A stretch of DNA of 64,000 nt, from contig NZ_JHQL01000004.1 of the NCBI RefSeq assembly GCF_000712975.1, positions 124,001 through 188,000 of the forward strand, written 5' to 3'. Position 1 is the stretch's first letter. Each line of letters opens with the position of its first letter. Below the pieces are notes generated by a model. The model saw nothing but the letters and a program-made list of their open reading frames with translations. It did not search any database and was not told the DNA's origin. Origin of the DNA: Vreelandella neptunia (GTDB lineage: Bacteria > Pseudomonadota > Gammaproteobacteria > Pseudomonadales > Halomonadaceae). Both the position numbers and the translations under genes were made by a program. Of this stretch, positions 1-64,000 are shown in pieces.

Positions 1-80
1 TTTTCGCTGTAAATGAAGAAAAATAGTGGAAACGCCATATAATAAGGCGCACGAAACAGCAATAAACCAGCTAAAAGCGC

Positions 81-443
81 TTAATGATAGTTTAAGGAGC
101 GCAGCCGATGCTGCGAAGCAAGGTAAGTGTCCAGGATAGTGTGGTGTAATTTACTTACCCAGCGCTGAGTCTCATGCGGACAACCGTAAGGAAGCTGCGC
201 AATCAGCTGGTCTACTGCATCATGAATAGCGGGTATACCCGCTTCACTAGCAATCGTACGGATCCGCATCAAATGTATGTCTAATAGTGTGGATTCTTGG
301 TGGTTGAGGTCATAAATCATCAGCTCGGCTCTCGCCATAAGACTGACGAGGTGGCGCGCATGGAATACCGTGGCAGACTCTAGAGTGGATAGAGCAGAAA
401 GCTCTAAGCCGTGCGCATTATCCGCGTGATGAGCTACCTGCAT
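81..443 (-). CDS. Hypothetical helical protein (120 aa)
   Basis: I do not recognise the family. The 120-residue product has no signal peptide or membrane segment, is rich in His and Leu, and reads as an all-helical soluble protein with a conserved-looking CPHETQRWVSKLHH stretch near residues 88-101. An SD-like GGGAGTAAAGG lies 4-5 bases before the ATG, which supports the start. It stands alone, with a long AT-rich non-coding region upstream. Composition resembles its neighbours, so it is probably a real gene, but no function can be given. Confidence 0.55.
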   Translation of the reverse strand: MQVAHHADNAHGLELSALSTLESATVFHARHLVSLMARAELMIYDLNHQESTLLDIHLMRIRTIASEAGIPAIHDAVDQLIAQLPYGCPHETQRWVSKLHHTILDTYLASQHRLRSLNYH

Positions 444-999
444 CAGACCTTTACTCCCTGGTTTTTAAACGTAAAAAGAACTGGTCTTCAATAAAAGTAA
501 TCATAATTCACGTCCTAAGATTACCTGGCAGCAGCCTCTAGTACAGCCCAAGCCCATCAATTGTGACAATCATTTACATTGTTGTTAGCTGGATCATAAA
601 AAAGTAGTGTTTTCAATATTTTCTGAATGCAACTTCATGCACTTAAAAGCATTAATTCATTGAAGCAGCATTAACTTAGCGGCTTTTCACTGACAAAAAA
701 TCCCTAATAACACCTTGTATTAGCTAAATAAAAATAGAAATCACCATTTTTCAAACATCAAAGTAAACTATAAAAAAACATTTGGTTTACTTTACTTGTT
801 CTTACTTGCCCATACTCGTACAACGCAATTTGCTTGTTGAAGCATCCTTCTTTAATGAAAGGGTTGAGCTATTCATGCTGAACAGAGGGCTTGTAGAGCC
901 GTTAGCTACTGCTAAATCCGCCAGAATTATCTGCAAAACATGGGCAAGGTTGGTAACGCTGAGCTAACGGCATCACCAAGACTTCTAACAGTGTGGTAT
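444..999. other. AT-rich intergenic region
   Basis: About 555 bases with no convincing gene. The stretch 480-800 is clearly more AT-rich than the flanks, with several A/T runs. A 61-codon TTG-initiated frame (782-967) is present but lacks a ribosome-binding site and any recognisable domain. The promoter of the leftward gene at 81-443 must lie at the left edge. I see no RNA gene, terminator or strong inverted repeat. Confidence 0.5.
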
Positions 1000-1902
1000 T
1001 TATAAGCCTGTTGACAGTGAGAGCTCTTCAACCACCGCCGCTACCCTTTTCCGCGCATCGCCTTGCAGCGTTTGAAGCGGCAGGGGCAAACAAGGCTGGC
1101 TTACTTTGCCGGTAAGTTCTGCAATGGTAGCGGCCACCCGCAGGCTGCCGCCGTAGTCACGATAAAGTGCCCATAACGGTTCAAGTGCATCGGACAGTGC
1201 GCAGGCCTGTTTTACGTCTTTCGCTTGGGCGGCACGGGTTAGCGCCAGCGCAGTCTCTGGGTATAGCCCACCAATCACCGAGTACCAGGCATCGCAGCCA
1301 GCCAGCATTCCTGTGGCGGCGGCTGGGTCGCCGCTAATGCCGATGGTTACGTCGCTGGGAATTAACCCACGCAGCCGTGCCACGCGCGCCTGTGCGGCGG
1401 CTATGTCATTCTGTACAGGGGGTATTTTAATCGAGTGAACCTGGGGTAGCTGGGCGATGCGCCCATGCAGTTCATCGCTAAATTCAAAGTGCGTAGTGCC
1501 TGGGTTGTCATAGACACATAGCGGCACGCTCAGCGAACGACAAACCGTCTCGAAAAGGCTAAACACCTCATCATCGGTGAGCTTTTGATAGGAAACCGGT
1601 GCCAGAAGCACGCCGCTAGCGCCTGCTTGCTGGGCGTTTTCTGCATGGGTTAGTACATCACGGGTGCGTAATGCGCCTATACCCACCACCACTGGTACGT
1701 CAGCAGCATGCTCAACGCAAAGCTTGGCAACGCGGGCACGCTCTTCACCACTTAAATAAGCGTAGTTGCCCGTCGAGCCCAGCACGCCGATGGAGTCCAC
1801 CCTAGCCTCCACCAAGCGCTCCACCAAACGAGTGAACTCATACTCATGAATACCTTGCTCGTTCATGGGGGTTAGCGGAAACGCGCTCAGGCCAGTGAAC
1901 AT
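1000..1902 (-). CDS. DapA/NAL-family aldolase (dihydrodipicolinate synthase-like)
   Basis: A 300-residue TIM-barrel class I aldolase of the DapA / N-acetylneuraminate lyase family. Visible family signatures are the GSTGNYAYLSGEER loop (about 42-55), the YDNP tyrosine motif (Y131) and a Schiff-base lysine in HSIKIPP (K159). The start is placed at MFTGLSAFPLTPM, 33 codons inside the longest frame, because family members begin there and AAGGA stands just upstream. No lysine-biosynthesis neighbours are present and the SIKIPP context differs from the GIKEA-type context usual in true DapA, so I infer a catabolic aldolase or lyase of unknown substrate. Confidence 0.85.
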   Translation of the reverse strand: MFTGLSAFPLTPMNEQGIHEYEFTRLVERLVEARVDSIGVLGSTGNYAYLSGEERARVAKLCVEHAADVPVVVGIGALRTRDVLTHAENAQQAGASGVLLAPVSYQKLTDDEVFSLFETVCRSLSVPLCVYDNPGTTHFEFSDELHGRIAQLPQVHSIKIPPVQNDIAAAQARVARLRGLIPSDVTIGISGDPAAATGMLAGCDAWYSVIGGLYPETALALTRAAQAKDVKQACALSDALEPLWALYRDYGGSLRVAATIAELTGKVSQPCLPLPLQTLQGDARKRVAAVVEELSLSTGL

Positions 1903-2017
1903 GATGGAGAATCCTTGTGAAATGTCTGCCCTATTAAAAAGCTTTATACGCCCCTGGATACTAGCAGCTGACTTCGGATTGTGTGTTCGTGTGGATCTCA
2001 CCTAGCAACAGCGTAAC

Positions 2018-2482
2018 CTAACGAGACTGCTTGATAACCAGTTCAATCGTTTGCTTTACGTACGCATACATTACCGGACAAGTGCTGGCTCTGGGGCCTG
2101 CCACGTTAAGCACGTTAATGTGGCGATCATGCACAAAGTCGGCTAGCAGCATTGCTGCGTGAAGCGGATCAATCAACTCTATATCAATCAGTTTATAAGG
2201 CTTTGATTGCTGAATGCAAAAGAGTGCTGTGGCCTCTGTTCCCCCTTGAAGATAAGACGCATAGAAGATGGCAGTACCATCCGCATCTTGTACATTTTTC
2301 TTAGTACGCTGGCGGTATCCACCGCCAGTTTCTTCAAGTAAGTAGACGCTACTGATCGGTCCATCTTCGGCCATTCTGCCAACGGGGCAGGTTCCACCAA
2401 TGGGGAAGTCTAATGTTAATGCAGCGTCTAGTGCCGCCCTATCAGCGCCTGTTTGGCCGCCGCTTATAATTTTAGTCAACAT
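2018..2482 (-). CDS. Putative molybdenum carrier family protein
   Basis: A 154-residue protein of the putative molybdenum carrier family (Rossmann-like, related to bacterial proteins of uncertain role). It begins with the hallmark IISGGQTGADRAALDAA, continues with IGGTCPVGRMAEDG, and carries LNVAGPRAST near the C-terminus, all typical of the family. The start is set at MLTKIISGG because the extra 15 upstream codons are not family-like. No strong SD is visible for either start. The name rests on homology to an algal molybdenum-cofactor carrier; a real cofactor role here is not shown by the neighbours, which hold no mo genes. Confidence 0.8.
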   Translation of the reverse strand: MLTKIISGGQTGADRAALDAALTLDFPIGGTCPVGRMAEDGPISSVYLLEETGGGYRQRTKKNVQDADGTAIFYASYLQGGTEATALFCIQQSKPYKLIDIELIDPLHAAMLLADFVHDRHINVLNVAGPRASTCPVMYAYVKQTIELVIKQSR

Positions 2483-2562
2483 AAAAGTGGCTATATATCT
2501 CTGATCGCGTGGCAAACACATCGCCACACGGTATTAGGAAGTAAAAGTGAAAGGGCTAAAAC

Positions 2563-2883
2563 CTACTGACCAAAGCCAATGCTTAAGCGCAGCGCTTGAA
2601 GGCCATCGAACTCGACGTTGACGTCGTCAGAAAATACCGGGTGGCCGTAAACCACCATGTCCACTGCTGCCTGCGAGCCACGGTAGCTAACAGTTACGCT
2701 GAGGTCTGCAGAGGTGGTAATCGGTGCAAGCAGGCCATACTCAACCTTATCAACGCTCAACGACGATAGGCCGCGGGCATCTAACTGATGCTGCACTTCT
2801 TGTTTTACAACGACGCCGTAATAGAAATAGATACCCGCATAGCCAAGAGCCAGCAGTAAGATCAGTGAAAAGAGCTTTCCCAT
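2563..2883 (-). CDS. Small membrane-anchored protein, unknown
   Basis: A 106-residue protein with one N-terminal hydrophobic segment (about residues 4-24, FSLILLLALGYAGIYFYYG) followed by a soluble, beta-rich domain that would face the periplasm. The start MGKLFS is preceded by GAGGGAAACG, a good SD, and is preferred over a longer frame reading back through an odd Arg/Lys-rich leader. I recognise no family. It could be a short relative of LEA/AsmA-like anchored domains, but that is only a shape resemblance. Confidence 0.7.
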   Translation of the reverse strand: MGKLFSLILLLALGYAGIYFYYGVVVKQEVQHQLDARGLSSLSVDKVEYGLLAPITTSADLSVTVSYRGSQAAVDMVVYGHPVFSDDVNVEFDGLQALRLSIGFGQ

Positions 2884-3037
2884 TCGTTTCCCTCGGGGTG
2901 ATGAAATCCTTGTAGTTGCCGCTTTTAGCAGACAGCCGCGAGCGCTGATAATGCCTGCGGTAGTAAGTAGCCACAAGCATTGAAAAATGAACATTATTTA
3001 CAAACAAAAGAGAAAAGTTCTAATGGTGAGGTGTCGG

Positions 3038-3093
3038 TAGTTGGTGAAGAGTAGTTGATGAAGAATAGCTGATGAAGAGTAGCTGATGAAGAG
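3038..3093. repeat. Four tandem 14-bp repeats
   Basis: Four consecutive 14-base units, consensus TAGYTGATGAAGAR; the last two are identical and the first two differ by one or two bases each. They lie in the non-coding gap between trpA and the small membrane protein, directly beyond the inverted repeat at 3090-3114. No coding role is visible. Slippage-prone minisatellite-type repeat. Confidence 0.8.
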
Positions 3094-3114
3094 CAGGCGC
3101 TGCTGGCCTGCTCT
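3090..3114 (-). terminator. Possible trpBA terminator
   Basis: Perfect inverted repeat (AGAGCAGGC with GCCTGCTCT) separated by 7 bases, 47 bases beyond the trpA stop codon when read leftwards. It is GC-rich enough for a hairpin but is followed on the leftward strand only by TCATCAGC, not a clean U-tract, so the call is tentative. Confidence 0.35.
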
Positions 3115-3160
3115 CTTAACGTATCGTTCTTTTTACTCTGCCTGTATCAATCTGCTTGTA

Positions 3161-4000
3161 TCAACAGACTTGTGGCTCACTCGCTGTGCGACATGCCCTG
3201 ATACTCTCAGCAAACTCTTTGACTAAACCATGCACGCGTTCAACGGCGTCGTCAGGCGTGTTGGCATGCTCAATACAGTCAACCAGCGCAGAGCCGACCA
3301 CCACTGCATCGCTAAAGCGGCCAATGGTGGCTGCTTGCTCGGCGGTACGAATGCCAAAACCAACGGCAATGGGTAGCTCGGTGTGCTCGCGCAGTTGCTC
3401 AACTGCGCTTTCCAACCGCGCTGGCGTGGGTGCACTGCCACCGGTAACCCCCGCAACGGAGACGTAATAGATAAATCCAGAAGCGTTACTCAACACTTTG
3501 GGCAGCCGTTTAGCATCCGTGGTCGGGGTTGCTAAGCGAATAAAATCAATGCCGTGTTGCACCGCTGGCTGGCAGAGTTCTTCATCGTGCTCGGGGGGTA
3601 AATCCACCACAATCAGGCCATCTACCCCTGCACGGGCGGCATCCGCTAGAAAGCGCTCAACGCCATAACAGTAAATCGGGTTGTAGTAGCCCATCAGCAC
3701 GATAGGCGTGGTGCCATTTTGTTCGCGGAAACGGCGCACCATGTCTAGCGTCTTGGCTTGCGTTTGGCCGCCTTCAAGTGCACGCAGCGCGGCTTTTTGA
3801 ATGGCGGGCCCATCGGCCATCGGGTCACTGAACGGCATACCAAGTTCGATGATGTCTACACCGGCTTCTGGCAACCCATGTAGCAAGCGGCGCGAAGTCT
3901 CAGCATCTGGGTCGCCTGCCGTCAGGTAGCTGACCAGCGCTGGGCGATTTTGCTGTTTGAGCGCCGCAAAGCAGTGCTCAAGGCGAGAAGAGTGGTTCAT
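3161..4000 (-). CDS. trpA: Tryptophan synthase alpha chain
   Basis: Cleaves indole-3-glycerol phosphate to indole and glyceraldehyde-3-phosphate; indole is channelled to TrpB in the alpha2-beta2 complex. The 279-residue product has the family signature [15 protein letters not shown] with catalytic Glu52 and Asp63 (equivalents of E49/D60), plus GFGI (phosphate loop) near the C-terminus. The start at [10 protein letters not shown] has AAGGAG 7 bases upstream; an in-frame ATG 8 codons earlier is less likely. It follows trpB by 20 bases on the same strand, the usual trpBA pair. The other trp genes are not in this window, as in pseudomonads. Confidence 0.97.
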
Positions 4001-4020
4001 AGCTGGCTCCTTGTGCGCGC

Positions 4021-5238
4021 TCATAGGTGTTTAACGCCGAATTTGTCGCCCAGGTGATGGGCCACGCTCATCATGTCCTTATCGCCACGACCGCTTAGGT
4101 TAATCACCATTAGGTGCTCGCGTGGCAACGTTGGCGCACGCTTGGCGACTTCGGCCAGGGCGTGTGCGGTTTCAAGGGCAGGAATAATGCCTTCTTGGCG
4201 GCAGCAGACCTGAAAGGCTTCCAGCGCTTCGTCGTCGGTGGCGGAGACGTACTCTACCCGCCCCTGCTCATGAAGCCATGCGTGCTCTGGGCCAATGCCG
4301 GGATAATCCAACCCCGCTGAAATTGAGTGGGCATCAATAATCTGGCCATCTTCATTCTGCAGCAGGTAGGTGCGGTTGCCGTGCAGCACCCCTGGCGTGC
4401 CGCCATTCAGGCTGGCTGCATGCAGGCCGCTTTTAACCCCTTTTCCGCCGGCCTCTACGCCAATCATCTTCACATCTGGATCGTTGATGAAGGGATAGAA
4501 CAGCCCCATGGCGTTAGAACCACCGCCGACACAAGCGACCAGTGAATCCGGCAAGCGGCCCTGCTTTTCAAGCATTTGACTGCGGGTTTCATGGCCAATC
4601 ACCGCTTGGAAGTCGCGCACCATGGCGGGGTACGGGTGCGGCCCAGCCACGGTGCCAATAATGTAGAAGGTGTCGTCGACATTGGTTACCCAGTCGCGCA
4701 GCGCTTCGTTCATGGCGTCTTTCAGGGTGCCGGTGCCTGATGTGACCGGCACGATTTCTGCCCCCAACAGTTTCATACGAAAAACATTGGGCTGCTGACG
4801 TTCGATGTCGGTTGCGCCCATATAGATAACGCAAGGCAAGCCAAAGCGCGCGGCTACCGTGGCGGTGGCCACCCCGTGCATACCAGCGCCGGTCTCGGCA
4901 ATAATGCGTTTTTTGCCCATCTGCTTGGCTAAGAGCACTTGGCCGATGCAGTTGTTAATCTTATGTGCGCCGGTGTGGTTTAACTCTTCACGCTTAAGGT
5001 AAATACTCGCCCCGCCGAAATGCTCGGTCAGACGTTCAGCGAAATAAAGCGGGCTTGGCCGCCCCACATAGTCCCCTTGAAAATAGGCGAGCTGGCGTTG
5101 GAACTCGGGGTCTTTTTTCGCGGCGGCGTATTCGTCTTGCAGCTCTAGAATGAGCGGCATGAGTGTTTCAGCGACAAAGCGGCCGCCGAAGCTGCCAAAT
5201 AGCCCGTTGGCATCGGGCAGATTCACGAATTGGTTCAT
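4021..5238 (-). CDS. trpB: Tryptophan synthase beta chain
   Basis: PLP enzyme condensing indole with L-serine to tryptophan. The 405-residue length is standard. The PLP lysine lies in HTGAHKINN (K93), and the phosphate-binding loop GGGSNAMG is intact. The start MNQFVNLPD has AGAGG upstream; the 35 preceding codons run into the trpI promoter region and are not family-like. It is divergently arranged with a TrpI-type LysR gene across 139 bases, so induction by indoleglycerol phosphate through that regulator is likely, as known in Pseudomonas. Confidence 0.97.
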
Positions 5239-5377
5239 CACGACCTCTGAGTACACGTTGGAAATTGGCAATGAACTGAAGGTAGCGCAGGCAGGCGGGG
5301 ATAAAAATCGATAAGATGTCATCAATAGGTGAGTTTTAGTCAACTGTTAAGTCATTTTCAACATTACTGGATACGCC

Positions 5378-6271
5378 ATGCAGAACAGCATGCCGCCGCT
5401 TAGCGCCCTGCGCGCTTTTGAAGCCACCGCCCGTTTGGGCAGCGTGACCGCCGCCGCTGATGAGCTAAACGTTACTCATGGCGCGGTTAGTCGCCAGTTA
5501 AAAAGCCTGGATGAACATTTTGGTGTGGCGCTCTTTGCTAAAGCTGGCCGCGGGTTGGTACTGACGCATCACGGTGAGCAGTTGCAGAGCGGCGTGGGCG
5601 AAGCATTCAGCCGCCTACGTGACAGTTGCGCAGCGCTCAAGCATGAGGTGGAAGAAGCATCCTTTACCCTGGCCTGCCCAGGCAGCCTGTTAGCACGCTG
5701 GCTAATACCTCGGCTAGATCGCCTTCACCGTGACCTACCTGAGCTAAAACTACAGGTGGTGGTGAGTGATACTGAGCAACCCGGTAAGCCTACTGATGCC
5801 AGCGCTACCTTGGCGTTTACGGAGCCGCCCTGGCCTGCCGATATAGAGGTTATATCACTGATGTCCGAACAGATTTGTGCAGTGGCAAGCCCGGCGCTGG
5901 CAGCACACATCGACCCTACCAAACCGGAATCGCTGTTTGCCAACACGCTGTTGGTAACCGCTTCACGGCCCCAGGCGTGGCCGCAGTGGGCCAGTGCTAA
6001 AGGGTTGGAGCAAGGTGCATTGAAGGACGCTCTTCAGCAGGGCCAAAGCTTTGCTCATCTTTATTATTTGATTGAAGCAGCCGTGGCCGGTTTAGGGATC
6101 GCCATCGCGCCAACACTGTTAGTAGAGGGTGAGTTGAGCAGCGGGCGGCTGATTGCCCCATGGGGCAGTATCGAAACGTCCGCGCAGCTCTGCCTGCTGC
6201 TACCTAAACACGCCAACCTTCGCCGCAGCGAGCCACTGGCAGAGTGGTTTAAGCAGGCGCTTAAAGGGTGA
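5378..6271 (+). CDS. trpI: LysR-family regulator, TrpI-like
   Basis: A 297-residue LysR-type regulator. The N-terminal winged HTH (residues 6-65) reads LSALRAFEATARLGSVTAAA then LNVTHGAVSRQLKSLDEHFG, of the GcvA/TrpI branch; the remainder is a substrate-binding-like effector domain. It is divergent from trpBA with a 139-base shared region, the same arrangement as Pseudomonas trpI, whose product activates trpBA with indoleglycerol phosphate. The name is assigned from this context; the branch alone would allow other GcvA-like roles. The SD is weak (GGATACGCC). Confidence 0.8.
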   Translation: MQNSMPPLSALRAFEATARLGSVTAAADELNVTHGAVSRQLKSLDEHFGVALFAKAGRGLVLTHHGEQLQSGVGEAFSRLRDSCAALKHEVEEASFTLACPGSLLARWLIPRLDRLHRDLPELKLQVVVSDTEQPGKPTDASATLAFTEPPWPADIEVISLMSEQICAVASPALAAHIDPTKPESLFANTLLVTASRPQAWPQWASAKGLEQGALKDALQQGQSFAHLYYLIEAAVAGLGIAIAPTLLVEGELSSGRLIAPWGSIETSAQLCLLLPKHANLRRSEPLAEWFKQALKG

Positions 6272-6305
6272 GACCGGCGCCTTGCTGGGAGGCTACGCCT
6301 CCATT

Positions 6306-6417
6306 CGCGGGTGCCTCATTTGCTCGTCCCTCACAAGATTCGTTACGCCGCGCTACAGAACCCAAGCCATTGAATTTTAATATGTCGTAGCGCGGCGTAA
6401 GCGTCAGCGCACCCGCG
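6306..6417. repeat. Nested inverted repeat, REP/BIME-like
   Basis: Between two convergent genes lies a two-layer palindrome: a perfect 14-bp inner pair TTACGCCGCGCTAC (6343-6356) and GTAGCGCGGCGTAA (6387-6400), and an outer perfect 9-bp pair CGCGGGTGC (6306-6314) and GCACCCGCG (6409-6417). The form matches extragenic palindromic repeats (REP/BIME-like). I found no second copy in this window, so repetition in the genome is inference. It might also act as a bidirectional terminator or mRNA end for trpI and the GST gene. Confidence 0.6.
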
Positions 6418-6424
6418 GGGGCGG

Positions 6425-7027
6425 CTACACAAAGGCTGTTTGCTGAAAACTATCTCTGGCAATCACTACGCCATGCCATTTCCGTAACGCTGGGTGCTCT
6501 TCCTTCCAGTTCACTTCTGGCAGCCTGAAGGCCAAATAATCTAGCGCTACAGCGATAGCGATTTCACCAAGAGTCATCGACGGCGTCAGTTGACTTTCGT
6601 TTAGCTCGCTGCCAAGTTGCTCAATGATGCGTTGCATCGCCCGTTGGCGCCTGCGCCCAAGCTCACTTTGATCAATCTCAGGGCCATGGTGTTTTCTAGC
6701 AATCACCGTGGTGAAAGCGGCGTCCATAAGGTTTTGGCCAAGCCCCGCTAGGTGCATTACATCAGCCAAGCGTGATGGGGGCATCATCGGCACGCTGGGG
6801 CTGATGCTATCAAGATAAACAGCGATCAGCATCGATTCGCTCAGCGTCGTACCATCGTTTGTCACTAGCGCAGGAATTCGCCCAGCGGGATTAACGTCCA
6901 GCAACGCTTGGTCATCTGCCCAAGGGTCGCACCAGCGCAAGGTAACGTCACCTGCCAGACCTTTTTCCAGCAATATAATCCGCGCGAGGCGCGCATAGGG
7001 TGACGTGGCGTTCAGGAAGAGTTGCAT
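6425..7027 (-). CDS. Glutathione S-transferase family protein
   Basis: A 200-residue GST. The N-terminal thioredoxin fold (1-78) has ATSPYARLARIILLEKGL, the cis-Pro motif GRIPALV and the Glu/Ser glutathione-binding LSESMLIAVYL; an all-helical C-terminal domain follows. The class is not clear. Its ATG overlaps the stop of the upstream MFS gene (TAATG), so the two are translationally coupled. A joint role in uptake or export and detoxification of some electrophile is inference. Confidence 0.88.
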   Translation of the reverse strand: MQLFLNATSPYARLARIILLEKGLAGDVTLRWCDPWADDQALLDVNPAGRIPALVTNDGTTLSESMLIAVYLDSISPSVPMMPPSRLADVMHLAGLGQNLMDAAFTTVIARKHHGPEIDQSELGRRRQRAMQRIIEQLGSELNESQLTPSMTLGEIAIAVALDYLAFRLPEVNWKEEHPALRKWHGVVIARDSFQQTAFV

Positions 7028-8232
7028 TACTGTCTCCGTTTTTGGCCTAAAAAAGGAACGTGGCGCTGCTCCACACCACGACTAAGCAGCACCAGTACAA
7101 AGCCACCTATCAACACTACACTGCTAATCAAAAATAGCGGCAAGTACGTACCCCACGCCACATATAGCCCAGACATCACGTAACCAGAAAACGCCTGAGC
7201 CGCAGCGAAAGCAGCCGTCGCTTGCCCCCAGAGTTTTTTGTGGGCTCCTGGGCCAACTAACTCAGCAAGTCGACCAGACGTTAGCGCCACAATGCCAGGG
7301 ATCATCGCGCCCACCACGAACGATGAAACTGACTGGCTAAGCAGCGCGAGCGAAAAGACAGGCAGAGATACAGCGGCCGCCTTGGCTAAAAACGCGAGGG
7401 TTAAACCACGATGCCAGCCCACTTTTCGCGCTAACGCTCCTACTACCAGTGGCCCGCACACAGCGCCCAAGCCGAAAATCCCCCACTGAAGAGACGCTGC
7501 TTGATGCCCTAAGGCATTTTCTCGGGCGAGATAGTCCACCCAAAATACGGTATGGGGAACAAACCCGATGGCGTCCAGGGCATACGCACCGATCACCAAT
7601 AGCACGGCGACGTTTACCGCTGCATACCCGTTCTGGCTCGCCGCCCCTTCGTTACCTGTCACCGGCGGTAAGGAAACCCGAGTAACACCGCGGTCACCTA
7701 CCAACCCCGCCACGATGCATAGCAGGCCAAGCGCGCCCCAAGTAGCGGTTAGGCTGAACTCCAGCAGCATAGGTACTACCGATGCTGAAAGCAGCGCACC
7801 GAGCCCAATGCCAGTGAAAACCAGGGCACCGACACCGGCTCGTCTTTCCGGGGGCGTTGCCGATAGAGCCATCGATGGGCCAACCACCATCAGAATAGCG
7901 CCAGCCATACCTGAGACTAATCGCCAAAAGAAGAACCAACTAAAAATGCCAGCCCCCGCACATAGAAAAAAGCTTAGCGCGATCGCCACGAAACATGCTC
8001 CCATCACCGCGCGAACAGGAAAGCGTTCACTCAAGGAGTGAGCAATCAATGCACCGATAAAGTAACCAAGAAGATTGGCAGCCCCCAGGTAAGCCCCTTG
8101 GCTGGCGGTAAACCACCCCTCTTGAATCAGCGCCGGTAATAGCGGTGTGTAGGCAAAGCGGGCAATGCCGATGCCTGCCAAGGTAGCCATTACGCCGGTC
8201 ACCAGAGCAGGCAAATCTTTGCTGTTGATCAT
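7027..8232 (-). CDS. MFS transporter, YbfB/YjiJ type
   Basis: A 401-residue, 12-segment major facilitator. The N-terminus (LVTGVMATLAGIGIARFAYT, then LLPALIQEGWFTASQGAYLG) is diagnostic of the YbfB/YjiJ family, whose substrates are mostly unknown. A good SD (TAAGGACACGAT) precedes the ATG. It overlaps the GST gene and is divergent from a LysR gene across 147 bases, which probably controls the pair. Confidence 0.88.
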   Translation of the reverse strand: MINSKDLPALVTGVMATLAGIGIARFAYTPLLPALIQEGWFTASQGAYLGAANLLGYFIGALIAHSLSERFPVRAVMGACFVAIALSFFLCAGAGIFSWFFFWRLVSGMAGAILMVVGPSMALSATPPERRAGVGALVFTGIGLGALLSASVVPMLLEFSLTATWGALGLLCIVAGLVGDRGVTRVSLPPVTGNEGAASQNGYAAVNVAVLLVIGAYALDAIGFVPHTVFWVDYLARENALGHQAASLQWGIFGLGAVCGPLVVGALARKVGWHRGLTLAFLAKAAAVSLPVFSLALLSQSVSSFVVGAMIPGIVALTSGRLAELVGPGAHKKLWGQATAAFAAAQAFSGYVMSGLYVAWGTYLPLFLISSVVLIGGFVLVLLSRGVEQRHVPFLGQKRRQ

Positions 8233-8379
8233 ATCGTGTCCTTACTGAATCGCTGTGTGGAAAGTGTGGCGTCGGGCGTATTTGCTAGTAGCCTACTCAC
8301 ACCAACAATTCTTTAGAAACGATTTATAATGATAATAGCTATCTTATTTAGAGATAGCAGAAGCTTGGGGGAGATGGGA

Positions 8380-9249
8380 ATGCAATTGAAATCGTTGCGG
8401 CTGTTTAAGGCGGTGGCAGAGACAGGCAGTTTTATGGCCGCTGCGAAGCAATTACACACGGTGCAATCTAACGTGACCACGCATATCAAAAAGCTGGAGG
8501 AAGAGTTAGGCGCGCAGCTGGTTCATCGCGCTGGTGGCGTGCGCCTTACCTCTGCCGGGCGGGCATTACTGGGTTACGCCGAACGGTTGTTAGCGGTACA
8601 TGACGAAGCGTTAGCGCTATTTCAAAATGCAGAGAACGCAGCTGGCCAGCTGCGCTTAGGATCGATGGAAACTACCATGGCGCTGCGTCTTCCCCCAATA
8701 CTGGCGGCCTATCATGCCAACTTTCCAGAAGTGGATATAACGCTGGCGACAGGCCCCACCGCCAGCTTGATCGAGAAACTTATGGTCGGTCAGGCGGATG
8801 GCATTTTTGTGGCAGGCGCTGTCGACCATCATCGCTACCATTCGCTCAAGGTGTTTAGCGAACAACTTGTACTGGTAAGCTCAACCCCTATGACCAGTGT
8901 ACCCAGCGCTGAAGAGCTGCTGACAGCTACGTTTTTAGCATTTCGCCAGGGATGTAGCTATCGCCAACGTATTGAATTGCTGCTGGCATCTCAGGGAATT
9001 AATGCGGTGCGTGTTTTTGAATTTGGCACGCTAGATGCCATGCTTGGCTGCGTCGCGGCTGGGATGGGTTACACCGTGTTGCCACGTATTACTATTGAAG
9101 CCCACCGGCACCGCTTCGGCATTCACACGATGGAACTGCCCTCCGCCATTGCCAATATCGATACCTATTTTGTGACACCAGAACCCGCCTCTTGGTCACC
9201 CGCATTAGCGCGCTTTGTTGATACGCTACATCAGGAAGCTGGGCTATAG
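8380..9249 (+). CDS. LysR-family transcriptional regulator
   Basis: A 289-residue LysR protein with N-terminal HTH (SLRLFKAVAETGSFMAAAKQ, then VQSNVTTHIKKLEEELGAQL) and a C-terminal effector-binding domain. Three ATG-type starts are possible; the one at 8380 (MQLKSLRLF) is chosen because GGGGGAG stands 7 bases before it and the HTH begins at once, whereas the ATG at 8374 abuts that SD. Divergent from the MFS-GST operon, its likely target. Confidence 0.88.
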   Translation: MQLKSLRLFKAVAETGSFMAAAKQLHTVQSNVTTHIKKLEEELGAQLVHRAGGVRLTSAGRALLGYAERLLAVHDEALALFQNAENAAGQLRLGSMETTMALRLPPILAAYHANFPEVDITLATGPTASLIEKLMVGQADGIFVAGAVDHHRYHSLKVFSEQLVLVSSTPMTSVPSAEELLTATFLAFRQGCSYRQRIELLLASQGINAVRVFEFGTLDAMLGCVAAGMGYTVLPRITIEAHRHRFGIHTMELPSAIANIDTYFVTPEPASWSPALARFVDTLHQEAGL

Positions 9250-9354
9250 ACTCGCCCTCACTCTTCATCTCATGTCTTTTGAGCAATCAAGTACGCGCCC
9301 CGTGCAACCATAGCCAATATCGGCGGGAGTCATCGGGGCCTTTTCAAGACGAGG

Positions 9355-9984
9355 TTACTGAACGATTTCCTCAATTGAGCGTTTGCCATCCAGCAATGTG
9401 TATTCCTGATTAATAATGCTCGCCGTTTGCACCACATGCAGCAGCGCATGCGCGACGTTAGCCCGTGAGATTTGGTTATCGCCCGCTTCATCCACTGAGC
9501 TAGCAAACTGGCGGCTGGCTGTTTCGTCGGTCAAGCGTCCTGGTTTAAGGATCACATGAGGGAGATCGCTGTTGCGTAAATGCGCATCGGCAGCGAATTT
9601 AGCAGCCATATAAGGACGCAGCTTTTCCGGTGCTTCCAACGGGTTTTCTGCTCTCATGGCACTAACCATAATATAGCGAGAGAGACCTTTTTGACTGGCC
9701 ACATCCGCAGCGCGAATGGCACCAAAAAGATCAATCATCAACGTTTTATCTGGCCCGGTGTGAGGACCAGACCCCGCAGTAAAGACAACTTGGTCGCAAC
9801 CTTCAAAGGCATGTTCAAATTCACCTTCCAAATCGGCGACAACACTGTCAATGCCACGCTCGTTAAACCATGATGCTTGCTCTTCGCTTCGGATCATCGC
9901 TTTGACAGGCGTGCCTGCCTGCTGCGCCAGCTCGCAAAACTGTTTACCTATCTGGCCGTTTGCACCAATGACTAGCGTCGTCAT
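9355..9984 (-). CDS. NAD(P)-binding SDR-like protein (YwnB/YhfK type)
   Basis: A 209-residue atypical short-chain dehydrogenase. The Rossmann motif is GANGQIG at residues 7-13. The segment VVFTAGSGPHTGPDKT and the IMVSAM strand match the NAD(P)H-binding YwnB/YhfK group, which often lack the full Tyr-Lys catalytic pair. AAAGGAG precedes the ATG. Single gene; substrate unknown, possibly stress-related NADPH sensing or quinone reduction as in relatives. Confidence 0.85.
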   Translation of the reverse strand: MTTLVIGANGQIGKQFCELAQQAGTPVKAMIRSEEQASWFNERGIDSVVADLEGEFEHAFEGCDQVVFTAGSGPHTGPDKTLMIDLFGAIRAADVASQKGLSRYIMVSAMRAENPLEAPEKLRPYMAAKFAADAHLRNSDLPHVILKPGRLTDETASRQFASSVDEAGDNQISRANVAHALLHVVQTASIINQEYTLLDGKRSIEEIVQ

Positions 9985-10090
9985 GCCTATTTCTCCTTTT
10001 GAGTGTCCTCTATCCTTTAGTTGCAGGCATTTTTGTTGAATTCAACCTTTACTAAGGCGTTGCTTGTTGATGTTGCATTGACTTTAGCGC

Positions 10091-10480
10091 CTACCGATGA
10101 GGATAGACGACAAACGCTAGCTTGTTGCCGTCTGGGTCTCGCACGTAAGCTGAATAAAATCCTGCGCCATATTGCGGTCGATAACCAGGTGCACCTTCGT
10201 CGCTGCCGCCATTGTGAATGGCTAACTGATAGAGCGTATCGACCTCTTTAGGGTCAGCAAAGTGAAACGCTGTCATGCTGCCATTGCCAGCGCTAGCTGG
10301 ATAACCATTAAAGGGTAAACCCACAAAGAACCTCGGCACATCGACATCATCCGGGTCTCCAAACGACACACAGGCATCGTCTTGCCAGCACACATCTAGC
10401 TCCATCGTGCTGAACAACGGCGCATAAAAATGAAGTGCACGCTCGAGGTTATGCGTTCCCACCATTGTGTAAGCAATCAT
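10091..10480 (-). CDS. VOC-family (glyoxalase-like) protein
   Basis: A 129-residue vicinal-oxygen-chelate protein: N-terminal YTMVGTHNLERALHFYAPLF and C-terminal YVRDPDGNKLAFVV are the two halves of the paired beta-alpha-beta-beta-beta fold. GAGG precedes the start. Substrate unknown; such proteins include lyases, dioxygenases and antibiotic-binding proteins, and none of these can be singled out from the sequence. Confidence 0.85.
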   Translation of the reverse strand: MIAYTMVGTHNLERALHFYAPLFSTMELDVCWQDDACVSFGDPDDVDVPRFFVGLPFNGYPASAGNGSMTAFHFADPKEVDTLYQLAIHNGGSDEGAPGYRPQYGAGFYSAYVRDPDGNKLAFVVYPHR

Positions 10481-10834
10481 TGTGGCTACCTCTTATCGTC
10501 AATCTCCCTGTTTATCTGCTTATTTTATCTACGTCCTTTATTTACTTAAGTCAGATAAGCTCCGATCACGGGGTGACCAGTGAGAAAATAAATAGCCCTC
10601 CGGTCCCTACTCTCACATCGCAAAGCCACGCTTCTAGCTCGCCTAGAGTCAGGGCTATTGCCGAGTAGGCGATGAAAGCGTTTATTTAAGAATAGCGGAT
10701 GTTGCACGGCGATAAGCGTTAAATGACATAGCCACTTATCAAAGCGTGCTGTTTTGTAGTAAGGGCTACCCATTTGATATTTGCGTGGCGAGAGCTGTAG
10801 GATAATTGAACAATCATTCAATTAAGGAATTTCT
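10481..10834. other. Intergenic region upstream of the GDPD gene
   Basis: No gene supported. It holds a perfect 9-bp inverted pair AATAGCCCT (10591-10599) and AGGGCTATT (10651-10659) around a 51-base middle, and a compact palindrome AATTGAACAATCATTCAATT (10804-10823) just before the SD of the GDPD gene, which could be an operator or a 5'-UTR hairpin. Small frames on both strands look accidental. Confidence 0.45.
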
Positions 10835-11767
10835 ATGCAACGTCATCCACTGATTGCTGCCGTGTCATTGGGTCTTTTTGCTGGTGCTGCTGCGTCCACT
10901 GCTACCGCAGAGACAACACCGCTAGAGCAACAGCTAAAGGATCTGGAATCGTTTCAGGTGATTGCCCATCGCGGTGCCAGCGGCCATGCGCCGGAAAGCA
11001 CCATGGCAGCCTATGAGCTAGCCCATGAGTGGGGTGTGGATTACTTAGAGCTGGATGTTCAGCTCACCTCCGATGGCGAGTTAGTGATCTTTCACGATGA
11101 TGCTATCGATCGCACAAGTGACGGCGAAGGCAAAATTAATGATTACACGCTAGAAGAACTCATGGCACTGGACACCGGTACGTGGTTCAACGAAGCCAAT
11201 GCTGAAAAAGCTGATGCGGCCTTTGAAGGTGCACAAATACTTACCCTCGAAGCGCTATTTGAGCGCTTTGGTCACGATGCGCGTTACTACATTGAGACTA
11301 AATCTCCCCAGTTAAACCCAGGATTAGAAGAAGCCCTGGTTGAGACGCTTGAAAAGCACGAAATGATTGAAAATGGCCGTGTGCTAGTGCAATCGTTTGA
11401 ACAAGATAGTCTGCTAAAAGTACGTGAGCTAAATGAACGTGTCCCGCTCATTCAGTTAGTGTGGTACTCGCCTAGCGAAGAAGATAATGATCGTTTAGTG
11501 GAGTGGACAGGCGTTACCCCAGGGCCAGCAGAGATTACTGATGAAGACTTTCAAGCTATTGCAGAGTACGCGGTGGGTATTGGCACTAACGTGACGTATA
11601 ACGGCGAAGACGTTATTAATGCGAGTTTTATTCGCCAAGCTCAAGAAAACGGCCTTCCCGTGCACGTTTACACCATCAATGAAACTGATGAGATGAAGCG
11701 TTTGCAAGACTGGGGCGTCAACGGTTTGTTTACCGATTACGCTGACCGTCTTCTTGATATTTTATAA
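10835..11767 (+). CDS. Periplasmic glycerophosphodiester phosphodiesterase
   Basis: Hydrolyses glycerophosphodiesters to glycerol-3-phosphate and an alcohol. The 310-residue product starts with a Sec signal peptide (about 1-25, ending TATA before ETTP). The catalytic HRG is at 45-47 (IAHRGASGHAPEST), with metal ligands in LELDVQ (72-77) and His87 in IFHDD, as in the GlpQ/UgpQ superfamily. SD AAGGA. The export signal points to a GlpQ-like periplasmic role, but no glp transporter is adjacent. Confidence 0.92.
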   Translation: MQRHPLIAAVSLGLFAGAAASTATAETTPLEQQLKDLESFQVIAHRGASGHAPESTMAAYELAHEWGVDYLELDVQLTSDGELVIFHDDAIDRTSDGEGKINDYTLEELMALDTGTWFNEANAEKADAAFEGAQILTLEALFERFGHDARYYIETKSPQLNPGLEEALVETLEKHEMIENGRVLVQSFEQDSLLKVRELNERVPLIQLVWYSPSEEDNDRLVEWTGVTPGPAEITDEDFQAIAEYAVGIGTNVTYNGEDVINASFIRQAQENGLPVHVYTINETDEMKRLQDWGVNGLFTDYADRLLDIL

Positions 11768-11784
11768 CCCACGTATGGGCTCAT

Positions 11785-12414
11785 TTACGACGTAGCCGGT
11801 TGTCTAAAATCCTGAACTGAAACGCTGGCGAATTTTTCTAAAAAAAACACCAGCGTTTCAGGATGCTGAAAGCGGCGTTCAAATGTCTCTTGACCATTTC
11901 TGCCTCGGCGTATCACCTTGGCATGATAGTGATCGCCTATTTTAGTGACATTAACACTATTTTCTTGCTCTCCTTCGCAATGAACAGCAGACAGAGGCGA
12001 AGCGCTATCGAGCAAGACTGTAAGCTGCTGCGCTGCATCCGCTTCTTGAGGTGTTGCCCATAGGGGCTGATCACGCTTGCCGTAATGGAATAGCACAATG
12101 ACCAGCATGACTGAGAAGATACTGCTTGTTAACATCCAGGTTAAAGCGACATTTGACACCGGCATGGTAAAAATTACCAACAGCTGCCCTACGGCCATAA
12201 CAGCCAGTACTAACGCTAATGGTTGCCACATGCGAGGGTTCATAAACCCACGTTTTAATATGTAACCCCACAGCCCTATTACAGCCAGTGCCCCCACTAT
12301 AAGGTGGGCTGCAGCAAACGGTGTGCCCCCTCCTGAAAAAATGGCGATTAGCCCGATAAGTGGAAGTAAGCTGTAAAAAGCCGCTAGCAGGTAATAAGCG
12401 CGCTGAAGGTTCAT
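11785..12414 (-). CDS. Membrane protein with four predicted TM segments, unknown
   Basis: A 209-residue protein. Residues 1-115 contain about four hydrophobic helices (YYLLAAFYSLLPLIGLIAIF, AHLIVGALAVIGLWGYIL, LALVLAVMAVGQLLVIF, SSIFSVMLVIVLFHYG); the last 90 residues are soluble, probably cytoplasmic. Strong SD AAGGAG. I do not recognise the family. Its 3' end, only 17 bases from the convergent GDPD stop, contains a long hairpin at 11817-11861. Confidence 0.75.
   Translation of the reverse strand: MNLQRAYYLLAAFYSLLPLIGLIAIFSGGGTPFAAAHLIVGALAVIGLWGYILKRGFMNPRMWQPLALVLAVMAVGQLLVIFTMPVSNVALTWMLTSSIFSVMLVIVLFHYGKRDQPLWATPQEADAAQQLTVLLDSASPLSAVHCEGEQENSVNVTKIGDHYHAKVIRRGRNGQETFERRFQHPETLVFFLEKFASVSVQDFRQPATS
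11817..11861. repeat. 12-bp perfect hairpin inside coding 3' end
   Basis: CTGAAACGCTGG (11817-11828) and CCAGCGTTTCAG (11850-11861) are perfectly complementary around an AT-rich 21-base loop. The hairpin lies within the last 30 codons of the leftward membrane-protein gene and 50-95 bases beyond the GDPD stop. It may stop or protect the GDPD transcript, although no U-tract follows on the rightward strand. Confidence 0.55.
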
Positions 12415-12557
12415 CCATAGCTCCTTTTATTGTTATCGGCACTCATCTTGATATCCCACCAGTATAGATGAAGGCTGCAAACGTGCAGCGCAAGAAGGCT
12501 TGCCTTTTAAACGCCTTGCAGCAGGAGATGGTAGCCTCCTCGCGCTTGACCCGCTGG

Positions 12558-13289
12558 TTACTTCATTTCAAAGCCGCGCTTAACTAGAAAATCACGCATG
12601 TGGGGGCGCAATTTTGAATCGAAAAGCGGCGTTAGGTTATGTGACCAATCCGACACTTTATTGCCAGTACTGCGTGATTGGTAGTATGCCTTCATGGTGC
12701 TGTCAAAAGCGTCGACGTGATCGGTATCTTCACAATAAGTATCTTCTTTGAGGATGGCCTCTACCGGCAAACGCGGTTTGACCTCAGGCTCATGGGCTGG
12801 ATAGCCAAGGCACATACCAAACACCGGATAGACATGGTCAGGCAGCTGCAATAGCTCACTAATCGCTTGAGGGTTGTTGCGGATACCACCGATATAACAA
12901 ATACCCAGCCCTTCTGATTCCGCCGCTATCGCCACGTTTTGAGCCATCAAAGCCGTATCAACGGTGGCGACCAACAGCTGTTCGGTCATGCCTCGTTCTA
13001 CGTTGGCGCCGGTACGTTTAGAGGCCTCTGTTGGGCGCTTCATATCAGCACAGAACACTAAAAACACCGCACTACTTGCCACGTAACCTTGCCCACCAGC
13101 AAGCTCAGCAATTTTTTCACGATTAGCCGCATTTTTTACGTTAATCACTGTGTAGGCCTGTACATGACTCGATGTCGCAGCAGCCTGACCTGCCTTAATG
13201 AGTTCTAACAATAATCCGTGGGGTATTTCCTGATCAGTAAACTTGCGTATCGAACGGTGAGATTGAAGCAGTTTAATAACATCGTTCAT
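12558..13289 (-). CDS. nfsA: Oxygen-insensitive NADPH nitroreductase
   Basis: Flavin (FMN) nitroreductase of the NfsA/FRP type, 243 residues. Signatures: HRSIRKFTDQEIP with the FMN-phosphate arginines (about 11-15), GQAAATSSHVQAY, GLGICYIGGIRNNP (about 127-140) and the C-terminal NADPH-binding Lys/Arg-rich region. Reduces nitroaromatics and quinones by two electrons. SD GAGGCGAGACGA. Single gene with no regulator adjacent. Confidence 0.9.
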   Translation of the reverse strand: MNDVIKLLQSHRSIRKFTDQEIPHGLLLELIKAGQAAATSSHVQAYTVINVKNAANREKIAELAGGQGYVASSAVFLVFCADMKRPTEASKRTGANVERGMTEQLLVATVDTALMAQNVAIAAESEGLGICYIGGIRNNPQAISELLQLPDHVYPVFGMCLGYPAHEPEVKPRLPVEAILKEDTYCEDTDHVDAFDSTMKAYYQSRSTGNKVSDWSHNLTPLFDSKLRPHMRDFLVKRGFEMK

Positions 13290-13501
13290 TTCGTCTCGCC
13301 TCTTTATGCTTGATATAATGAATGTAAGTGCTAAAAATGCCCTCGCCTATTTCATTAGCGATGCACGTTAGCGGTTCGCTGCTTGTGCTCTTGAAATGCT
13401 TGTGCTGCTAAATTCAGGTTTAGCGCATGCTATTAATAGCAAGCTATACTAAATCAAGTCATTGGGTCACCCCCAACAAATACCGACGCTAGGAAGCCGA
13501 T

Positions 13502-14269
13502 ATGTCTAATGCCCCTCACATGCCGTCAGGGCAGGAATGGAATGCCAGCCACTATGCGCAACATGCGGGTTTTGTCCCAGCGTTAGGTGACGATGTCATG
13601 AAGCTGCTAGCACCCCAGCCTGGACAGCGCATATTGGACCTTGGCTGTGGGGATGGCGCGCTCACCGAACGCATTATGCAAACAGGTGCTGATGTGCTCG
13701 GCGTCGATGCCTCAGAAAACATGGTGGCCGCTGCCCAGCAGCGCGGCGTCAACGCTCGGGTTGTCGATGGGCATCAGCTGCCTTTTGACCATGAGTTCGA
13801 TGCAGTATTTAGCAATGCGGCGCTGCATTGGATGCTAGATCCTCAGACGGTGTTAGCAGGCATCAAGCGCGCGCTAAAGCCTGGCGGACGTTTTGTGGCA
13901 GAGTTTGGCGGGCACGGAAATGTTGCAGCTATTTGCACAGCGCTGATTGCCTCGCTTCAATTTCGCGGCATTAGCTCGCATGGACGCCACCCGTGGTATT
14001 TTCCAACCACTGAAGAGTATGCACACCTGCTTCAAACTGTTGGTTTTCAAGTTGATACAATCGAGCTGATACCCCGCCCTACCCCGCTACCTACCGGCGT
14101 AGCGGGCTGGCTCGAAACCTTTGCAAGCCCCTTTTTGCACGGGCTAGATGAAGATCTGCGCAACGCCATTATCGATAACACGATACAGCTGCTCGCTCAC
14201 AGCTTAAGCGATGGTCAAGGTAACTGGACCGCTGACTATGTCAGGCTGCGTGTCTCGGCCCACGTGTAG
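13502..14269 (+). CDS. Class I SAM-dependent methyltransferase
   Basis: A 255-residue Rossmann methyltransferase. Motif I is ILDLGCGDGALTERI (about 43-57), motif II VLGVDASENM, and FDAVFSNAALHWM is the Tam/BioC-like loop. The C-terminal half contains a substrate lid seen in trans-aconitate methyltransferase relatives. SD AGGAAG precedes the ATG. A factor-independent terminator follows 25 bases downstream. The substrate is not determinable. Confidence 0.9.
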   Translation: MSNAPHMPSGQEWNASHYAQHAGFVPALGDDVMKLLAPQPGQRILDLGCGDGALTERIMQTGADVLGVDASENMVAAAQQRGVNARVVDGHQLPFDHEFDAVFSNAALHWMLDPQTVLAGIKRALKPGGRFVAEFGGHGNVAAICTALIASLQFRGISSHGRHPWYFPTTEEYAHLLQTVGFQVDTIELIPRPTPLPTGVAGWLETFASPFLHGLDEDLRNAIIDNTIQLLAHSLSDGQGNWTADYVRLRVSAHV

Positions 14270-14294
14270 TAGAACCTTCATCCGCCCTAAACAG

Positions 14295-14327
14295 GAAAAA
14301 CCCACTGTTACGAACGGTGGGTTTTTC
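14295..14327. terminator. Bidirectional Rho-independent terminator
   Basis: Perfect 11-bp stem GAAAAACCCAC / GTGGGTTTTTC with A-run entry and T-run exit on both strands. It sits between the convergent methyltransferase and alcohol dehydrogenase genes and can serve both. Confidence 0.9.
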
Positions 14328-14410
14328 GTTATTAGAGCATTAATGTCGGTGCAAGCTGCTAGGCGGTATAGATATTAATACGAGTGTTGATATGGATGTT
14401 GATAACCACA

Positions 14411-15472
14411 CTACGCCGTGGTGTTTTTCAACGTCGCCATATCAATAACAAAACGATAGCGCACGTCGCCTTTCTCCATACGCTCAAAGCCTTCATTGAT
14501 ATTATTGATATCCAACATCTCGATATCGCAGGTGATATTGTGCTCAGCACATAGCGCGAGCAGCTCTTCAGTCTCAGCGATACCACCAATCAGCGAACCG
14601 GCAACGACCCGGCGCTTGAACACTAAGTTAAACGCTTCGATAGCAGGCTCAATTGGCTCCAGCAGGCCAACAATAATATGTGTACCGTTGTACTTCAGCG
14701 ATGCTAAGTAAGGGTTAAGATCATGCTGAACCGGAACGGTATCCAACATGAAGTCGAATGTTTCAGCGACGGCGTCCATCTGCGCTTGATCACTCGATAC
14801 CACAACATGATCGGCTCCGTTACGCTTGGCTTCTTCCACTTTAGCGTCAGAACGAGTAAACACGGTCACTTCCGCACCCAGCGCTTTAGCTAGCTTAACG
14901 CCCATATGACCCAGGCCACCCATACCAATTACACCGATTTTGTGCCCCTTGCCAACGCCAAAGTGTTTAAGCGGCGAATAGGTGGTAATACCGGCACAAA
15001 GAATGGGCGCAGCGGATGCTAGGTCAATGCCATCTGGCATTTGCAACACAAAATGCTCACTCACCACGATAGAGTCGGAGTAGCCGCCCTGGGTTAACGT
15101 ACCGTCTTGGCGGTCTGGGCTACCGTAGGTCATGGTGAAGCCTTCTAGGCAGTACTGCTCCACGCCGTCTTTACAGGCAGAGCAAGTGCGGCACGAGTCT
15201 ACCATGCAACCAACGCCCACTAAGTCGCCCGTTTTAAAGCGTGTCACATCCCCCCCTACGGCGGTCACACGGCCAACAATCTCATGCCCTGGCACCACAG
15301 GGTATTGGCTCATACCCCAATCATTGCGTGCAAAGTGCAAATCACTATGGCAAACGCCACAGTAAAGAATATCGATGGCAACATCGTCTGAACGTGGTTC
15401 ACGACGATCAAAGGCATACGGTGCGAGTGGTTTATCAGCGGAGAAGGCAGCGTAAGATTTTGCTTGGCTCAT
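14411..15472 (-). CDS. NAD(P)-dependent zinc alcohol dehydrogenase (YahK/CAD-like)
   Basis: A 353-residue medium-chain dehydrogenase. Catalytic zinc site: CGVCHSDLHFARNDWG and PGHE; structural zinc site: four Cys within CMVDSCRTCSACKDGVEQYC; cofactor motif GMGGLGHMGVKLAKALGAEV (about 187-206). This is the cinnamyl-alcohol-dehydrogenase-like group that includes E. coli YahK and reduces a broad range of aldehydes, usually with NADPH. SD AAGGAG. It is divergent from an AraC-type gene across 198 bases, a likely local activator. Confidence 0.92.
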   Translation of the reverse strand: MSQAKSYAAFSADKPLAPYAFDRREPRSDDVAIDILYCGVCHSDLHFARNDWGMSQYPVVPGHEIVGRVTAVGGDVTRFKTGDLVGVGCMVDSCRTCSACKDGVEQYCLEGFTMTYGSPDRQDGTLTQGGYSDSIVVSEHFVLQMPDGIDLASAAPILCAGITTYSPLKHFGVGKGHKIGVIGMGGLGHMGVKLAKALGAEVTVFTRSDAKVEEAKRNGADHVVVSSDQAQMDAVAETFDFMLDTVPVQHDLNPYLASLKYNGTHIIVGLLEPIEPAIEAFNLVFKRRVVAGSLIGGIAETEELLALCAEHNITCDIEMLDINNINEGFERMEKGDVRYRFVIDMATLKNTTA

Positions 15473-15670
15473 GGAAACTCCTTAATAGGTTTTCCGCGTA
15501 AGTGGGAAAGTGCCTTTATTATTCGCTGCTAAACGTTAGATAGCGATGAGCGAAGCTATTTTTTTTTTGCTTATTTCTCTATTTAAATGCAATAAAATAA
15601 CAAAAAATCCCAAAAAAATATCATAATCGTCGTGTAATCCTGATTTCCAACCCAGTTAGGAGGCTTCATA

Positions 15671-16564
15671 GTGGCCAGTACTGCTCTCGCAGGCAATGCG
15701 CTCGCTGACTTGATCGCACCGCTAGTAAAACGTGATGGAATAAGCGTTTCTCGATTGTCCAGAGTGGGGGTGCTTTGCTTGGCACGACGTCAGGAACGTA
15801 CTCCTTTGATGTACGAACCTAGCCTAATCATCATCGCCCAAGGCCGAAAAGTCGGCTACTTAGGTGATCGAGAGATTCACTACAACCCTGGCCACTATCT
15901 TGTGCAAACCCTGCCACTACCCTTTGAGTGTGAAACTCACGGCTCACCAGAAGCCCCCCTGCTAGGTATATCAGTGACATTGGACCCAGGATTACTGAGC
16001 GAAATGGTTACCGCCATGGGCAACATGAGCCTACCGTTCACTTCACCTAAACCGATGGCATCAGTTGCTATGAATGAGGGCATGCAGGCCGCTATGCTAC
16101 GGCTAGCAAGCACGCTACATGATGATATTGAGTGTTCAACGATGGGGGAAGCGCGTATTCGAGATGTGGTGTTTGAGGCACTAAAAGGGGAACAAGGCCC
16201 AGCACTGCGGGCATTGGTTAAAGGGCACGGGCACTATTCGCGCATTGTTCAGGTGCTATCGCAGCTGCACAGACACTTTGCCGAGGACTTTACCGTTGAT
16301 CAGTTAGCCCAGCAGGCCAATATGAGCATATCGACGTTTCATCAGCACTTTAAGCAAATTACGCGCTCGTCTCCCGCGCAGTACTTAAAGCGACTGCGCC
16401 TACTTAAAGCGCAGCAGCTTTTATTGCAAGATAGCCACAATGTGAACCAAGCTGCGCAGGCAGTCGGTTATCGCAGCGTTCCCCAATTCAGCAGGGATTA
16501 TAAGCGCTACTTTGGCGCATCGCCGCTACAGCATAAACGCCAGGAGCAGGCGTTACGCGCCTAG
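15671..16564 (+). CDS. AraC-family regulator (AraC_N type)
   Basis: A 297-residue regulator. The N-terminal AraC_N domain (about 25-180) contains MYEPSLIIIAQGRKVGYLGD; two C-terminal HTH motifs follow (FTVDQLAQQANMSISTFHQH and VNQAAQAVGYRSVPQFSRDY). It starts with GTG, 7 bases after AGGAGG. The family commonly controls an adjacent oxidoreductase in response to aldehydes or alcohols; divergence from the dehydrogenase gene fits that. The shared upstream region is strongly A/T-rich. Confidence 0.9.
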   Translation: MASTALAGNALADLIAPLVKRDGISVSRLSRVGVLCLARRQERTPLMYEPSLIIIAQGRKVGYLGDREIHYNPGHYLVQTLPLPFECETHGSPEAPLLGISVTLDPGLLSEMVTAMGNMSLPFTSPKPMASVAMNEGMQAAMLRLASTLHDDIECSTMGEARIRDVVFEALKGEQGPALRALVKGHGHYSRIVQVLSQLHRHFAEDFTVDQLAQQANMSISTFHQHFKQITRSSPAQYLKRLRLLKAQQLLLQDSHNVNQAAQAVGYRSVPQFSRDYKRYFGASPLQHKRQEQALRA

Positions 16565-16600
16565 ACGCCCAACATGTTGGAAAACACTTGTTGATCGTGT

Positions 16601-17026
16601 TTATTTAGCAAAAATCTGGCTCTGATCTTTAAACGCTTTGAATTCCAAGGCATTACCGCAGGGGTCGAGTAAGAACATAGTCGCCTGTTCACCGACTTCG
16701 CCTTTAAAACGTATGTAAGGCTCAATTACGAAATCTGTCTTCCGCGCTTTTAAGCGCTCGGCTAAAGCTTCCCATTCACCCCACTCTAAAATGACACCAA
16801 AGTGCGGCACTGGCACATTATGGCCATCGACAGGGTTAGTGTGGGCGCTCTCTTGGCCTGGGGTTTTAGGATGTTCATGAATAACTAACTGGTGGCCAAA
16901 GAAGTTAAAATCGACCCAGTGATCGCTAGAGCGCCCCTCCTCTAGACCAAACACATCGTTATAAAACACTCGCGCCAAAGCGACATCGTAAACAGGAATG
17001 GCTAAGTGGAAAGGGGAAGGGCTCAT
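16601..17026 (-). CDS. VOC-family protein (glyoxalase/dioxygenase superfamily)
   Basis: A 141-residue VOC protein: [20 protein letters not shown] starts the first module, and [11 protein letters not shown] plus [17 protein letters not shown] the second, with metal-ligand candidates His7, His95 and Glu132 read approximately. It resembles the group annotated as glyoxalase/bleomycin-resistance-like dioxygenases. SD GGGAG. Single gene; no substrate indicated. Confidence 0.87.
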
Positions 17027-17211
17027 GAATGTCTCCCATTGATTTGCAGTGGTTGGTTAATAGCAGGGGAATGGCGTTACTTTCGATGACTAGCGCGTTG
17101 CGCTGTCACTGTGCAAACATCCTAAAACGCGCCGTAAAAAAATAAAATCAATCATTAACTGAACTCAACTGAAAAACGCCTTAATACACTAAATTGAACA
17201 GAGCTGACCCT

Positions 17212-17457
17212 ATGAACCCTGAAGATCTCGAGAAGCTAGTAACGCGCACCATGCCATTTGGTAAATACGAAGGCTGGTTGATTGCCGACTTGCCTGGTCC
17301 TTATTTGAACTGGTTCGCACGAGAAGGGTTTCCAAACGGAGAAATTGGCCAACTTCTACACTTGATGCATGAAATTGACCACAATGGTTTGAGTGATTTA
17401 CTGAGTCCTCTACGTAAAGAAACGCCCAAAAAAGCGGGTAATCAACATTCAAACTAA
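17212..17457 (+). CDS. DUF3820 family protein
   Basis: An 81-residue protein with the compact DUF3820 pattern: MPFGKYEGWLIADLPGPYLN, then WFAREGFPNGEIGQLL. The start is placed at ATG 17212; an in-frame TTG six codons upstream is less likely. The family is also found fused to exonucleases, where it may bind nucleic acid, but a function is not established. It lies 43 bases ahead of a DUF1499 gene. Confidence 0.85.
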   Translation: MNPEDLEKLVTRTMPFGKYEGWLIADLPGPYLNWFAREGFPNGEIGQLLHLMHEIDHNGLSDLLSPLRKETPKKAGNQHSN

Positions 17458-17500
17458 CGTAGGCTGCCATTATTAACTGCGTCATTATCAGGAGGCCGAC

Positions 17501-18268
17501 ATGGCAAAAGGCGCGAACCACCAACAACGAAGAGCCAGCAAAGCCACCGTGCTACTTGCCTGGCTGAGCATGTTAGCGCTGATCGTCGCAGCTTCCTTAT
17601 TAGCAGGCGCAGGGCCAGCCTATCGCTGGGAGTTGATTGGCCTGGGCGACGCCTTTAATTTTATGCGCAATGGTGTCTATGCCGCCACCGCCGCTGTAGG
17701 GTTAAGCGTTCTGCTACTCCTGATAAGCATCTTTACTCGCCGTATTGGCGCCAGCGTCGTGGCTATCTTCGTTATTGTTGCAACCGCTGCCCTGTTGTAT
17801 ATGCCGTGGCAGCAGTGGCAGCGTGCACAGCAGGCACCCGTCATTCATGACATTACCACCGACACCCAAAACCCACCCGCCTTTGTCGCATTAAGAGCTG
17901 CTCGTGAGGCGGCGCCCAATGCGGTTGATTACCCTGGGGAAGCCACCGCACACCAACAGCAAAATGCTTATCCTAATGTGCAGCCTATAAACGTAACGGC
18001 ACCTAAAGCGACTGTGCTTGCGGCCGCTCAGGCAGAAGTAGAAGCGTCTGGCTGGCAGATTGCTGCGATAACAGAGAGTACTATTGAGGCGACTGCGACA
18101 ACCCATTGGTTTGGCTTTGAGGATGACGTCATTATTCGCCTGACCGAACAACAAAATGGCGTGCAGGTAGACATGCGCTCCGCGTCCCGACTGGGGGCCA
18201 GCGATGTCGGCACCAACGCACTACGTATAGAGACCTTCCTGGATAATCTGGGCAAGCGGTTAGAATAA
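17501..18268 (+). CDS. DUF1499 membrane protein
   Basis: A 255-residue protein with three N-terminal hydrophobic helices (about 18-37, 58-78 and 85-104), then a soluble DUF1499 domain (about 115-255) containing IEATATTHWFGFEDDVIIRL and VDMRSASRLGASDVGTNALR, the family's most conserved strand. AGGAGG 5 bases before the ATG. The biochemical role of DUF1499 is unknown. Confidence 0.88.
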   Translation: MAKGANHQQRRASKATVLLAWLSMLALIVAASLLAGAGPAYRWELIGLGDAFNFMRNGVYAATAAVGLSVLLLLISIFTRRIGASVVAIFVIVATAALLYMPWQQWQRAQQAPVIHDITTDTQNPPAFVALRAAREAAPNAVDYPGEATAHQQQNAYPNVQPINVTAPKATVLAAAQAEVEASGWQIAAITESTIEATATTHWFGFEDDVIIRLTEQQNGVQVDMRSASRLGASDVGTNALRIETFLDNLGKRLE

Positions 18269-18339
18269 CGGTCCTATCTGATGCGGCTTTCACCTGTGGA
18301 CTGAGTTAACGATAGCAAACCAATTTCAGTGCATTTCTT

Positions 18340-18702
18340 TCAGTGCATTTGGTTAGTACGCGTGGCGGCTTCTCTGCTCAGAATTTGCTGCGCGTCTAAC
18401 GAGCCAATGGCTACCTCTACGTTTCTTGGAATATCACCGCTTAATTGAAGCGCTTGGTAACGCAGCGCACAAACCCTCAAGAACGAGGTAAAGTTGCCAA
18501 GATCATGCCCTGCATCTATCGACTCGTGATAAAGCCGTGTGATGAGTTGGGCGGTATTCATTCCATCCCGTTGCGCCATCTCTTCCAGAAGGTGCCAGAA
18601 GTAGTTCTCCATGCGGACGCTAGTTACCATGCCATCAATACGCAGCGAGTGTGTGGCGCTTCGCCATAGCTCAGGGTCTGCATCAATAAACAGTTTGCAC
18701 AT
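18340..18702 (-). CDS. Ribbon-helix-helix domain protein (RHH_4 type)
   Basis: A 120-residue protein beginning MCKLFIDADPELW and continuing TRSL-like SATHSLRIDGMVTSVRMENY followed by FWHLLEEMAQRDGM, the pattern of RHH_4-type putative DNA-binding proteins. A beta-strand with alternating Arg/Thr/Ser residues could enter the major groove. SD GAGAAGAGG. No antitoxin-toxin partner is adjacent, so a toxin-antitoxin reading is not supported. Confidence 0.75.
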   Translation of the reverse strand: MCKLFIDADPELWRSATHSLRIDGMVTSVRMENYFWHLLEEMAQRDGMNTAQLITRLYHESIDAGHDLGNFTSFLRVCALRYQALQLSGDIPRNVEVAIGSLDAQQILSREAATRTNQMH

Positions 18703-18858
18703 CGCTAGCCTCTTCTCTTTTTACCGGTCTCTTTTCTATCGGGCTCACTATAAAGCTGTGCTATCGAGCAAATCGCTTGCTTTTCAGCATAGCGGCTGAC
18801 AAAAAATACGCCCAGCCGTATGACGCGATATAACTGGGCGCAGATGGGTAGCCTGCTA

Positions 18859-19428
18859 CTACTTATCTAATAACGCCATAAACTGGGCAAGCCATGCGGG
18901 ATGTGCGGGCCAAGCAGGTGCGGTTACCAAGTTGCCATCTGTCACTGCATCGGTGACCTCCAAGTTAGCGAAGTGTCCGCCAGCGAGCTCCACTTCTGGT
19001 TGGCAAGCCGGATAAGCCGAACACTGCTTGCCTTCTAGCACCTTCGCCGCGGCCAACAACTGCGCGCCATGACAGATTGCTGCGACCGGTTTCTGGGTTT
19101 CAAAGAAGTGTCTCACCATCGCCAGTACTTCTTGGTTTAAACGCAAATACTCCGGCGCACGGCCGCCAGGAACTACCAAAGCATCGTAGTCAGCGGGATT
19201 AACCTTGGCAAAATCGGCGTTCAGAGCGAAACGGTGACCAGGCTTTTCAGTGTAGGTTTGGTCACCTTCAAAATCATGAATTGCCGTTGCCACGGTATCA
19301 CCGGCTACTTTGTCGGGACACACCGCGTCGACGTGATGTCCAACCGCCATCAGCGCCTGGAAAGGCACCATCGTTTCGTAATCTTCAGTGAAATCTCCGG
19401 TAATCATTAAAATTCGCTTGTTGCTCAT
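18859..19428 (-). CDS. DJ-1/PfpI family protein
   Basis: A 189-residue class I glutamine-amidotransferase-like protein. The nucleophile elbow is [10 protein letters not shown] (Cys near residue 119), with the preceding acidic residue in [10 protein letters not shown]. It belongs to the PfpI/YhbO/YajL group, for which protease, glyoxalase III and deglycase activities have been claimed. The start [13 protein letters not shown] has AAGGAG upstream; 23 extra codons in the longer frame are excluded. Confidence 0.9.
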
Positions 19429-19692
19429 CTCACTTCTCCTTGTCGTTATTGGTCGAGGCCCAGAGCACACGCGTGGCGTGTTAGATGAGAGTAGCAAGCG
19501 CTTTTACTCAGTGGGTAGTAAACCGCTACTACATCTAACATTGGTAACCATGGCGCTCCGCTAGTGCTTGCAGCAGGCCAGCGCTCGGCTATTCCTGACA
19601 CACGCCATGACTGATGGGCCATCCACCTCTGATCGGCTCCTTGGTGCTAAGTGTGCTAGCCTTATGAGCCATATTCGACATAAAGGAACTGA

Positions 19693-20109
19693 ATGCTCAC
19701 TATTTCTAATAGCGTGACGATAGCGGATTGGGAGATTGATATCAGCCAGATCAGAGCTCAAGGCTCGGGAGGCCAAAACGTCAATAAAGTCGCTTCTGCG
19801 GTGCATTTACGTTTCGATATTCAAAGCTCTACACTACCGCCGATCTATAAAGAGCGTTTAATGGCGCTGTCTGATCAGCGCATTAGTAAAGAGGGTGTAG
19901 TGATTATTAAAGCCCAGAGCTATCGCACCCTGGAATTGAACAAAGAGGATGCTCTTGCTCGCTTAAAAGCATTGATTCAAAGCGCAGGAAAACAACAGAA
20001 AATGCGTCGGCCAACGAAGCCCACCAAAGGTTCGCAGCGCCGCCGTGTGGATCACAAAACTCGTAAAGGCAAAACAAAGTTACTGCGTGGTAAAGTATCG
20101 ATCTCGTAA
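19693..20109 (+). CDS. arfB: Alternative ribosome-rescue factor ArfB
   Basis: Peptidyl-tRNA hydrolase that releases nascent chains from ribosomes stalled on non-stop mRNA. The 138-residue length fits ArfB/YaeJ. The catalytic GGQ lies at 26-28 in GSGGQNVNKVASAVHLRFDI. The C-terminal tail is rich in Lys and Arg (KMRRPTKPTKGSQRRRVDHK), the element that inserts into the empty mRNA channel. SD AAAGGAA. It is much shorter than RF1/RF2 and lacks their stop-codon-recognition domain. Confidence 0.95.
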   Translation: MLTISNSVTIADWEIDISQIRAQGSGGQNVNKVASAVHLRFDIQSSTLPPIYKERLMALSDQRISKEGVVIIKAQSYRTLELNKEDALARLKALIQSAGKQQKMRRPTKPTKGSQRRRVDHKTRKGKTKLLRGKVSIS

Positions 20110-20236
20110 AATACGCACTGACTATAAGCTATAAGCGGTTCAAACTGGTTATAAAATATTCACCGATCATAAACTGTGAGCTGAGTATGTAATGCTCGCT
20201 TAGTCGTTTTTTCATCACTCATTGAGTCTTTTCATC

Positions 20237-20455
20237 ATGTCCAACGCCTCATCACACTCTACCCTTCGCGTTGCCCGCCCACTGTCGCCCTGCATTCAGG
20301 TATGTACCATTGAGCCCTCCTCTTCGCTATGCAAAGGCTGTGGTCGGACGCTAGATGAGATTGCCTGTTGGGGCAGTATGACCGAGGCCGAGAAGACCCC
20401 GGTGTGGGATCGGCTTGAACAAGAAGGCTATATCGACGCACAGTACGCCAAGTAA
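20237..20455 (+). CDS. DUF1289 family protein
   Basis: A 72-residue protein with the DUF1289 core PLSPCIQVCTIEPSSSLCKG followed by CGRTLDEIACW: four conserved cysteines arranged like a small metal-binding knuckle. Function unknown, but it is often found as a short stand-alone protein in Proteobacteria. The ATG at 20237 is chosen over a TTG five codons upstream; neither has a strong SD. Confidence 0.88.
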   Translation: MSNASSHSTLRVARPLSPCIQVCTIEPSSSLCKGCGRTLDEIACWGSMTEAEKTPVWDRLEQEGYIDAQYAK

Positions 20456-20456
20456 G

Positions 20457-21506
20457 CTAGATCTCGTCTGTATGCCGGTCGCTTAAAATATGGTGCAGTT
20501 CGCCACATGACACCATCGGATCATCGCAGTTAATCACGATCTTTGACTCTGCCAGAACATAGCTACGGCCTGTTGTGGTGTTTTCCACCACTTGGTAATC
20601 ACCTTCTTGATGGGTGCCAGTGAAGGTGCCAATAAATCCGGTTTCACGCAGTGACACGGTCTCTAACTTATCGCCAACCGTCAGCCGACCTTCATAATTC
20701 ATCAGTGCTAAGCGCGCTGAAGTACCGGTGCCGGTAGTGCTACGGCAAATAACACCGGGATGCACATAGGTGGTTGAACGCGAGCGAATATAGCCTTCTG
20801 CTATTTTCTCTTCTGGCCCCATAAAGTGTAAAAACGGCAATGGCCCGACGTCACCTAAGGTGTAATGCGAAAAACCGCGCTGCGCCTGGATCGCCTCAAC
20901 TATTTTATAAGCGCAAGCGGCAAGTGCCTGCTCCTCATTGCGCACTAATTTAAAGCCCAGCTCTTCGGCATCGACCAACGCATAAAACCCACCGCTGTAT
21001 GCGACCGAGTAAGTAACAGTGCCTATTTCGGGTACTTGAATGGTGTCGCGATAGGTATCGATATAGCTTGGCAGACCTTCACAGGTAACTGATTCCACGA
21101 CCCCATTACGCACCTTTGCTTCAATTTGCACCAAGCCTGCGGGTGCTTCTAGTTTAAAGCGTTGAATCCCTTCCTGCTTAGGAACAAGGCCGCTCTCCAA
21201 GACCGCCGTGGCAGTGCACAGTGTGTTAGAGCCAGAATAAATCGGATACCCCATCACTTCCATAATAATGTAGCCCGCCACTGCCTCTGGATGCGAGGCT
21301 GGAACAAGCAAGTCCACCGACATTTCTGGAATGCCGTACGGCTCTTCTAATAGCAGTCGCCTTAAACCATCAGCATCATCACGCATGAACTCCATTTGTT
21401 GGCGTACCGTGGCACCTGGAAGTAGATCAATGCCCCCTGTCACAATGCGGCTAACATCGCCACCAGCATGGGTATCCATCAATTGAATCGTATGCAGCTT
21501 CTTCAT
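20457..21506 (-). CDS. Proline racemase superfamily protein lacking both catalytic cysteines
   Basis: A 349-residue member of the proline racemase / hydroxyproline epimerase / trans-3-hydroxyproline dehydratase superfamily. The first catalytic motif, normally MCGH, here reads YSGSNT (Ser91); the second, normally DRSPCGTGTSA, reads CRSTTGTGTSARLA (Thr258). Both catalytic Cys are therefore replaced (Ser/Thr), and the Asp before the second motif is Cys254. Racemase or epimerase activity by the two-thiol mechanism is unlikely; a dehydratase or new reaction is more plausible. Its ATG overlaps the stop of the upstream MDR gene (ATGA), so the two form an operon. Confidence 0.85.
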   Translation of the reverse strand: MKKLHTIQLMDTHAGGDVSRIVTGGIDLLPGATVRQQMEFMRDDADGLRRLLLEEPYGIPEMSVDLLVPASHPEAVAGYIIMEVMGYPIYSGSNTLCTATAVLESGLVPKQEGIQRFKLEAPAGLVQIEAKVRNGVVESVTCEGLPSYIDTYRDTIQVPEIGTVTYSVAYSGGFYALVDAEELGFKLVRNEEQALAACAYKIVEAIQAQRGFSHYTLGDVGPLPFLHFMGPEEKIAEGYIRSRSTTYVHPGVICRSTTGTGTSARLALMNYEGRLTVGDKLETVSLRETGFIGTFTGTHQEGDYQVVENTTTGRSYVLAESKIVINCDDPMVSCGELHHILSDRHTDEI

Positions 21507-22684
21507 AAACCTTGCTCCTCAGCAGTAGCAAGGGCAAACGGTGCGCCGTGGGTTTCCCACTGTGCATCAGGAACAATCACAATCTTGCCCAAATAGTTAC
21601 TATCACGGTTCACAAAGTAACGCTCAGCGTTATGCAGGTCTGAGAGTTTAAAGGCGCCGTGCAGCACGGGTTTTAGTGCTCCGCTACGAATCCATTCAAT
21701 CAGTTGCTCGGCCTCTTCCCGGGTGCCATGAGAAACACCAAAAATTTGCACCTGATACAGATAGATCCGAGTCCACATCATCTCGCTAATATTGCCGCCA
21801 CTCGCGCCAGCAATGGATAGCCGCGGATAGCGGCTACGCCCCTGCATGTCGACAATCATGGTGTCGATAAACAGATCGGTCATTTGCCCCCCGACCAAGT
21901 CCATCACTGCATCAATCGGCTTGCCACTGGTTTCGGCCAACACACGCTCAACAAAAGTGGCTAAATCACCACGGTCGATCACTGCCTCAGCACCCAGTGC
22001 CAAAAGTGCATCGGCCTTATCCAACTGGCTGACCGCGTAAGGAATAGCCCCCACGATTCTGCACAGCTGAATTAATGCTGTTCCAACCCCACCACTGGCA
22101 CCTGTCACTAACACGCGTTCGCCTGCACTTATGTTGGCAGAGGTCATCATGTGATAGGCCGTCTGATATGAACACATACCCATTGAGGCAAGCTCTGCAT
22201 CTTGCAATTCAGGGTTAGGCACATGGTGGAACTGATCAGCGGGTACTACGACATACTCGGCGTATCCGCCATCTGCGCCATGCCCGTAATAATCAGGCGT
22301 CAGGTTAATATCGCGGCGTTCATCAGCGTAAATATTAAAGTCGAGCAGGCCTCGCTCTCCAATACGGGAAACGTCTACACCCTCGCCTACTGCCACCACA
22401 CGGCCGGCAATATCGGCACCTTGAATACGAGGAAAGGTCAGCGTGGGTGAGCCTCCCATCGCAAACGATGTGACTTCCTCTTTGCCCTTCGTTGGGTAAA
22501 GTCCTTCACGCGCTTTTCGGTCGGTATTATTTTTAGCCGTTGCCGTTACTTGAACCAGTACTTGCCCCGGCCCAGGTCGGGGGGTAACGACATCCTGCCG
22601 ATACTGCAGCTTATCTACATCACCGTGGCCAGTTAATAGCATGGCAGACATCGTCTTGGGGAGTTGAGGTGCAGCTTCGGCCAT
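21503..22684 (-). CDS. Zinc-less MDR dehydrogenase / quinone oxidoreductase-like
   Basis: A 393-residue medium-chain dehydrogenase/reductase. The GroES-like domain starts MSAMLLTGHGDVDKLQYR; the cofactor site is VLVTGASGGVGTALIQLCRI. It lacks the structural-zinc cysteines of alcohol dehydrogenases. The start MAEAAPQLPK follows CAGGAG; 41 upstream codons run into a terminator and are excluded. It overlaps the proline-racemase relative by 4 bases, so both likely act on one substrate, perhaps an imino or keto acid (inference). Confidence 0.85.
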   Translation of the reverse strand: MAEAAPQLPKTMSAMLLTGHGDVDKLQYRQDVVTPRPGPGQVLVQVTATAKNNTDRKAREGLYPTKGKEEVTSFAMGGSPTLTFPRIQGADIAGRVVAVGEGVDVSRIGERGLLDFNIYADERRDINLTPDYYGHGADGGYAEYVVVPADQFHHVPNPELQDAELASMGMCSYQTAYHMMTSANISAGERVLVTGASGGVGTALIQLCRIVGAIPYAVSQLDKADALLALGAEAVIDRGDLATFVERVLAETSGKPIDAVMDLVGGQMTDLFIDTMIVDMQGRSRYPRLSIAGASGGNISEMMWTRIYLYQVQIFGVSHGTREEAEQLIEWIRSGALKPVLHGAFKLSDLHNAERYFVNRDSNYLGKIVIVPDAQWETHGAPFALATAEEQGL

Positions 22685-22798
22685 AAATTTGCTCCTGTTT
22701 AAAAGCGTGGACGAACCGAACTGACAATAGCAAATGTTGCCAGTAACAAACGACGACAATAACAAACTTTGATAATTACTAAAGAGATAAAAACAAAA

Positions 22799-22829
22799 CG
22801 GCGTCAACGGAGTGCCACCGTTGACGCCG
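22799..22829 (-). terminator. Rho-independent terminator after nnrU-like gene
   Basis: Perfect 12-bp stem CGGCGTCAACGG / CCGTTGACGCCG with a 7-base loop, followed on the leftward strand by TTTTGTTTTTAT. It ends the nnrU-like transcript 20 bases after its stop codon. Confidence 0.93.
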
Positions 22830-22848
22830 CTAATATTTATTAATAATT

Positions 22849-23427
22849 TCAGCTAAATACAGGCACACCGATAAGCAGCATGTGTAGATAAAGTGCAAAA
22901 ACAATATACGCAACCAGTCCCACAACCACAGTGGCTATTGTTGCCGGGATAGAGATAACGGTCGCTGGTGGCGGGGCGGCACGATCACGTTTTTTGGCTG
23001 CTTTAAACGCCAGGATAGCCCACACCAAAAACGCTGCAAAAAAGATAATATCGCCAAGCCTGCCATTGGCCAACAGATGAGAAAATGCCCAAATTTTAAC
23101 GGCCAACATCATTGGGTGGCCAAGCTTCGCTTTAATCGCATTGCGCGGCACATAGGCTGCCACTAGCATAATAAAGGCGGGAATCATCAGCAGCGCTACC
23201 GCATGGCGTAAGCCCATAGGCGGGAACCAAACGTAAATAGAGTCTAAGCGCATTTGGCCAAATCCGTAGATAGCGATTGCCAGTCCAATCACTGATACTA
23301 CGGAATACGCTAGCTTCCAGGAGGTTTCGCCATGTTTAGTAATCTGCTGCTGACGCCAGTCTTCAGCAAAGATACGCACGGAGTGGCTGCCAAGAAATAT
23401 CAGCAGGCCAATAATCATGATGGTCAT
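22849..23427 (-). CDS. NnrU family membrane protein
   Basis: A 192-residue protein of the NnrU family with about five TM helices: IIGLLIFLGSHSVRIF, SVVSVIGLAIAIYGFG, AVALLMIPAFIMLVAAYV, IIFFAAFLVWAILAF and a C-terminal segment. The conserved KLGHPMMLAVKIWAFSHLLA (about 103-122) is diagnostic. NnrU was first linked to nitrogen-oxide metabolism; many members, probably this one too, are in genomes without denitrification context. Start MTIMIIG chosen over a soluble leader; the SD is weak. Confidence 0.85.
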   Translation of the reverse strand: MTIMIIGLLIFLGSHSVRIFAEDWRQQQITKHGETSWKLAYSVVSVIGLAIAIYGFGQMRLDSIYVWFPPMGLRHAVALLMIPAFIMLVAAYVPRNAIKAKLGHPMMLAVKIWAFSHLLANGRLGDIIFFAAFLVWAILAFKAAKKRDRAAPPPATVISIPATIATVVVGLVAYIVFALYLHMLLIGVPVFS

Positions 23428-23541
23428 AAAGGTGGCTCTCAGGTTGTTTGCAGGTCGTTGGTCGACTGCGAGCATGCCACACTCACGCCCAAACCACATG
23501 GCGAACTATCAACTTTTCGCTAACAGCGAAACTATCTCGAT

Positions 23542-24513
23542 TTAAAACCAGCTTTTGCGTTTAAATAGCCAAATCAAGCTACCACCGATACCCAGCATAG
23601 CCCCCCAAACAAAAAAATAACCATATTGATAGCGCAGCTCTGGCATGTATTCAAAGTTCATACCGTAAATACCAGCAATGAACGTTAACGGTACAAAGAT
23701 CGCCGTAATCACCGTTAATACACGCATGGTGATATTTAGCTGATGAGAAGAGATCGAAATATAGCCATCGATAAGGTCACCGCAAATGTCATAATACATT
23801 TGCGTCAAAGTATAAAGACGTTCAAAGCGCTCCTCTACATCCGTAATGGCATGCATCGTTTCACTTTCACCACGAGGCAGATGAGCGTAATCGTAGGCTG
23901 TAAGCTCTTGGGTAATGCCCTTATGATAGCTAAAAATACGGCGCATCTTCACCAAACGTGAACGGTAGGTGGTGATTTTTCGCATCAGCACATCGTTACC
24001 ATTCTCTAACAGCTCATCTTCTATGTCGCTTAGCTCAGTTTCGAATTCCAATAAGCTATCAATATAGAAACCTGCTGAGGTATACATGATTTTCAGCGCG
24101 ACACGCTCGGGAGATAATGCCAGCAGCGTTTTGCCATGCTCATTAAAAAGCCGTTCAATGCTGAGCGCTTCACCCGCATGCAAGGTGATCAGAAAGTGCT
24201 CACCAATGAAAAAACACACCTGTTGAGGCACGAACTTGAGCTGGGCATCAAACGAAGAAATACCTCGGTAGATAATCAATGTATGATGCTCAAACTCTTC
24301 AATTTTAGGCGGGTGACGCTCCTTGTGGGCATCCTGAATGGCCATTGGATGACAATTAAAACGTTCCAGTAGCTGGCGCTCACGCGTTTCTGACTCGCCT
24401 TTCATATCTATCCATAGGTGGCTGCCAGGCGTTGCCTGCCAAACATCAATAAGGCATTCATCACCTTCATGCACATCGCCATCCGGCATCGTTAGTAGGC
24501 TGCGAATCATCAT
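23542..24513 (-). CDS. CorA-family divalent cation transporter
   Basis: A 323-residue CorA/ZntB superfamily protein: N-terminal cytoplasmic funnel domain (1-260), then two C-terminal TM helices linked by the signature YGMNFEYMPEL, with GMN at 284-286. The extreme C-terminus is basic (FKRKSWF), as usual. GMN with an acidic loop fits Mg2+/Co2+ transport; Zn2+ export by ZntB-like members cannot be excluded. Two adjacent ATGs (24513 and 24510) are possible starts. Confidence 0.9.
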   Translation of the reverse strand: MMIRSLLTMPDGDVHEGDECLIDVWQATPGSHLWIDMKGESETRERQLLERFNCHPMAIQDAHKERHPPKIEEFEHHTLIIYRGISSFDAQLKFVPQQVCFFIGEHFLITLHAGEALSIERLFNEHGKTLLALSPERVALKIMYTSAGFYIDSLLEFETELSDIEDELLENGNDVLMRKITTYRSRLVKMRRIFSYHKGITQELTAYDYAHLPRGESETMHAITDVEERFERLYTLTQMYYDICGDLIDGYISISSHQLNITMRVLTVITAIFVPLTFIAGIYGMNFEYMPELRYQYGYFFVWGAMLGIGGSLIWLFKRKSWF

Positions 24514-24544
24514 CGTCCCTGTTAATTTGGTTCACGGCTTAACG

Positions 24545-25936
24545 TTACTGCCTAACGCTTTGACGACGATTAGGCAGATAGGCCAGCGTCACACTGACAA
24601 CAATAGACGCCAGAAGCGCCCCTAAAAATGGCCCAAGCGTGGGAATACTGCCGGGGAACGTTGCTGCCACAATACCCGCGCTGACACTTCCCTGACTTAT
24701 CCAGCCTGGCAGTATTGCTCCTACCAACCCTGCCATACCACCCCCTATCGCCGCCAGAGGCGTCATACGTTGCCACAGGCCAAGCAGCACCGGCACCACG
24801 ATGGCAGCGCACAGTAAGTCAGCGATTAAGAATAGTCGCAGTACCGACAACCCCTGCAACGCAATCAGCACTACTGGCACCATCATGGCGACCGTTATCC
24901 AACGAGCAGTCGTTAAAGAAGCTGTATGCCGTTCACCGCCACGTCCAACAATCAGCGACGCGATGCCATTTTGAAGCGTATCAACACTTGAGGTTACCAA
25001 CGTGACAGCCAGCACTAAGGCGGGCAGTGCTACCCACACCGGCGCATCGGTTAACAGTGCAAAGAAGGGAATAGGCGGCTCTCCAAGTGGCACTCCACTC
25101 ATCGCGGCCATCATGCCGACACCGCCAATGACCATCACCACCAACACGGTCATACCGCCGCCTAGCCAAGCACCTCGGCCTAAGCTCTGGTCATCCTGGG
25201 CAGCCCATACACGCTGCCAATAGCCTTGATGGAAAAGATTGGCGGCGGTCACCGCAATGACAAGTGTAAGAGCAACGCTGAGCGCACTTGTGATAGGAAT
25301 AGAAGGCATCACTGCGTCATTCGGCATGGTTGGCAGCCGCCATATGGCAACGCTGCCAACAGCTGCTAACAGGGCCAACAAAAGCCACGCTTGCCAGCGA
25401 TCCGTGGCGAGGCTTGCCCGTAGCCCACCAACCACCGTGTACACCAAGGTTGTGAGCGCAACACCAATAATCACCAGCGCCGGAGGTACCTCTGACAGCA
25501 GCGAGGTAATCGCGCCGATGGCCGTTAGTTCCGCCGCTAAAAAACAGCCCATATAAGCAACAGAGGCCAGCGATACCCAGCGACGCACGCCTTTGCCATA
25601 ACAGGCATCAGCAAATTCAGCAATGCTTCTGCCCTCTGGCAAAGCACGGCGAATTTTTGGCCCGTAAAGCCCTAAGACAATAAACGGCAGCGCAGAGCCT
25701 ATTGCATAGCCTGCGAGCGCTAATGGCCCAACAAACGCACCTATTTCAGGCGGTGCAAACAAAATCCAAGCGCCCATTCCCGAGGCTAAAAATGAGAACC
25801 CCAGCGTGGACGCCGTTTGCGAATTGCGTGCTGTCACGTAGTCATCGAGCGACCCCTGCACATGGCGTGCCCGAAGGCCCAAAAAGGCAAAGCAAAGTAG
25901 TGCCGCACCCAGTACGGCTGATGTTAGGTAAGGCAT
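24545..25936 (-). CDS. SSS-family symporter, predicted thiamine (or precursor) transporter
   Basis: A 463-residue sodium:solute symporter with about 13 hydrophobic helices; TVVGGLRASLATDRWQ and LAVTLVTSSVDTLQNGIASL are SSS signatures. Its mRNA leader is a TPP riboswitch (25943-26030), so the cargo is most likely thiamine or a thiamine precursor; Rodionov and co-workers proposed such an SSS transporter under the name ThiV. The SD GGAGGAA is embedded in the riboswitch 3' side, so translational control is likely. Confidence 0.85.
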   Translation of the reverse strand: MPYLTSAVLGAALLCFAFLGLRARHVQGSLDDYVTARNSQTASTLGFSFLASGMGAWILFAPPEIGAFVGPLALAGYAIGSALPFIVLGLYGPKIRRALPEGRSIAEFADACYGKGVRRWVSLASVAYMGCFLAAELTAIGAITSLLSEVPPALVIIGVALTTLVYTVVGGLRASLATDRWQAWLLLALLAAVGSVAIWRLPTMPNDAVMPSIPITSALSVALTLVIAVTAANLFHQGYWQRVWAAQDDQSLGRGAWLGGGMTVLVVMVIGGVGMMAAMSGVPLGEPPIPFFALLTDAPVWVALPALVLAVTLVTSSVDTLQNGIASLIVGRGGERHTASLTTARWITVAMMVPVVLIALQGLSVLRLFLIADLLCAAIVVPVLLGLWQRMTPLAAIGGGMAGLVGAILPGWISQGSVSAGIVAATFPGSIPTLGPFLGALLASIVVSVTLAYLPNRRQSVRQ

Positions 25937-25942
25937 GTCGCA

Positions 25943-26030
25943 CTTCCTCCGCCGGTATTAACCGGATCAGGTTCCAGGGTCTGCGCAGTGCGCATTCTCA
26001 GCCCATCAGTGTGGAGCTCCCCTGGCGACA
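25943..26030 (-). promoter_or_regulatory. TPP (THI-box) riboswitch
   Basis: Read leftwards, the leader contains the invariant TPP-aptamer elements in order: GGGCTGAGAA (P2/P3 side), ACCCTGGAACCTGATCCGG and TAATACCGGCGGAGGAA (P4/P5 side). The terminal GGAGGAA is also the SD of the symporter gene 8 bases before its ATG, implying that ligand binding hides the ribosome-binding site. Outer boundaries are approximate. Confidence 0.95.
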
Positions 26031-26144
26031 GTGAATGGAGACGCTATCCTCGGTGAAAGTGGTTCGTTAGTAAAGGTTGGGCGTTAGTAAAATCTGTCAG
26101 TGAGTAACGCCTAGGTGGGTAACTTTTTTCCTACTATTTTCCCT

Positions 26145-26729
26145 TTATGATCGCGGTAGGCGTCCCATTAAGTAGAACTCTTCATTAGGTGGGGTGCCTG
26201 CCATGGTAACCAATCGGTTCGACATTCCAAAAAAAGCGACAATGGCACCAATGTCCCAACAATCTTCCAGCGTGAAACCAACTTGCTCTAATCTGGCCTG
26301 CCATTCGGAAGAGAACTCACCCACTTCAATACCGCAATGCATTGCAAAATCCAACATCATGCGATGACGTTCGCTCAGTCCTGCGGTCAGGTGATTAATT
26401 GCAACGTTGTCTGCTACTAACGGGTCCTTGCTATAAATTCTCAATAAGGCCCCATGCGCAACGACACAATAAAGACAACGATTGCGTGCACTTGTGGCTA
26501 CCACAATCATCTCTTTTTCAGCCTTGGTGAGCGTGTCGGACTCACGCTCCATTAGCGCATCGTGGTACGCAAAAAACGCGCGAAACTCATCGGGGCGGTG
26601 GGCCAACATTAAAAATACGTTGGGTACAAAGCCCGCCTTGCTTTGAACATTTACTATTGCTTCACGAATATCATCAGGCAGTTCGTCAAGGGTTTCTGGC
26701 ACATGGAAACGGCTAAGTGGGTTTATCAT
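26145..26729 (-). CDS. Peroxidase-related AhpD/CMD-like protein
   Basis: A 194-residue member of the AhpD-like / carboxymuconolactone decarboxylase fold group called peroxidase-related enzymes. The redox motif is RNRCLYCVVAHGA (CxxC plus His) with TLTKAEKEMIVVATSA before it, the usual AhpD proton-relay setting. The C-terminal DCWDIGAIVAFFGMSNRLV completes the family pattern. Start after GAGGAA; the longer frame begins in a lysine-rich, non-family leader. Confidence 0.87.
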   Translation of the reverse strand: MINPLSRFHVPETLDELPDDIREAIVNVQSKAGFVPNVFLMLAHRPDEFRAFFAYHDALMERESDTLTKAEKEMIVVATSARNRCLYCVVAHGALLRIYSKDPLVADNVAINHLTAGLSERHRMMLDFAMHCGIEVGEFSSEWQARLEQVGFTLEDCWDIGAIVAFFGMSNRLVTMAGTPPNEEFYLMGRLPRS

Positions 26730-26931
26730 CGCGGTTCCTCTTTTCCTAAAAGCAGGTTTTAAATTTTTGTTTTGGTTAAACATTTATACTGCTGACTGAA
26801 CGCTATTCAGTAACAAAATACTAAACAAAGTGACTTTCAATCGCGGCTCACGCTGTCCATACTCTTAACAACTCAATAACCTATAAGCCGCGCAATGAAC
26901 GCGTAAAATGGCACCTTACAGGGACACTCAC

Positions 26932-27627
26932 ATGCAGCATTTCGAAGCGAAAGAGCATACGCCAGGGCGCTTACACACACTTTTTGCTGACCCTTACCGC
27001 GCGTTCGACAACGATACCGATGAGCGGCAGCTACACATTCGAGTCATGCTGCACATCCTCTTTGCACAGCCCCTGCAACAGTCGCCGATGACCCTTCGGG
27101 TCATTCATGGTTGGGAAAACGGCAGTTTCGAGCCAAGCGAATTGAAGCACATTGATTATCCGCTTACTTCGCTAGAAGACTTACACCGAGTGACAAACGA
27201 ATTTTCCCAGGCCTCTCAACAGCGTCAACCACTACCAGCCGAAGATACCTCGCTTCTTACTGCGCCATTAGCCAAACTCTTTGCCCAGGCAGAAGAGGCA
27301 GAAGGACGTATCATTACGGAAGCGACGCGCAATATACCCGCACGCTGGCCTGCCTTACCGGGTGGTTTAGCAATTTACACGCTATTCAAAATGTATCATC
27401 GCCTTGTATATGGTGAAGACGACAATTACCGTTGTTCTCAATGCGAAACGCCTGAGGGTCTCCAAGAACTCCATGAATTTCATATTGAAGAAGGCGAGTT
27501 CGCGCTGTTAACGCCCCCGGCTCACTACAAAAAAATAGTGCCCACCATGCTGATACTGCATGCTGGCCAGCTTGGCCCTATTGAGCAACTTATCCGCGAA
27601 AGTCTGCCTTTGTTTCCAGATAGATAA
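26932..27627 (+). CDS. Hypothetical protein (231 aa)
   Basis: A soluble 231-residue protein I do not recognise. It starts MQHFEAKEHTPGRLHTLF; residues 37-75 look helical, and a single CxxC (CSQCETPEG, about 165-173) could bind metal or be a partial zinc knuckle. No signal peptide. It is followed by a strong terminator. Its ATG is chosen over one 8 codons earlier because AGGGAC precedes it. Function unknown. Confidence 0.65.
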   Translation: MQHFEAKEHTPGRLHTLFADPYRAFDNDTDERQLHIRVMLHILFAQPLQQSPMTLRVIHGWENGSFEPSELKHIDYPLTSLEDLHRVTNEFSQASQQRQPLPAEDTSLLTAPLAKLFAQAEEAEGRIITEATRNIPARWPALPGGLAIYTLFKMYHRLVYGEDDNYRCSQCETPEGLQELHEFHIEEGEFALLTPPAHYKKIVPTMLILHAGQLGPIEQLIRESLPLFPDR

Positions 27628-27691
27628 CCCGTTATTTATCAAGCTAAAGTTATTTACTCTGAAGCCATGCCATCCGACGCCGTACACCAAG

Positions 27692-27713
27692 AAGCCCCGT
27701 TTTCACGGGGCTT
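27692..27713. terminator. Rho-independent terminator between convergent genes
   Basis: Perfect 9-bp stem AAGCCCCGT / ACGGGGCTT with a TTTC loop. T-rich sequence follows on the rightward strand (CTTTATT), so it best serves the hypothetical gene to its left; weaker action for mmsA is possible. Confidence 0.85.
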
Positions 27714-27725
27714 TATTGATCACGA

Positions 27726-29225
27726 TTAGCTTAAGGAAATAGTACTGTTGATGCCGCTAGAGACATTTTCTGGCTCAAACCAACGGGCGGTAACCGTTTT
27801 GGTTTGCGTCCAGAACGTAATTGCCTGTTTGCCGTTTGGCCCCAGATCACCAAGCTTGGAAGCACGCGACCCAGTAAAGCTAAAGTAAGCCACAGGGACA
27901 GGAATCGGCACATTGATACCTATTTGGCCAACGTCAATGTCTGTTTCAAAACGTCGTGCCACCCAACCTGAATTGGTAAATATCGACGTACCATTTCCAT
28001 TCGGGTTCGCGTTGATAAACTCGATCGCGTCATCCAGTGTTTCCACATTGACCACACACAGTACGGGGCCGAAAATTTCTTCTCGGTACACCGTCATATC
28101 AGCGGTCACATCGGCAAACAGGGTTGGGCCAACAAAATTACCGTTTGGATAGCCATCTACCGTGCAACCACGGCCATCCACCAGCAGTTTAGCGCCCTCT
28201 TTTTCACCCGCCGAAATCAAGCGCTCAACGCGATCCTTCGCTTGGGGAGAAACAAGCGGGCCTAGGTCTGCATCGCGCTGAGTGCCCGGCCCTACTTTCA
28301 TACGGCGCGCGCCTTCCTCAATATCTTTCAGCCACTCACGGGCTTCACCCACTAGCACGACAACCGAGTTAGCCATGCAGCGCTGGCCAGCGGCGCCAAA
28401 TGCCGAACCCAGCAGGCTATCAATAGCTTGGCTGCGGTTAGCATCCGGCATCACCACACAGTGGTTTTTAGCCCCCATCATCGACTGCATACGCTTGCCT
28501 GCAGCTGCAGCACGGTTGTAAAGCAGCGAGCCGACATGGGTCGAACCGATAAACGAGAGTGCTTTAATATCCTGGTGGTCGGCGATCTGATTGGCGACAT
28601 CTGGACCACCATGCACCACGTTCAAAACACCGGCGGGTATGCCAGCTTCATGGGCAAGCTCCACGAGACGCATTGTGGAGCTAGGATCTTGCTCCGAAGG
28701 CTTCAGTACAAAGGTGTTGCCCGTAGCAATGGCCATCGGGAACATAAAACAGGGCAGCATAATCGGAAAGTTAAAGGCGGTAATGCCCGCGCCAACGCCC
28801 AGTGGCTGGTGCATGGTGTAAACATCGACTTCATTAGCGGCGTTTTCCGCCAGCTCACCCAGCTGCAGCGAGGTAATCGAACAAGCGTGTTCAACTACCT
28901 CTAAACCGCGCCCTACCTCGCCTTCGGCATCTGGTAAGGTTTTACCATGCTCTTGCGTAATCAATGCGGCTAACTCAGCGGTATTTTCCCGTATCAGAGC
29001 CTGAAGCTTGAGCATAATGCGCATGCGCTTGCCAAGCGGCACTTTACGCCACTCTTTGAATGCTGTTTTAGCACTCGCAACCGCACGCTCCACTTCTTCG
29101 GCGGTACAAAAGGGCACACGGGCAACAACTTCTTGGGTCGCCGGGTTCACCACATCACGCCAATCCTGGCTTTGTGACATGACTGGCTGACCATCGATAT
29201 ACATAGGGATTTCACGAACAGACAT
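27726..29225 (-). CDS. mmsA: CoA-acylating methylmalonate-semialdehyde dehydrogenase
   Basis: Converts (methyl)malonate semialdehyde to propionyl- or acetyl-CoA with NAD, at the end of valine, beta-alanine and inositol breakdown. The 499-residue product carries [20 protein letters not shown] (cofactor), [16 protein letters not shown], and the catalytic Cys in [24 protein letters not shown] and [19 protein letters not shown] are typical MmsA features. Start after AGGAAGG. No mmsB or transaminase is adjacent, so the pathway cannot be narrowed. Confidence 0.93.
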
Positions 29226-29456
29226 GACTACCTTCCTCATCGTTATGTTTATTATGAGACGTAAATATGAACCCTAGGGTATAGCAGCAAGTTGACGTAA
29301 ACGTCAATTAGCCACTTGATAAAGATAAAACTCACCTAGCACTACTATTTACGCTTTCCCTCCTAGCACTGCCCTCGCTATGCTGGCTAACAGCAGGCCA
29401 ATGACGTGAGCCCAGTTGTTTAGACGCGTACGTGTTCAACACCCCAGGAGGCATCC

Positions 29457-30515
29457 ATGCAGACCTTTAGCTGTCGCTGTGGCAACCCGCTTTTTTTTGA
29501 AAACACGTATTGCTTGGCCTGCGAATCCGAGGTGGGCTGGTGCCCAACCTGCTCAGCTATTGTAGCTCTTGAACCGCTACCAAATGGAGGATACCGCTGC
29601 ACTCACCCAGACTGTGGATCCACCTTAATGAAGTGCCATAACTATGCGGTTGAGAATGTATGCAACCGAATGGTAGTGATGGTCGAGGGGCATGCCGATA
29701 CGCTTTGCGACTGCTGCCGCTTTAATGAAGTGATTCCCGACTTAACTATCAATGGCAACCGGGAGCGCTGGGCTGCGCTTGAAGCTGCCAAGCGACGGCT
29801 ATTTCTCACATTAGACTTACTCACGCTTCCCTACGGCGTCAGCGGTGAAAACATTCGTGTTCCGCTTAGCTTTTCGTTTATGGCAGATGCCTTGCCCGAT
29901 CAAGGCCTTTGGCGCTCTACCGCTAGCCAGGAAAAGATATACACCGGCCATGCCAATGGTCATATCACGATCAACGTGAAAGAAGCCGACGACGTTGAAC
30001 GCGAGCGCCTGCGGGTTGATATGAATGAGTCCCACCGCACTCTCATCGGCCACTTCCGCCATGAAATTGGTCACTACTATTGGGATTTATTGGTAAAAGG
30101 ACGCGATGAAGACACCTGCCGCCACGTGTTCGGAGATCACAACAACCCTACCTACGGTGATGCCTTAGAACGGTATTACCAACAGGGAACGCCTGCTGAT
30201 TGGTCAACACAGTTTATTTCTGCCTACGCCTCGATGCACCCCTGGGAAGACTTTGCGGAAACCTTTGCGTACTACTTAGATATGGTCGCTGTGCTCGATA
30301 CAGCGCGTCATATGGGGCTTTCCCGCACCGAACACAACGGCACATTAGACGGCATGTTACGAGCATTCCATCAGGTAGGCATGGCCGTAAACGAACTCAA
30401 TCGTGATATGGGACTGCTGGATTTAGCACCGAGCGTCATTGCCCCGGCGGTGAGACAGAAGCTGACGTATCTGCATCAACTGATTCTTAATGCGAACGCC
30501 AGCCCCCGTACTTAA
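29457..30515 (+). CDS. Zinc-ribbon putative metallopeptidase
   Basis: A 352-residue protein of the putative zinc-binding metallopeptidase family. The N-terminus (1-90) is a Cys-rich zinc ribbon with pairs CRC, CLAC, CPTC, CTHPDC and CDCC. The protease domain has HFRHEIGHYYWD, giving zinc ligands His202 and His206 with general base Glu203, and a downstream PWEDFAETFAYYLD whose Glu264 or Glu268 may be the third ligand. SD CAGGAGG. Its gene ends 6 bases from the convergent alpha-E gene; the family regularly accompanies alpha-E/ATP-grasp/transglutaminase clusters, so it may process the cluster's product (inference). Confidence 0.85.
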   Translation: MQTFSCRCGNPLFFENTYCLACESEVGWCPTCSAIVALEPLPNGGYRCTHPDCGSTLMKCHNYAVENVCNRMVVMVEGHADTLCDCCRFNEVIPDLTINGNRERWAALEAAKRRLFLTLDLLTLPYGVSGENIRVPLSFSFMADALPDQGLWRSTASQEKIYTGHANGHITINVKEADDVERERLRVDMNESHRTLIGHFRHEIGHYYWDLLVKGRDEDTCRHVFGDHNNPTYGDALERYYQQGTPADWSTQFISAYASMHPWEDFAETFAYYLDMVAVLDTARHMGLSRTEHNGTLDGMLRAFHQVGMAVNELNRDMGLLDLAPSVIAPAVRQKLTYLHQLILNANASPRT

Positions 30516-30521
30516 CAACCG

Positions 30522-31520
30522 TTAATCGTTGTCGTGCTCTCCTGCGTGGCTTTGCGACTGGCGCTGGGTCACGCGGGGAACGCCATCACTGTTGACAAAA
30601 TAGGTTGCGCTTAGCGTGTCGTGAATCGCCGCGAAACCAATCTGCAGTTCATCCACAAACGCGTGTAGTTTGCTGGGGGAGTGAGCCAACGCCTGAATGT
30701 CGGCGTCGACCACATCGGCTCGTACAAGCGACACCGTTGCCGCCGCTCGGTCTTGCCTGGGTAACAGCTGTAGCTCGTGCCCCACCGTTTCCAGGCTGCA
30801 GGCAATAGAGCGTGGTAGGTGGGGGTCCTGCAGCAAAAAGCGCAGCACGTCAGGCCCACGCACCCGCAAACGGACTTGCTGCCGGTACATTTGGTAAGCA
30901 GTGAGCGACTTCAGCACGCTCATCCACTGCAAATTTTCAAACGGCAGCAGTTCCTCTGGATTTTGCGGCAGCAAACTGGCGGACCGAACATCGACAATTC
31001 GGGTCGTCATATCTGCCCGCTCTAAATGGCGACCTAACTTGATGAAGGTGCGAGCAGGCCCATGGCTTAGCGTACCTTCTATTAAGCCTGTCAATGTCTG
31101 GCAGCCGCGAATTACACTTTTCAAAAAGGTGTCGCGGCGCCGCGGACTAACGCCATTTTCGGCATGATCTGCAACACTCAAATAGAGTTGATTGACCTCT
31201 TCCCAGATCTCTCTTGGCACGACATCACGAGTGGTACGCAGGTTTTCCCTAGCGCTCGCTAAGGCGGCAAGAATAGAGCTGCCATTTTGCGCGTCTGCAC
31301 ACAGAAAGTGCACCACGCTACGCTCGTCAAAACTTGAATGTCGCTCATTAAACGCTTCCAACGTGCCGGTCATTTCAATTAACGGCGCCCAGCCCAGGGG
31401 CAAGTGACGCGGCAGATCCAGCATTAGGTGGCTATTAACACTCAGCAACCGAGCAGTATCTTCGGCCCGTTCGATGTAACGCGCCATCCAGTAGAGGTTT
31501 TCAGCAACGCGTGACAGCAT
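30522..31520 (-). CDS. Alpha-E domain protein
   Basis: A 332-residue all-helical alpha-E (COG2307-type) protein. The family hallmark is at the N-terminus: MLSRVAENLYWMARYIERAE, followed by DTARLLSVNSHLMLD. The alpha-E domain is known only with circularly permuted ATP-grasp partners and has no proven activity. SD AAGGAG. It starts 4 bases after the ATP-grasp stop codon, so the two are co-translated. A second alpha-E copy is fused to another ATP-grasp in the gene at 36970-39375. Confidence 0.92.
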   Translation of the reverse strand: MLSRVAENLYWMARYIERAEDTARLLSVNSHLMLDLPRHLPLGWAPLIEMTGTLEAFNERHSSFDERSVVHFLCADAQNGSSILAALASARENLRTTRDVVPREIWEEVNQLYLSVADHAENGVSPRRRDTFLKSVIRGCQTLTGLIEGTLSHGPARTFIKLGRHLERADMTTRIVDVRSASLLPQNPEELLPFENLQWMSVLKSLTAYQMYRQQVRLRVRGPDVLRFLLQDPHLPRSIACSLETVGHELQLLPRQDRAAATVSLVRADVVDADIQALAHSPSKLHAFVDELQIGFAAIHDTLSATYFVNSDGVPRVTQRQSQSHAGEHDND

Positions 31521-31524
31521 GGCG

Positions 31525-33009
31525 CTAGACTCCTTCCTGCTCAGCGGCAACTGCCGCGTTCTCATCGGTTTCAACAATCCAAGTATCTTTACTGCCGCCC
31601 CCTTGAGAAGAGTTAACCACCAGTGAGCCCTCCACCAGGGCGACCCGGGTCAAGCCACCAGTGGTGACGTGGGTTTCCGGCCCAGAAAGAATAAACGGGC
31701 GAAGGTCTACGTGGCGCGGCTGGGGCAAGCCGTTAGCCAGCGTCGGCGTCGTCGAAAGTGCCAGCGTTGGCTGTGCCATATAGTTACGGGGATTGGCTTT
31801 AATTAAGCGTGCAAACTCATCGCGAGTTTCTTTAGTAGAACGAGGGCCTATCAACATGCCATAGCCGCCGGATTCATTTGCTGGCTTCACCACCAGCTCA
31901 TCCAAATGCTCCAACACATACTTGCGATCATCTTCAAACATACATAAATAACTTGGTACGTTTGGCAGCAGCGGTTCTTGGTCTAGATAGTAACGAATGA
32001 TTTCAGGGACAAAGGCGTACACGACTTTATCGTCGGCGACTCCCGCCCCAGGGGCATTAGCAAGCGCTACTTTCCCCGCCCGCCAAGCGCGCATTAGGCC
32101 GGCCACCCCAAGCATTGAATCTGGATTAAACGCTTCAGGATCGAGAAACTCGTCGTCTACACGACGATAAATCACATCGACACGGCGCAACCCTTCCACA
32201 GTCCGCATATAAACCACGTCGTCGTCATCGACCAGCAAGTCGCTACCTTGCACTAACTCAACTCCCATTTGCTGAGCAAGATACGCATGTTCAAAGTAGG
32301 CGGAGTTATAGATACCAGGCGTTAGCACTACCACTTGAGGGTCGTCACCTGGGCGAGGCGACATCGACGCTAACATGTCATATAGCTGGGCAACGTAGTC
32401 GTCTACGGGAAGAATTTTGCCAGATGCAAAAAGCTCAGGCAGCACACGCTTGGTTACATTACGATTTTCCAGCATGTACGAAACCCCAGAGGGAATACGC
32501 AAATTGTCTTCTAGTACATAAAGCGTGCCATCACCGCCACGCACTAAGTCTGACCCGCAAATATGCGCCCAAATGCCATGAGGAGGGTTGATACCAACAC
32601 ACTGGGGGCGGAAGTTAACCGATTGCGCCAACACTTCAGCAGGTAACACTTTGTCTTTAATTACTTTTTGATCGTGATAAAGATCATCAATAAATAGATT
32701 AAGCGCTTGCACGCGTTGTTTTAAACCCGCTTCAGTTTTACGCCACTCACTGGCAGGAATAATTCGCGGCACAATATCAAAAGGCCAAGCGCGATCAATC
32801 ATCGCGCCTTCTGAATAAACGGTAAAGGTAATCCCCATGGTGCGAATGGCAATTTCTGCTGCGGTTTTACGCTCTGCCAACTCCTCTGCACTAAACCTTG
32901 CCAACATATTACACAGCTCATCAGCCGAGGCTCGTGGCTTGCCTGGCGCCGCTAGTAACTCATCGTAATAGTCACGGCACGCATAGTTATTCCAATTCAC
33001 TTGGCTCAT
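31525..33009 (-). CDS. Circularly permuted type-2 ATP-grasp protein
   Basis: A 494-residue ATP-grasp enzyme of the circularly permuted type (COG2308), predicted to form amide bonds through an acyl-phosphate. Visible: VLEDNLRIPSGVSYMLENR (165-183), the RVDVIYRRVDD acidic motif (276-286), and the nucleotide-binding lysine plus Gly loop VVKPANESGGYGM (373-385, K375). TTGGLTRVALVEGS and SSQGGGSKDTW end the fold. SD CCAGGAG; the longer frame's 33 Cys/Arg-rich leading codons are rejected. Operon with alpha-E, divergent from the transglutaminase-DUF2126 gene. Confidence 0.93.
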   Translation of the reverse strand: MSQVNWNNYACRDYYDELLAAPGKPRASADELCNMLARFSAEELAERKTAAEIAIRTMGITFTVYSEGAMIDRAWPFDIVPRIIPASEWRKTEAGLKQRVQALNLFIDDLYHDQKVIKDKVLPAEVLAQSVNFRPQCVGINPPHGIWAHICGSDLVRGGDGTLYVLEDNLRIPSGVSYMLENRNVTKRVLPELFASGKILPVDDYVAQLYDMLASMSPRPGDDPQVVVLTPGIYNSAYFEHAYLAQQMGVELVQGSDLLVDDDDVVYMRTVEGLRRVDVIYRRVDDEFLDPEAFNPDSMLGVAGLMRAWRAGKVALANAPGAGVADDKVVYAFVPEIIRYYLDQEPLLPNVPSYLCMFEDDRKYVLEHLDELVVKPANESGGYGMLIGPRSTKETRDEFARLIKANPRNYMAQPTLALSTTPTLANGLPQPRHVDLRPFILSGPETHVTTGGLTRVALVEGSLVVNSSQGGGSKDTWIVETDENAAVAAEQEGV

Positions 33010-33210
33010 GGGCGCTCTCCTGGCGCAATGGTGGAAGCGGCAACTTCCTCTTACGTAGTGCAGGCCTAGCCCCGCGCGATCTACGCAGTTCTCTTCACAT
33101 ATAAGCACGCAAAATGCATACCATCTTTTTCGCTATTTCAACGTTAAAAGGATGCTTTCAATACGCACCCTCGCCCACCGTCTACTAGCGACGCTACTAC
33201 TACTGGCAGC

Positions 33211-33290
33211 GCTACTAATAACTACGCTACTAATAACAATGCTGCTTATAACAACACTGCTAATAACACGCTGCTTATAACACGCTGCTA
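33211..33290. repeat. Degenerate 14-15-bp tandem repeat
   Basis: Five full units and a partial sixth of a GCTRCTWATAACAAY-like motif: three 15-mers (starting 33211, 33226, 33241), then two 14-mers and a short remnant. Unit length resembles the other minisatellite at 3038-3093 but the sequences differ. It lies between the divergent ATP-grasp and transglutaminase operons. Confidence 0.75.
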
Positions 33291-33441
33291 ATCTCTCTAA
33301 TGCCCCCTCTACTGAACCGTTACTTTTAGTGAATAGCTGAGCGCTCACTTAAAGCCACAAACAAAAGCACCAAAATAGTGCGCACCACTAACTCTAATGG
33401 TGCATTTTATGTTTTTCACACTTCTTAAACGGCTTAGTTAA

Positions 33442-33457
33442 TTTTGCAGCTGCAAAA
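33442..33457. promoter_or_regulatory. Perfect 16-bp palindrome, candidate operator
   Basis: TTTTGCAGCTGCAAAA is a perfect dyad about 100 bases before the transglutaminase-DUF2126 start, in the shared divergent region. Size and symmetry suit a dimeric regulator. No regulator gene is encoded in the cluster, so the partner is unknown. Confidence 0.45.
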
Positions 33458-33554
33458 AAACCTAACTACAACGATACTGCCGTAACTTAGCTCTTTTTAT
33501 CGAGGCGTCTTAATGACGAATCGGTTGATATAGACTTAACCCAGAGGGTGGCTT

Positions 33555-36500
33555 ATGACCATTCGTGTTGCCTTGTATCACCGAACTACTTATCACTTTG
33601 ACCGTCCGGTGAAGTTGTCACCCCATGTTGTTCGTTTGCGCCCAGCACCTCATTGCCGAACCCATATCGATGCCTATTCGCTGAATATTTCTGGTAATGA
33701 TCACTATCTAAACTGGCAGCAAGACCCCTTTGGTAACTTTAATGCCCGCATTGTGTTTCCAGAGCCTCGCAAAGAACTAACCATTGCGGTCGAACTTATC
33801 GCCCCAATGACCGTTATCAACCCGTTTGATTTTTTCCTCGACGACATCGCACAAAAAATCCCGTTTGCCTATCCAGAAGAACTCAGCAAAGAACTGGGGC
33901 CTTATCTTGAAGTTACTGAGGCAGGCCCAAAGCTGATGGCGTGGCTTGAAGAAGTTCCCAGGGAGCCCACTGTCAGCGTTGATTTTTTAGTGGCCCTTAA
34001 TCAGCGCCTTCAGAACGACATCAGCTATCTGGTGCGTATGGAGCCGGGCGTTCAGAGCTGCGAAGAGACATTGACCCTGGCCAGCGGCTCCTGTCGCGAC
34101 AGTGCCTGGCTTCTGGTTCAGATTCTGCGGCACTTGGGGCTTGCCGCCCGCTTTGTATCGGGTTATTTGATTCAGCTAGCGCCTGATGTCAAAGCACTTG
34201 ATGGCCCAAGCGGCACAGAGGTCGACTTCACCGACCTGCACGCCTGGACAGAAGTTTTTCTACCCGGCGCGGGCTGGGTTGGCTTAGACCCAACGTCAGG
34301 CCTCTTTGCTGGAGAAGGCCATATTCCCCTTGCAGCCACGCCGACAACCGGTAGTGCCGCCGCGATTACCGGTTTTTCTGATAAATGCGAGGTAGAGTTT
34401 AGTGTGGAAATGCGCATCGAGCGTATCCACGAAGACCCACGCGTCACTAAGCCCTACAGTGAGCAGCAGTGGCAGGAAATTTTGCAGCTGGGCGACCAGG
34501 TTGATAAGGAGCTTAATAAGCAAGACGTCCGCCTGACCATGGGCGGCGAACCTACGTTTGTTTCCGTTGATGACATGGAAAGCCCACAGTGGAACATTGA
34601 GGCGCTTGGTGACCATAAACGTGAACGCGCCGAAGTGCTGCTGAGCCGTTTGCAGGAAGCTTATGCTCCTGGCAGCGTCATTCAACAGCAGCAGGGTAAA
34701 TGGTACCCCGGCGAGCCGCTGCCCCGCTGGGCGCTAGCATGTTACTGGCGTAAAGATGGCGTACCGCTTTGGCGTGACGCCAAATGGCTTGCCTGCATGG
34801 AGGGCGCCCCAAAAGTAGCGGTTGATGATGCCATGACACAGCGGTTTACCCAGGCGCTTAGCGAACGTCTAGGCATAGCCCCACATTATTGGATACCCGC
34901 TTTCGAAGACGCCTACTACTATCTTTGGAAAGAGCAGACGCTCCCGGTCAGTATCGATCCGCGCAAAGCCGATTTAAAAGATGATGCCGAACGCCGCCGT
35001 CTGGCACGGCTACTTGAGCAAGATTTAGCGGCAGTCGTTGGTTATGCCTTGCCACTGCGTCATTCAGTTTCCCAATCCCATCGCTGGGAAAGTGGGCGCT
35101 GGCCACTCAAACGCGATCATTTATTTTTGGTGCCTGGCGACTCACCTATGGGCCTGCGGCTGCCGCTTTCTGCGCTGCCCTGGGCCGATCCTGAAGAGCA
35201 GCCCCAGCCTGAGTCACTGTTCGCGCCACGACCGGAAATTGGCGACATTCACGGCGAAGTCGCCAGACGACACGCCGAACAACACCGTTTGAGTAGCGTC
35301 GAGCGCCATGGTCAAAGCCTCCACCCCAGCCTGAGCCATCCCGAAGGGGAAGCCGTTCAGCAGCAGCCCCTTCCCGAGAATGACCGCGATCATAAAGTGA
35401 TTCATACCAGTCTGTGCATAGAGCCCCGTGACGGTCGTCTGCATATCTTTTTGCCGCCGCTCACCCGGCTAGAACACTACTTGGACCTCCTCAGCAGTAT
35501 TGAAGAGTGCGCACGAACGCTTAGCTGTCCAGTGATGATCGAGGGCTACTCGCCGCCCCGTGATCCGCGTCTTGAAAACTTTATGATCACCCCCGACCCC
35601 GGTGTTATCGAAGTTAACATCATGCCAGCGGCTAGCTGGAAAACCCTGGTCGCTCAAACCGAGCGACTCTATGAGGAAGCCCGGCTAGCACGCTTGTGCA
35701 CCGAAAAGTTTATGCTCGATGGCCGTCATACGGGCACCGGTGGCGGCAACCATGTCACTCTTGGCGGTATTACGCCCGATGATTCCCCCTTCCTGCGCCG
35801 TCCTGATTTATTAGCAAGCCTGGTCACTTATTGGCAGCACCACCCAAGCCTTTCGTACCTCTTTTCAGGCCTGTTTATTGGCCCTACTAGCCAGGCTCCA
35901 CGTGTCGATGAGGCTCGCCATGAGGCGCTTTACGAGCTGGAAATTGCATTACAACAAATGCCTGAAGGAGACGTTGTTCAGCCTTGGCTAGTGGATCGCT
36001 TGCTGCGCCACCTGCTCACCGACTTAACCGGCAACACTCATCGTGCTGAATTCTGCATTGATAAACTTTACTCGCCAGATAGTGACAGCGGTCGTTTAGG
36101 GCTTTTAGAACTGCGCGGTTTTGAGATGCCACCCCACGCTCGCATGAGCTTAATGCAGATGCTGCTGATTCGCGCGCTTGTCGCCCGCTGCTGGAAAGCG
36201 CCCTACCGTGCGAAGCCTGTTCGATGGGGAAGCGCTCTACAAGATCGTTGGATGCTACCCCACTATTTGTGGGAAGACTTAGGCGATGTACTGAGTGACC
36301 TGGGTCATCATGGCTTTGATTTTAAGCGTGAATGGTTTGCACCTTTTCTTGAATTCCGCTTCCCTGTTCACGGACGACTGCATACCCCAATGCTGGATAT
36401 TGAGCTGCGCCAAGCTATCGAGCCCTGGCATGTGCTCGGTGAAGAGACCTCTGCTGGCGGCACCTCCCGCTACGTCGACTCCTCTGTGGAGCGTTTGGAA

Positions 36501-36905
36501 ATTAAAGTCAGCGGTATGAGCGGCAGCCGCTATAAGGTGACCTGCAATGGCCGTCTGGTACCACTATCTCCCACTGGCCGTAACGGTGAAGCGGTTGCCG
36601 GTGTCCGCTACCGCGCCTGGCAGCCACCCTCGGCGCTACATCCGCAAATCCCTATTCATGCCCCACTGGTATTTGATGTATTAGATACCTGGAATCAACG
36701 TTCCGTTGCAGGCTGCACCTACCATGTGACACACCCCACCGGCCGCAGCTTTGAAACATTCCCCGTGAATGCATTTGAAGCGGAAGCCCGTCGTCTAGGT
36801 CGGTTCAGTGATGATGGCCACCGCCATGGTTACCAGTCGCCTAGCGCTGAAACACCTAGCCAAGAATTGCCCAACACGCTAGATCTTCGCTGGAGGCCAA
36901 GCTAA
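33555..36905 (+). CDS. Transglutaminase-DUF2126 fusion protein
   Basis: A 1116-residue two-part protein. Residues 1-290 form a bacterial transglutaminase-like domain with an N-terminal beta region and a complete Cys-His-Asp triad: Cys180 (ASGSCRDSAWLL), His229 (DLHAWTEVFLPG) and Asp245 (VGLDPTSG). From about residue 325 to the end is DUF2126 (COG4196): TMGGEPTFVS at 328-337, HTGTGGGNHVTLGG from 725, and FCIDKLYSPDSDSGRLGLLE later. DUF2126 is regularly found with permuted ATP-grasp and alpha-E genes; its own activity is not established. SD GAGGGTGGCTT. It is followed by the ATP-grasp/alpha-E fusion after 64 bases. Confidence 0.93.
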   Translation: MTIRVALYHRTTYHFDRPVKLSPHVVRLRPAPHCRTHIDAYSLNISGNDHYLNWQQDPFGNFNARIVFPEPRKELTIAVELIAPMTVINPFDFFLDDIAQKIPFAYPEELSKELGPYLEVTEAGPKLMAWLEEVPREPTVSVDFLVALNQRLQNDISYLVRMEPGVQSCEETLTLASGSCRDSAWLLVQILRHLGLAARFVSGYLIQLAPDVKALDGPSGTEVDFTDLHAWTEVFLPGAGWVGLDPTSGLFAGEGHIPLAATPTTGSAAAITGFSDKCEVEFSVEMRIERIHEDPRVTKPYSEQQWQEILQLGDQVDKELNKQDVRLTMGGEPTFVSVDDMESPQWNIEALGDHKRERAEVLLSRLQEAYAPGSVIQQQQGKWYPGEPLPRWALACYWRKDGVPLWRDAKWLACMEGAPKVAVDDAMTQRFTQALSERLGIAPHYWIPAFEDAYYYLWKEQTLPVSIDPRKADLKDDAERRRLARLLEQDLAAVVGYALPLRHSVSQSHRWESGRWPLKRDHLFLVPGDSPMGLRLPLSALPWADPEEQPQPESLFAPRPEIGDIHGEVARRHAEQHRLSSVERHGQSLHPSLSHPEGEAVQQQPLPENDRDHKVIHTSLCIEPRDGRLHIFLPPLTRLEHYLDLLSSIEECARTLSCPVMIEGYSPPRDPRLENFMITPDPGVIEVNIMPAASWKTLVAQTERLYEEARLARLCTEKFMLDGRHTGTGGGNHVTLGGITPDDSPFLRRPDLLASLVTYWQHHPSLSYLFSGLFIGPTSQAPRVDEARHEALYELEIALQQMPEGDVVQPWLVDRLLRHLLTDLTGNTHRAEFCIDKLYSPDSDSGRLGLLELRGFEMPPHARMSLMQMLLIRALVARCWKAPYRAKPVRWGSALQDRWMLPHYLWEDLGDVLSDLGHHGFDFKREWFAPFLEFRFPVHGRLHTPMLDIELRQAIEPWHVLGEETSAGGTSRYVDSSVERLEIKVSGMSGSRYKVTCNGRLVPLSPTGRNGEAVAGVRYRAWQPPSALHPQIPIHAPLVFDVLDTWNQRSVAGCTYHVTHPTGRSFETFPVNAFEAEARRLGRFSDDGHRHGYQSPSAETPSQELPNTLDLRWRPS

Positions 36906-36969
36906 TGCTTTCCTATTGACACAAGCTGCAGGATAATTCGCAGCCTATTCGCTTAGGACGACAAGGAAA

Positions 36970-39375
36970 ATGACGGCCCCAGTCTCTCCCACTCTTCTCG
37001 AGCCCGGCACAGCCGGGCTTGTGGAGGACTACTTCAACCAACTTTGCGAGGGACAGCCAGGCGTCTTTGATGCCATGGTTGACCGTTATGGTCAGCTGCG
37101 GCCAGGTTGGGAAACCCTTCTTAGGGCGCTTGAAGCACTCGGGACCGATGGCCGCCTTCAGCAGCGTGAAGAAATCCAGCGACTGTTGGCTGAAAATGGC
37201 GTTATCTTCAACATGCATGATGAGGCCAAGCGCTCCTGGCGGCTGGACCCGCTGCCCTGGGTGATTAACCACACCGACTGGCAAGCGCTTGAAGTAGGCT
37301 TGCGTCAACGCACTCGCTTACTCAATGCTCTCTTTGACGATATCTACGGAGCACGCCGCCTGTTTGATACCGGCCTACTCCCTACCCAGGCGCTGCTTGC
37401 TTCGCCGCATTTGCTACTACCGTGTCACGGCTCGCAGCCAAGTGACCGTCCAGCCATCAACTTTCACGGCGTTGATGTGATTCAGGATGCCGAAGGTCAG
37501 TGGCGCGTGATTGGCGACCGCTTACAGGCTCCTTCCGGTACCGGTTTCACCCTTGAAAACCGCATATTGATGGCGCGGGCACTGCCTGACATGTACCGCA
37601 ATGCGCCACTTAAACGATTAGCGGGCTTTCTCGATAATTACCACCGCACGCTTATTGCCCTTGCCTACCAGCACCGTGACAACCCAAACGTTGTACTACT
37701 GACACCTGGACCGGGCAGCCCACGCTATTTTGAGCACGCCTACCTGGCTAACTATCTCAATATTGACCTTGCCGAGGGGCAGGACTTAATCGTTAGAGAT
37801 TCACAGCTATGGCTTCGCACTCTAGGCGGTTTGCAACCGGTGGATGTGGTGCTGCGCCATTGTGATGACGCCTACTGCGACCCACTTGAGCTGCGCGGTG
37901 ACTCTCAGTTAGGCGTGCCCGGTTTACTTCAAGCTGCTCGTGCCGGAGGGGTAGCGATGTCCAATGCGTTAGGCGTAGGCATTTTGGAATCACCCGAGCT
38001 TGCCGATTACCTGCCTGCCCTCTGCGAGCATTTGCTAGGCGAAAAACTGCTACTGCCGAACGCCAATGCCGCCACGCGACCGGCCACGGCACCCATATTT
38101 GACCATCAGATGCAGCGTTTATCGCCTACCACCATGAACCTGCGCTGTTTTATTACTCGCTCGCCGGGAAGTATCGCCAGTTCAGGCCAGCAGCCAAGCG
38201 ACTACCACGTTATGCCGGGTGGTTTAGCCTGGGTAGGTACGCCGGGTTCGCCATCGTTGAATAGTCCTGTTGTGAAAGATGTGTGGGTAACGGCCAGCAC
38301 GCCCCAGCCTCATGTCAGCCAACTTCGCCAGGCCCGCGGCCCAGTAGTCGCCACCCGGGATGGCACAGACTTACCCAGTCGCGTGGCCGAAAGTCTGTTT
38401 TGGTTAGGACGCTACGGCGAACGCCTGGATGCACGGGCACGCTTGCTACGTGAAGCGCTGATGCGCTTGCTGGAAGTTGATCAAGATGAAATCGCCGACC
38501 AGTTACTTGATGAACTGTTGATCGCCCTGGAAATCACTACGCTTAACGAAGATAGCGAAAACAGCAAACCGCCGCTGGTCGGCTTTGTGCAGAAACGCGC
38601 AGCCCTGCTAGCCCAATTTGACACCACAGACACCCAGGCCTTACATGCCCTGTTTGATCAGCTACTGCGTAACGCCCGTAGCGTACGTGACCACCTAGGC
38701 GATGACTCTTGGCGGGTGATTAACCAGCTTCGCCAACGCGTCAGCGGTTTTAACTCAAGCCTGGGTGCCAGTGCCGCACGACGTGCCTGTGAAGGGCTTT
38801 CTGCTCAAATAGCCGCTTTTTTTGGCTTATGCAACGAAACCATGCCCCACCACTACGGCTGGCGGTTTATGGATATTGGGCGCTTTTTAGACCGCGTCTT
38901 AGGCCTGCTGTCGCTGCTCAAGCTGACCCTTAATGCTCCTCACTCTCCCGGCCTTGCGCTCTGGGAAGTAGTGCTGGCCACCACCGACAACTTTACTGCG
39001 TATCGCAGGCGCTATCGCAGCGAGCTACATCCAGAAGCGATTTTAGACCTACTGCTCTTTGATGAAACTAACCCGCGCTCCGTGGGCTACATGCTCAAAC
39101 GCCTTGAGCGGCAAATGAACCGCCTGCCTGGTAGCTCTTCACCCTATCGTAACGCGGAGCGGCGCCTGTTAATTCAGGCCAACGCCGCTCTGCATTTGGC
39201 CGATATTGATCGCCTTAGCCACCTTACCGACACCCCCGAAGCGCAAGAAGCGCTAGAGCAGTTGCTTGATGAACTGATTGAACCGCTAACAGCACTTTCC
39301 GATGCTATCAGCCACAGCCATTTCAGCCATGTCGAGCGGCCGCGCCAATTAGTTAGCATGGAGCCTGATGCATGA
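36970..39375 (+). CDS. ATP-grasp/alpha-E fusion protein with a shortened ATP-grasp domain
   Basis: An 801-residue fusion: permuted ATP-grasp region (about 70-445; GDRLQAPSGTGFTLENRILM at 182-201, VVLLTPGPGSPRYFEHAYLA at 241-260) followed by alpha-E (from about 469, SRVAESLFWLGRYGERLDAR). Compared with the stand-alone paralogue at 31525-33009, the sequence jumps from LLLPNANA (about 361-368) straight to APIFDHQMQRLSPTTMNLR, so the roughly 60 residues that hold the VVKPANESGGYG lysine and glycine loop are missing. The frame is open throughout. The ATP-grasp half may be a pseudoenzyme. It overlaps the next transglutaminase gene by 4 bases (ATGA). Confidence 0.9.
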   Translation: MTAPVSPTLLEPGTAGLVEDYFNQLCEGQPGVFDAMVDRYGQLRPGWETLLRALEALGTDGRLQQREEIQRLLAENGVIFNMHDEAKRSWRLDPLPWVINHTDWQALEVGLRQRTRLLNALFDDIYGARRLFDTGLLPTQALLASPHLLLPCHGSQPSDRPAINFHGVDVIQDAEGQWRVIGDRLQAPSGTGFTLENRILMARALPDMYRNAPLKRLAGFLDNYHRTLIALAYQHRDNPNVVLLTPGPGSPRYFEHAYLANYLNIDLAEGQDLIVRDSQLWLRTLGGLQPVDVVLRHCDDAYCDPLELRGDSQLGVPGLLQAARAGGVAMSNALGVGILESPELADYLPALCEHLLGEKLLLPNANAATRPATAPIFDHQMQRLSPTTMNLRCFITRSPGSIASSGQQPSDYHVMPGGLAWVGTPGSPSLNSPVVKDVWVTASTPQPHVSQLRQARGPVVATRDGTDLPSRVAESLFWLGRYGERLDARARLLREALMRLLEVDQDEIADQLLDELLIALEITTLNEDSENSKPPLVGFVQKRAALLAQFDTTDTQALHALFDQLLRNARSVRDHLGDDSWRVINQLRQRVSGFNSSLGASAARRACEGLSAQIAAFFGLCNETMPHHYGWRFMDIGRFLDRVLGLLSLLKLTLNAPHSPGLALWEVVLATTDNFTAYRRRYRSELHPEAILDLLLFDETNPRSVGYMLKRLERQMNRLPGSSSPYRNAERRLLIQANAALHLADIDRLSHLTDTPEAQEALEQLLDELIEPLTALSDAISHSHFSHVERPRQLVSMEPDA

Positions 39376-40241
39376 AGTACACCCTGCGGCACACCACGCG
39401 CTATCATTACAGCGCACCCGTCACACTATGTCATAGTGAGGCACGGGTGTTGCCGCGCAAAACGCTGCACCAAGAGTGCGGCGCATCCGAGCTAACCATT
39501 AGCCCACTGCCGCAGGTTCAAGCAGAACGACGCGACGTATTCGGTAATCGCGTACTTTATTTTGCCATGGAGGATATTCACCAGACGTTAGACGTCACGG
39601 TGGTCACCCAGCTGAATACCCAGCCGCTGCCCCCACTGCCCACGACGTCTCCTGGCTGGGAGAGTGTCGCCGAACAGCTCAACAGCGATTGCCGCTTTGA
39701 TATGCAGCTGTATCGCCTGGACTCGCCGTTTATTCGCCGTAACGAGGACTTAGCCGCTTTTGCTCGCAGCTGCTTTACGCCCGGGCGTCCGCTGGTAGAG
39801 AGCGCCTTGGCGCTCAATCAACTGATCTACGATACCTTCGAGTATGACCCCAGCTTCACCACGCTTGCTACTCCGCTTAGTGATGTGCTGGCTAACCGTC
39901 GTGGGGTATGCCAAGACTTTGCTCACCTAGCGATTGGAGCGCTGCGCTCGATAGGCTTGGCCGCACGCTATGTCAGCGGCTATCTAGAAACCCAGCCGCC
40001 GCCCGGACAGCCAAGGCTGGTGGGGGCAGACGCATCTCACGCATGGCTTGCGACCTGGATTCCCGATTGGGGCTGGCTAGCACTCGACCCCACCAACGGT
40101 ACCCTTGCTGGCGAACAGCACCCAGTGCTGGCCTGGGGACGTGACTACGCGGATGTTGCACCATTAAAAGGGGTAATGAATGGCGGCGGCGACCATAAGC
40201 TAGAGGTGGAAGTGGATGTGATGCCAATTAGCGCTGAATAA
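39372..40241 (+). CDS. Transglutaminase-like protein
   Basis: A 289-residue stand-alone transglutaminase-like protein with the bacterial N-terminal beta region (MKYTLRHTTRYHYSAPV) and catalytic triad Cys180 (NRRGVCQDFAHLAIGALRSI), His223 (DASHAWLATWIP) and Asp239 (LALDPTNG). No signal peptide, so cytoplasmic. Its ATG overlaps the stop of the ATP-grasp/alpha-E fusion, so the two are co-translated. Such enzymes may act as peptidases, amidases or cross-linkers; the role in this cluster is not known. Its last 14 bases overlap the convergent TRAP permease gene. Confidence 0.92.
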   Translation: MKYTLRHTTRYHYSAPVTLCHSEARVLPRKTLHQECGASELTISPLPQVQAERRDVFGNRVLYFAMEDIHQTLDVTVVTQLNTQPLPPLPTTSPGWESVAEQLNSDCRFDMQLYRLDSPFIRRNEDLAAFARSCFTPGRPLVESALALNQLIYDTFEYDPSFTTLATPLSDVLANRRGVCQDFAHLAIGALRSIGLAARYVSGYLETQPPPGQPRLVGADASHAWLATWIPDWGWLALDPTNGTLAGEQHPVLAWGRDYADVAPLKGVMNGGGDHKLEVEVDVMPISAE

Positions 40242-41493
40242 GCCCATTGGTTAACCAAGGCACCCAGGCAAGAAGCACTAGAGTCACTAAGGTTGCCAAC
40301 AAAAATGGCAGCAGTGCGCGAAATATTTTGAGCGGCGGTGCGCCGGTCATCGAAGAGGCAATAAACAGTCCCGCCCCCACCGGAGGCGTTAATAAGCCCA
40401 TTACCAAGGTTAAACACACCACCACACCAAATTGATAGGGGCTAATCGCGAACTGGCTTTGAGCAATGGGCATTAAAATCGGCACGACCAAGATCAGTGC
40501 CGCAATACCGTCAATTACCATTCCCACCAACAGCAGCGCGCCAATCACCAACAGTAAAAATACAAAGGGGTCGCTGGTAAACGCCGCAATCCACGCTGCG
40601 GCCATTTGCGGCAATCGCTCATAAATCACCACCCAACCAAACACACCCGCGGCAGCAATTAGCATTATCACCAAGCCCGCGTTGATCGCTGTGCGAGTCA
40701 GTACCTGAGGTAGCTGACTTAAACGCAGGTCACCGTATACAAAGCGTCCCATTAATAGCGCCGCCAGCGAAGCTAACGCCGCTGACTCAGTGGGCGTGGC
40801 AATCCCCCATAAAATACCGCCAATAATGATCACGGGTATGAGCAGTGCAGGCAGCCCCCAAAGCAAGTCATGAAGCGCCTGACGACGGCTAGGCCATTGG
40901 CCTTTAGGGTATTGCTCTACCAAGCCTATCAACGCAATCACGATAAAAAAGCTTGCCCCTAAAAGTAGCCCTGGCAGTAATCCAGCAATAAACATCTCTG
41001 CAATGGGGACTTGGGCCATAACACCAAACAACACAAACAGCATGGAAGGTGGAATAATCGGCGACAGTAAACCACCGGCTGCGGTAATCGCTGCGCTATA
41101 AGATTTGTCGTAACCTTCCTGCTCCATTGCCGGCACCATCGCACGGGACATAATGGCAATTTGCGACGCCGCCGAACCAATAATCGCGGCCATCATCATA
41201 TTGGCCACTAAATTAATGTAGGCAAGACCGCCACGAAAACCGCCCACTAAAATACGCGCCAGCGCGATTAAACGACGGGTTAAACCACCTTCATTCATTA
41301 ACTCGCCCGCCAGCATAAATAGCGGGATCGCCAGCAATCCATAGCTTTCAATGGCACTAAACAGCTGCTGCGGATAGGAATCAAATAGCACCGTATTACC
41401 TGATGCTTGGATATACCACATCGCGGTCAGTGCCAATACCAGCGCAATCGGCACGGCACCGAGCAACAGCAGCAAAAACACAGCAATCGTCAT
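40228..41493 (-). CDS. dctM: TRAP transporter large permease (DctM)
   Basis: The main membrane subunit of a TRAP transporter; 421 residues with about 12 TM helices. Signatures: IPLFMLAGELMNEGGLTRRL, AAIIGSAASQIAIMSRAMVP, PIIPPSMLFVLFGVMA and VVCLTLVMGLLTPPVGAGLF. It uses the sodium gradient to take up the acid delivered by DctP. It is the last gene of a dctPQM operon. Substrate unknown from sequence. Confidence 0.95.
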   Translation of the reverse strand: MTIAVFLLLLLGAVPIALVLALTAMWYIQASGNTVLFDSYPQQLFSAIESYGLLAIPLFMLAGELMNEGGLTRRLIALARILVGGFRGGLAYINLVANMMMAAIIGSAASQIAIMSRAMVPAMEQEGYDKSYSAAITAAGGLLSPIIPPSMLFVLFGVMAQVPIAEMFIAGLLPGLLLGASFFIVIALIGLVEQYPKGQWPSRRQALHDLLWGLPALLIPVIIIGGILWGIATPTESAALASLAALLMGRFVYGDLRLSQLPQVLTRTAINAGLVIMLIAAAGVFGWVVIYERLPQMAAAWIAAFTSDPFVFLLLVIGALLLVGMVIDGIAALILVVPILMPIAQSQFAISPYQFGVVVCLTLVMGLLTPPVGAGLFIASSMTGAPPLKIFRALLPFLLATLVTLVLLAWVPWLTNGLIQR

Positions 41494-41526
41494 AAACGTA
41501 CCGTCACATGATAAGCAGGATTAGCG

Positions 41527-42084
41527 TCACGTTTTGGCAGTAGGTTCTTGAGTCGGGGTGCGCCACTGGTTGAGTGACTGGATAAGATTTGCCCAGCCAT
41601 GCAGACTAAGAGACAGTGCAAACCACGGCACAATCAACCACGCCCAGAACTTTTTAACGCCAAGAGTGGAAGTGTTTTCAGCGTAAATAAAATTAAAAGT
41701 GTGCCCCTGGAACGCACGGGTGTCGAACCCTGCTTGCGCAAGTTCAAGAGGCTGATACCAACGCCAGCACAGCCACACGAGCAGCAGTGCAAATAGCAGC
41801 ACAATGGCATCTACCCAAAGACCAATTAGTTTTCGCCCCGTTTGCGGCAGTAGATCGCTCAACAGTGTTACCGCTATCCCTTGGCGGCGTTTAAATACCG
41901 CGCCGGCAATTAAAAAAGTCATCCAAATCATGGAATAAATTGCCAACTCACTAATCCAATAAAGCGGACTACCCAGCGCACGAAATGCAATATTGGTGAG
42001 AATTAAGCAGGTAACTGCCGCTGCTAAAGCAGCGGCGGCTATCTCTTCGCAACGGGCAAGCCTTGAAGAAAAACGTTGCAGCAT
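41527..42084 (-). CDS. dctQ: TRAP transporter small permease (DctQ)
   Basis: A 185-residue, four-helix DctQ subunit: segments around AAAALAAAVTCLILTNIAFR, LAIYSMIWMTFLIAGAVF with the conserved KRRQGIAV after it, IVLLFALLLVWLCWRWY and a C-terminal helix. Start MLQRFSS is chosen just after the dctP stop (TAAGATG); the longer frame overlaps dctP by 32 bases. Works with DctM. Confidence 0.9.
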   Translation of the reverse strand: MLQRFSSRLARCEEIAAAALAAAVTCLILTNIAFRALGSPLYWISELAIYSMIWMTFLIAGAVFKRRQGIAVTLLSDLLPQTGRKLIGLWVDAIVLLFALLLVWLCWRWYQPLELAQAGFDTRAFQGHTFNFIYAENTSTLGVKKFWAWLIVPWFALSLSLHGWANLIQSLNQWRTPTQEPTAKT

Positions 42085-42085
42085 C

Positions 42086-43072
42086 TTACTCGTCGCGCAG
42101 CCGTTCAGCTTCAGCACGTAACGTTTCTAACATAGGCGCTTTCGGCGCCCAGATGCTTTCCCACTGTGCAATGGCGTCAGAGAAGAACTCAGCATCCGCT
42201 TCAACAATGTTGATATCTAAAGCACGGATTTCCTCTTCCTGAGCGGCATCCATCTCTTCAAAGCCTACCAACACGTTTTCAAGATGCTCCGCCATTGCGG
42301 TATCAATCAGCTCACGATCATCTTCCGACAGCTCGCGCCACACTCGACCAGACACCACGCCCACCATAGGGAACATCATATGATTAGAAATCAGCAGATT
42401 TTCCGCCTGCTCGTAGAATTTCAAAATCAAAATAGAGTCGAAATCCATATCAATAGCATCGACCTGGCCGTTAGCCAGCGCATCATATACTTCTAATAGC
42501 GGCATGGGCGCAGGGGCAGCACCAGTGGCCGTATAGAAATCACGGATTGGCTCAAATGGGGTAATACGTAAACGCTGCCCCTGCAGATCGTCGGCGCTTT
42601 CAATAGGATCACGGCTGAGCACTTGGCGCATACCCACCATGCCGTAACCAACGCCAATTAAGCCGACTTCTTGCGGCATTAATTCGAGTAGTTCTCCAGC
42701 CGCGTCAGAACGTAACAGCTGTGCCGCATGGTTAACGTCATCCACTAGATAAGGCGCATAAAGCGCACCAAAATCAGGAATACGATTTGAAATTTCGGCA
42801 ATTGTTAAAAAAGCCATATCTAATGCGCCAGTTTGAAGCTGCTGAACCATCTGCGCTTCATTGCCAAGCTGCTGGGCTGGAAAAACGCTAACGCTATGCT
42901 CGCCATCAGAGCGCTCGTTAAGCGTTTGGGCAAAGGCTTCCGCCTCGGTGGACCAAAGATGCTGTGCAGGCGTGATAAGACCGAGACGAAAATCCCGCGC
43001 TTGAGCACTCATGGCTGAAACGGCGAGCGTGGCTGTTGCGCAGGCAAGCGTAAGCGTTTTGATGCGATTCAT
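42086..43072 (-). CDS. dctP: TRAP transporter substrate-binding protein (DctP)
   Basis: A 328-residue periplasmic solute-binding protein with signal peptide (about 1-25, MNRIKTLTLACATATLAVSA then MSAQA). The carboxylate-binding arginine is expected near GQRLRITPFEPIRDFY; LPLLEVYDALANGQVDAID-like text (PMPLLEVYDALANGQVDAID) is the usual DctP hinge motif. Related to the DctP/SiaP type for C4-dicarboxylates or other organic acids. Start after AAGAGG. The first gene of dctPQM, so the promoter should be between 43073 and 43199. Confidence 0.93.
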   Translation of the reverse strand: MNRIKTLTLACATATLAVSAMSAQARDFRLGLITPAQHLWSTEAEAFAQTLNERSDGEHSVSVFPAQQLGNEAQMVQQLQTGALDMAFLTIAEISNRIPDFGALYAPYLVDDVNHAAQLLRSDAAGELLELMPQEVGLIGVGYGMVGMRQVLSRDPIESADDLQGQRLRITPFEPIRDFYTATGAAPAPMPLLEVYDALANGQVDAIDMDFDSILILKFYEQAENLLISNHMMFPMVGVVSGRVWRELSEDDRELIDTAMAEHLENVLVGFEEMDAAQEEEIRALDINIVEADAEFFSDAIAQWESIWAPKAPMLETLRAEAERLRDE

Positions 43073-43199
43073 GCAAAGCCTCTTGTATCCAGCGGAAGCG
43101 CCCATAGCGCTTCGCGTGTTTTTTTAATTGATAGACTTTGAGAATACATTAGCGTTAGCGTTAATGGCACCCGCCATTACGCTAACGCAACGACGCTAC

Positions 43200-43907
43200 T
43201 TACGCTGCTTCGTAAGCCGCTTTTAAGCGGTAAAACTCATCAACAATTGCTGCCATTTCAGTCGCGTCGTAATCACACAAGCCACTAACCACTAATTTCT
43301 TAGAGCCCACCCCAACCGCTTCTCCAGCAGACTCAATCGAAAACTCAAGCAAGGCATCGGCGCGCTTACCCTGCACTTCTAGCGAGGAGCTTGTTAGCGC
43401 TAAGTTCGGCGAAAAACCGTCTAAACGCTCTAGGGAAAAGCCCATGCTGTCGTAAATAACCAAGGGGCGCTTAGGATTAAACATTACCCCATGCTGCTCC
43501 ATCAAAGGTTTTAAATAGTGGGGAAAGTTTTTACCCGAAAATGCCACATAGCAGCGAGCAAAGGCCTCAATAGCCGCTTCATCGTGAGTCACTTCTCCAC
43601 CACGAGTTACCTGAAGGTAGCATTTACCACCATCATCGCAGACATGTAGATGACCGTTCTCGTCTTCACTAAATTTGAGCGGTGTGTCGGCTCCCACCAT
43701 ATTGGTGAAGCGAAATTCCATTTGTCGCGACAACCCAAATTTCACCAATACCAGCGTAAATAGCAGGTCACCAGGTACGCAAAAACGGCGCGCATCTGGA
43801 TTATGAATCGGGTTGTAATCGCCGGCCACGCCCTTGGCGAAACGGCTGGCCTGCTCAGCAGAGATCACAACATACTCTCCGCGCTGCGCGTAAAAATCCT
43901 TGAACAT
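43200..43907 (-). CDS. DUF3581 family protein
   Basis: A 235-residue protein of the DUF3581 family, found in marine and halophilic Gammaproteobacteria. It starts MFKDFYAQRGEYVVISAEQA and contains AKGVAGDYNPIHNPDARRFC, which recalls the hot-dog hydratase (MaoC-like) pattern GDxNPIH; I infer a distant hot-dog fold. Later NFPHYLKPLMEQHGVMFNP is conserved-looking. Function unknown. SD weak. It is divergent from the large AsmA-like gene across 107 bases. Confidence 0.85.
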   Translation of the reverse strand: MFKDFYAQRGEYVVISAEQASRFAKGVAGDYNPIHNPDARRFCVPGDLLFTLVLVKFGLSRQMEFRFTNMVGADTPLKFSEDENGHLHVCDDGGKCYLQVTRGGEVTHDEAAIEAFARCYVAFSGKNFPHYLKPLMEQHGVMFNPKRPLVIYDSMGFSLERLDGFSPNLALTSSSLEVQGKRADALLEFSIESAGEAVGVGSKKLVVSGLCDYDATEMAAIVDEFYRLKAAYEAA

Positions 43908-44014
43908 GGCTTTGCTGCCTGCCTAGCGTTGAAATCGAAAACCCATTACGGTCCCACGACGCGCATAATGCCATAAAACACGCGCCGACAGGAGTCATCT
44001 GCAAGGAAGCCCGT

Positions 44015-46978
44015 ATGCCGAACGAGAACCCAAGATCAAAACGTCTACCCCGTGTCCTGATCATCCTACTATTAAGCGCATTAGTGGCGACGTTGGTGTG
44101 GGTAGGTGGCAGCACCTGGCTGCTCAATAGCCAATGGCTACCAGAACGACTTTCTCAGATCGAAGGGGTCGACGTGCGCTGGACGAATGCAAACAGCCTT
44201 CACCCAGGACGCTGGGAAGTAGAAAATCTTTACTTGGCACGAGAAGACGACAGTTTGCCAATATCCGTTGAAGCCCAGCAGGCAACACTTTCGCTATCAT
44301 TACTGGCACTCCTGCGCGGTGAGCTGCACATACAGGCATTGGATGCCAACGGCATTCGCCGCTTAACCGTCGGCGATATTGCCTTAGAGGCACAAGGCCA
44401 ACTACAGGTGAAGGATACCCAGTTAAGCCGCGCTGCGTTAGCCGTCCCTAGCGTATCGTTGGATATCAGCCAAGGTCGCCTAATACGCCTTAGCGACCAA
44501 GCCTCGCTGGTGCAAGATATTCAGTTACGCGCAGATGCCTCCTTAGAGAGCGTCACTACCGCGCAAATCCCCCGCGAAGAACTCACCGCGGAGTTACTCA
44601 GCGCCCTGTCTGCTCAACTGACCATAGAGGCCCAAGCAGATGCCTGGGACGTCTTTATGCCCTACTTAGAAGCGCTACCCTGGTTGACACTTGATGGTCA
44701 TGGCAACTTAACAGGTGAGCTTAACCTGAGCGACGGCGAGCTACAGCATGGCAGCGTGCTAACCTTAAATGCGCCTGAATTGCGCTTATCGGTGAACGAA
44801 CAGCGCCTGCGACCCCGCGAAACAGACAACCTGCGCTGGTTGATTGCAGAAGCACCGCCTCCGCTCCACACCGCCGTTGGTGAAGGCGCTGTGCGCTTGG
44901 CGGTAGAAAACGATGAGCTTAACTTTTCAACCCAGCTCATCGATGTCGTATTGGCGGATACCCACCCCTACGCCACCAATACGCAACTTCGCCTAGCGAC
45001 CAGTATGCCCAATCAGCGCCTAGACCAACTAGACCTTCCCACTGGCGCCTCACTTGAACTAAAGGGCGACGTCACTCGCCTGGATATGCTTGACCGCTAC
45101 CTGGCACATACATTTGACGGCCAAGGAGTTCGGCTTGCCGGTAACGGTCAAATTGAGGCTAGCGTGACACTACGTGACGCCAAGCCTTATCACGCATCGT
45201 TAGCGATTCAAGCGCCAACACTTGCGGCTAATTTACTTGATTTCACGGCTCAAGGAAGCGGCTCATTGGCCGCACAACTGTCAAACGAAGAGGCGATAGA
45301 CGCGACACTCACCTTCACTGACGCCACCCTCAGCCACCATCAGCGAACGTTGATGGCCGATGCTGCCATTACGCTGAATGCAAGTAGCCCACTAGACCCA
45401 ACGTTGGCGCAAGGAAACGCTACTGCTCGCCTAACCTGGCAATCCGCGCGCTTACCCGACATTAGCGTGTTACAAACCTATCTTAAAGCCGCCTTGCCCG
45501 ACCCAGCCCCCTTACAGCTGCTCAGTGGCCAAGCGACTAGCAGTGGGCGGCTCGACTTCACCACCGAGCAAACGCAGGGTGAGATCCTTTTAGAAGGAGA
45601 GCAATTAGCCACCCGCTGGCAACACACGGAACAGAACGGTGTACTGGAAAGCAACGCGCAGCTTAGATTAGCCATTCGACAAGCGGCTCTGGACGGCACA
45701 AGGCTTGATATCAGCGGTTCACGTCTGCGCTGGCAAGTAGCGGATAGGCACGCTACCAGCGAGCAATTAGAGAGTATTCTAGTACTCAATGATGGCCGCT
45801 TTCAGCGCAATGGAAGTAACAGTGATGGGGATAAACCGCTCAGCGGCGAGTTTTCACTCGAAGGTAGCGTTCAGCGACTGGGGTTCTTAAATATCTTTTT
45901 ACCCGACGCCCACGGGCTGGCACTTTCCGGTAACGGCCAACTATTCGCTCAGGGAGCTTTTCGTAATGATCGCTTATTAGCACCCACTCGCCTACGGGTG
46001 AATGCCAACCAGCTTGAGGTGGCATTTTTAGATTACATCGCTACTGGGCGCGGCGAACTGACGGCCCAACTCGACACGTCTGAGCAGGCCCGGCTTTCGT
46101 TAGGCATTCCACACTTTGCGCTGATGCGCCAAGACGATGACCGCCCCCATTTGGAGGGCCGCCACTTTGCACTCACAACTGAAACAGCCCGCTTTAGTGA
46201 CGTGCTGGAGTCGCCAGAGCCCGATTTATTCACTACTCGCATCGCGCTGCCTATTACGGAGGTGCCTGACTTCACCCGTTATAACCGTTACCTACCTGAA
46301 GATGCAGGAGTTACCTTGCTGGGCGGCCAAGCTAGCCTAACCAGCGAATGGCTACTGGATGGACTTACCGCTCAGGGAGATATTACCCTACGTGCATTTG
46401 GTGCCGAACTAGCACTACTTGATCAGCAGTTAAAGGGCGATGTTGAACTACATCTGCGGCTTACCGAAGGTGATTTAGAAACACGGCGCTTCAACGCCAA
46501 TGACTCTTTCCTGCGGCTAGAAAATGTTTTTCGGCAAAGCTCGGAAGGCGCACAAGATGCTGGCTGGTGGGTGCAACTTAGCATGGACGAAGCACAGCTT
46601 GAGTGGGGTGACCCTATTCGCTTAACTAGCCAACTGCGCCTTGGCATGCGTGATACCGGGCTATTGGCCCGGCTCTTCCTAGCCCGCGCCAGGCAAAGTG
46701 ACTGGCTGGGGCGGCTATTAAACGTCCATGGCATTAACGGTAACGCGCAGCTTCAGATCAACGGCGAACGCATACGCCTACATAACCTCACGCTTACCGG
46801 TGGTCCGCTGTTACTGCTTTCAGATGTCACATTATCTGACAAAAGCGCCAACGGTGCGCTCTATGCACACCTTGGCGCATTAGGAATAGGCGTAGAGCTG
46901 ATCGATAGCGAACCCACATTGAAGGTAGTGCAACCAAGGCGCTGGTTTGATCGCTGGCGAGAAGCACGTGCATTTTGA
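44015..46978 (+). CDS. Large AsmA/YdbH-like envelope protein
   Basis: A 987-residue protein with one N-terminal TM anchor (about 11-35, RVLIILLLSALVATLVWVGG) and a very long periplasmic part made of repeated short beta strands (LTLDGHGNLTGELNLSDGEL, VRLAGNGQIEASVTLRDAKP, LALSGNGQLFAQGAF), as in AsmA/TamB/YhdP/YdbH bridge-like lipid-transfer proteins. The closest remembered architecture is YdbH; assignment among these is inference. AAGGAAG precedes the ATG. A likely inner-to-outer-membrane phospholipid transport role follows from the family, not from this locus. Confidence 0.75.
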   Translation: MPNENPRSKRLPRVLIILLLSALVATLVWVGGSTWLLNSQWLPERLSQIEGVDVRWTNANSLHPGRWEVENLYLAREDDSLPISVEAQQATLSLSLLALLRGELHIQALDANGIRRLTVGDIALEAQGQLQVKDTQLSRAALAVPSVSLDISQGRLIRLSDQASLVQDIQLRADASLESVTTAQIPREELTAELLSALSAQLTIEAQADAWDVFMPYLEALPWLTLDGHGNLTGELNLSDGELQHGSVLTLNAPELRLSVNEQRLRPRETDNLRWLIAEAPPPLHTAVGEGAVRLAVENDELNFSTQLIDVVLADTHPYATNTQLRLATSMPNQRLDQLDLPTGASLELKGDVTRLDMLDRYLAHTFDGQGVRLAGNGQIEASVTLRDAKPYHASLAIQAPTLAANLLDFTAQGSGSLAAQLSNEEAIDATLTFTDATLSHHQRTLMADAAITLNASSPLDPTLAQGNATARLTWQSARLPDISVLQTYLKAALPDPAPLQLLSGQATSSGRLDFTTEQTQGEILLEGEQLATRWQHTEQNGVLESNAQLRLAIRQAALDGTRLDISGSRLRWQVADRHATSEQLESILVLNDGRFQRNGSNSDGDKPLSGEFSLEGSVQRLGFLNIFLPDAHGLALSGNGQLFAQGAFRNDRLLAPTRLRVNANQLEVAFLDYIATGRGELTAQLDTSEQARLSLGIPHFALMRQDDDRPHLEGRHFALTTETARFSDVLESPEPDLFTTRIALPITEVPDFTRYNRYLPEDAGVTLLGGQASLTSEWLLDGLTAQGDITLRAFGAELALLDQQLKGDVELHLRLTEGDLETRRFNANDSFLRLENVFRQSSEGAQDAGWWVQLSMDEAQLEWGDPIRLTSQLRLGMRDTGLLARLFLARARQSDWLGRLLNVHGINGNAQLQINGERIRLHNLTLTGGPLLLLSDVTLSDKSANGALYAHLGALGIGVELIDSEPTLKVVQPRRWFDRWREARAF

Positions 46979-47038
46979 AAGTAAATGAGAGAGAAGATAG
47001 CGACGAACACAAGAAAAAATGAAGGAAAAGAATAGGCG

Positions 47039-47072
47039 CGCCTACTTTTAGCGACATCGCAAAAAGTAGGCG
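47039..47072. terminator. Bidirectional terminator hairpin
   Basis: Perfect 11-bp inverted repeat CGCCTACTTTT / AAAAGTAGGCG around 12 bases, between the convergent AsmA-like and TRIC genes. The stem has G/C bases outside and A/T bases inside, with no long U-tract after it, so efficiency is uncertain. Confidence 0.6.
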
Positions 47073-47078
47073 TTCAGG

Positions 47079-47795
47079 CTAACGCTTTGTGCGTTCCCGG
47101 CGAATCATCCGCACCCGCTCTTTGGCTTTCTGAGGGGTTGATAACGGTACGGCAGACTCATCATGGGTTTTCGGTGGTAGGGTTACCCAGGCAAACACCG
47201 GTAACGCCAGGTGCCAGTAAATCGCCGCTAGGCGCAACCCAAGTGTCACTGTTAAAGCAGCTGCAATTGCAACGGTTAGCGGCGCCTCTAACGCATCGAA
47301 CGCCACGTAAACAATGCCCCCCGCCAAGGCTGCGGTCGCGTAGATCTCTTCACGGAGCACCATGGGCACCCGCTGGGCTAGCACATCACGAATCATGCCA
47401 CCTGCCACACCGGTCATCATACCCATTAACACCGCCACAACGCCTGATGTACCCAGCAGCAATGCTTTATGAGTGCCAATGACGGTAAATAGCGCCAGCC
47501 CAAATGCATCAGCAACAGGTAGAAAGCCCCGAGAAAGGCGATGAATATAGTGAAACCCTACCAAGGATACGCCCACTGTGGCTAATATCACCCACAAATA
47601 GGTCGGATCTGTCACCCAGAATACCGGGCGAACGCCTAGCACCAAGTCCCTGAGCGTGCCGCCACCGATGCCCGTCACCGCCGCGAGCACCAGCATACCG
47701 AAGGGGTCCATCCGCGAGCGGCATGCCAAAATCACACCTGACAAAGCAAATACGATGACCCCCGCCATATCCAACCAGTAAATCACACCCGACAC
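47079..47795 (-). CDS. Trimeric intracellular cation channel (TRIC, UPF0126) family protein
   Basis: A 238-residue, seven-helix protein with the two internal repeats of bacterial TRIC channels. The repeat motifs are TGIGGGTLRDLVLG (about 41-54) and TGVAGGMIRDVLAQRVPMVL (about 127-146), each with the kinked Gly-Gly-Gly and Arg-Asp pair. Probably a K+ or monovalent-cation channel. GTG start after AAGGAG. The C-terminal tail is basic. Confidence 0.92.
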   Translation of the reverse strand: MSGVIYWLDMAGVIVFALSGVILACRSRMDPFGMLVLAAVTGIGGGTLRDLVLGVRPVFWVTDPTYLWVILATVGVSLVGFHYIHRLSRGFLPVADAFGLALFTVIGTHKALLLGTSGVVAVLMGMMTGVAGGMIRDVLAQRVPMVLREEIYATAALAGGIVYVAFDALEAPLTVAIAAALTVTLGLRLAAIYWHLALPVFAWVTLPPKTHDESAVPLSTPQKAKERVRMIRRERTKR

Positions 47796-47885
47796 GCGAC
47801 GCTCCTTAGAGACATGCTTAATAAGGCGAGCAGAATAGCACTCCTGTGAATGGGAGGGTCATCCCAAAAGCGATGAAAATATTAA

Positions 47886-48383
47886 CTAGTGACCATGGCG
47901 CTCTAACCATTCGCGAAGGAAAGCAATTTCACTCTCTTGAGCAGCAACAATATCTTCTGCCAGTTGGCGAATCTCAGAATCTTCGCCGTACTCCAACACA
48001 ATTTCTGCCATAGCAATAGCGCCTTCATGATGAGGAATCATACCTTTAGCGAAATCTATATCTGGGTTGCCTGTAAATGACATTGCCATATCTTCATGCA
48101 TACGATCACTGGCAGTTTGATACGCTGTAACGGCTGGATTTTCTTCCTGTGCCTGCGCCGGTGCTCCATGGTGGCCATGGCTACCATGCTGTGTACGGCT
48201 ATCTTGTTGTGTATGGCTATCATGATGGTCATAGCTGCCATGATGGTCATAGCTGCCATGATGATCAGCAAACAGTAAAGGAGCCGCCATCAAACTCGCC
48301 ATGGCGACAACACTCACCGCCACGTTTAATGGATTTAATAAACGTGCACTGGCTAATTTACATGTTAAAACAACGAGCGACAT
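47886..48383 (-). CDS. DUF305 protein with His-rich repeats
   Basis: A 165-residue exported protein. A hydrophobic signal (about 19-39) is followed by a His/Ser/Tyr-rich repeat region (40-73) made of DHHGSY units (18-bp DNA repeats), then a DUF305 ferritin-like domain with MHEDMAMSFTGNPDIDFAKG and GMIPHHEGAIAMAEIVLEYG. DUF305 proteins are linked to copper or other metal handling; the His-rich insert could bind Cu or Zn (inference). Start MSLVVL after GGGAGAG. Confidence 0.88.
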   Translation of the reverse strand: MSLVVLTCKLASARLLNPLNVAVSVVAMASLMAAPLLFADHHGSYDHHGSYDHHDSHTQQDSRTQHGSHGHHGAPAQAQEENPAVTAYQTASDRMHEDMAMSFTGNPDIDFAKGMIPHHEGAIAMAEIVLEYGEDSEIRQLAEDIVAAQESEIAFLREWLERHGH

Positions 48384-48539
48384 AGCAACTCTCCCAGAGA
48401 GTGATAAAAGCATGAAATAAGAGGAAATAGAGTTTAAAACCTATAGGCAGCACACAGGTCAACAGACGTCGAGTAGGTTACTCTAGTGGACAGCTGATTC
48501 TAGTGAACAGCTTCACCCATAGACTGCATAGGAGCACAC

Positions 48540-49043
48540 ATGGACTGGAACCCTGCTTATACGTGGTTGGTGATTGCCCTGTTGCTAAGCTTGGCAGAAC
48601 TAACCTCCGGCGCAATGCTACTGCTTGCGCTGGGGATCGCTGCGGCGCTGACCGCCGCGGTAACGGCGCTGGGGTTATCGCTACCTTGGCAGTTGCTCAG
48701 CATGGGGGTTTTCGCAGGCATTCTAGTACCCTTAGGCGTTATGGTAATCCGCCCGCGCTTTTCGCCAAAAGGCGTTGCCTATGGCACAACGGGTACCGGC
48801 GTTGAAAAAGACAACCAGTACAGAACGCTGATACGTGACTTTGACAGTGCAACCGGTATTAAAGTGAACGGTGACTTCTACCGTTTACGGGTGATCGAAA
48901 GCGGTGATACTGAGCTGCCGCCAGGAACCCAAGTGGTCTTTAAACGCTTTGAAGGTACAACGGCCTTAGTGACGCTGACACCTTCAACAGACGCTACTTC
49001 CCAGGATGCAATTTCCAACGCAAGGAGCCATAAACATGAATAG
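48540..49043 (+). CDS. NfeD family membrane protein
   Basis: A 167-residue NfeD1b-type protein: two or three TM helices (WLVIALLLSLAELTSGAML, LLALGIAAALTAAVTALGLS, LLSMGVFAGILVPLGVMVI) then an OB-fold domain (about 95-150) ending in VVFKRFEGTTALVTLTP. AGGAG precedes the ATG. It overlaps the next gene by 8 bases; NfeD-SPFH pairs form membrane microdomain complexes, and SPFH partners are often stabilised by NfeD. Confidence 0.9.
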   Translation: MDWNPAYTWLVIALLLSLAELTSGAMLLLALGIAAALTAAVTALGLSLPWQLLSMGVFAGILVPLGVMVIRPRFSPKGVAYGTTGTGVEKDNQYRTLIRDFDSATGIKVNGDFYRLRVIESGDTELPPGTQVVFKRFEGTTALVTLTPSTDATSQDAISNARSHKHE

Positions 49044-50100
49044 CCTCATGGATTTCTCGATTAGCCCAGGCCTGCTCATCAGCCTGATTATCGTCGTTAT
49101 TGGCGTGCTCATCATCTCGAAAGGATTGGTCATTGTTCGCCAGTCAGAAGTGATGGTGATCGAGCGTCTCGGTTCGTTTCATCGCGTACTTGAAAGCGGC
49201 ATCAACATTATTATTCCGTTTATTGAGCAGCCGCGTGCGATCACAATGCTGCGCTATCGCAAGATGGGCGAAGACTACACAGCCATTACCAGCGATGAAA
49301 TCCGTATTGACCGCCGTGAAACGGTCATGGACTTTCCTGGCCAGCCAGTTGTCACCACAGATAACGTCACCGTGAGAATCAATGGTGCGCTCTACTACCA
49401 AATTATTGACCCTAAACGTGCCGTCTACGAAGTAGAAAATATGAGTCAAGCCGTCGAGGTGCTGGCAAAAACCACGCTTCGCTCAGTAGTCGGTAAGATG
49501 GAGCTAGATAAACTGTTTGAGTCCCGTGCTGAGGTGAACAATGAAATCCAGGCAGCAATGGAGGAGCCCGCGTCCAAATGGGGAGTCAAGATCTCCCGCG
49601 TAGAGGTGCAAGATATTGCCATGCCGGACGAGGTAGAAACCGCAATGCGCCTGCAAATGGCTGCCGAACGTAAACGCCGTGCGACGGTAACAGAAGCAGA
49701 AGGTGAAAAGTCCGCCGCCATTGCAATGGCGCAAGGGCAGCGTGAGTCGGCCATTCTAAATGCCCAGGGGGACAAAGAGTCAGCAATTCTACGCGCCCAA
49801 GGTGAACAGGAATCTATTAAGCTTGTGCTTAGCGCCATCGGCGACAGCGAAGAGAACAAGCGCACCGTAGTGGGCTACCTACTTGGCCAAAGCTATATCA
49901 AAGGGCTGCCCAACATGGCGAAAGACGGAGAGCGGGTATTCGTGCCTTACGAGTCCTCTGCTCTACTGGGGTCAATGGGCATGTTCCGTGAAATGGCGGG
50001 CTCCCCCGAAGACACTGTCGCTAATCACTTAAAACAGCGCAACAGCAGCGAAAGCGGCTTTCGTAGCGGTATCGTCGGTGGCGCGGCTGGCGGTCATTAA
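49036..50100 (+). CDS. SPFH/band-7 family protein (paraslipin, QmcA-like)
   Basis: A 354-residue stomatin-like protein: N-terminal TM (about 9-31), SPFH domain (VRQSEVMVIERLGSFHRVLE then SGINIIIPFIEQ), and a C-terminal coiled coil with tandem AILNAQGDKESAILRAQGEQ-type repeats. RRETVMDFPGQPVVTTDNVT is the paraslipin core. SD AAGGAG. Start MNSLMDFSI overlaps the NfeD stop, a translationally coupled pair resembling E. coli ybbK (qmcA)-ybbL. Confidence 0.93.
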   Translation: MNSLMDFSISPGLLISLIIVVIGVLIISKGLVIVRQSEVMVIERLGSFHRVLESGINIIIPFIEQPRAITMLRYRKMGEDYTAITSDEIRIDRRETVMDFPGQPVVTTDNVTVRINGALYYQIIDPKRAVYEVENMSQAVEVLAKTTLRSVVGKMELDKLFESRAEVNNEIQAAMEEPASKWGVKISRVEVQDIAMPDEVETAMRLQMAAERKRRATVTEAEGEKSAAIAMAQGQRESAILNAQGDKESAILRAQGEQESIKLVLSAIGDSEENKRTVVGYLLGQSYIKGLPNMAKDGERVFVPYESSALLGSMGMFREMAGSPEDTVANHLKQRNSSESGFRSGIVGGAAGGH

Positions 50101-50441
50101 TTGTTTAGTGATAAATAATTATTTTGTAGTCATTTAAAAAGTACTATTTCAATAATACCAGGCTAAATGCTATTTCTAGAGGTGTTATACCTAGAGGCAG
50201 TGTGAAACACGGTTAGGCTGGTTAAAAAACCCAGCCAACCCTGTTTCATAGTTGACTCTGTTTATTAGTGTTATCACGCATTTTAACGTTAAAGGCACTG
50301 TCATCGCCTGATGTTTCTTGCTAGTTAAGCGGGCGGCTGGGGTTAGTGTTTTTATCATCGCGCCTCAACCAACTCATCGGATTATTGGGCTGAGGCACTT
50401 TTCAGCACAAGGATTGTAACCAGTAGATTAGGGCGTTCATC
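50101..50441. other. Intergenic region after the SPFH gene
   Basis: 341 bases, no gene. It holds an imperfect stem-loop at 50204-50247 (AACACGGTTAGGCTGG against CCAGCCAACCCTGTTT, with ACCC-rich sides), a probable terminator or RNA end for the nfeD-SPFH operon. The remainder upstream of the cyclase is AT-rich and presumably carries its promoter. Confidence 0.5.
50204..50247 (+). terminator. Probable terminator of the nfeD-SPFH operon
   Basis: Stem GGCTGG / CCAGCC extended by paired GTT/AAC and CACGG/CCCTG-type sides around a TTAAAAAAC loop. The rightward exit reads TGTTTCATAGTT; U-tract weak. Confidence 0.5.
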
Positions 50442-52241
50442 ATGCTGCCTCATTGGCTTGCCATACGTCACTGCACCCAGCTGCTTCTAATACTGGCTGC
50501 TTTTGTGCTCCTGCCTAGTGGCCTTACCGCTGCTGCTCAGCCCCTACCGCTGCAAAATTGGGAATTTCGCTGGGGTGACTCACCACTTGATTCAAATAAC
50601 CAGCCACAATGGCTACACGGCAATTTTAGTGAATGGCAGTCAATTGACTCTCCGTTTAATCCACCGGGACGCGAAGGGCACGAGCATCTTTGGTTGCGAA
50701 CGACGCTGCCAGCCGGTGACTGGAACGACCCGGTTCTATTTATCACTAGCATTAATCTTATCGGTCAAGTTTATCTAGGCGACACGCTTATTTATCAATA
50801 CGGGGAGTTTGACGATCTAGGAAAGGGGGATTTTGCTGGCTGGCCCTGGCATATGATTGACCTTCCCCAAGATGCCGCCGGCCAGCCCCTCACTTTTCGC
50901 TTCTATTCGTACTACACCAGTATTGGCTTGTGGGGCCAAATCCAGGTAATGGAGCGTAGTGATGTTCTAAAGCAAGTGATTCACGACTCTACTAAAGATT
51001 TAGCCGTCAGTGCGCTGGTATTAGTGTTGGCTATTCTCGCAACCATTTTCACATTAATTGGCCCTGAACGACGCGGTTTTAGTGCCATTGCGCTATTTGC
51101 CTACGCTTCGGGGCTGATGTTAATTGCAGAAACTCCAGCGCGCCAACTAATGGCAGATGGAGCGCTAGCCTGGGACATATTGCGTGCTGGAAGTTACTAC
51201 ACCCTGCCAGTGGCATTGGGCTTATTGCTCAGCGACTGGTTGGAGGGCACTGCTAAGCGCTGGATAACCCGGCTGTGGATTATTCACCTAGTATATCTCG
51301 TTGCCACTATGGGGCTAGTGCAGCTTGGTGTGATCAGCCTTTCAATCACTTTTCCCATCTTTGACGTAATGCTAGCTATCACACTTCCCATGATGCTGGT
51401 ACTCGCACTTATGCGCTTTCAACGACTGAAAGTGGAGCAGCGGTTGCTGGTGGTTAGCTTTACGTTTTTTGCACCGTTGTTGTTAGCTGATATGGCCGTT
51501 GCTCACGGCTTTGTAACCTGGCGCAACGTACCATTAAGCTATGGCACATTAGCTTTCACTCTCGCCAATGCTGCTATTTTCCTATGGCACTACCGCCATA
51601 CCCAGCAACAGCTTGCTATCGCGAATGAAACGCTTGAGCAACAGGTAGCGTCTCGGACAGCCGATCTCGACAAGCTGGTTCAGGAACTCGAAGGGCTATC
51701 ATTTAAAGACCCACTAACAGGGCTGCATAACCGACGCCACTTCGATACTGCGTTTGATCATCACTGTCAGCGAGCGCAACAATACGCCAGCCAACTTTCA
51801 GTTTTAATGCTTGATATCGATCATTTCAAACAGATTAACGACGTTTTTGGTCACGATACAGGAGACGCTGTATTGGTAGAGGTCGCACGACTACTACGCC
51901 AACATTTACGCGGTCTTGATGTTATCTGTCGTTTCGGTGGCGAAGAGTTTATTGCTCTGCTACCTGCCACGTCCCAAATCGCTGCGGAGTCCAGGGCAAA
52001 CACGCTACTAGCCTCTATATCTCAAGAGATATTTACTCATGAAGGCACGGCTCTTCGGCAAATAACGCTGTCCTGCGGGATAGCCACCTACCCTGATCAC
52101 ACTCGAGACCCAAAGAAGCTATTACGACTCGCTGACGAAGCCCTTTATCACGCAAAACACAGCGGACGAAACCGCTGTGTTGTTTGGGAAGAATCGCTTG
52201 AAGAGCAAAGCTACTTGTTTAGTAAACAACAAACGCTATGA
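50442..52241 (+). CDS. Diguanylate cyclase with 7TM/periplasmic sensor
   Basis: A 599-residue inner-membrane c-di-GMP synthase. Signal peptide (about 1-33, LLLILAAFVLLPSGLTAAAQ), a periplasmic beta-rich sensor (about 34-180) of the 7TMR-DISM-like type, about seven TM helices (185-385), a short coiled coil (NETLEQQVASRTADLDKLVQ), and a GGDEF domain (about 415-585). Active-site GGEEF lies in CRFGGEEFIALLP, with an I-site RGLD five residues upstream for product inhibition. The sensor ligand is not known. Confidence 0.93.
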   Translation: MLPHWLAIRHCTQLLLILAAFVLLPSGLTAAAQPLPLQNWEFRWGDSPLDSNNQPQWLHGNFSEWQSIDSPFNPPGREGHEHLWLRTTLPAGDWNDPVLFITSINLIGQVYLGDTLIYQYGEFDDLGKGDFAGWPWHMIDLPQDAAGQPLTFRFYSYYTSIGLWGQIQVMERSDVLKQVIHDSTKDLAVSALVLVLAILATIFTLIGPERRGFSAIALFAYASGLMLIAETPARQLMADGALAWDILRAGSYYTLPVALGLLLSDWLEGTAKRWITRLWIIHLVYLVATMGLVQLGVISLSITFPIFDVMLAITLPMMLVLALMRFQRLKVEQRLLVVSFTFFAPLLLADMAVAHGFVTWRNVPLSYGTLAFTLANAAIFLWHYRHTQQQLAIANETLEQQVASRTADLDKLVQELEGLSFKDPLTGLHNRRHFDTAFDHHCQRAQQYASQLSVLMLDIDHFKQINDVFGHDTGDAVLVEVARLLRQHLRGLDVICRFGGEEFIALLPATSQIAAESRANTLLASISQEIFTHEGTALRQITLSCGIATYPDHTRDPKKLLRLADEALYHAKHSGRNRCVVWEESLEEQSYLFSKQQTL

Positions 52242-52245
52242 ACAA

Positions 52246-52267
52246 ACGCCATCAACATTAATGGCGT
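52246..52267. terminator. Small hairpin between convergent genes
   Basis: ACGCCAT / ATGGCGT perfect 7-bp stem with an 8-base loop, between the diguanylate cyclase stop and the DUF2252 stop. On the leftward strand it is followed by TTGTTC. Weak terminator candidate. Confidence 0.35.
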
Positions 52268-52273
52268 AGCCTC

Positions 52274-53623
52274 TTAGCAAGAATCCGTCGCCAGAAAGTG
52301 CTCAACAAATACCTCGTAATCTTGTGATACGCAGTCGGCATAAGCAACCGCAAGGGTAGATACCACCTCAATAAATTGCGCTTCACGTCCTTCCAAGCGC
52401 TGACATACCGCGTTGGCAAATGGTGCAGAATGCCCACGGTGAAGAGCCTGGGCACCGCGCAGATGTTCACGTGCGAGAATTTCTCCCCACTGACGCGCTA
52501 ACTTGCGATAAGACTTGCCCCCTGAAAGTTTGTGGGTAGGCACATCTTTTTTGAATGGAGACCGCTCTCTGACCGAAAACACTTTGCCGTTCATGGTCAG
52601 CCAACCCAAGTAGGCGTCCGGGTGTTCAGCAATGGCATGAAAGGCTGCCGCATGGCGAATGCCTTCATTAGGAAATAACTTTCGCCACGCCTGCTGCTGA
52701 GCTTTATTCATTAAGCTGTAAGCTTCCGGCGTTACCTGTTCTTTAACATCTAATATAACGTCGTCGTGTTCATGAGCCGCACCACCCTCGATTAATACAT
52801 AATAGCGCTCGACACCTAGCGAGCCCGTTCCCGCATCTAGGCGGCGCGCGGTATCTTTTACACGAAAGTGTTTTGGGTCACTCTCTTTGATCGGATGCTG
52901 TAGCGTCTGTTGGTACTCTTGCTCAATCAAACGACGCAGCTGGCTGGCGACATCTGCAGGTAAGTTCGCTAACTTGCCAGGGCGCTCGGCAAATATGCGC
53001 CCTTTCTGCTCATCTAGAGTCGTCCATTTTTCCAGCATACGCGCCCGACTCTGCTTATCGGCAACTTTCCCCATAAACGGCTTGAGTGGCCCTTTGGCGC
53101 TATCCAAAGTCACCGCATCAATGGGCAGCTCTTTAGTATGGTCATCTTTTACATGAGCTTCTTTGTAATCCGCTAGCGTATGGATGTACCCCTCTAACAG
53201 CTTTTTCAGCGCTTTATCAGACGCTTTAGAACTTAACGCTGCGTTTTCACGGCTATCCAACACTACGCTGATCGCCAGCCGCCATACATCGTATTGATAG
53301 TCGCCTATCAACGCATCATCAAAATCATCCATGCCATAGCGCACTTGGTCATCGTGGTGACCATAAGCACCAAAGTTATAAATATGCGCATCGCCTTGAA
53401 GCCATGTTTGGGTAGACGGCCATCCGCCAAATAGCGCAAAACGCCAGTCATGCCATACGTCCTGCCAATATAAGTGATTAGTTCCACGAAAGAATCGGTA
53501 GGGAGAGGCAGCCATCTTGGCGTACTTTGCTTGGCGGTGTGCCACATTTAGCGGGGCATTCACCTGCTGAATCGCCTCAATCACTTGCTGTGGGCGGTTA
53601 TGTCCGGTTAGTGCATGGCTCAT
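52274..53623 (-). CDS. DUF2252 family protein
   Basis: A 449-residue protein of the DUF2252 family. Visible: SPYRFFRGTNHLYWQDVWHD near 40-60, TWLQGDAHIYNFGAYG (about 93-108), and the acidic YGMDDFDDALIGDYQYDVWR (about 116-135), which recalls the catalytic loop of small-molecule kinases. The family resembles aminoglycoside-phosphotransferase-like kinases, so I infer a kinase-like fold with unknown substrate. SD AAAGG. Confidence 0.85.
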   Translation of the reverse strand: MSHALTGHNRPQQVIEAIQQVNAPLNVAHRQAKYAKMAASPYRFFRGTNHLYWQDVWHDWRFALFGGWPSTQTWLQGDAHIYNFGAYGHHDDQVRYGMDDFDDALIGDYQYDVWRLAISVVLDSRENAALSSKASDKALKKLLEGYIHTLADYKEAHVKDDHTKELPIDAVTLDSAKGPLKPFMGKVADKQSRARMLEKWTTLDEQKGRIFAERPGKLANLPADVASQLRRLIEQEYQQTLQHPIKESDPKHFRVKDTARRLDAGTGSLGVERYYVLIEGGAAHEHDDVILDVKEQVTPEAYSLMNKAQQQAWRKLFPNEGIRHAAAFHAIAEHPDAYLGWLTMNGKVFSVRERSPFKKDVPTHKLSGGKSYRKLARQWGEILAREHLRGAQALHRGHSAPFANAVCQRLEGREAQFIEVVSTLAVAYADCVSQDYEVFVEHFLATDSC

Positions 53624-53765
53624 CGCATTGCCTTTTTCTGTGCGTAAAAAGCATTCTGCTATCAGCGTAGGTGAGAAACGTTAAGAGAATAAGTCATTAG
53701 CAAATTTTAACTATAGCCAGTTAGCTAACTCGGGTATCGACGAATTCCCCAACGTTAAGATCTGG

Positions 53766-54470
53766 CTATTCGTGCTCTTGTAAAAAAGTTAGAAGCGGGC
53801 TTTCTGCCAACGAACTACCCCAGCCATCATGGTGCACCAATTCATCTAATGAAAGCCGAGAGCGCCAGCCTTTTGTTTCCAACTCAGGCTGATCTAGAAA
53901 CTCGCTGACATAGCCCATGCAAAGATAAGCCAACGGATAAACATGTTCAGGCAACTTTAACGCCGTGCTGAGCTGATCTTGGTCGAGAATACTGACCCAA
54001 CCAACGCCAATGCCTTCTGCCCGCGCCGCCAACCAAAGATTTTGCACCGCTAAACACGTGCTGAAAAGGTCGGTATCCACAATACTATTGCGGCCTAGTA
54101 CATGGGGGCCTCCCCGACTGCGATCGCAGGTAATACAGAGGTTAAGCGGACTTTCCAAAATGCCTTGAAGCTTCAAGCCTTGGTAACGCTCCTTGCGATC
54201 GCCCTCAAACCGCTCCGCGGCTTTGTGGTTTTCTTGCTCAAACATCGCCAATATCGCTGCTCTAACCTCGCGGCTTTCGATCACAATAAAATCCCACGGC
54301 TGCATAAAGCCTACCGAAGGTGCGTGATGGGCTGCCTTTAGCAGTCTTGATAACACCTCGGGGGCAATAGGATCAGGTAAGAACTGTGAGCGCACATCGC
54401 GCCGTTCATAAATGGCGCGGTACAGCCCGCGCTTCTCGGCATCGGAGAAGTGGTGGTTAGAGATAGTCAT
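53766..54470 (-). CDS. bluB: 5,6-dimethylbenzimidazole synthase
   Basis: Cannibalises FMNH2 with O2 to make 5,6-dimethylbenzimidazole, the lower ligand of cobalamin. The 234-residue nitroreductase-fold protein has RRDVRSQFLPDPIAPEVLSR, the BluB-specific AAHHAPSVGFMQPWDFIVIE (about 47-66), and GIGVGWVSILDQ. The Asp and Ser that steer flavin fragmentation lie in these regions by family comparison. No cob genes and no recognisable B12 riboswitch are nearby. SD poor. Confidence 0.92.
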   Translation of the reverse strand: MTISNHHFSDAEKRGLYRAIYERRDVRSQFLPDPIAPEVLSRLLKAAHHAPSVGFMQPWDFIVIESREVRAAILAMFEQENHKAAERFEGDRKERYQGLKLQGILESPLNLCITCDRSRGGPHVLGRNSIVDTDLFSTCLAVQNLWLAARAEGIGVGWVSILDQDQLSTALKLPEHVYPLAYLCMGYVSEFLDQPELETKGWRSRLSLDELVHHDGWGSSLAESPLLTFLQEHE

Positions 54471-54817
54471 TAAGCTGATCTGGCCTTTTGCTGATCGATT
54501 TTACAGACATTGAATAGGCAGCTCTCTTCCTTGAAAACGATAGCGGTAGAAGATCGCGAATGATGAGGTGGCTAGCAGCCGCTAAGAATTGTTTAATCAA
54601 ATCATAGCGCAGACTTGCTTAGCTTTACCGCATAGACTTCCGGCAGGAGTGAGTCCCACACCCTTATTCCGCTATACGGTAATGAACCACCTTAACCAAT
54701 TACGGGGATCAGCGTTGTATCATTATTCCGTAAGCTCCCATTTAAAGAAGCGGGAGCTTACACCCCTCCCCCAAGCAGCACTAAACAACATAGAAAGCCT
54801 GTCGACCACCGCTACCA
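54471..54817. other. Intergenic region with perfect 10-bp hairpin
   Basis: 347 bases between bluB and astB. A perfect hairpin GTAAGCTCCC (54730-54739) / GGGAGCTTAC (54752-54761) with a 12-base loop stands 57 bases from the astB stop. A second pair TTACCG / CGGTAA spans about 54629-54682. No U-tract follows on the leftward strand, so neither is a clear terminator. An 88-codon TTG frame here looks accidental. Confidence 0.5.
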
Positions 54818-56194
54818 TTATCCCAACTGAAACGGATAGACAGGTCCGATTTTAAGCAGTTGTGTCAGCTCATCCAGCGCGGTGAGCACTTCAGTGGCAA
54901 GCTGGGGGTCGGAAAGATCATCTGCCGTAAGGCGGTCACGGTAATGGCGGTTGACCCACGCAGTCAGATCATCGTATAGCGCATCATTCATTAACACGCG
55001 GCCGGTCAACGCTGCCTGTTCAGCGTTTGATAAGGCAACGCGTAAACGCAGGCAGGCAGGTCCACCACCATTGCGCATGCTCTGTTTAACATCTTTAACG
55101 ACCACTTCCGCAATCGGGTTATGGCCCGCCAGAATGAAGTCCTGGATCGTGCGCCAGACGGCTTCACGCTCTTGGCACTCGCTGGGCACGACCAGTGTCA
55201 TGGTGCCATCCGGGTTGGAAAGTAGCTGGGAGTTAAACAGGTACGACGCTACCGCATCCTCCATACTCACCGCGTCTAACGGCACCCGCACCGGGATCAA
55301 TGGCGTGGACATTTTGGCGCGCAGCTCATCCAACGTGCGCGCTTCATCCAAAAAGGCCATTTCGTGATAAAGCAACACGGGGCCATTACCCACGGCAATG
55401 ACATCGTTATGGAAGACACCCGCGTCGATGGCATCTGGATGCTGCTGGGCAAATACCGTTTGCGCATCTGTTAGCCCATGCTGGCGGGCCACCGCCTGGC
55501 TGGCTTCCAGGGTTTGACGAGCGGGGAAGCGTTGCGGCTCACGCTCACCGCCAAATGCTTGGCGACCATACACAAATAGGTGAATGCCTGGCTCGCCGTG
55601 TTCACCGCATAGCCGGGTGTGATTGGCCGCGCCCTCATCAGAAAAAGCAGGCGTTGCTGGCAGTACAGGGTGATGAGCGAAGTGCTGCTCATCATGGAAA
55701 ATAGCCTGTAGTACACGGCCAGTGGTTTGCGGCTCTAGGTAGCGATGAAAGCTCGATTGCAGGTTCGCCGGGGTGAAGTGCACCCGACGATCTGGCGCAT
55801 CAACGCTGGGGGTAACGGTGCCTGCGTTGGCCGTCCACATACTGGAAGCCGAGCAGACGGCGCGCAGTAACTGAGGAGCCTCTTTTGCAGCGCGGGTGAG
55901 CACGTCGCTATTGCTACCGCTGAAGCCTAAATCCCGCAGCGCCCCCACATCGGGTCGTTGTTGAGGTGGTAATACACCTTGGGCATAGCCCGCATCCATC
56001 AGTGACTTCATTTTCAGAAGCCCCTGCAGTGCGCCCTCTTTGGGGTTGGATACCAATCCACCATGACTCATCGATGCCACGTTGCCGTGTGCCAGCCCAG
56101 AGTAGTTGTGGGTAGGCCCTACCAGACCATCAAAATTGACTTCTCTGACGTTGTTATTAACCACGTTGTTATTAATATTCACCACGTCGCTCAT
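54818..56194 (-). CDS. astB: N-succinylarginine dihydrolase
   Basis: Hydrolyses N2-succinylarginine to succinylornithine, CO2 and 2 NH3, step 2 of the AST pathway. The 458-residue length and [20 protein letters not shown] at the N-terminal core, MHFTPANLQ-like ([16 protein letters not shown]), [13 protein letters not shown]-type ([14 protein letters not shown]) and CFLNDALY-like ends identify AstB of the guanidino-modifying superfamily. An extra Asn/Val-rich leader ([10 protein letters not shown]) precedes the usual start and carries a duplicated 15-bp unit. ATG overlaps the astD stop (ATGA). Confidence 0.95.
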
Positions 56195-57666
56195 AGGTTG
56201 ACTCCTGGCGGCAGCGTGTCCGGCATTTCCAGGGTGTCGGCTTCCATAGATGCCACTGGGTAAGCGCAGTAGTCCGCCGCGTAGTAAGCGCTGGGCCGGT
56301 GGTTGCCGCTGTCACCTACGCCGCCAAAGGGGGCGTCGCCAGAGGCACCTGTGGTTTGGCGGTTCCAGTTCACGATGCCCGCACGAATGCGCAGCAGGAA
56401 ATCATCCCAGTCAGCTTTATCGCCACCGATGAGTCCTGCAGATAAGCCATAGCGTGTATCATTGGCAAGGGCTAATGCTTCATCCCAATCGCTGTAACGA
56501 TGGATTTTCAGCAGCGGGCCGAAATGCTCCTCGTCCGGCACGTCCAGCCCCGTCACATCAATCAACGCCGGGCTTAACAGGCTGGTGTTCTCTTTCAGGC
56601 GCTGCATCCGGTTAATCACCGTACCGCCCATGGCTTCCAGCTCATCTTGCGCTTTCAGCAGGCCGTCGGCAGCTACCACGCTGACCAAGCCGCCATAAAA
56701 TGGCGCCACGGGCTCTTCTTCAAATTGCCCAGCCACGTGCAACTTGCTGATCGCATCAGAAAGCGCGTCGATCAGGCGATCGCCAACCTCACCCTGCGGT
56801 ACCATTAAGCGACGGGCACAGGTGCAGCGCTGGCCACCAGATAAAAACGCCGACTGCAGAATAGTCAGTACAGCTGCACGCTCGTCGTCGACGTCTTTGA
56901 CCACCAGCGGGTTATTGCCTCCCAGCTCCAAAGCGAGAATTTTATCCAGCTGTCCAGCGAACTGCTGCTGTAGCATGCCACCGACTTTAGCGCTGCCGGT
57001 AAACAGTAGGCCGTCGATACCGGGGTGCGCTGCCAAGGCTTGGCCGACAGCAACACCGCCCTGCACTAGATTAATCACCCCAGCAGGCAGCCCCGCTTCC
57101 ACCCAGCACTGCAAGGTTAAGTCGGCGGTCAGCGGGGTTTGGTCGCTGGGTTTAAACACTACGGTATTGCCTGCGAGCAACGCGGGCACCATATGGCCAT
57201 TGGGTAGGTGGCCAGGGAAGTTGTAGGGGCCAAACACCACCATGACACCATGAGGGCGGTGGCGCAGTACGGCTTTCGCACTGCCCACGTCTTTTTCTCG
57301 CTCGCCTGTACGTTCATGGTAGGCCTTGATAGATAGCGCCACCTTGCCGACCATCGCGCCGGCTTCAGTGCGTGCTTCCCAAAGCGGCTTGCCGGTCTCG
57401 GAGGCAATTGCTATTGCTAGGTCTTCACGGCGAGTCGTCAGTACCTCAACAAAACGCTCAACAAGTGCTTGGCGCTGCGCAAACGAAGTGCGCGCCCATT
57501 CAGGAAAAGCGGCACGCGCGGCATCGATAGCGGCGCTAACTTGTGCGTTTGAGGCCGAAGCTCCTTGCCAAAGCAGTGTTCCAGAAACAGGATCATGCTT
57601 TGTAAAGGTGTCGGCATCGCCCGTTACCCAGGCGCCGTTAATCAGTTGCTGCTGTTGGGCGTGCAT
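56191..57666 (-). CDS. astD: Succinylglutamate-semialdehyde dehydrogenase
   Basis: NAD-dependent oxidation of N-succinylglutamate 5-semialdehyde to succinylglutamate (step 4). 491 residues, with [20 protein letters not shown], the cofactor helix [18 protein letters not shown], catalytic Glu in [11 protein letters not shown], and Cys in [20 protein letters not shown]. It follows the arginine succinyltransferase genes after 106 bases and overlaps astB. Confidence 0.96.
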
Positions 57667-57772
57667 CGTTATCTCCTTCCCGTATGCGTGCTGGTGGTGC
57701 GAGCTTGTTATGTGTATTTGTTTTGAAAGACTGTTAATAAAGATCAGTGTTTAAATAGCTGTGCTTGAAAAG

Positions 57773-58804
57773 CTAGGTTTCCAACAAGCGAATGTGGTCA
57801 CCTGCTGTAACACCCAGGCGGTCGGCTTCTTGCTGGCTAAGCACAATAGTGTTCTCCTGGGTGGGACCGCGTCCTATCCAACTAGCGCTGAAGTTAAGCA
57901 TCTCAGTAGTGGCTGCCAGCCAGAGGCTCTCGCTTTCGTCAGGCGCGTTTTGAGAAACTTCTACTTGGCAAAGCTGCGAATTACGAATCGCTCGCACGTC
58001 GTCAATGTAGGCCTCCACTGTGGGTCCACCATCGAAAATATCGATATAGCCTTCCCAACGCAGACCTTCTTTCTTGAGCATTTCAAGGGCTGGTCGTGTA
58101 TGGCGGTGCACTTGACCAATGCAGGCACGTGCCTCTTCCGACATAAACGTGGTGTAGATCGGGAACTTCGGCATCAACTCACCGATAAAGCTTTTCTGGC
58201 CTAGCCCGGTTAACCGATCGGCCTCATTAAAGTCCATGGGAAAAAAGTGTTTACCCAAGCTTTCCCAAAAGGGGCTGGTGTTATGTTCATCAAACACGCC
58301 GCGCATCTCTGCCAGCACTTTTTGCGGGAAACGGTCACGAAACTGAGCAATAAACAGCCAGCGGGCTTTGGAAAGAAGTGCGCCATTACGTAGGTGTTTA
58401 TTCGCTTCGCCGCGATATTCAGGGCGTAAGAACAGCGAGCACACTTCGGCATCGCCGGTATGATCAGAGCTTAAAAACAGCGTATCGATCGTGCGGTGCA
58501 AATCTAACTGCACCGAGGAGTGCGCTAACGTACCCAGCCGGTAGTTGTAAAATGGCACTTCACGACCCACTTGGCCTTCAATGGCGCAGCAGCCTGCCAA
58601 CTCACCACTCTGCTCATCTTCCAGTACAAAGAAGTAGAGTCGATCGTTAATCGGCGTGCGCTCTTCAAAGGCACGGGCAGCGGCTTCAATTTTTCCAGCC
58701 AAAAACTCACGGTTATCCGGCAGTGAGGTAAAACCAACGCCTGCCTGTTGCGCAAGCGCCTGGAGCCCATCTAAATCGTCACGGGCAATGGGTCGAATGC
58801 GCAT
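57773..58804 (-). CDS. aruG: Arginine N-succinyltransferase, beta subunit
   Basis: Second subunit of arginine/ornithine N-succinyltransferase (succinyl-CoA to arginine). 343 residues; MRIRPIARDDLDGLQALAQQ opens the GNAT-related fold, and CSLFLRPEYRGEANKHLRNG and RWEGYIDIFDGGPTVEAYID are AstA-family signatures. AAGGAG before the ATG. Its start overlaps the aruF paralogue's reading frame end (TAATG), which suggests one operon and a heteromer as in P. aeruginosa AruF/AruG. Confidence 0.93.
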   Translation of the reverse strand: MRIRPIARDDLDGLQALAQQAGVGFTSLPDNREFLAGKIEAAARAFEERTPINDRLYFFVLEDEQSGELAGCCAIEGQVGREVPFYNYRLGTLAHSSVQLDLHRTIDTLFLSSDHTGDAEVCSLFLRPEYRGEANKHLRNGALLSKARWLFIAQFRDRFPQKVLAEMRGVFDEHNTSPFWESLGKHFFPMDFNEADRLTGLGQKSFIGELMPKFPIYTTFMSEEARACIGQVHRHTRPALEMLKKEGLRWEGYIDIFDGGPTVEAYIDDVRAIRNSQLCQVEVSQNAPDESESLWLAATTEMLNFSASWIGRGPTQENTIVLSQQEADRLGVTAGDHIRLLET

Positions 58805-59868
58805 TACATTTCTCCTTCATCAAGCGCATCTACCGCGCTTGGCAGGGTTAATGGCGCGGCCAGCACCGCGCGCCCCTCTTCAACACCTAAGCGTTTAGCG
58901 TGCTGTGGTGAAAGCATCAATTGCCCAGTAGGTGAAAGCGCATAACGCGCCACGATACAGCGGAAATCACCTAGCGTTTGATTGGCAATCATCGCGGGTT
59001 CTGCATCGGGCAGTGCGTGTTCAGGGCGTACCCTAACCGGATGCCAGGCAGCACGCCGGAAGGTTTCCAAGCGCTCGCGTTCGGCTTTTACAATCGGCCC
59101 TGCGTCAAAAATATCGACATGGCGAGAGCGTACAAAGCCTTCTGCCAACATTTCGGCTAGCGCATCTTCATGGGCGGGATGCTCGCGACCAATGGCAGCG
59201 CGCGCCTGCGGTGTTAGCAGCGGTAGATAAAGCGGAAATTGCGGCATCACTTCGGCAATAAAGCTTTTCGAGCGGACGCCAGCAATGTGATTCATCTCTT
59301 GAAAGCTGCGGGCAAAAAAGTGACGGCCAACGCTTTCCCAAAAAGGCGATTCGTTTTTGCTATCCAAGTAGCCCGGAAACGCTACCGCCAGAATGCGTGA
59401 AAAACGCTCGGGATATTGAGCAATGAACATCAGCCGCGCACGGCGTAACAGACTTTCTGCACTGGTGCCTTTATAGCGCGGGTTGAGCGATAACGCGCAG
59501 AGCAGCGTGGCGTCAGAGGCTTCGTGAGAAAGTGCTAAGGTTTGCACTTCCCGACGTACGTTCAACTGCTGAGAAGCATGAATCAGCGTTTCCTGACGAT
59601 AAGTGTAATAGGCTTCTGCTGCACCGGCTTGGGCACGGATGGTCGCCGTGCCTAGCACTTCCTCGCGGTCATCATCCGCCAGCACAAACATATAATGTTC
59701 GTTGCCGGGAAACTCAATTTCACTATTAAAAGCTTCCTGGGAGCGCACAATGCGCTCCTCTAGCCGATCACGGTTGGCGGGCAGATTGGTGAGCCGTGGC
59801 ACTGCGTGCTCTGCCAACTGCTCCAGGGCTGGAAGATCAGCCATTGTTACCGGTCGAATTACCAGCAT
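58804..59868 (-). CDS. aruF: Arginine N-succinyltransferase, alpha subunit
   Basis: First subunit of the enzyme; a 354-residue AstA-family protein. MLVIRPVTMADLPALEQLAE starts the fold; SLNPRYKGTSAESLLRRARL and RSRHVDIFDAGPIVKAERER parallel the beta subunit. Start placed at the internal ATG 59868, 8 bases after GAGGGGG; the 13-codon-longer frame starts at ATG 59907 overlapping the aruC stop (ATGA) but has no SD. Both subunits show the same fold, a clear duplication. Confidence 0.92.
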   Translation of the reverse strand: MLVIRPVTMADLPALEQLAEHAVPRLTNLPANRDRLEERIVRSQEAFNSEIEFPGNEHYMFVLADDDREEVLGTATIRAQAGAAEAYYTYRQETLIHASQQLNVRREVQTLALSHEASDATLLCALSLNPRYKGTSAESLLRRARLMFIAQYPERFSRILAVAFPGYLDSKNESPFWESVGRHFFARSFQEMNHIAGVRSKSFIAEVMPQFPLYLPLLTPQARAAIGREHPAHEDALAEMLAEGFVRSRHVDIFDAGPIVKAERERLETFRRAAWHPVRVRPEHALPDAEPAMIANQTLGDFRCIVARYALSPTGQLMLSPQHAKRLGVEEGRAVLAAPLTLPSAVDALDEGEM

Positions 59869-59903
59869 CCTTAACGCCCCCTCTTGTGTGGCTTCTTGCC
59901 TAC

Positions 59904-61118
59904 TCATGCGCTGGCAACTAGCCGCTCAATCGCACGCTCTAGGCGCGCCATGCCCTCAGAAATATCGTCTTCTGGAATAACTAAAGATGGCGCCATGCGT
60001 AGCACGTTAGGACCAGCAATCAATGCCATCACGCCCTCTTCGATAGCCAACGGCAGAATGTCTTTAGCACGGCCTTCAAAAGCATCCGACATTTGTGCGC
60101 CCATCAGCATCCCCATGCCGCGGATTTCTTTAAACACGCCATGTTTGCGGTTAATAGTTTCTAAATGCTCACGGAACAGGTCGTGACGATGCTTAACGCC
60201 GTTAAGTACTTCAGGGGTATCAATGAATTCCACGGCCGCTAGCGCAACCGCCGATGCCAACGCATTGCCCCCATAGGTAGAACCATGGGTACCAATCGCT
60301 AAAGATTTCGCAATCGCATCCGTGGTTAAGGTGGCACCAATCGGGAAACCACCACCCAGTGACTTGGCACTGGTGAGAATATCCGGGGTGATACCGAAAT
60401 TTTTGTAGGCGTAAAGCTCGCCGCTGCGGCCAACGCCGGTTTGTACTTCATCAAAAATTAGCAGCGCGTTGTGCTCATCACACAGATCACGTAGCCCCTG
60501 AAGAAACTCTTGGGTCGCGGGAACAATGCCACCTTCGCCCTGCATCGGCTCAACCATAATGGCGCAGGTATCGTCGCCCACTAGCTTGCGTACGCTTTCC
60601 AGGTCATTGAAGTTGGCATGCAGAATGCCACCAGGCACTGGGCCAAAGCCTTGAGAGTACTTGGGTTGGCCACCCACACTCACAGTAAAGAAAGTGCGGC
60701 CATGGAAAGACTGATAAAACGAGATAATTTTATCTTTATGCTCGCCATGGTGGTCTACCGCCCAACGGCGGGCTAGCTTTAGCGCGGCTTCGTTAGCTTC
60801 GCCACCGGAAGAGCATAGGAACACCTTATCGGCGAACGTGCGCTCAGTAAGCGTTTTGGCAAGTGCCAGCGCCGGCTCATTGGTAAATACATTCGACAAA
60901 TGCCAAAGCTTTTCGCCCTGCTCTTTAAGCGCATTTACCAGCACCGGATGGCAATGGCCTAGTGAGTTGACCGCAATACCACCGGCGAAATCGATGTATT
61001 CACGTCCCTGTTGATCCCACAAGCGGCTGCCTTCACCACGTACCGGGATAATTTGCTGTGGTGCGTAGTTAGGCGTCATGTAGTGATCGAAATCCTGACG
61101 GCTTGGGGTGTAGTTCAT
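59904..61118 (-). CDS. aruC: Succinylornithine transaminase
   Basis: PLP-dependent transaminase turning succinylornithine into succinylglutamate semialdehyde (also acts as acetylornithine aminotransferase in relatives). 404 residues; [40 protein letters not shown] and the PLP lysine in [15 protein letters not shown] are intact. SD GGAGG. First gene of aruC-aruF-aruG-astD-astB; the promoter region lies between it and argR. Confidence 0.95.
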
Positions 61119-61153
61119 GGGACAATACCTCCGGTGAAATAAAGGATAGAGTT

Positions 61154-61159
61154 AGTATA
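61154..61159 (-). promoter_or_regulatory. Candidate -10 box of the aruC operon
   Basis: Read leftwards, TATACT lies 36 bases before the aruC ATG, with no recognisable -35 hexamer 17 bases further up. A good -10 without -35 fits an activator-dependent (ArgR-type) promoter, but no ArgR site could be confirmed by eye. Confidence 0.35.
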
Positions 61160-61218
61160 CGGGGGGCGACAGACGCCGTGCTTTCAGTATTGGGACGGTA
61201 AATTATGAAAAGCTGCGC

Positions 61219-62193
61219 TTATCCAAGCCGCTCTTCACGTGGCGTAATGCCAAAATGATTGCGATAGGCGGTAGAAAAATGCGCGCCAGAGGAGAATCCA
61301 GTCATTAACGCGATATCGCCGACCGGCCGGTCGCTCTCTCTTAATTGTTTACGCGCATCCTGGAGGCGCAAATCCAGGTAATAACGGCTGGGCACTGCTT
61401 GCAAATACTTCTTAAATAAGCGCTCTAATTGACGCCGAGAGATACCCAAATGCTCGGCCAGCTCTAGCGTAGAAAGCGGCTCTTCAATATTGGCCTCCAT
61501 CAATGTAACGGCATCTACTAGGCTTTGCGGCGCATGACCAAGGCGATTACGTAGTGGTACATGTTGGCGCTCATCGGCTAAGCGGATGCGATCACAGACG
61601 AACTGCTCAGAAACCTGCTCGGCAAGGCGCTGGCCGTGATGCTTGCCAATCAGCGTTAGCATCATATCCATTGCAGCAGTGCCACCGGCACAGGTTATCC
61701 GGTCACGGTCAATTTCAAATAGCTGCTGAGAAAGCGTGACCTGGGGGTACGCCTGCGCAAACGCATCGAAACGTTGCCAGGGCAATGTAGCGCGGTAACC
61801 TTCCAACAACCCACAGCGGGCAAGCACTTCCGTGCCACCCGCAAGGCCGCCGATAGCAACACCTCTGCCCTGATGGCTGCGCAACCATTCATTTAGCTTG
61901 GCAGGCAATGCATAGGGTAGCGGTGTAGGAGCACATACCAACAGCATATCAAGCGGCCCAAGCGGCGCGCCTAAGACATGTTGAGCGAGTAAGGAAAGCT
62001 GCGCGCCGCTGCGTACAGGTTCATCGGTTAAGCTTAACGTAACGGTTTGGTAAAGCATCTGCCCGCTTAGCTGATTGGCCATATGCAGCGGTTCGATAGC
62101 GCTCGCATGGGCCAGCAGCGAAAAACCAGGCAGCAGCACAAAGGCCACCCGCCTGCGTTCACCAGCGGATGACATCAACGTACTTGAGGACAT
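61219..62193 (-). CDS. argR: Arginine-responsive AraC-type regulator ArgR
   Basis: A 324-residue regulator with an N-terminal DJ-1/PfpI-like effector domain (VAFVLLPGFSLLAHASAIEP, then GGLAGGTEVLARCGLLEGYR) and a C-terminal AraC DNA-binding domain (STLELAEHLGISRRQLERLF and VGDIALMTGFSSGAHFSTAY). This GlxA-like architecture next to aruC matches Pseudomonas ArgR, which activates the aru operon with arginine. No SD is visible before the ATG. It has its own transcription, 100 bases upstream of aruC on the same strand. Confidence 0.9.
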   Translation of the reverse strand: MSSSTLMSSAGERRRVAFVLLPGFSLLAHASAIEPLHMANQLSGQMLYQTVTLSLTDEPVRSGAQLSLLAQHVLGAPLGPLDMLLVCAPTPLPYALPAKLNEWLRSHQGRGVAIGGLAGGTEVLARCGLLEGYRATLPWQRFDAFAQAYPQVTLSQQLFEIDRDRITCAGGTAAMDMMLTLIGKHHGQRLAEQVSEQFVCDRIRLADERQHVPLRNRLGHAPQSLVDAVTLMEANIEEPLSTLELAEHLGISRRQLERLFKKYLQAVPSRYYLDLRLQDARKQLRESDRPVGDIALMTGFSSGAHFSTAYRNHFGITPREERLG

Positions 62194-62319
62194 AACACGT
62201 TGCTTTGCTGCATAGAAATCGCCGCCAACTCAGATAAATAGCCAAGAAAAAAGCCATCTTACCCAATTGCGCAAGTGAAGGCAGCGCTATGGCTCTTAAA
62301 ACAAAAATAGCGGGCATAA

Positions 62320-62351
62320 ATACAAAATTGCCGAGCGTAATGCTCGGCAAT
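62320..62351 (-). terminator. Rho-independent terminator
   Basis: Perfect 10-bp stem ATTGCCGAGC / GCTCGGCAAT with a 5-base loop and a leftward exit TTTGTATTTA, 38 bases beyond the stop of the small tail-anchored gene. It separates that gene and fabV from argR. Confidence 0.9.
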
Positions 62352-62389
62352 AGGGGGATACTACAAAAGGCGATACTATGTCGTCTTCG

Positions 62390-62605
62390 TTAACCGCCGC
62401 TGTTGCCAAGCCCCAGCATGACAATGCCTGCAACGATAATCCCCATCACGATAATAATTAAAGGGAGCATTTTATGCAGTCCGTTAGGAGACTTTTTCGC
62501 TTCCGGCTGCCGTTGTGGCTGTGACGTTTCAAAGTCTTCGGGCAGACGTTCGTTCATGACGTGCTCTTTCTCTTCTTCCCGGGTTTTGCTTTCCTTGGTA
62601 TCCAT
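62390..62605 (-). CDS. Small tail-anchored membrane protein, unknown
   Basis: A 71-residue protein: a charged N-terminal half (MDTKESKTREEEKEHVMNER) and a single C-terminal TM helix (about 47-66, LPLIIIVMGIIVAGIVMLGL) ending GNSGG. SD GAGAGGTG supports the first ATG; another ATG 16 codons later (MNERLPEDFE) is possible. No family is recognised. It may be transcribed with fabV, 68 bases away on the same strand. Confidence 0.65.
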   Translation of the reverse strand: MDTKESKTREEEKEHVMNERLPEDFETSQPQRQPEAKKSPNGLHKMLPLIIIVMGIIVAGIVMLGLGNSGG

Positions 62606-62673
62606 ACAACACCTCTCGCTTTCCGGTTAGATGATCAAAACGCGGCGATTAACCCTCCTCGACACGCTTCGCG

Positions 62674-63879
62674 CTATAGTGTAACGACATCAAAGTGAAC
62701 ATCAGGGTTCACATCTGCGTCGTAATCTACATCATCACGCTCGAAGCCAAACAGCTTCAAGAATTCATGCTTATAACCAGCATAGTCGGTAATTTCGAAC
62801 AGGTTCTCTGTAGTGACGGCAGGCCATAGGTCTTGGCAGGCTTTTTGTACATCGTCACGTAGTTCCCAATCATCAAGACGTAGGCGACCTTTATCGTCGG
62901 TGGCCATCGCATCACCTTGACCAGTGTAGAGGTAATCACCAAACAAGCGGTTTAGTTGATCAATCGTACCTTCGTGTAGGCCCTGTTCTTTCATGATGCG
63001 ATAGACCATGGCGATATACAGCGGCATCACAGGAATCGCGGCACTCGCCTGAGTAACCACCGACTTAAGCACGGCGACGTTGGCACCACCACCGGACTCT
63101 TTCAGTTTGGCATCAATCGCTGCGGCGGCGCGATCAAGGTCTTCCTTGGCTTTACCCAACGCACCGTGCCAGTAAATCGGCCAGGTGATTTCAGTGCCGA
63201 TATAGCTAAACGCCACACTACGTGCACCTTTGGCTAGCACACCCGCGTCGTCTAGGGCGCTCATCCACAGCTCCCAGTCTTCGCCGCCCATCACGGTGAT
63301 GGTGTCGTCGATCTCTTGCTGAGTAGCAGGCTCGACTTCTGCTTCGATGATGGCGTCTTTATTGGTGTCGATCGCGGTTGCGCGATAGGTTTCACCAATT
63401 GGCTTCAGGCTCGAGCGCTTCACTTCACCCGTATCTGGCAGCTTACGCACTGGCGAAGCCAGGGAGTACACCACCAGATCAACTTCCCCCATGTCCTGCT
63501 TGATCAATTCAATGGCTTTTTCACGTGCTTCGTTAGAAAACGCATCGCCGTTGATTGATTTGCTATACAGACCTTCTTGCTTGGCGAACTTGTCGAACGC
63601 GGCGCTGTTGTACCAGCCAGCAGTACCGGTCTTTTTCTCACTGCTAGGCTTTTCAAAGAAGACACCTAGGGTATCAGCGCCATAACCAAAGGCAGCCGTA
63701 ATACGAGCTGCTAAGCCGTAGCCGCTGGAAGCACCAATCACCAGCACCTTTTTTGGACCTTGGCTTTTATCTAAACCACGCGCGCGGGTCGCTTCAATCT
63801 GTTCTAAAACGTTTTGCTCGCAGCCTTTAGGATGAGTGGTGGTGCAGATAAAGCCACGCACTTTTGGTTTAATGATCAC
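62674..63879 (-). CDS. fabV: Trans-2-enoyl-ACP/CoA reductase FabV
   Basis: NADH-dependent enoyl-ACP reductase of the last step of fatty-acid elongation, the triclosan-resistant isozyme. 401 residues; the SDR cofactor motif [14 protein letters not shown] (48-61) and the active site Tyr236-x8-Lys245 in [15 protein letters not shown] match FabV. N-terminal [20 protein letters not shown] is the family start. It begins with GTG after AAAGGGG. Whether FabI also exists cannot be seen here. Confidence 0.96.
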
Positions 63880-64000
63880 GTTGGACCCCTTTATCAGATT
63901 GATGTCGCTATCAGCATGGCAATGCCATTACCGTGTGGGGTGTATTCTAGCGGTCTAGACGCGCCCTGTCCGCTCTTGAGCTTCTCCGCCATTCACGGCA

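Follow-up and report, generated by a model that had tools for sequence, protein, structure and literature searches.

What would a bacterium do with two sets of predicted amide ligases, encoded back to back and accompanied by a metallopeptidase? The question is raised by six neighbouring genes of Vreelandella neptunia, at positions 29457-40241 of the 64,000-nucleotide stretch of DNA that we analysed (hereafter, the window), which had been predicted from the letters of the DNA to encode one amide- or peptide-ligation system. A Pfam profile search of the window proteins confirmed all six families, every match being far above cut-off (Table 1), and genes for permuted ATP-grasp, Alpha-E and transglutaminase proteins stand side by side, as in the amidoligase systems of Iyer et al. 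(2009), as these are cited in PMC5666114, PMC6376114 and PMC3597751. Going by those later papers the kind of system is already known, with the same families (ATP-grasp, Alpha-E and transglutaminase, with DUF2126) and the same operon logic. The window differs from the systems so cited in that one of its ATP-grasps looks dead, both modules and Peptidase_Mx are gathered around one control region, and there is no Anbu. New here are the apparently inactive ATP-grasp twin, the sigma54-type sites before the lead genes of both operons, and a metallopeptidase that does not replace Anbu.

Table 1. Genes and signals of the cluster, in window positions.
Feature	Positions	Strand	Basis
Metallopeptidase, zinc ribbon PF10005 and Peptidase_Mx PF15887	29457..30515	+	Pfam; HExxH as HEIGH
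Stand-alone Alpha-E protein, PF04168, 332 aa	30522..31520	-	Pfam
Stand-alone circularly permuted ATP-grasp, PF14403/PF04174, motifs intact	31525..33009	-	Pfam; PDB 3n6x, E 1.2e-163
Sigma54-type -24/-12 site TGGTATGCATTTTGCG, approximately 100 bp upstream of the start of the ATP-grasp gene	33108..33123	-	Score 9 of 12
Tandem repeat of a 15-bp unit (5.7 copies) within the shared control region	33210..33292	.	
NtrC-type dyad GCACCAAAATAGTGC	33367..33381	+	Motif match
Wider-spaced GCAC...GTGC pair after the dyad	33382-33403		
Degenerate sigma54-type site TACAACGATACTGCC before the right operon	33467..33481	+	Alignment
Transglutaminase N and core domains fused to PF09899 DUF2126 (predicted amidoligase)	33555..36905	+	Pfam
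Apparent pseudo-ATP-grasp fused to Alpha-E	36970..39375	+	Pfam; alignment; model
Junction lacking the ATP-binding Lys and GGYG loop segment, in the fused protein	38059..38064	+	Alignment
Stand-alone transglutaminase-like protein, Cys/His/Asp motifs intact	39372..40241	+	Pfam

Gene order and conservation of the locus

The left operon consists of the stand-alone ATP-grasp gene followed by the Alpha-E gene, for which we took the ATG codons at 33009 and 31520, respectively, as starts over longer TTG/GTG frames. The right operon consists of the transglutaminase/DUF2126 fusion, the ATP-grasp/Alpha-E fusion and the transglutaminase-like gene, and the two operons diverge from a shared control region of approximately 545 bp. 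The proposal that the system is encoded on both sides of one control region holds for the two divergent operons but not for the metallopeptidase gene, which is convergent with the Alpha-E gene at the outer end of the cluster and does not lie beside the control region. None of the five non-peptidase proteins has an NCBIfam name. The cluster is flanked by a methylmalonate-semialdehyde-type dehydrogenase and a TRAP transporter (Pfam, NCBIfam), which we considered as parts of the system and rejected because, among the loci searched, they are present only at those of the closest relatives.

Comparison of gene order across the Halomonadaceae revealed a conserved neighbourhood. Among 101 genomes of the family, that of V. 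neptunia included, DUF2126 was found in 22, Alpha-E in 28 and Peptidase_Mx in 38, and 20 of the 22 genomes with DUF2126, again including our own, carry all six kinds of gene together. One of these 20 sets is split over two contigs, and in another (genome G062) an IS66-family transposase breaks up the fused gene; as for the two genomes without the full set, one (G078) has no peptidase at the locus and the other (G086) is fragmentary. In a wider survey of 229 genomes of the class, Alpha-E was found in 63, including all 38 with DUF2126. These counts, like the others below, are not independent because the genomes are related. The best 80 named loci, out of at least 586 relatives of the DUF2126 protein and some of them cut by contig ends, span by record title Gammaproteobacteria, Betaproteobacteria, Bacteroidota, Planctomycetes, Verrucomicrobia, Nitrospirota and others; these 80 loci encode a fused-type ATP-grasp/Alpha-E in 53 cases, a further transglutaminase in 54, an ATP-grasp in 41, Alpha-E in 40, Anbu in 17 and Peptidase_Mx in eight. 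Of the named matches listed for the DUF2126 protein, the nearest is from Vreelandella olivaria (91 percent).

The two ATP-grasp proteins and the proteins encoded with them

Does the cluster encode two working ATP-grasp ligases? In ATP-grasp enzymes an E-x-N motif holds Mg; we take E167 and N169 of the stand-alone protein to be these Mg ligands, and its Lys and glycine loop (K375 and GGYG at 381-384) to be the elements that bind ATP. All of them are intact in the window copy, which reads E167-D-N169, and all are kept in each of 94 stand-alone proteins that we aligned with 92 fused ones, so that the motifs mark the stand-alone permuted ATP-grasp as a probable working ligase. (The alignment left out stand-alone proteins outside 450-570 aa, or 450-560 aa in family loci, and fused proteins shorter than 600 aa in family loci or 700 aa in other loci; one of the 92 fused rows is L034, the longer fragment of the G062 gene that is interrupted.)

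The fused protein of the window, by comparison, has Gly182 and Arg184 at the presumed Mg-ligand positions (E to G and N to R). Across the fused proteins N169 is lost in 92 of 92, E167 in 91 (L136 being the sole one that keeps the Glu) and K375 in 44, whereas 48 still have Lys at the ATP-lysine column, so that nucleotide binding may persist in some of them. Nine of the 92, namely those of the window and eight close relatives, lack the Lys/GGYG segment entirely; in this alignment the window's fused protein has nothing that corresponds to 61 residues of the stand-alone enzyme. Its match to PF14403 is restricted to positions 1-271 of 374 and, therefore, although both domains of the predicted ATP-grasp/Alpha-E fusion are present, the ATP-grasp part is not complete. 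With neither the Mg-ligand Glu and Asn nor the ATP-binding Lys and glycine loop, the fused protein looks like a pseudo-ATP-grasp that is catalytically dead. As it is very probably dead, the cluster would not have two working ATP-grasp ligases. Fusion alone does not make the pseudo-enzyme, since one of the proteins left out of the alignment (L054) is an ATP-grasp/Alpha-E fusion with intact motifs. We found no mention of an inactive partner in those portions of the literature covered by our searches, which included the terms inactivity and pseudoenzymes, though the full text of Iyer et al. (2009) may have said so.

Is the fused ATP-grasp, then, simply a decaying duplicate without function? The lost catalytic residues, the loss of a whole segment in the window and its eight close relatives and the transposase that splits the gene in one relative would all fit decay. 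Pairwise dN/dS of the window copy against four close relatives is, however, low (0.031-0.058), which indicates that the fused gene is under purifying selection, albeit weaker than that on the stand-alone ligase (0.006-0.010 in pairwise comparison with close relatives); because dS exceeds 2, all of these ratios are rough. The fused proteins also form a single clade with a support of 1.0 (after midpoint rooting the stand-alone ATP-grasps form one clade with a support of only 0.628). More than 50 of their columns are still at least 93 percent conserved, and E-D-N-L-R has been replaced by a sequence of the clade's own, D-R-x-Q, with R at 169 in 79 of 92 and Q at 171 in 87 of 92. On these three grounds, residue conservation, low dN/dS and single origin, we rejected decay, which we regard as very improbable.

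A second Alpha-E was found in 49 of 50 genomes carrying the fused gene, the exception being a Singulisphaera MAG (G353) with the fused Alpha-E only; these 50 represent all but one (L176) of the 51 loci at which the fused gene is full-length. By our reading of the class survey, a second Alpha-E is likewise present in 17 of 17 genomes with a fused one. A regular expression for the Alpha-E motif matched 36 of the 92 fused proteins, the pattern being too strict. When modelled (mean pLDDT 82.8), the fused protein has 3n6x as its best fold match (E 1e-21), followed by glutathione and glutathionylspermidine synthetases; besides these ATP-grasp relatives, none of the 50 matches listed has E below 0.04. 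For the stand-alone Alpha-E a sequence search of structures found no solved relative.

The other predicted ligase of the right operon, DUF2126, may be glutamine-synthetase-like. The model of its protein (mean pLDDT 76.5) gives a fold search dominated by the transglutaminase domain (3isr, E 1.9e-11). As glutamine-synthetase homologues, 4hpp and GmaS among them, come only at E 0.06-0.4 (best 0.063, with a TM score relative to the target of about 0.3), the amidoligase reading, which the Pfam family name also gives, is tentative. Residues E332, E686, H733, R830, E852 and R854, which we take to be counterparts of the active-site residues of glutamine synthetase, are invariant in 56 of 56 proteins, as are C180, H229 and D245 of the transglutaminase part. 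The Cys, His and Asp motifs were likewise present in all 21 transglutaminase-like sequences checked, both window proteins included. The literature that we searched did not mention DUF2126.

The metallopeptidase and Anbu

Systems of this type often include the HslV-like peptidase Anbu, and it had been proposed that at this locus there is none and that the metallopeptidase stands in its place. The first part of the proposal is upheld. There is no Anbu gene in the operons of the window locus, and the single PF00227 match of the whole genome is HslV by NCBIfam and adjoins HslU. Because PF00227 misses some Anbu proteins (it reported 0 families for two of six tested), a search with a confirmed Anbu protein is the better test; such a protein, verified against solved Anbu structures (5lox, E 4.2e-87), has no match in the genome either. 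The proteins that we labelled as Anbu do match solved Anbu structures (two tested). Within the family, Anbu occurs in three of 101 genomes, of which only one (G002) also has DUF2126.

The second part describes the window locus but is not general. The window protein matches Peptidase_Mx at E 2.6e-85 (Pfam) and has the HExxH motif, as do all 52 Peptidase_Mx proteins compared. In the class survey, for which matches weaker than E 1e-70 were dropped (38 genomes had some match, 31 were kept), at least 22 of the 31 genomes with full-length Peptidase_Mx have a second PF00227 protein, a candidate Anbu by profile match; this number is a lower bound because PF00227 misses some Anbu. Of the 33 full-length matches we fetched the 18 loci near Alpha-E or DUF2126, our own excluded, and in 12 of these 18 Anbu and Peptidase_Mx share the locus. 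We therefore rejected replacement of Anbu by Peptidase_Mx as a general rule and consider the peptidase an extra, not a substitute.

Peptidase_Mx was also rejected as a strict marker of the system. All 31 class genomes with the full-length protein have Alpha-E (Fisher P 4e-21, which is only a guide because related genomes are not independent), and 18 of the 33 full-length matches lie within 15 kb of an Alpha-E gene, yet in the family survey we read the tie as looser, with 14 of 38 Peptidase_Mx genomes having no Alpha-E match. The unlinked Peptidase_Mx proteins examined (L062, which is in our own genome, and L063 and L064) belong to another type, in which the motif reads HEIAH and the N-terminus differs.

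Control signals and a possible role

What would switch such a system on? The original prediction placed the two divergent operons on either side of one control region, and signals in this region of close relatives make co-control plausible. In eight of eight aligned close relatives, our own included, a sigma54-type site with the pattern TGGTAyGnnnnTTGC points to the ATP-grasp gene, with scores of 9-11 of 12; the window's copy, at 9 of 12, is not significant taken alone (p 0.07 vs shuffles). In five of the eight (L040-L043, L106) TGGAACGATACTTGC reads towards the DUF2126 gene. The window is not among these five, and because its right-hand site has decayed, the right operon may use another promoter. 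An exact NtrC-type dyad, GCAC-N7-GTGC, is found in three of the eight (our own, L037 and L105), although over the whole window such dyads are not enriched (three found vs 2.08 expected). The tandem repeat is absent from seven aligned relatives. RpoN is encoded in the genome.

Over relatives at large the enrichment is strong. A sigma54-type site with a score of at least 10 of 12 was found before 35 of 99 ATP-grasp genes and before 26 of 124 DUF2126 genes, compared with 33 of 1298 control regions, namely those before unlabelled ORFs of the same fetched loci (P 5e-25 and 8e-14, respectively, with related genomes included); the remaining 64 ATP-grasp and 98 DUF2126 genes have no site at this score. 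When only genes first in their operon are counted, sites precede 32 of 85 ATP-grasp and 23 of 95 DUF2126 genes, against shuffle means of 2.45 and 1.4. There are almost none before Alpha-E (0/100), the fused gene (1/95), Anbu (0/35) or Peptidase_Mx (1/51), and six of 107 transglutaminase genes have one (three of 18 first in operon). Because neither Peptidase_Mx nor Anbu is enriched in sites, the peptidases may lie outside the regulon. As raw counts, NtrC-type dyads occur in 14 of 85 ATP-grasp and eight of 95 DUF2126 lead-gene regions and before two of 100 Alpha-E, two of 95 fused and two of 35 Anbu genes, the Anbu rate being not far from that of DUF2126.

Published data on relatives agree with these signals. 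In Burkholderia cenocepacia H111 both sigma54 and NtrC target the genes I35_5080-83, which encode DUF404/407, DUF403, a transglutaminase and a large transglutaminase protein (PMC5491218). They resemble the window in bringing together ATP-grasp, Alpha-E, transglutaminase and large transglutaminase protein; they differ in that four genes are named, and DUF2126 would presumably be part of the large protein. In Pseudomonas putida nitrogen limitation raises PP_2686-2688; for PP_2685 (Anbu) the change is only 1.12-fold in the first strain column of three (PMC7801951). With nitrate in place of ammonium, both PP_2685 and PP_2688 go up (PMC8050072). This four-gene Anbu operon (ATP-grasp, Alpha-E, transglutaminase and Anbu, PP_2685-2688) shares with the window the same working ATP-grasp and Alpha-E families and, in its response to nitrogen supply, resembles the system that we propose; unlike it, the window has no Anbu and has DUF2126, the pseudo-ATP-grasp and Peptidase_Mx in addition. 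A correlation of these domains with urea metabolism has been reported for marine metagenomes (PMC3597751). Together with the DNA signals in related bacteria, this suggests that nitrogen shortage switches the system on.

The reading that we prefer, at a probability of roughly 50%, is that of a nitrogen-starvation system for amide ligation and hydrolysis in which one ligase of a pair is active and the other inactive. Scarcity of nitrogen would switch the cluster on in this species also, the left operon yielding the working ligase of permuted ATP-grasp and Alpha-E, and the right operon a further ligase (DUF2126), probably of a glutamine-synthetase-like kind and joined to a transglutaminase-like thiol enzyme, the dead ATP-grasp with its own Alpha-E, and a second transglutaminase-like enzyme. 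We infer that the dead protein is a partner subunit of the live pair, which it would bind as a scaffold, as a presenter of substrate or for allosteric control. The ligases would form an amide from an amine and a carboxylate, the latter being perhaps glutamate or else a gamma-glutamyl peptide; the thiol enzymes would move or release the amide and the metallopeptidase would trim peptide parts, so that, if the pathway runs in this direction, nitrogen would be salvaged or a target tagged. For the chemistry our favoured guess, by analogy, is polyamine- or amine-glutamylation, because chemistry of this sort is carried out by the nearest solved folds of the ATP-grasp part after 3n6x. These are glutathionylspermidine synthetase/amidase and glutathione synthetase, which have a similar logic of ligase and amidase, although identity is 9-14 percent and the substrates may well differ. 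A bolder version would have dead and live ATP-grasp/Alpha-E form an obligate two-part ligase that feeds the glutamine-synthetase-like/transglutaminase fusion, with amines or proteins being glutamylated or tagged and then opened to free nitrogen, in a widespread salvage pathway under the control of a pseudoenzyme; this we hold to be a long shot.

Could the product instead be a protein marked for destruction? For the sister Anbu operon it has been put forward in print (PMC6376114) that a tag is attached and later removed; here the ATP-grasp would attach a tag, Pup- or ubiquitin-like, and peptidases (Anbu elsewhere, Peptidase_Mx here) would remove or degrade it. Proteolysis would be favoured in nitrogen starvation, and in relatives Peptidase_Mx and Anbu both lie beside the ligases. 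The same paper states that the Yersinia ATP-grasp of that operon releases phosphate from ATP, which is in line with our preferred reading, that Anbu did not interact specifically with the neighbouring proteins, which speaks against that reading, and that no peptidase activity of Anbu was found, which speaks against tagging; according to PMC8665760, no function of Anbu is known. There is also no unfoldase among the window's six genes by Pfam, and of the unlabelled frames of at least 100 aa that lie no more than 4 kb from cluster genes, none belongs to a family shared by more than 11 of the 149 loci, though a tag could hide in shorter frames. We consider tagging unlikely. The same lack of a widely conserved extra gene bears on the original proposal, for which later papers cite Iyer et al. 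(2009), that the system makes a small peptide or peptide-like metabolite, as it means that no transporter or tailoring enzyme of that size is widely conserved with the cluster genes. Two predicted types of amide ligase in one cluster, and an ATP-grasp part whose nearest fold relatives make glutathione-type peptides, would suit such a metabolite, but control by nitrogen starvation suits salvage more than the making of a nitrogen-rich product, and to us it is as unlikely as tagging.

A nitrogen-controlled pair of dead and live ligases would offer concrete handles on the function of the Anbu/ATP-grasp/Alpha-E/DUF2126 genes, namely the pair itself and the nitrogen switch. Mycobacterium tuberculosis has a comparable set of genes at Rv2566-Rv2569c, a zinc metallopeptidase included. 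If the pairing is true, single-component assays and pull-downs may have missed a subunit whose gene often lies in another operon.

Peptidase_Mx with Anbu and in a second type

We found Peptidase_Mx, Anbu (the HslV-like peptidase), ATP-grasp and Alpha-E encoded together in a single locus in several fetched loci (L065-L068, L070-L074, L076, L078 and L081), in which the Peptidase_Mx and Anbu genes often lie in opposite orientation. The window's own genome (G000) holds a second Peptidase_Mx gene at locus L062, some 21 kb beyond the window's left edge, with no further cluster gene in the 7.5 kb fetched around it. Its product carries the motif HEIAH and differs at the N-terminus from the cluster type. 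Peptidase_Mx of the HEIAH type is also present in relatives without Alpha-E (L063, L064).

Variants of cluster genes

The fused ATP-grasp/Alpha-E gene of genome G062 lies in two pieces, with an IS66-family transposase (PF03050) between them (L034, about 3330-4960). A shorter DUF2126 variant, with a frame of ~713-718 aa and a weaker match, accompanies full-length DUF2126 in class-survey genomes G284, G143, G254, G148 and G263.

Control region and neighbouring elements

The tandem repeat in the control region was found in none of seven aligned relatives. A family of ~400-aa proteins adjoins the cluster in 11 of the 149 loci searched for extra neighbours, in several groups; no member turned up in the loci from the closest relatives of the window, and the single member scanned matched neither Pfam nor NCBIfam.

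Coordinates of repeat, gene and riboswitch features
Feature	Location	Strand	Remarks
15-bp tandem repeat, 5.7 copies	window 33210-33292		control region, between left sigma54-type site and NtrC-type dyad
Second Peptidase_Mx gene (L062)	G000:C4:102857-103558		
~400-aa family member	L118:8463-9785		relatives in L088, L089, L103, L113, L120, L126, L130, L147, L172, L177
TPP riboswitch	window 25926-26033	-	Rfam RF00059, 65.8 bits
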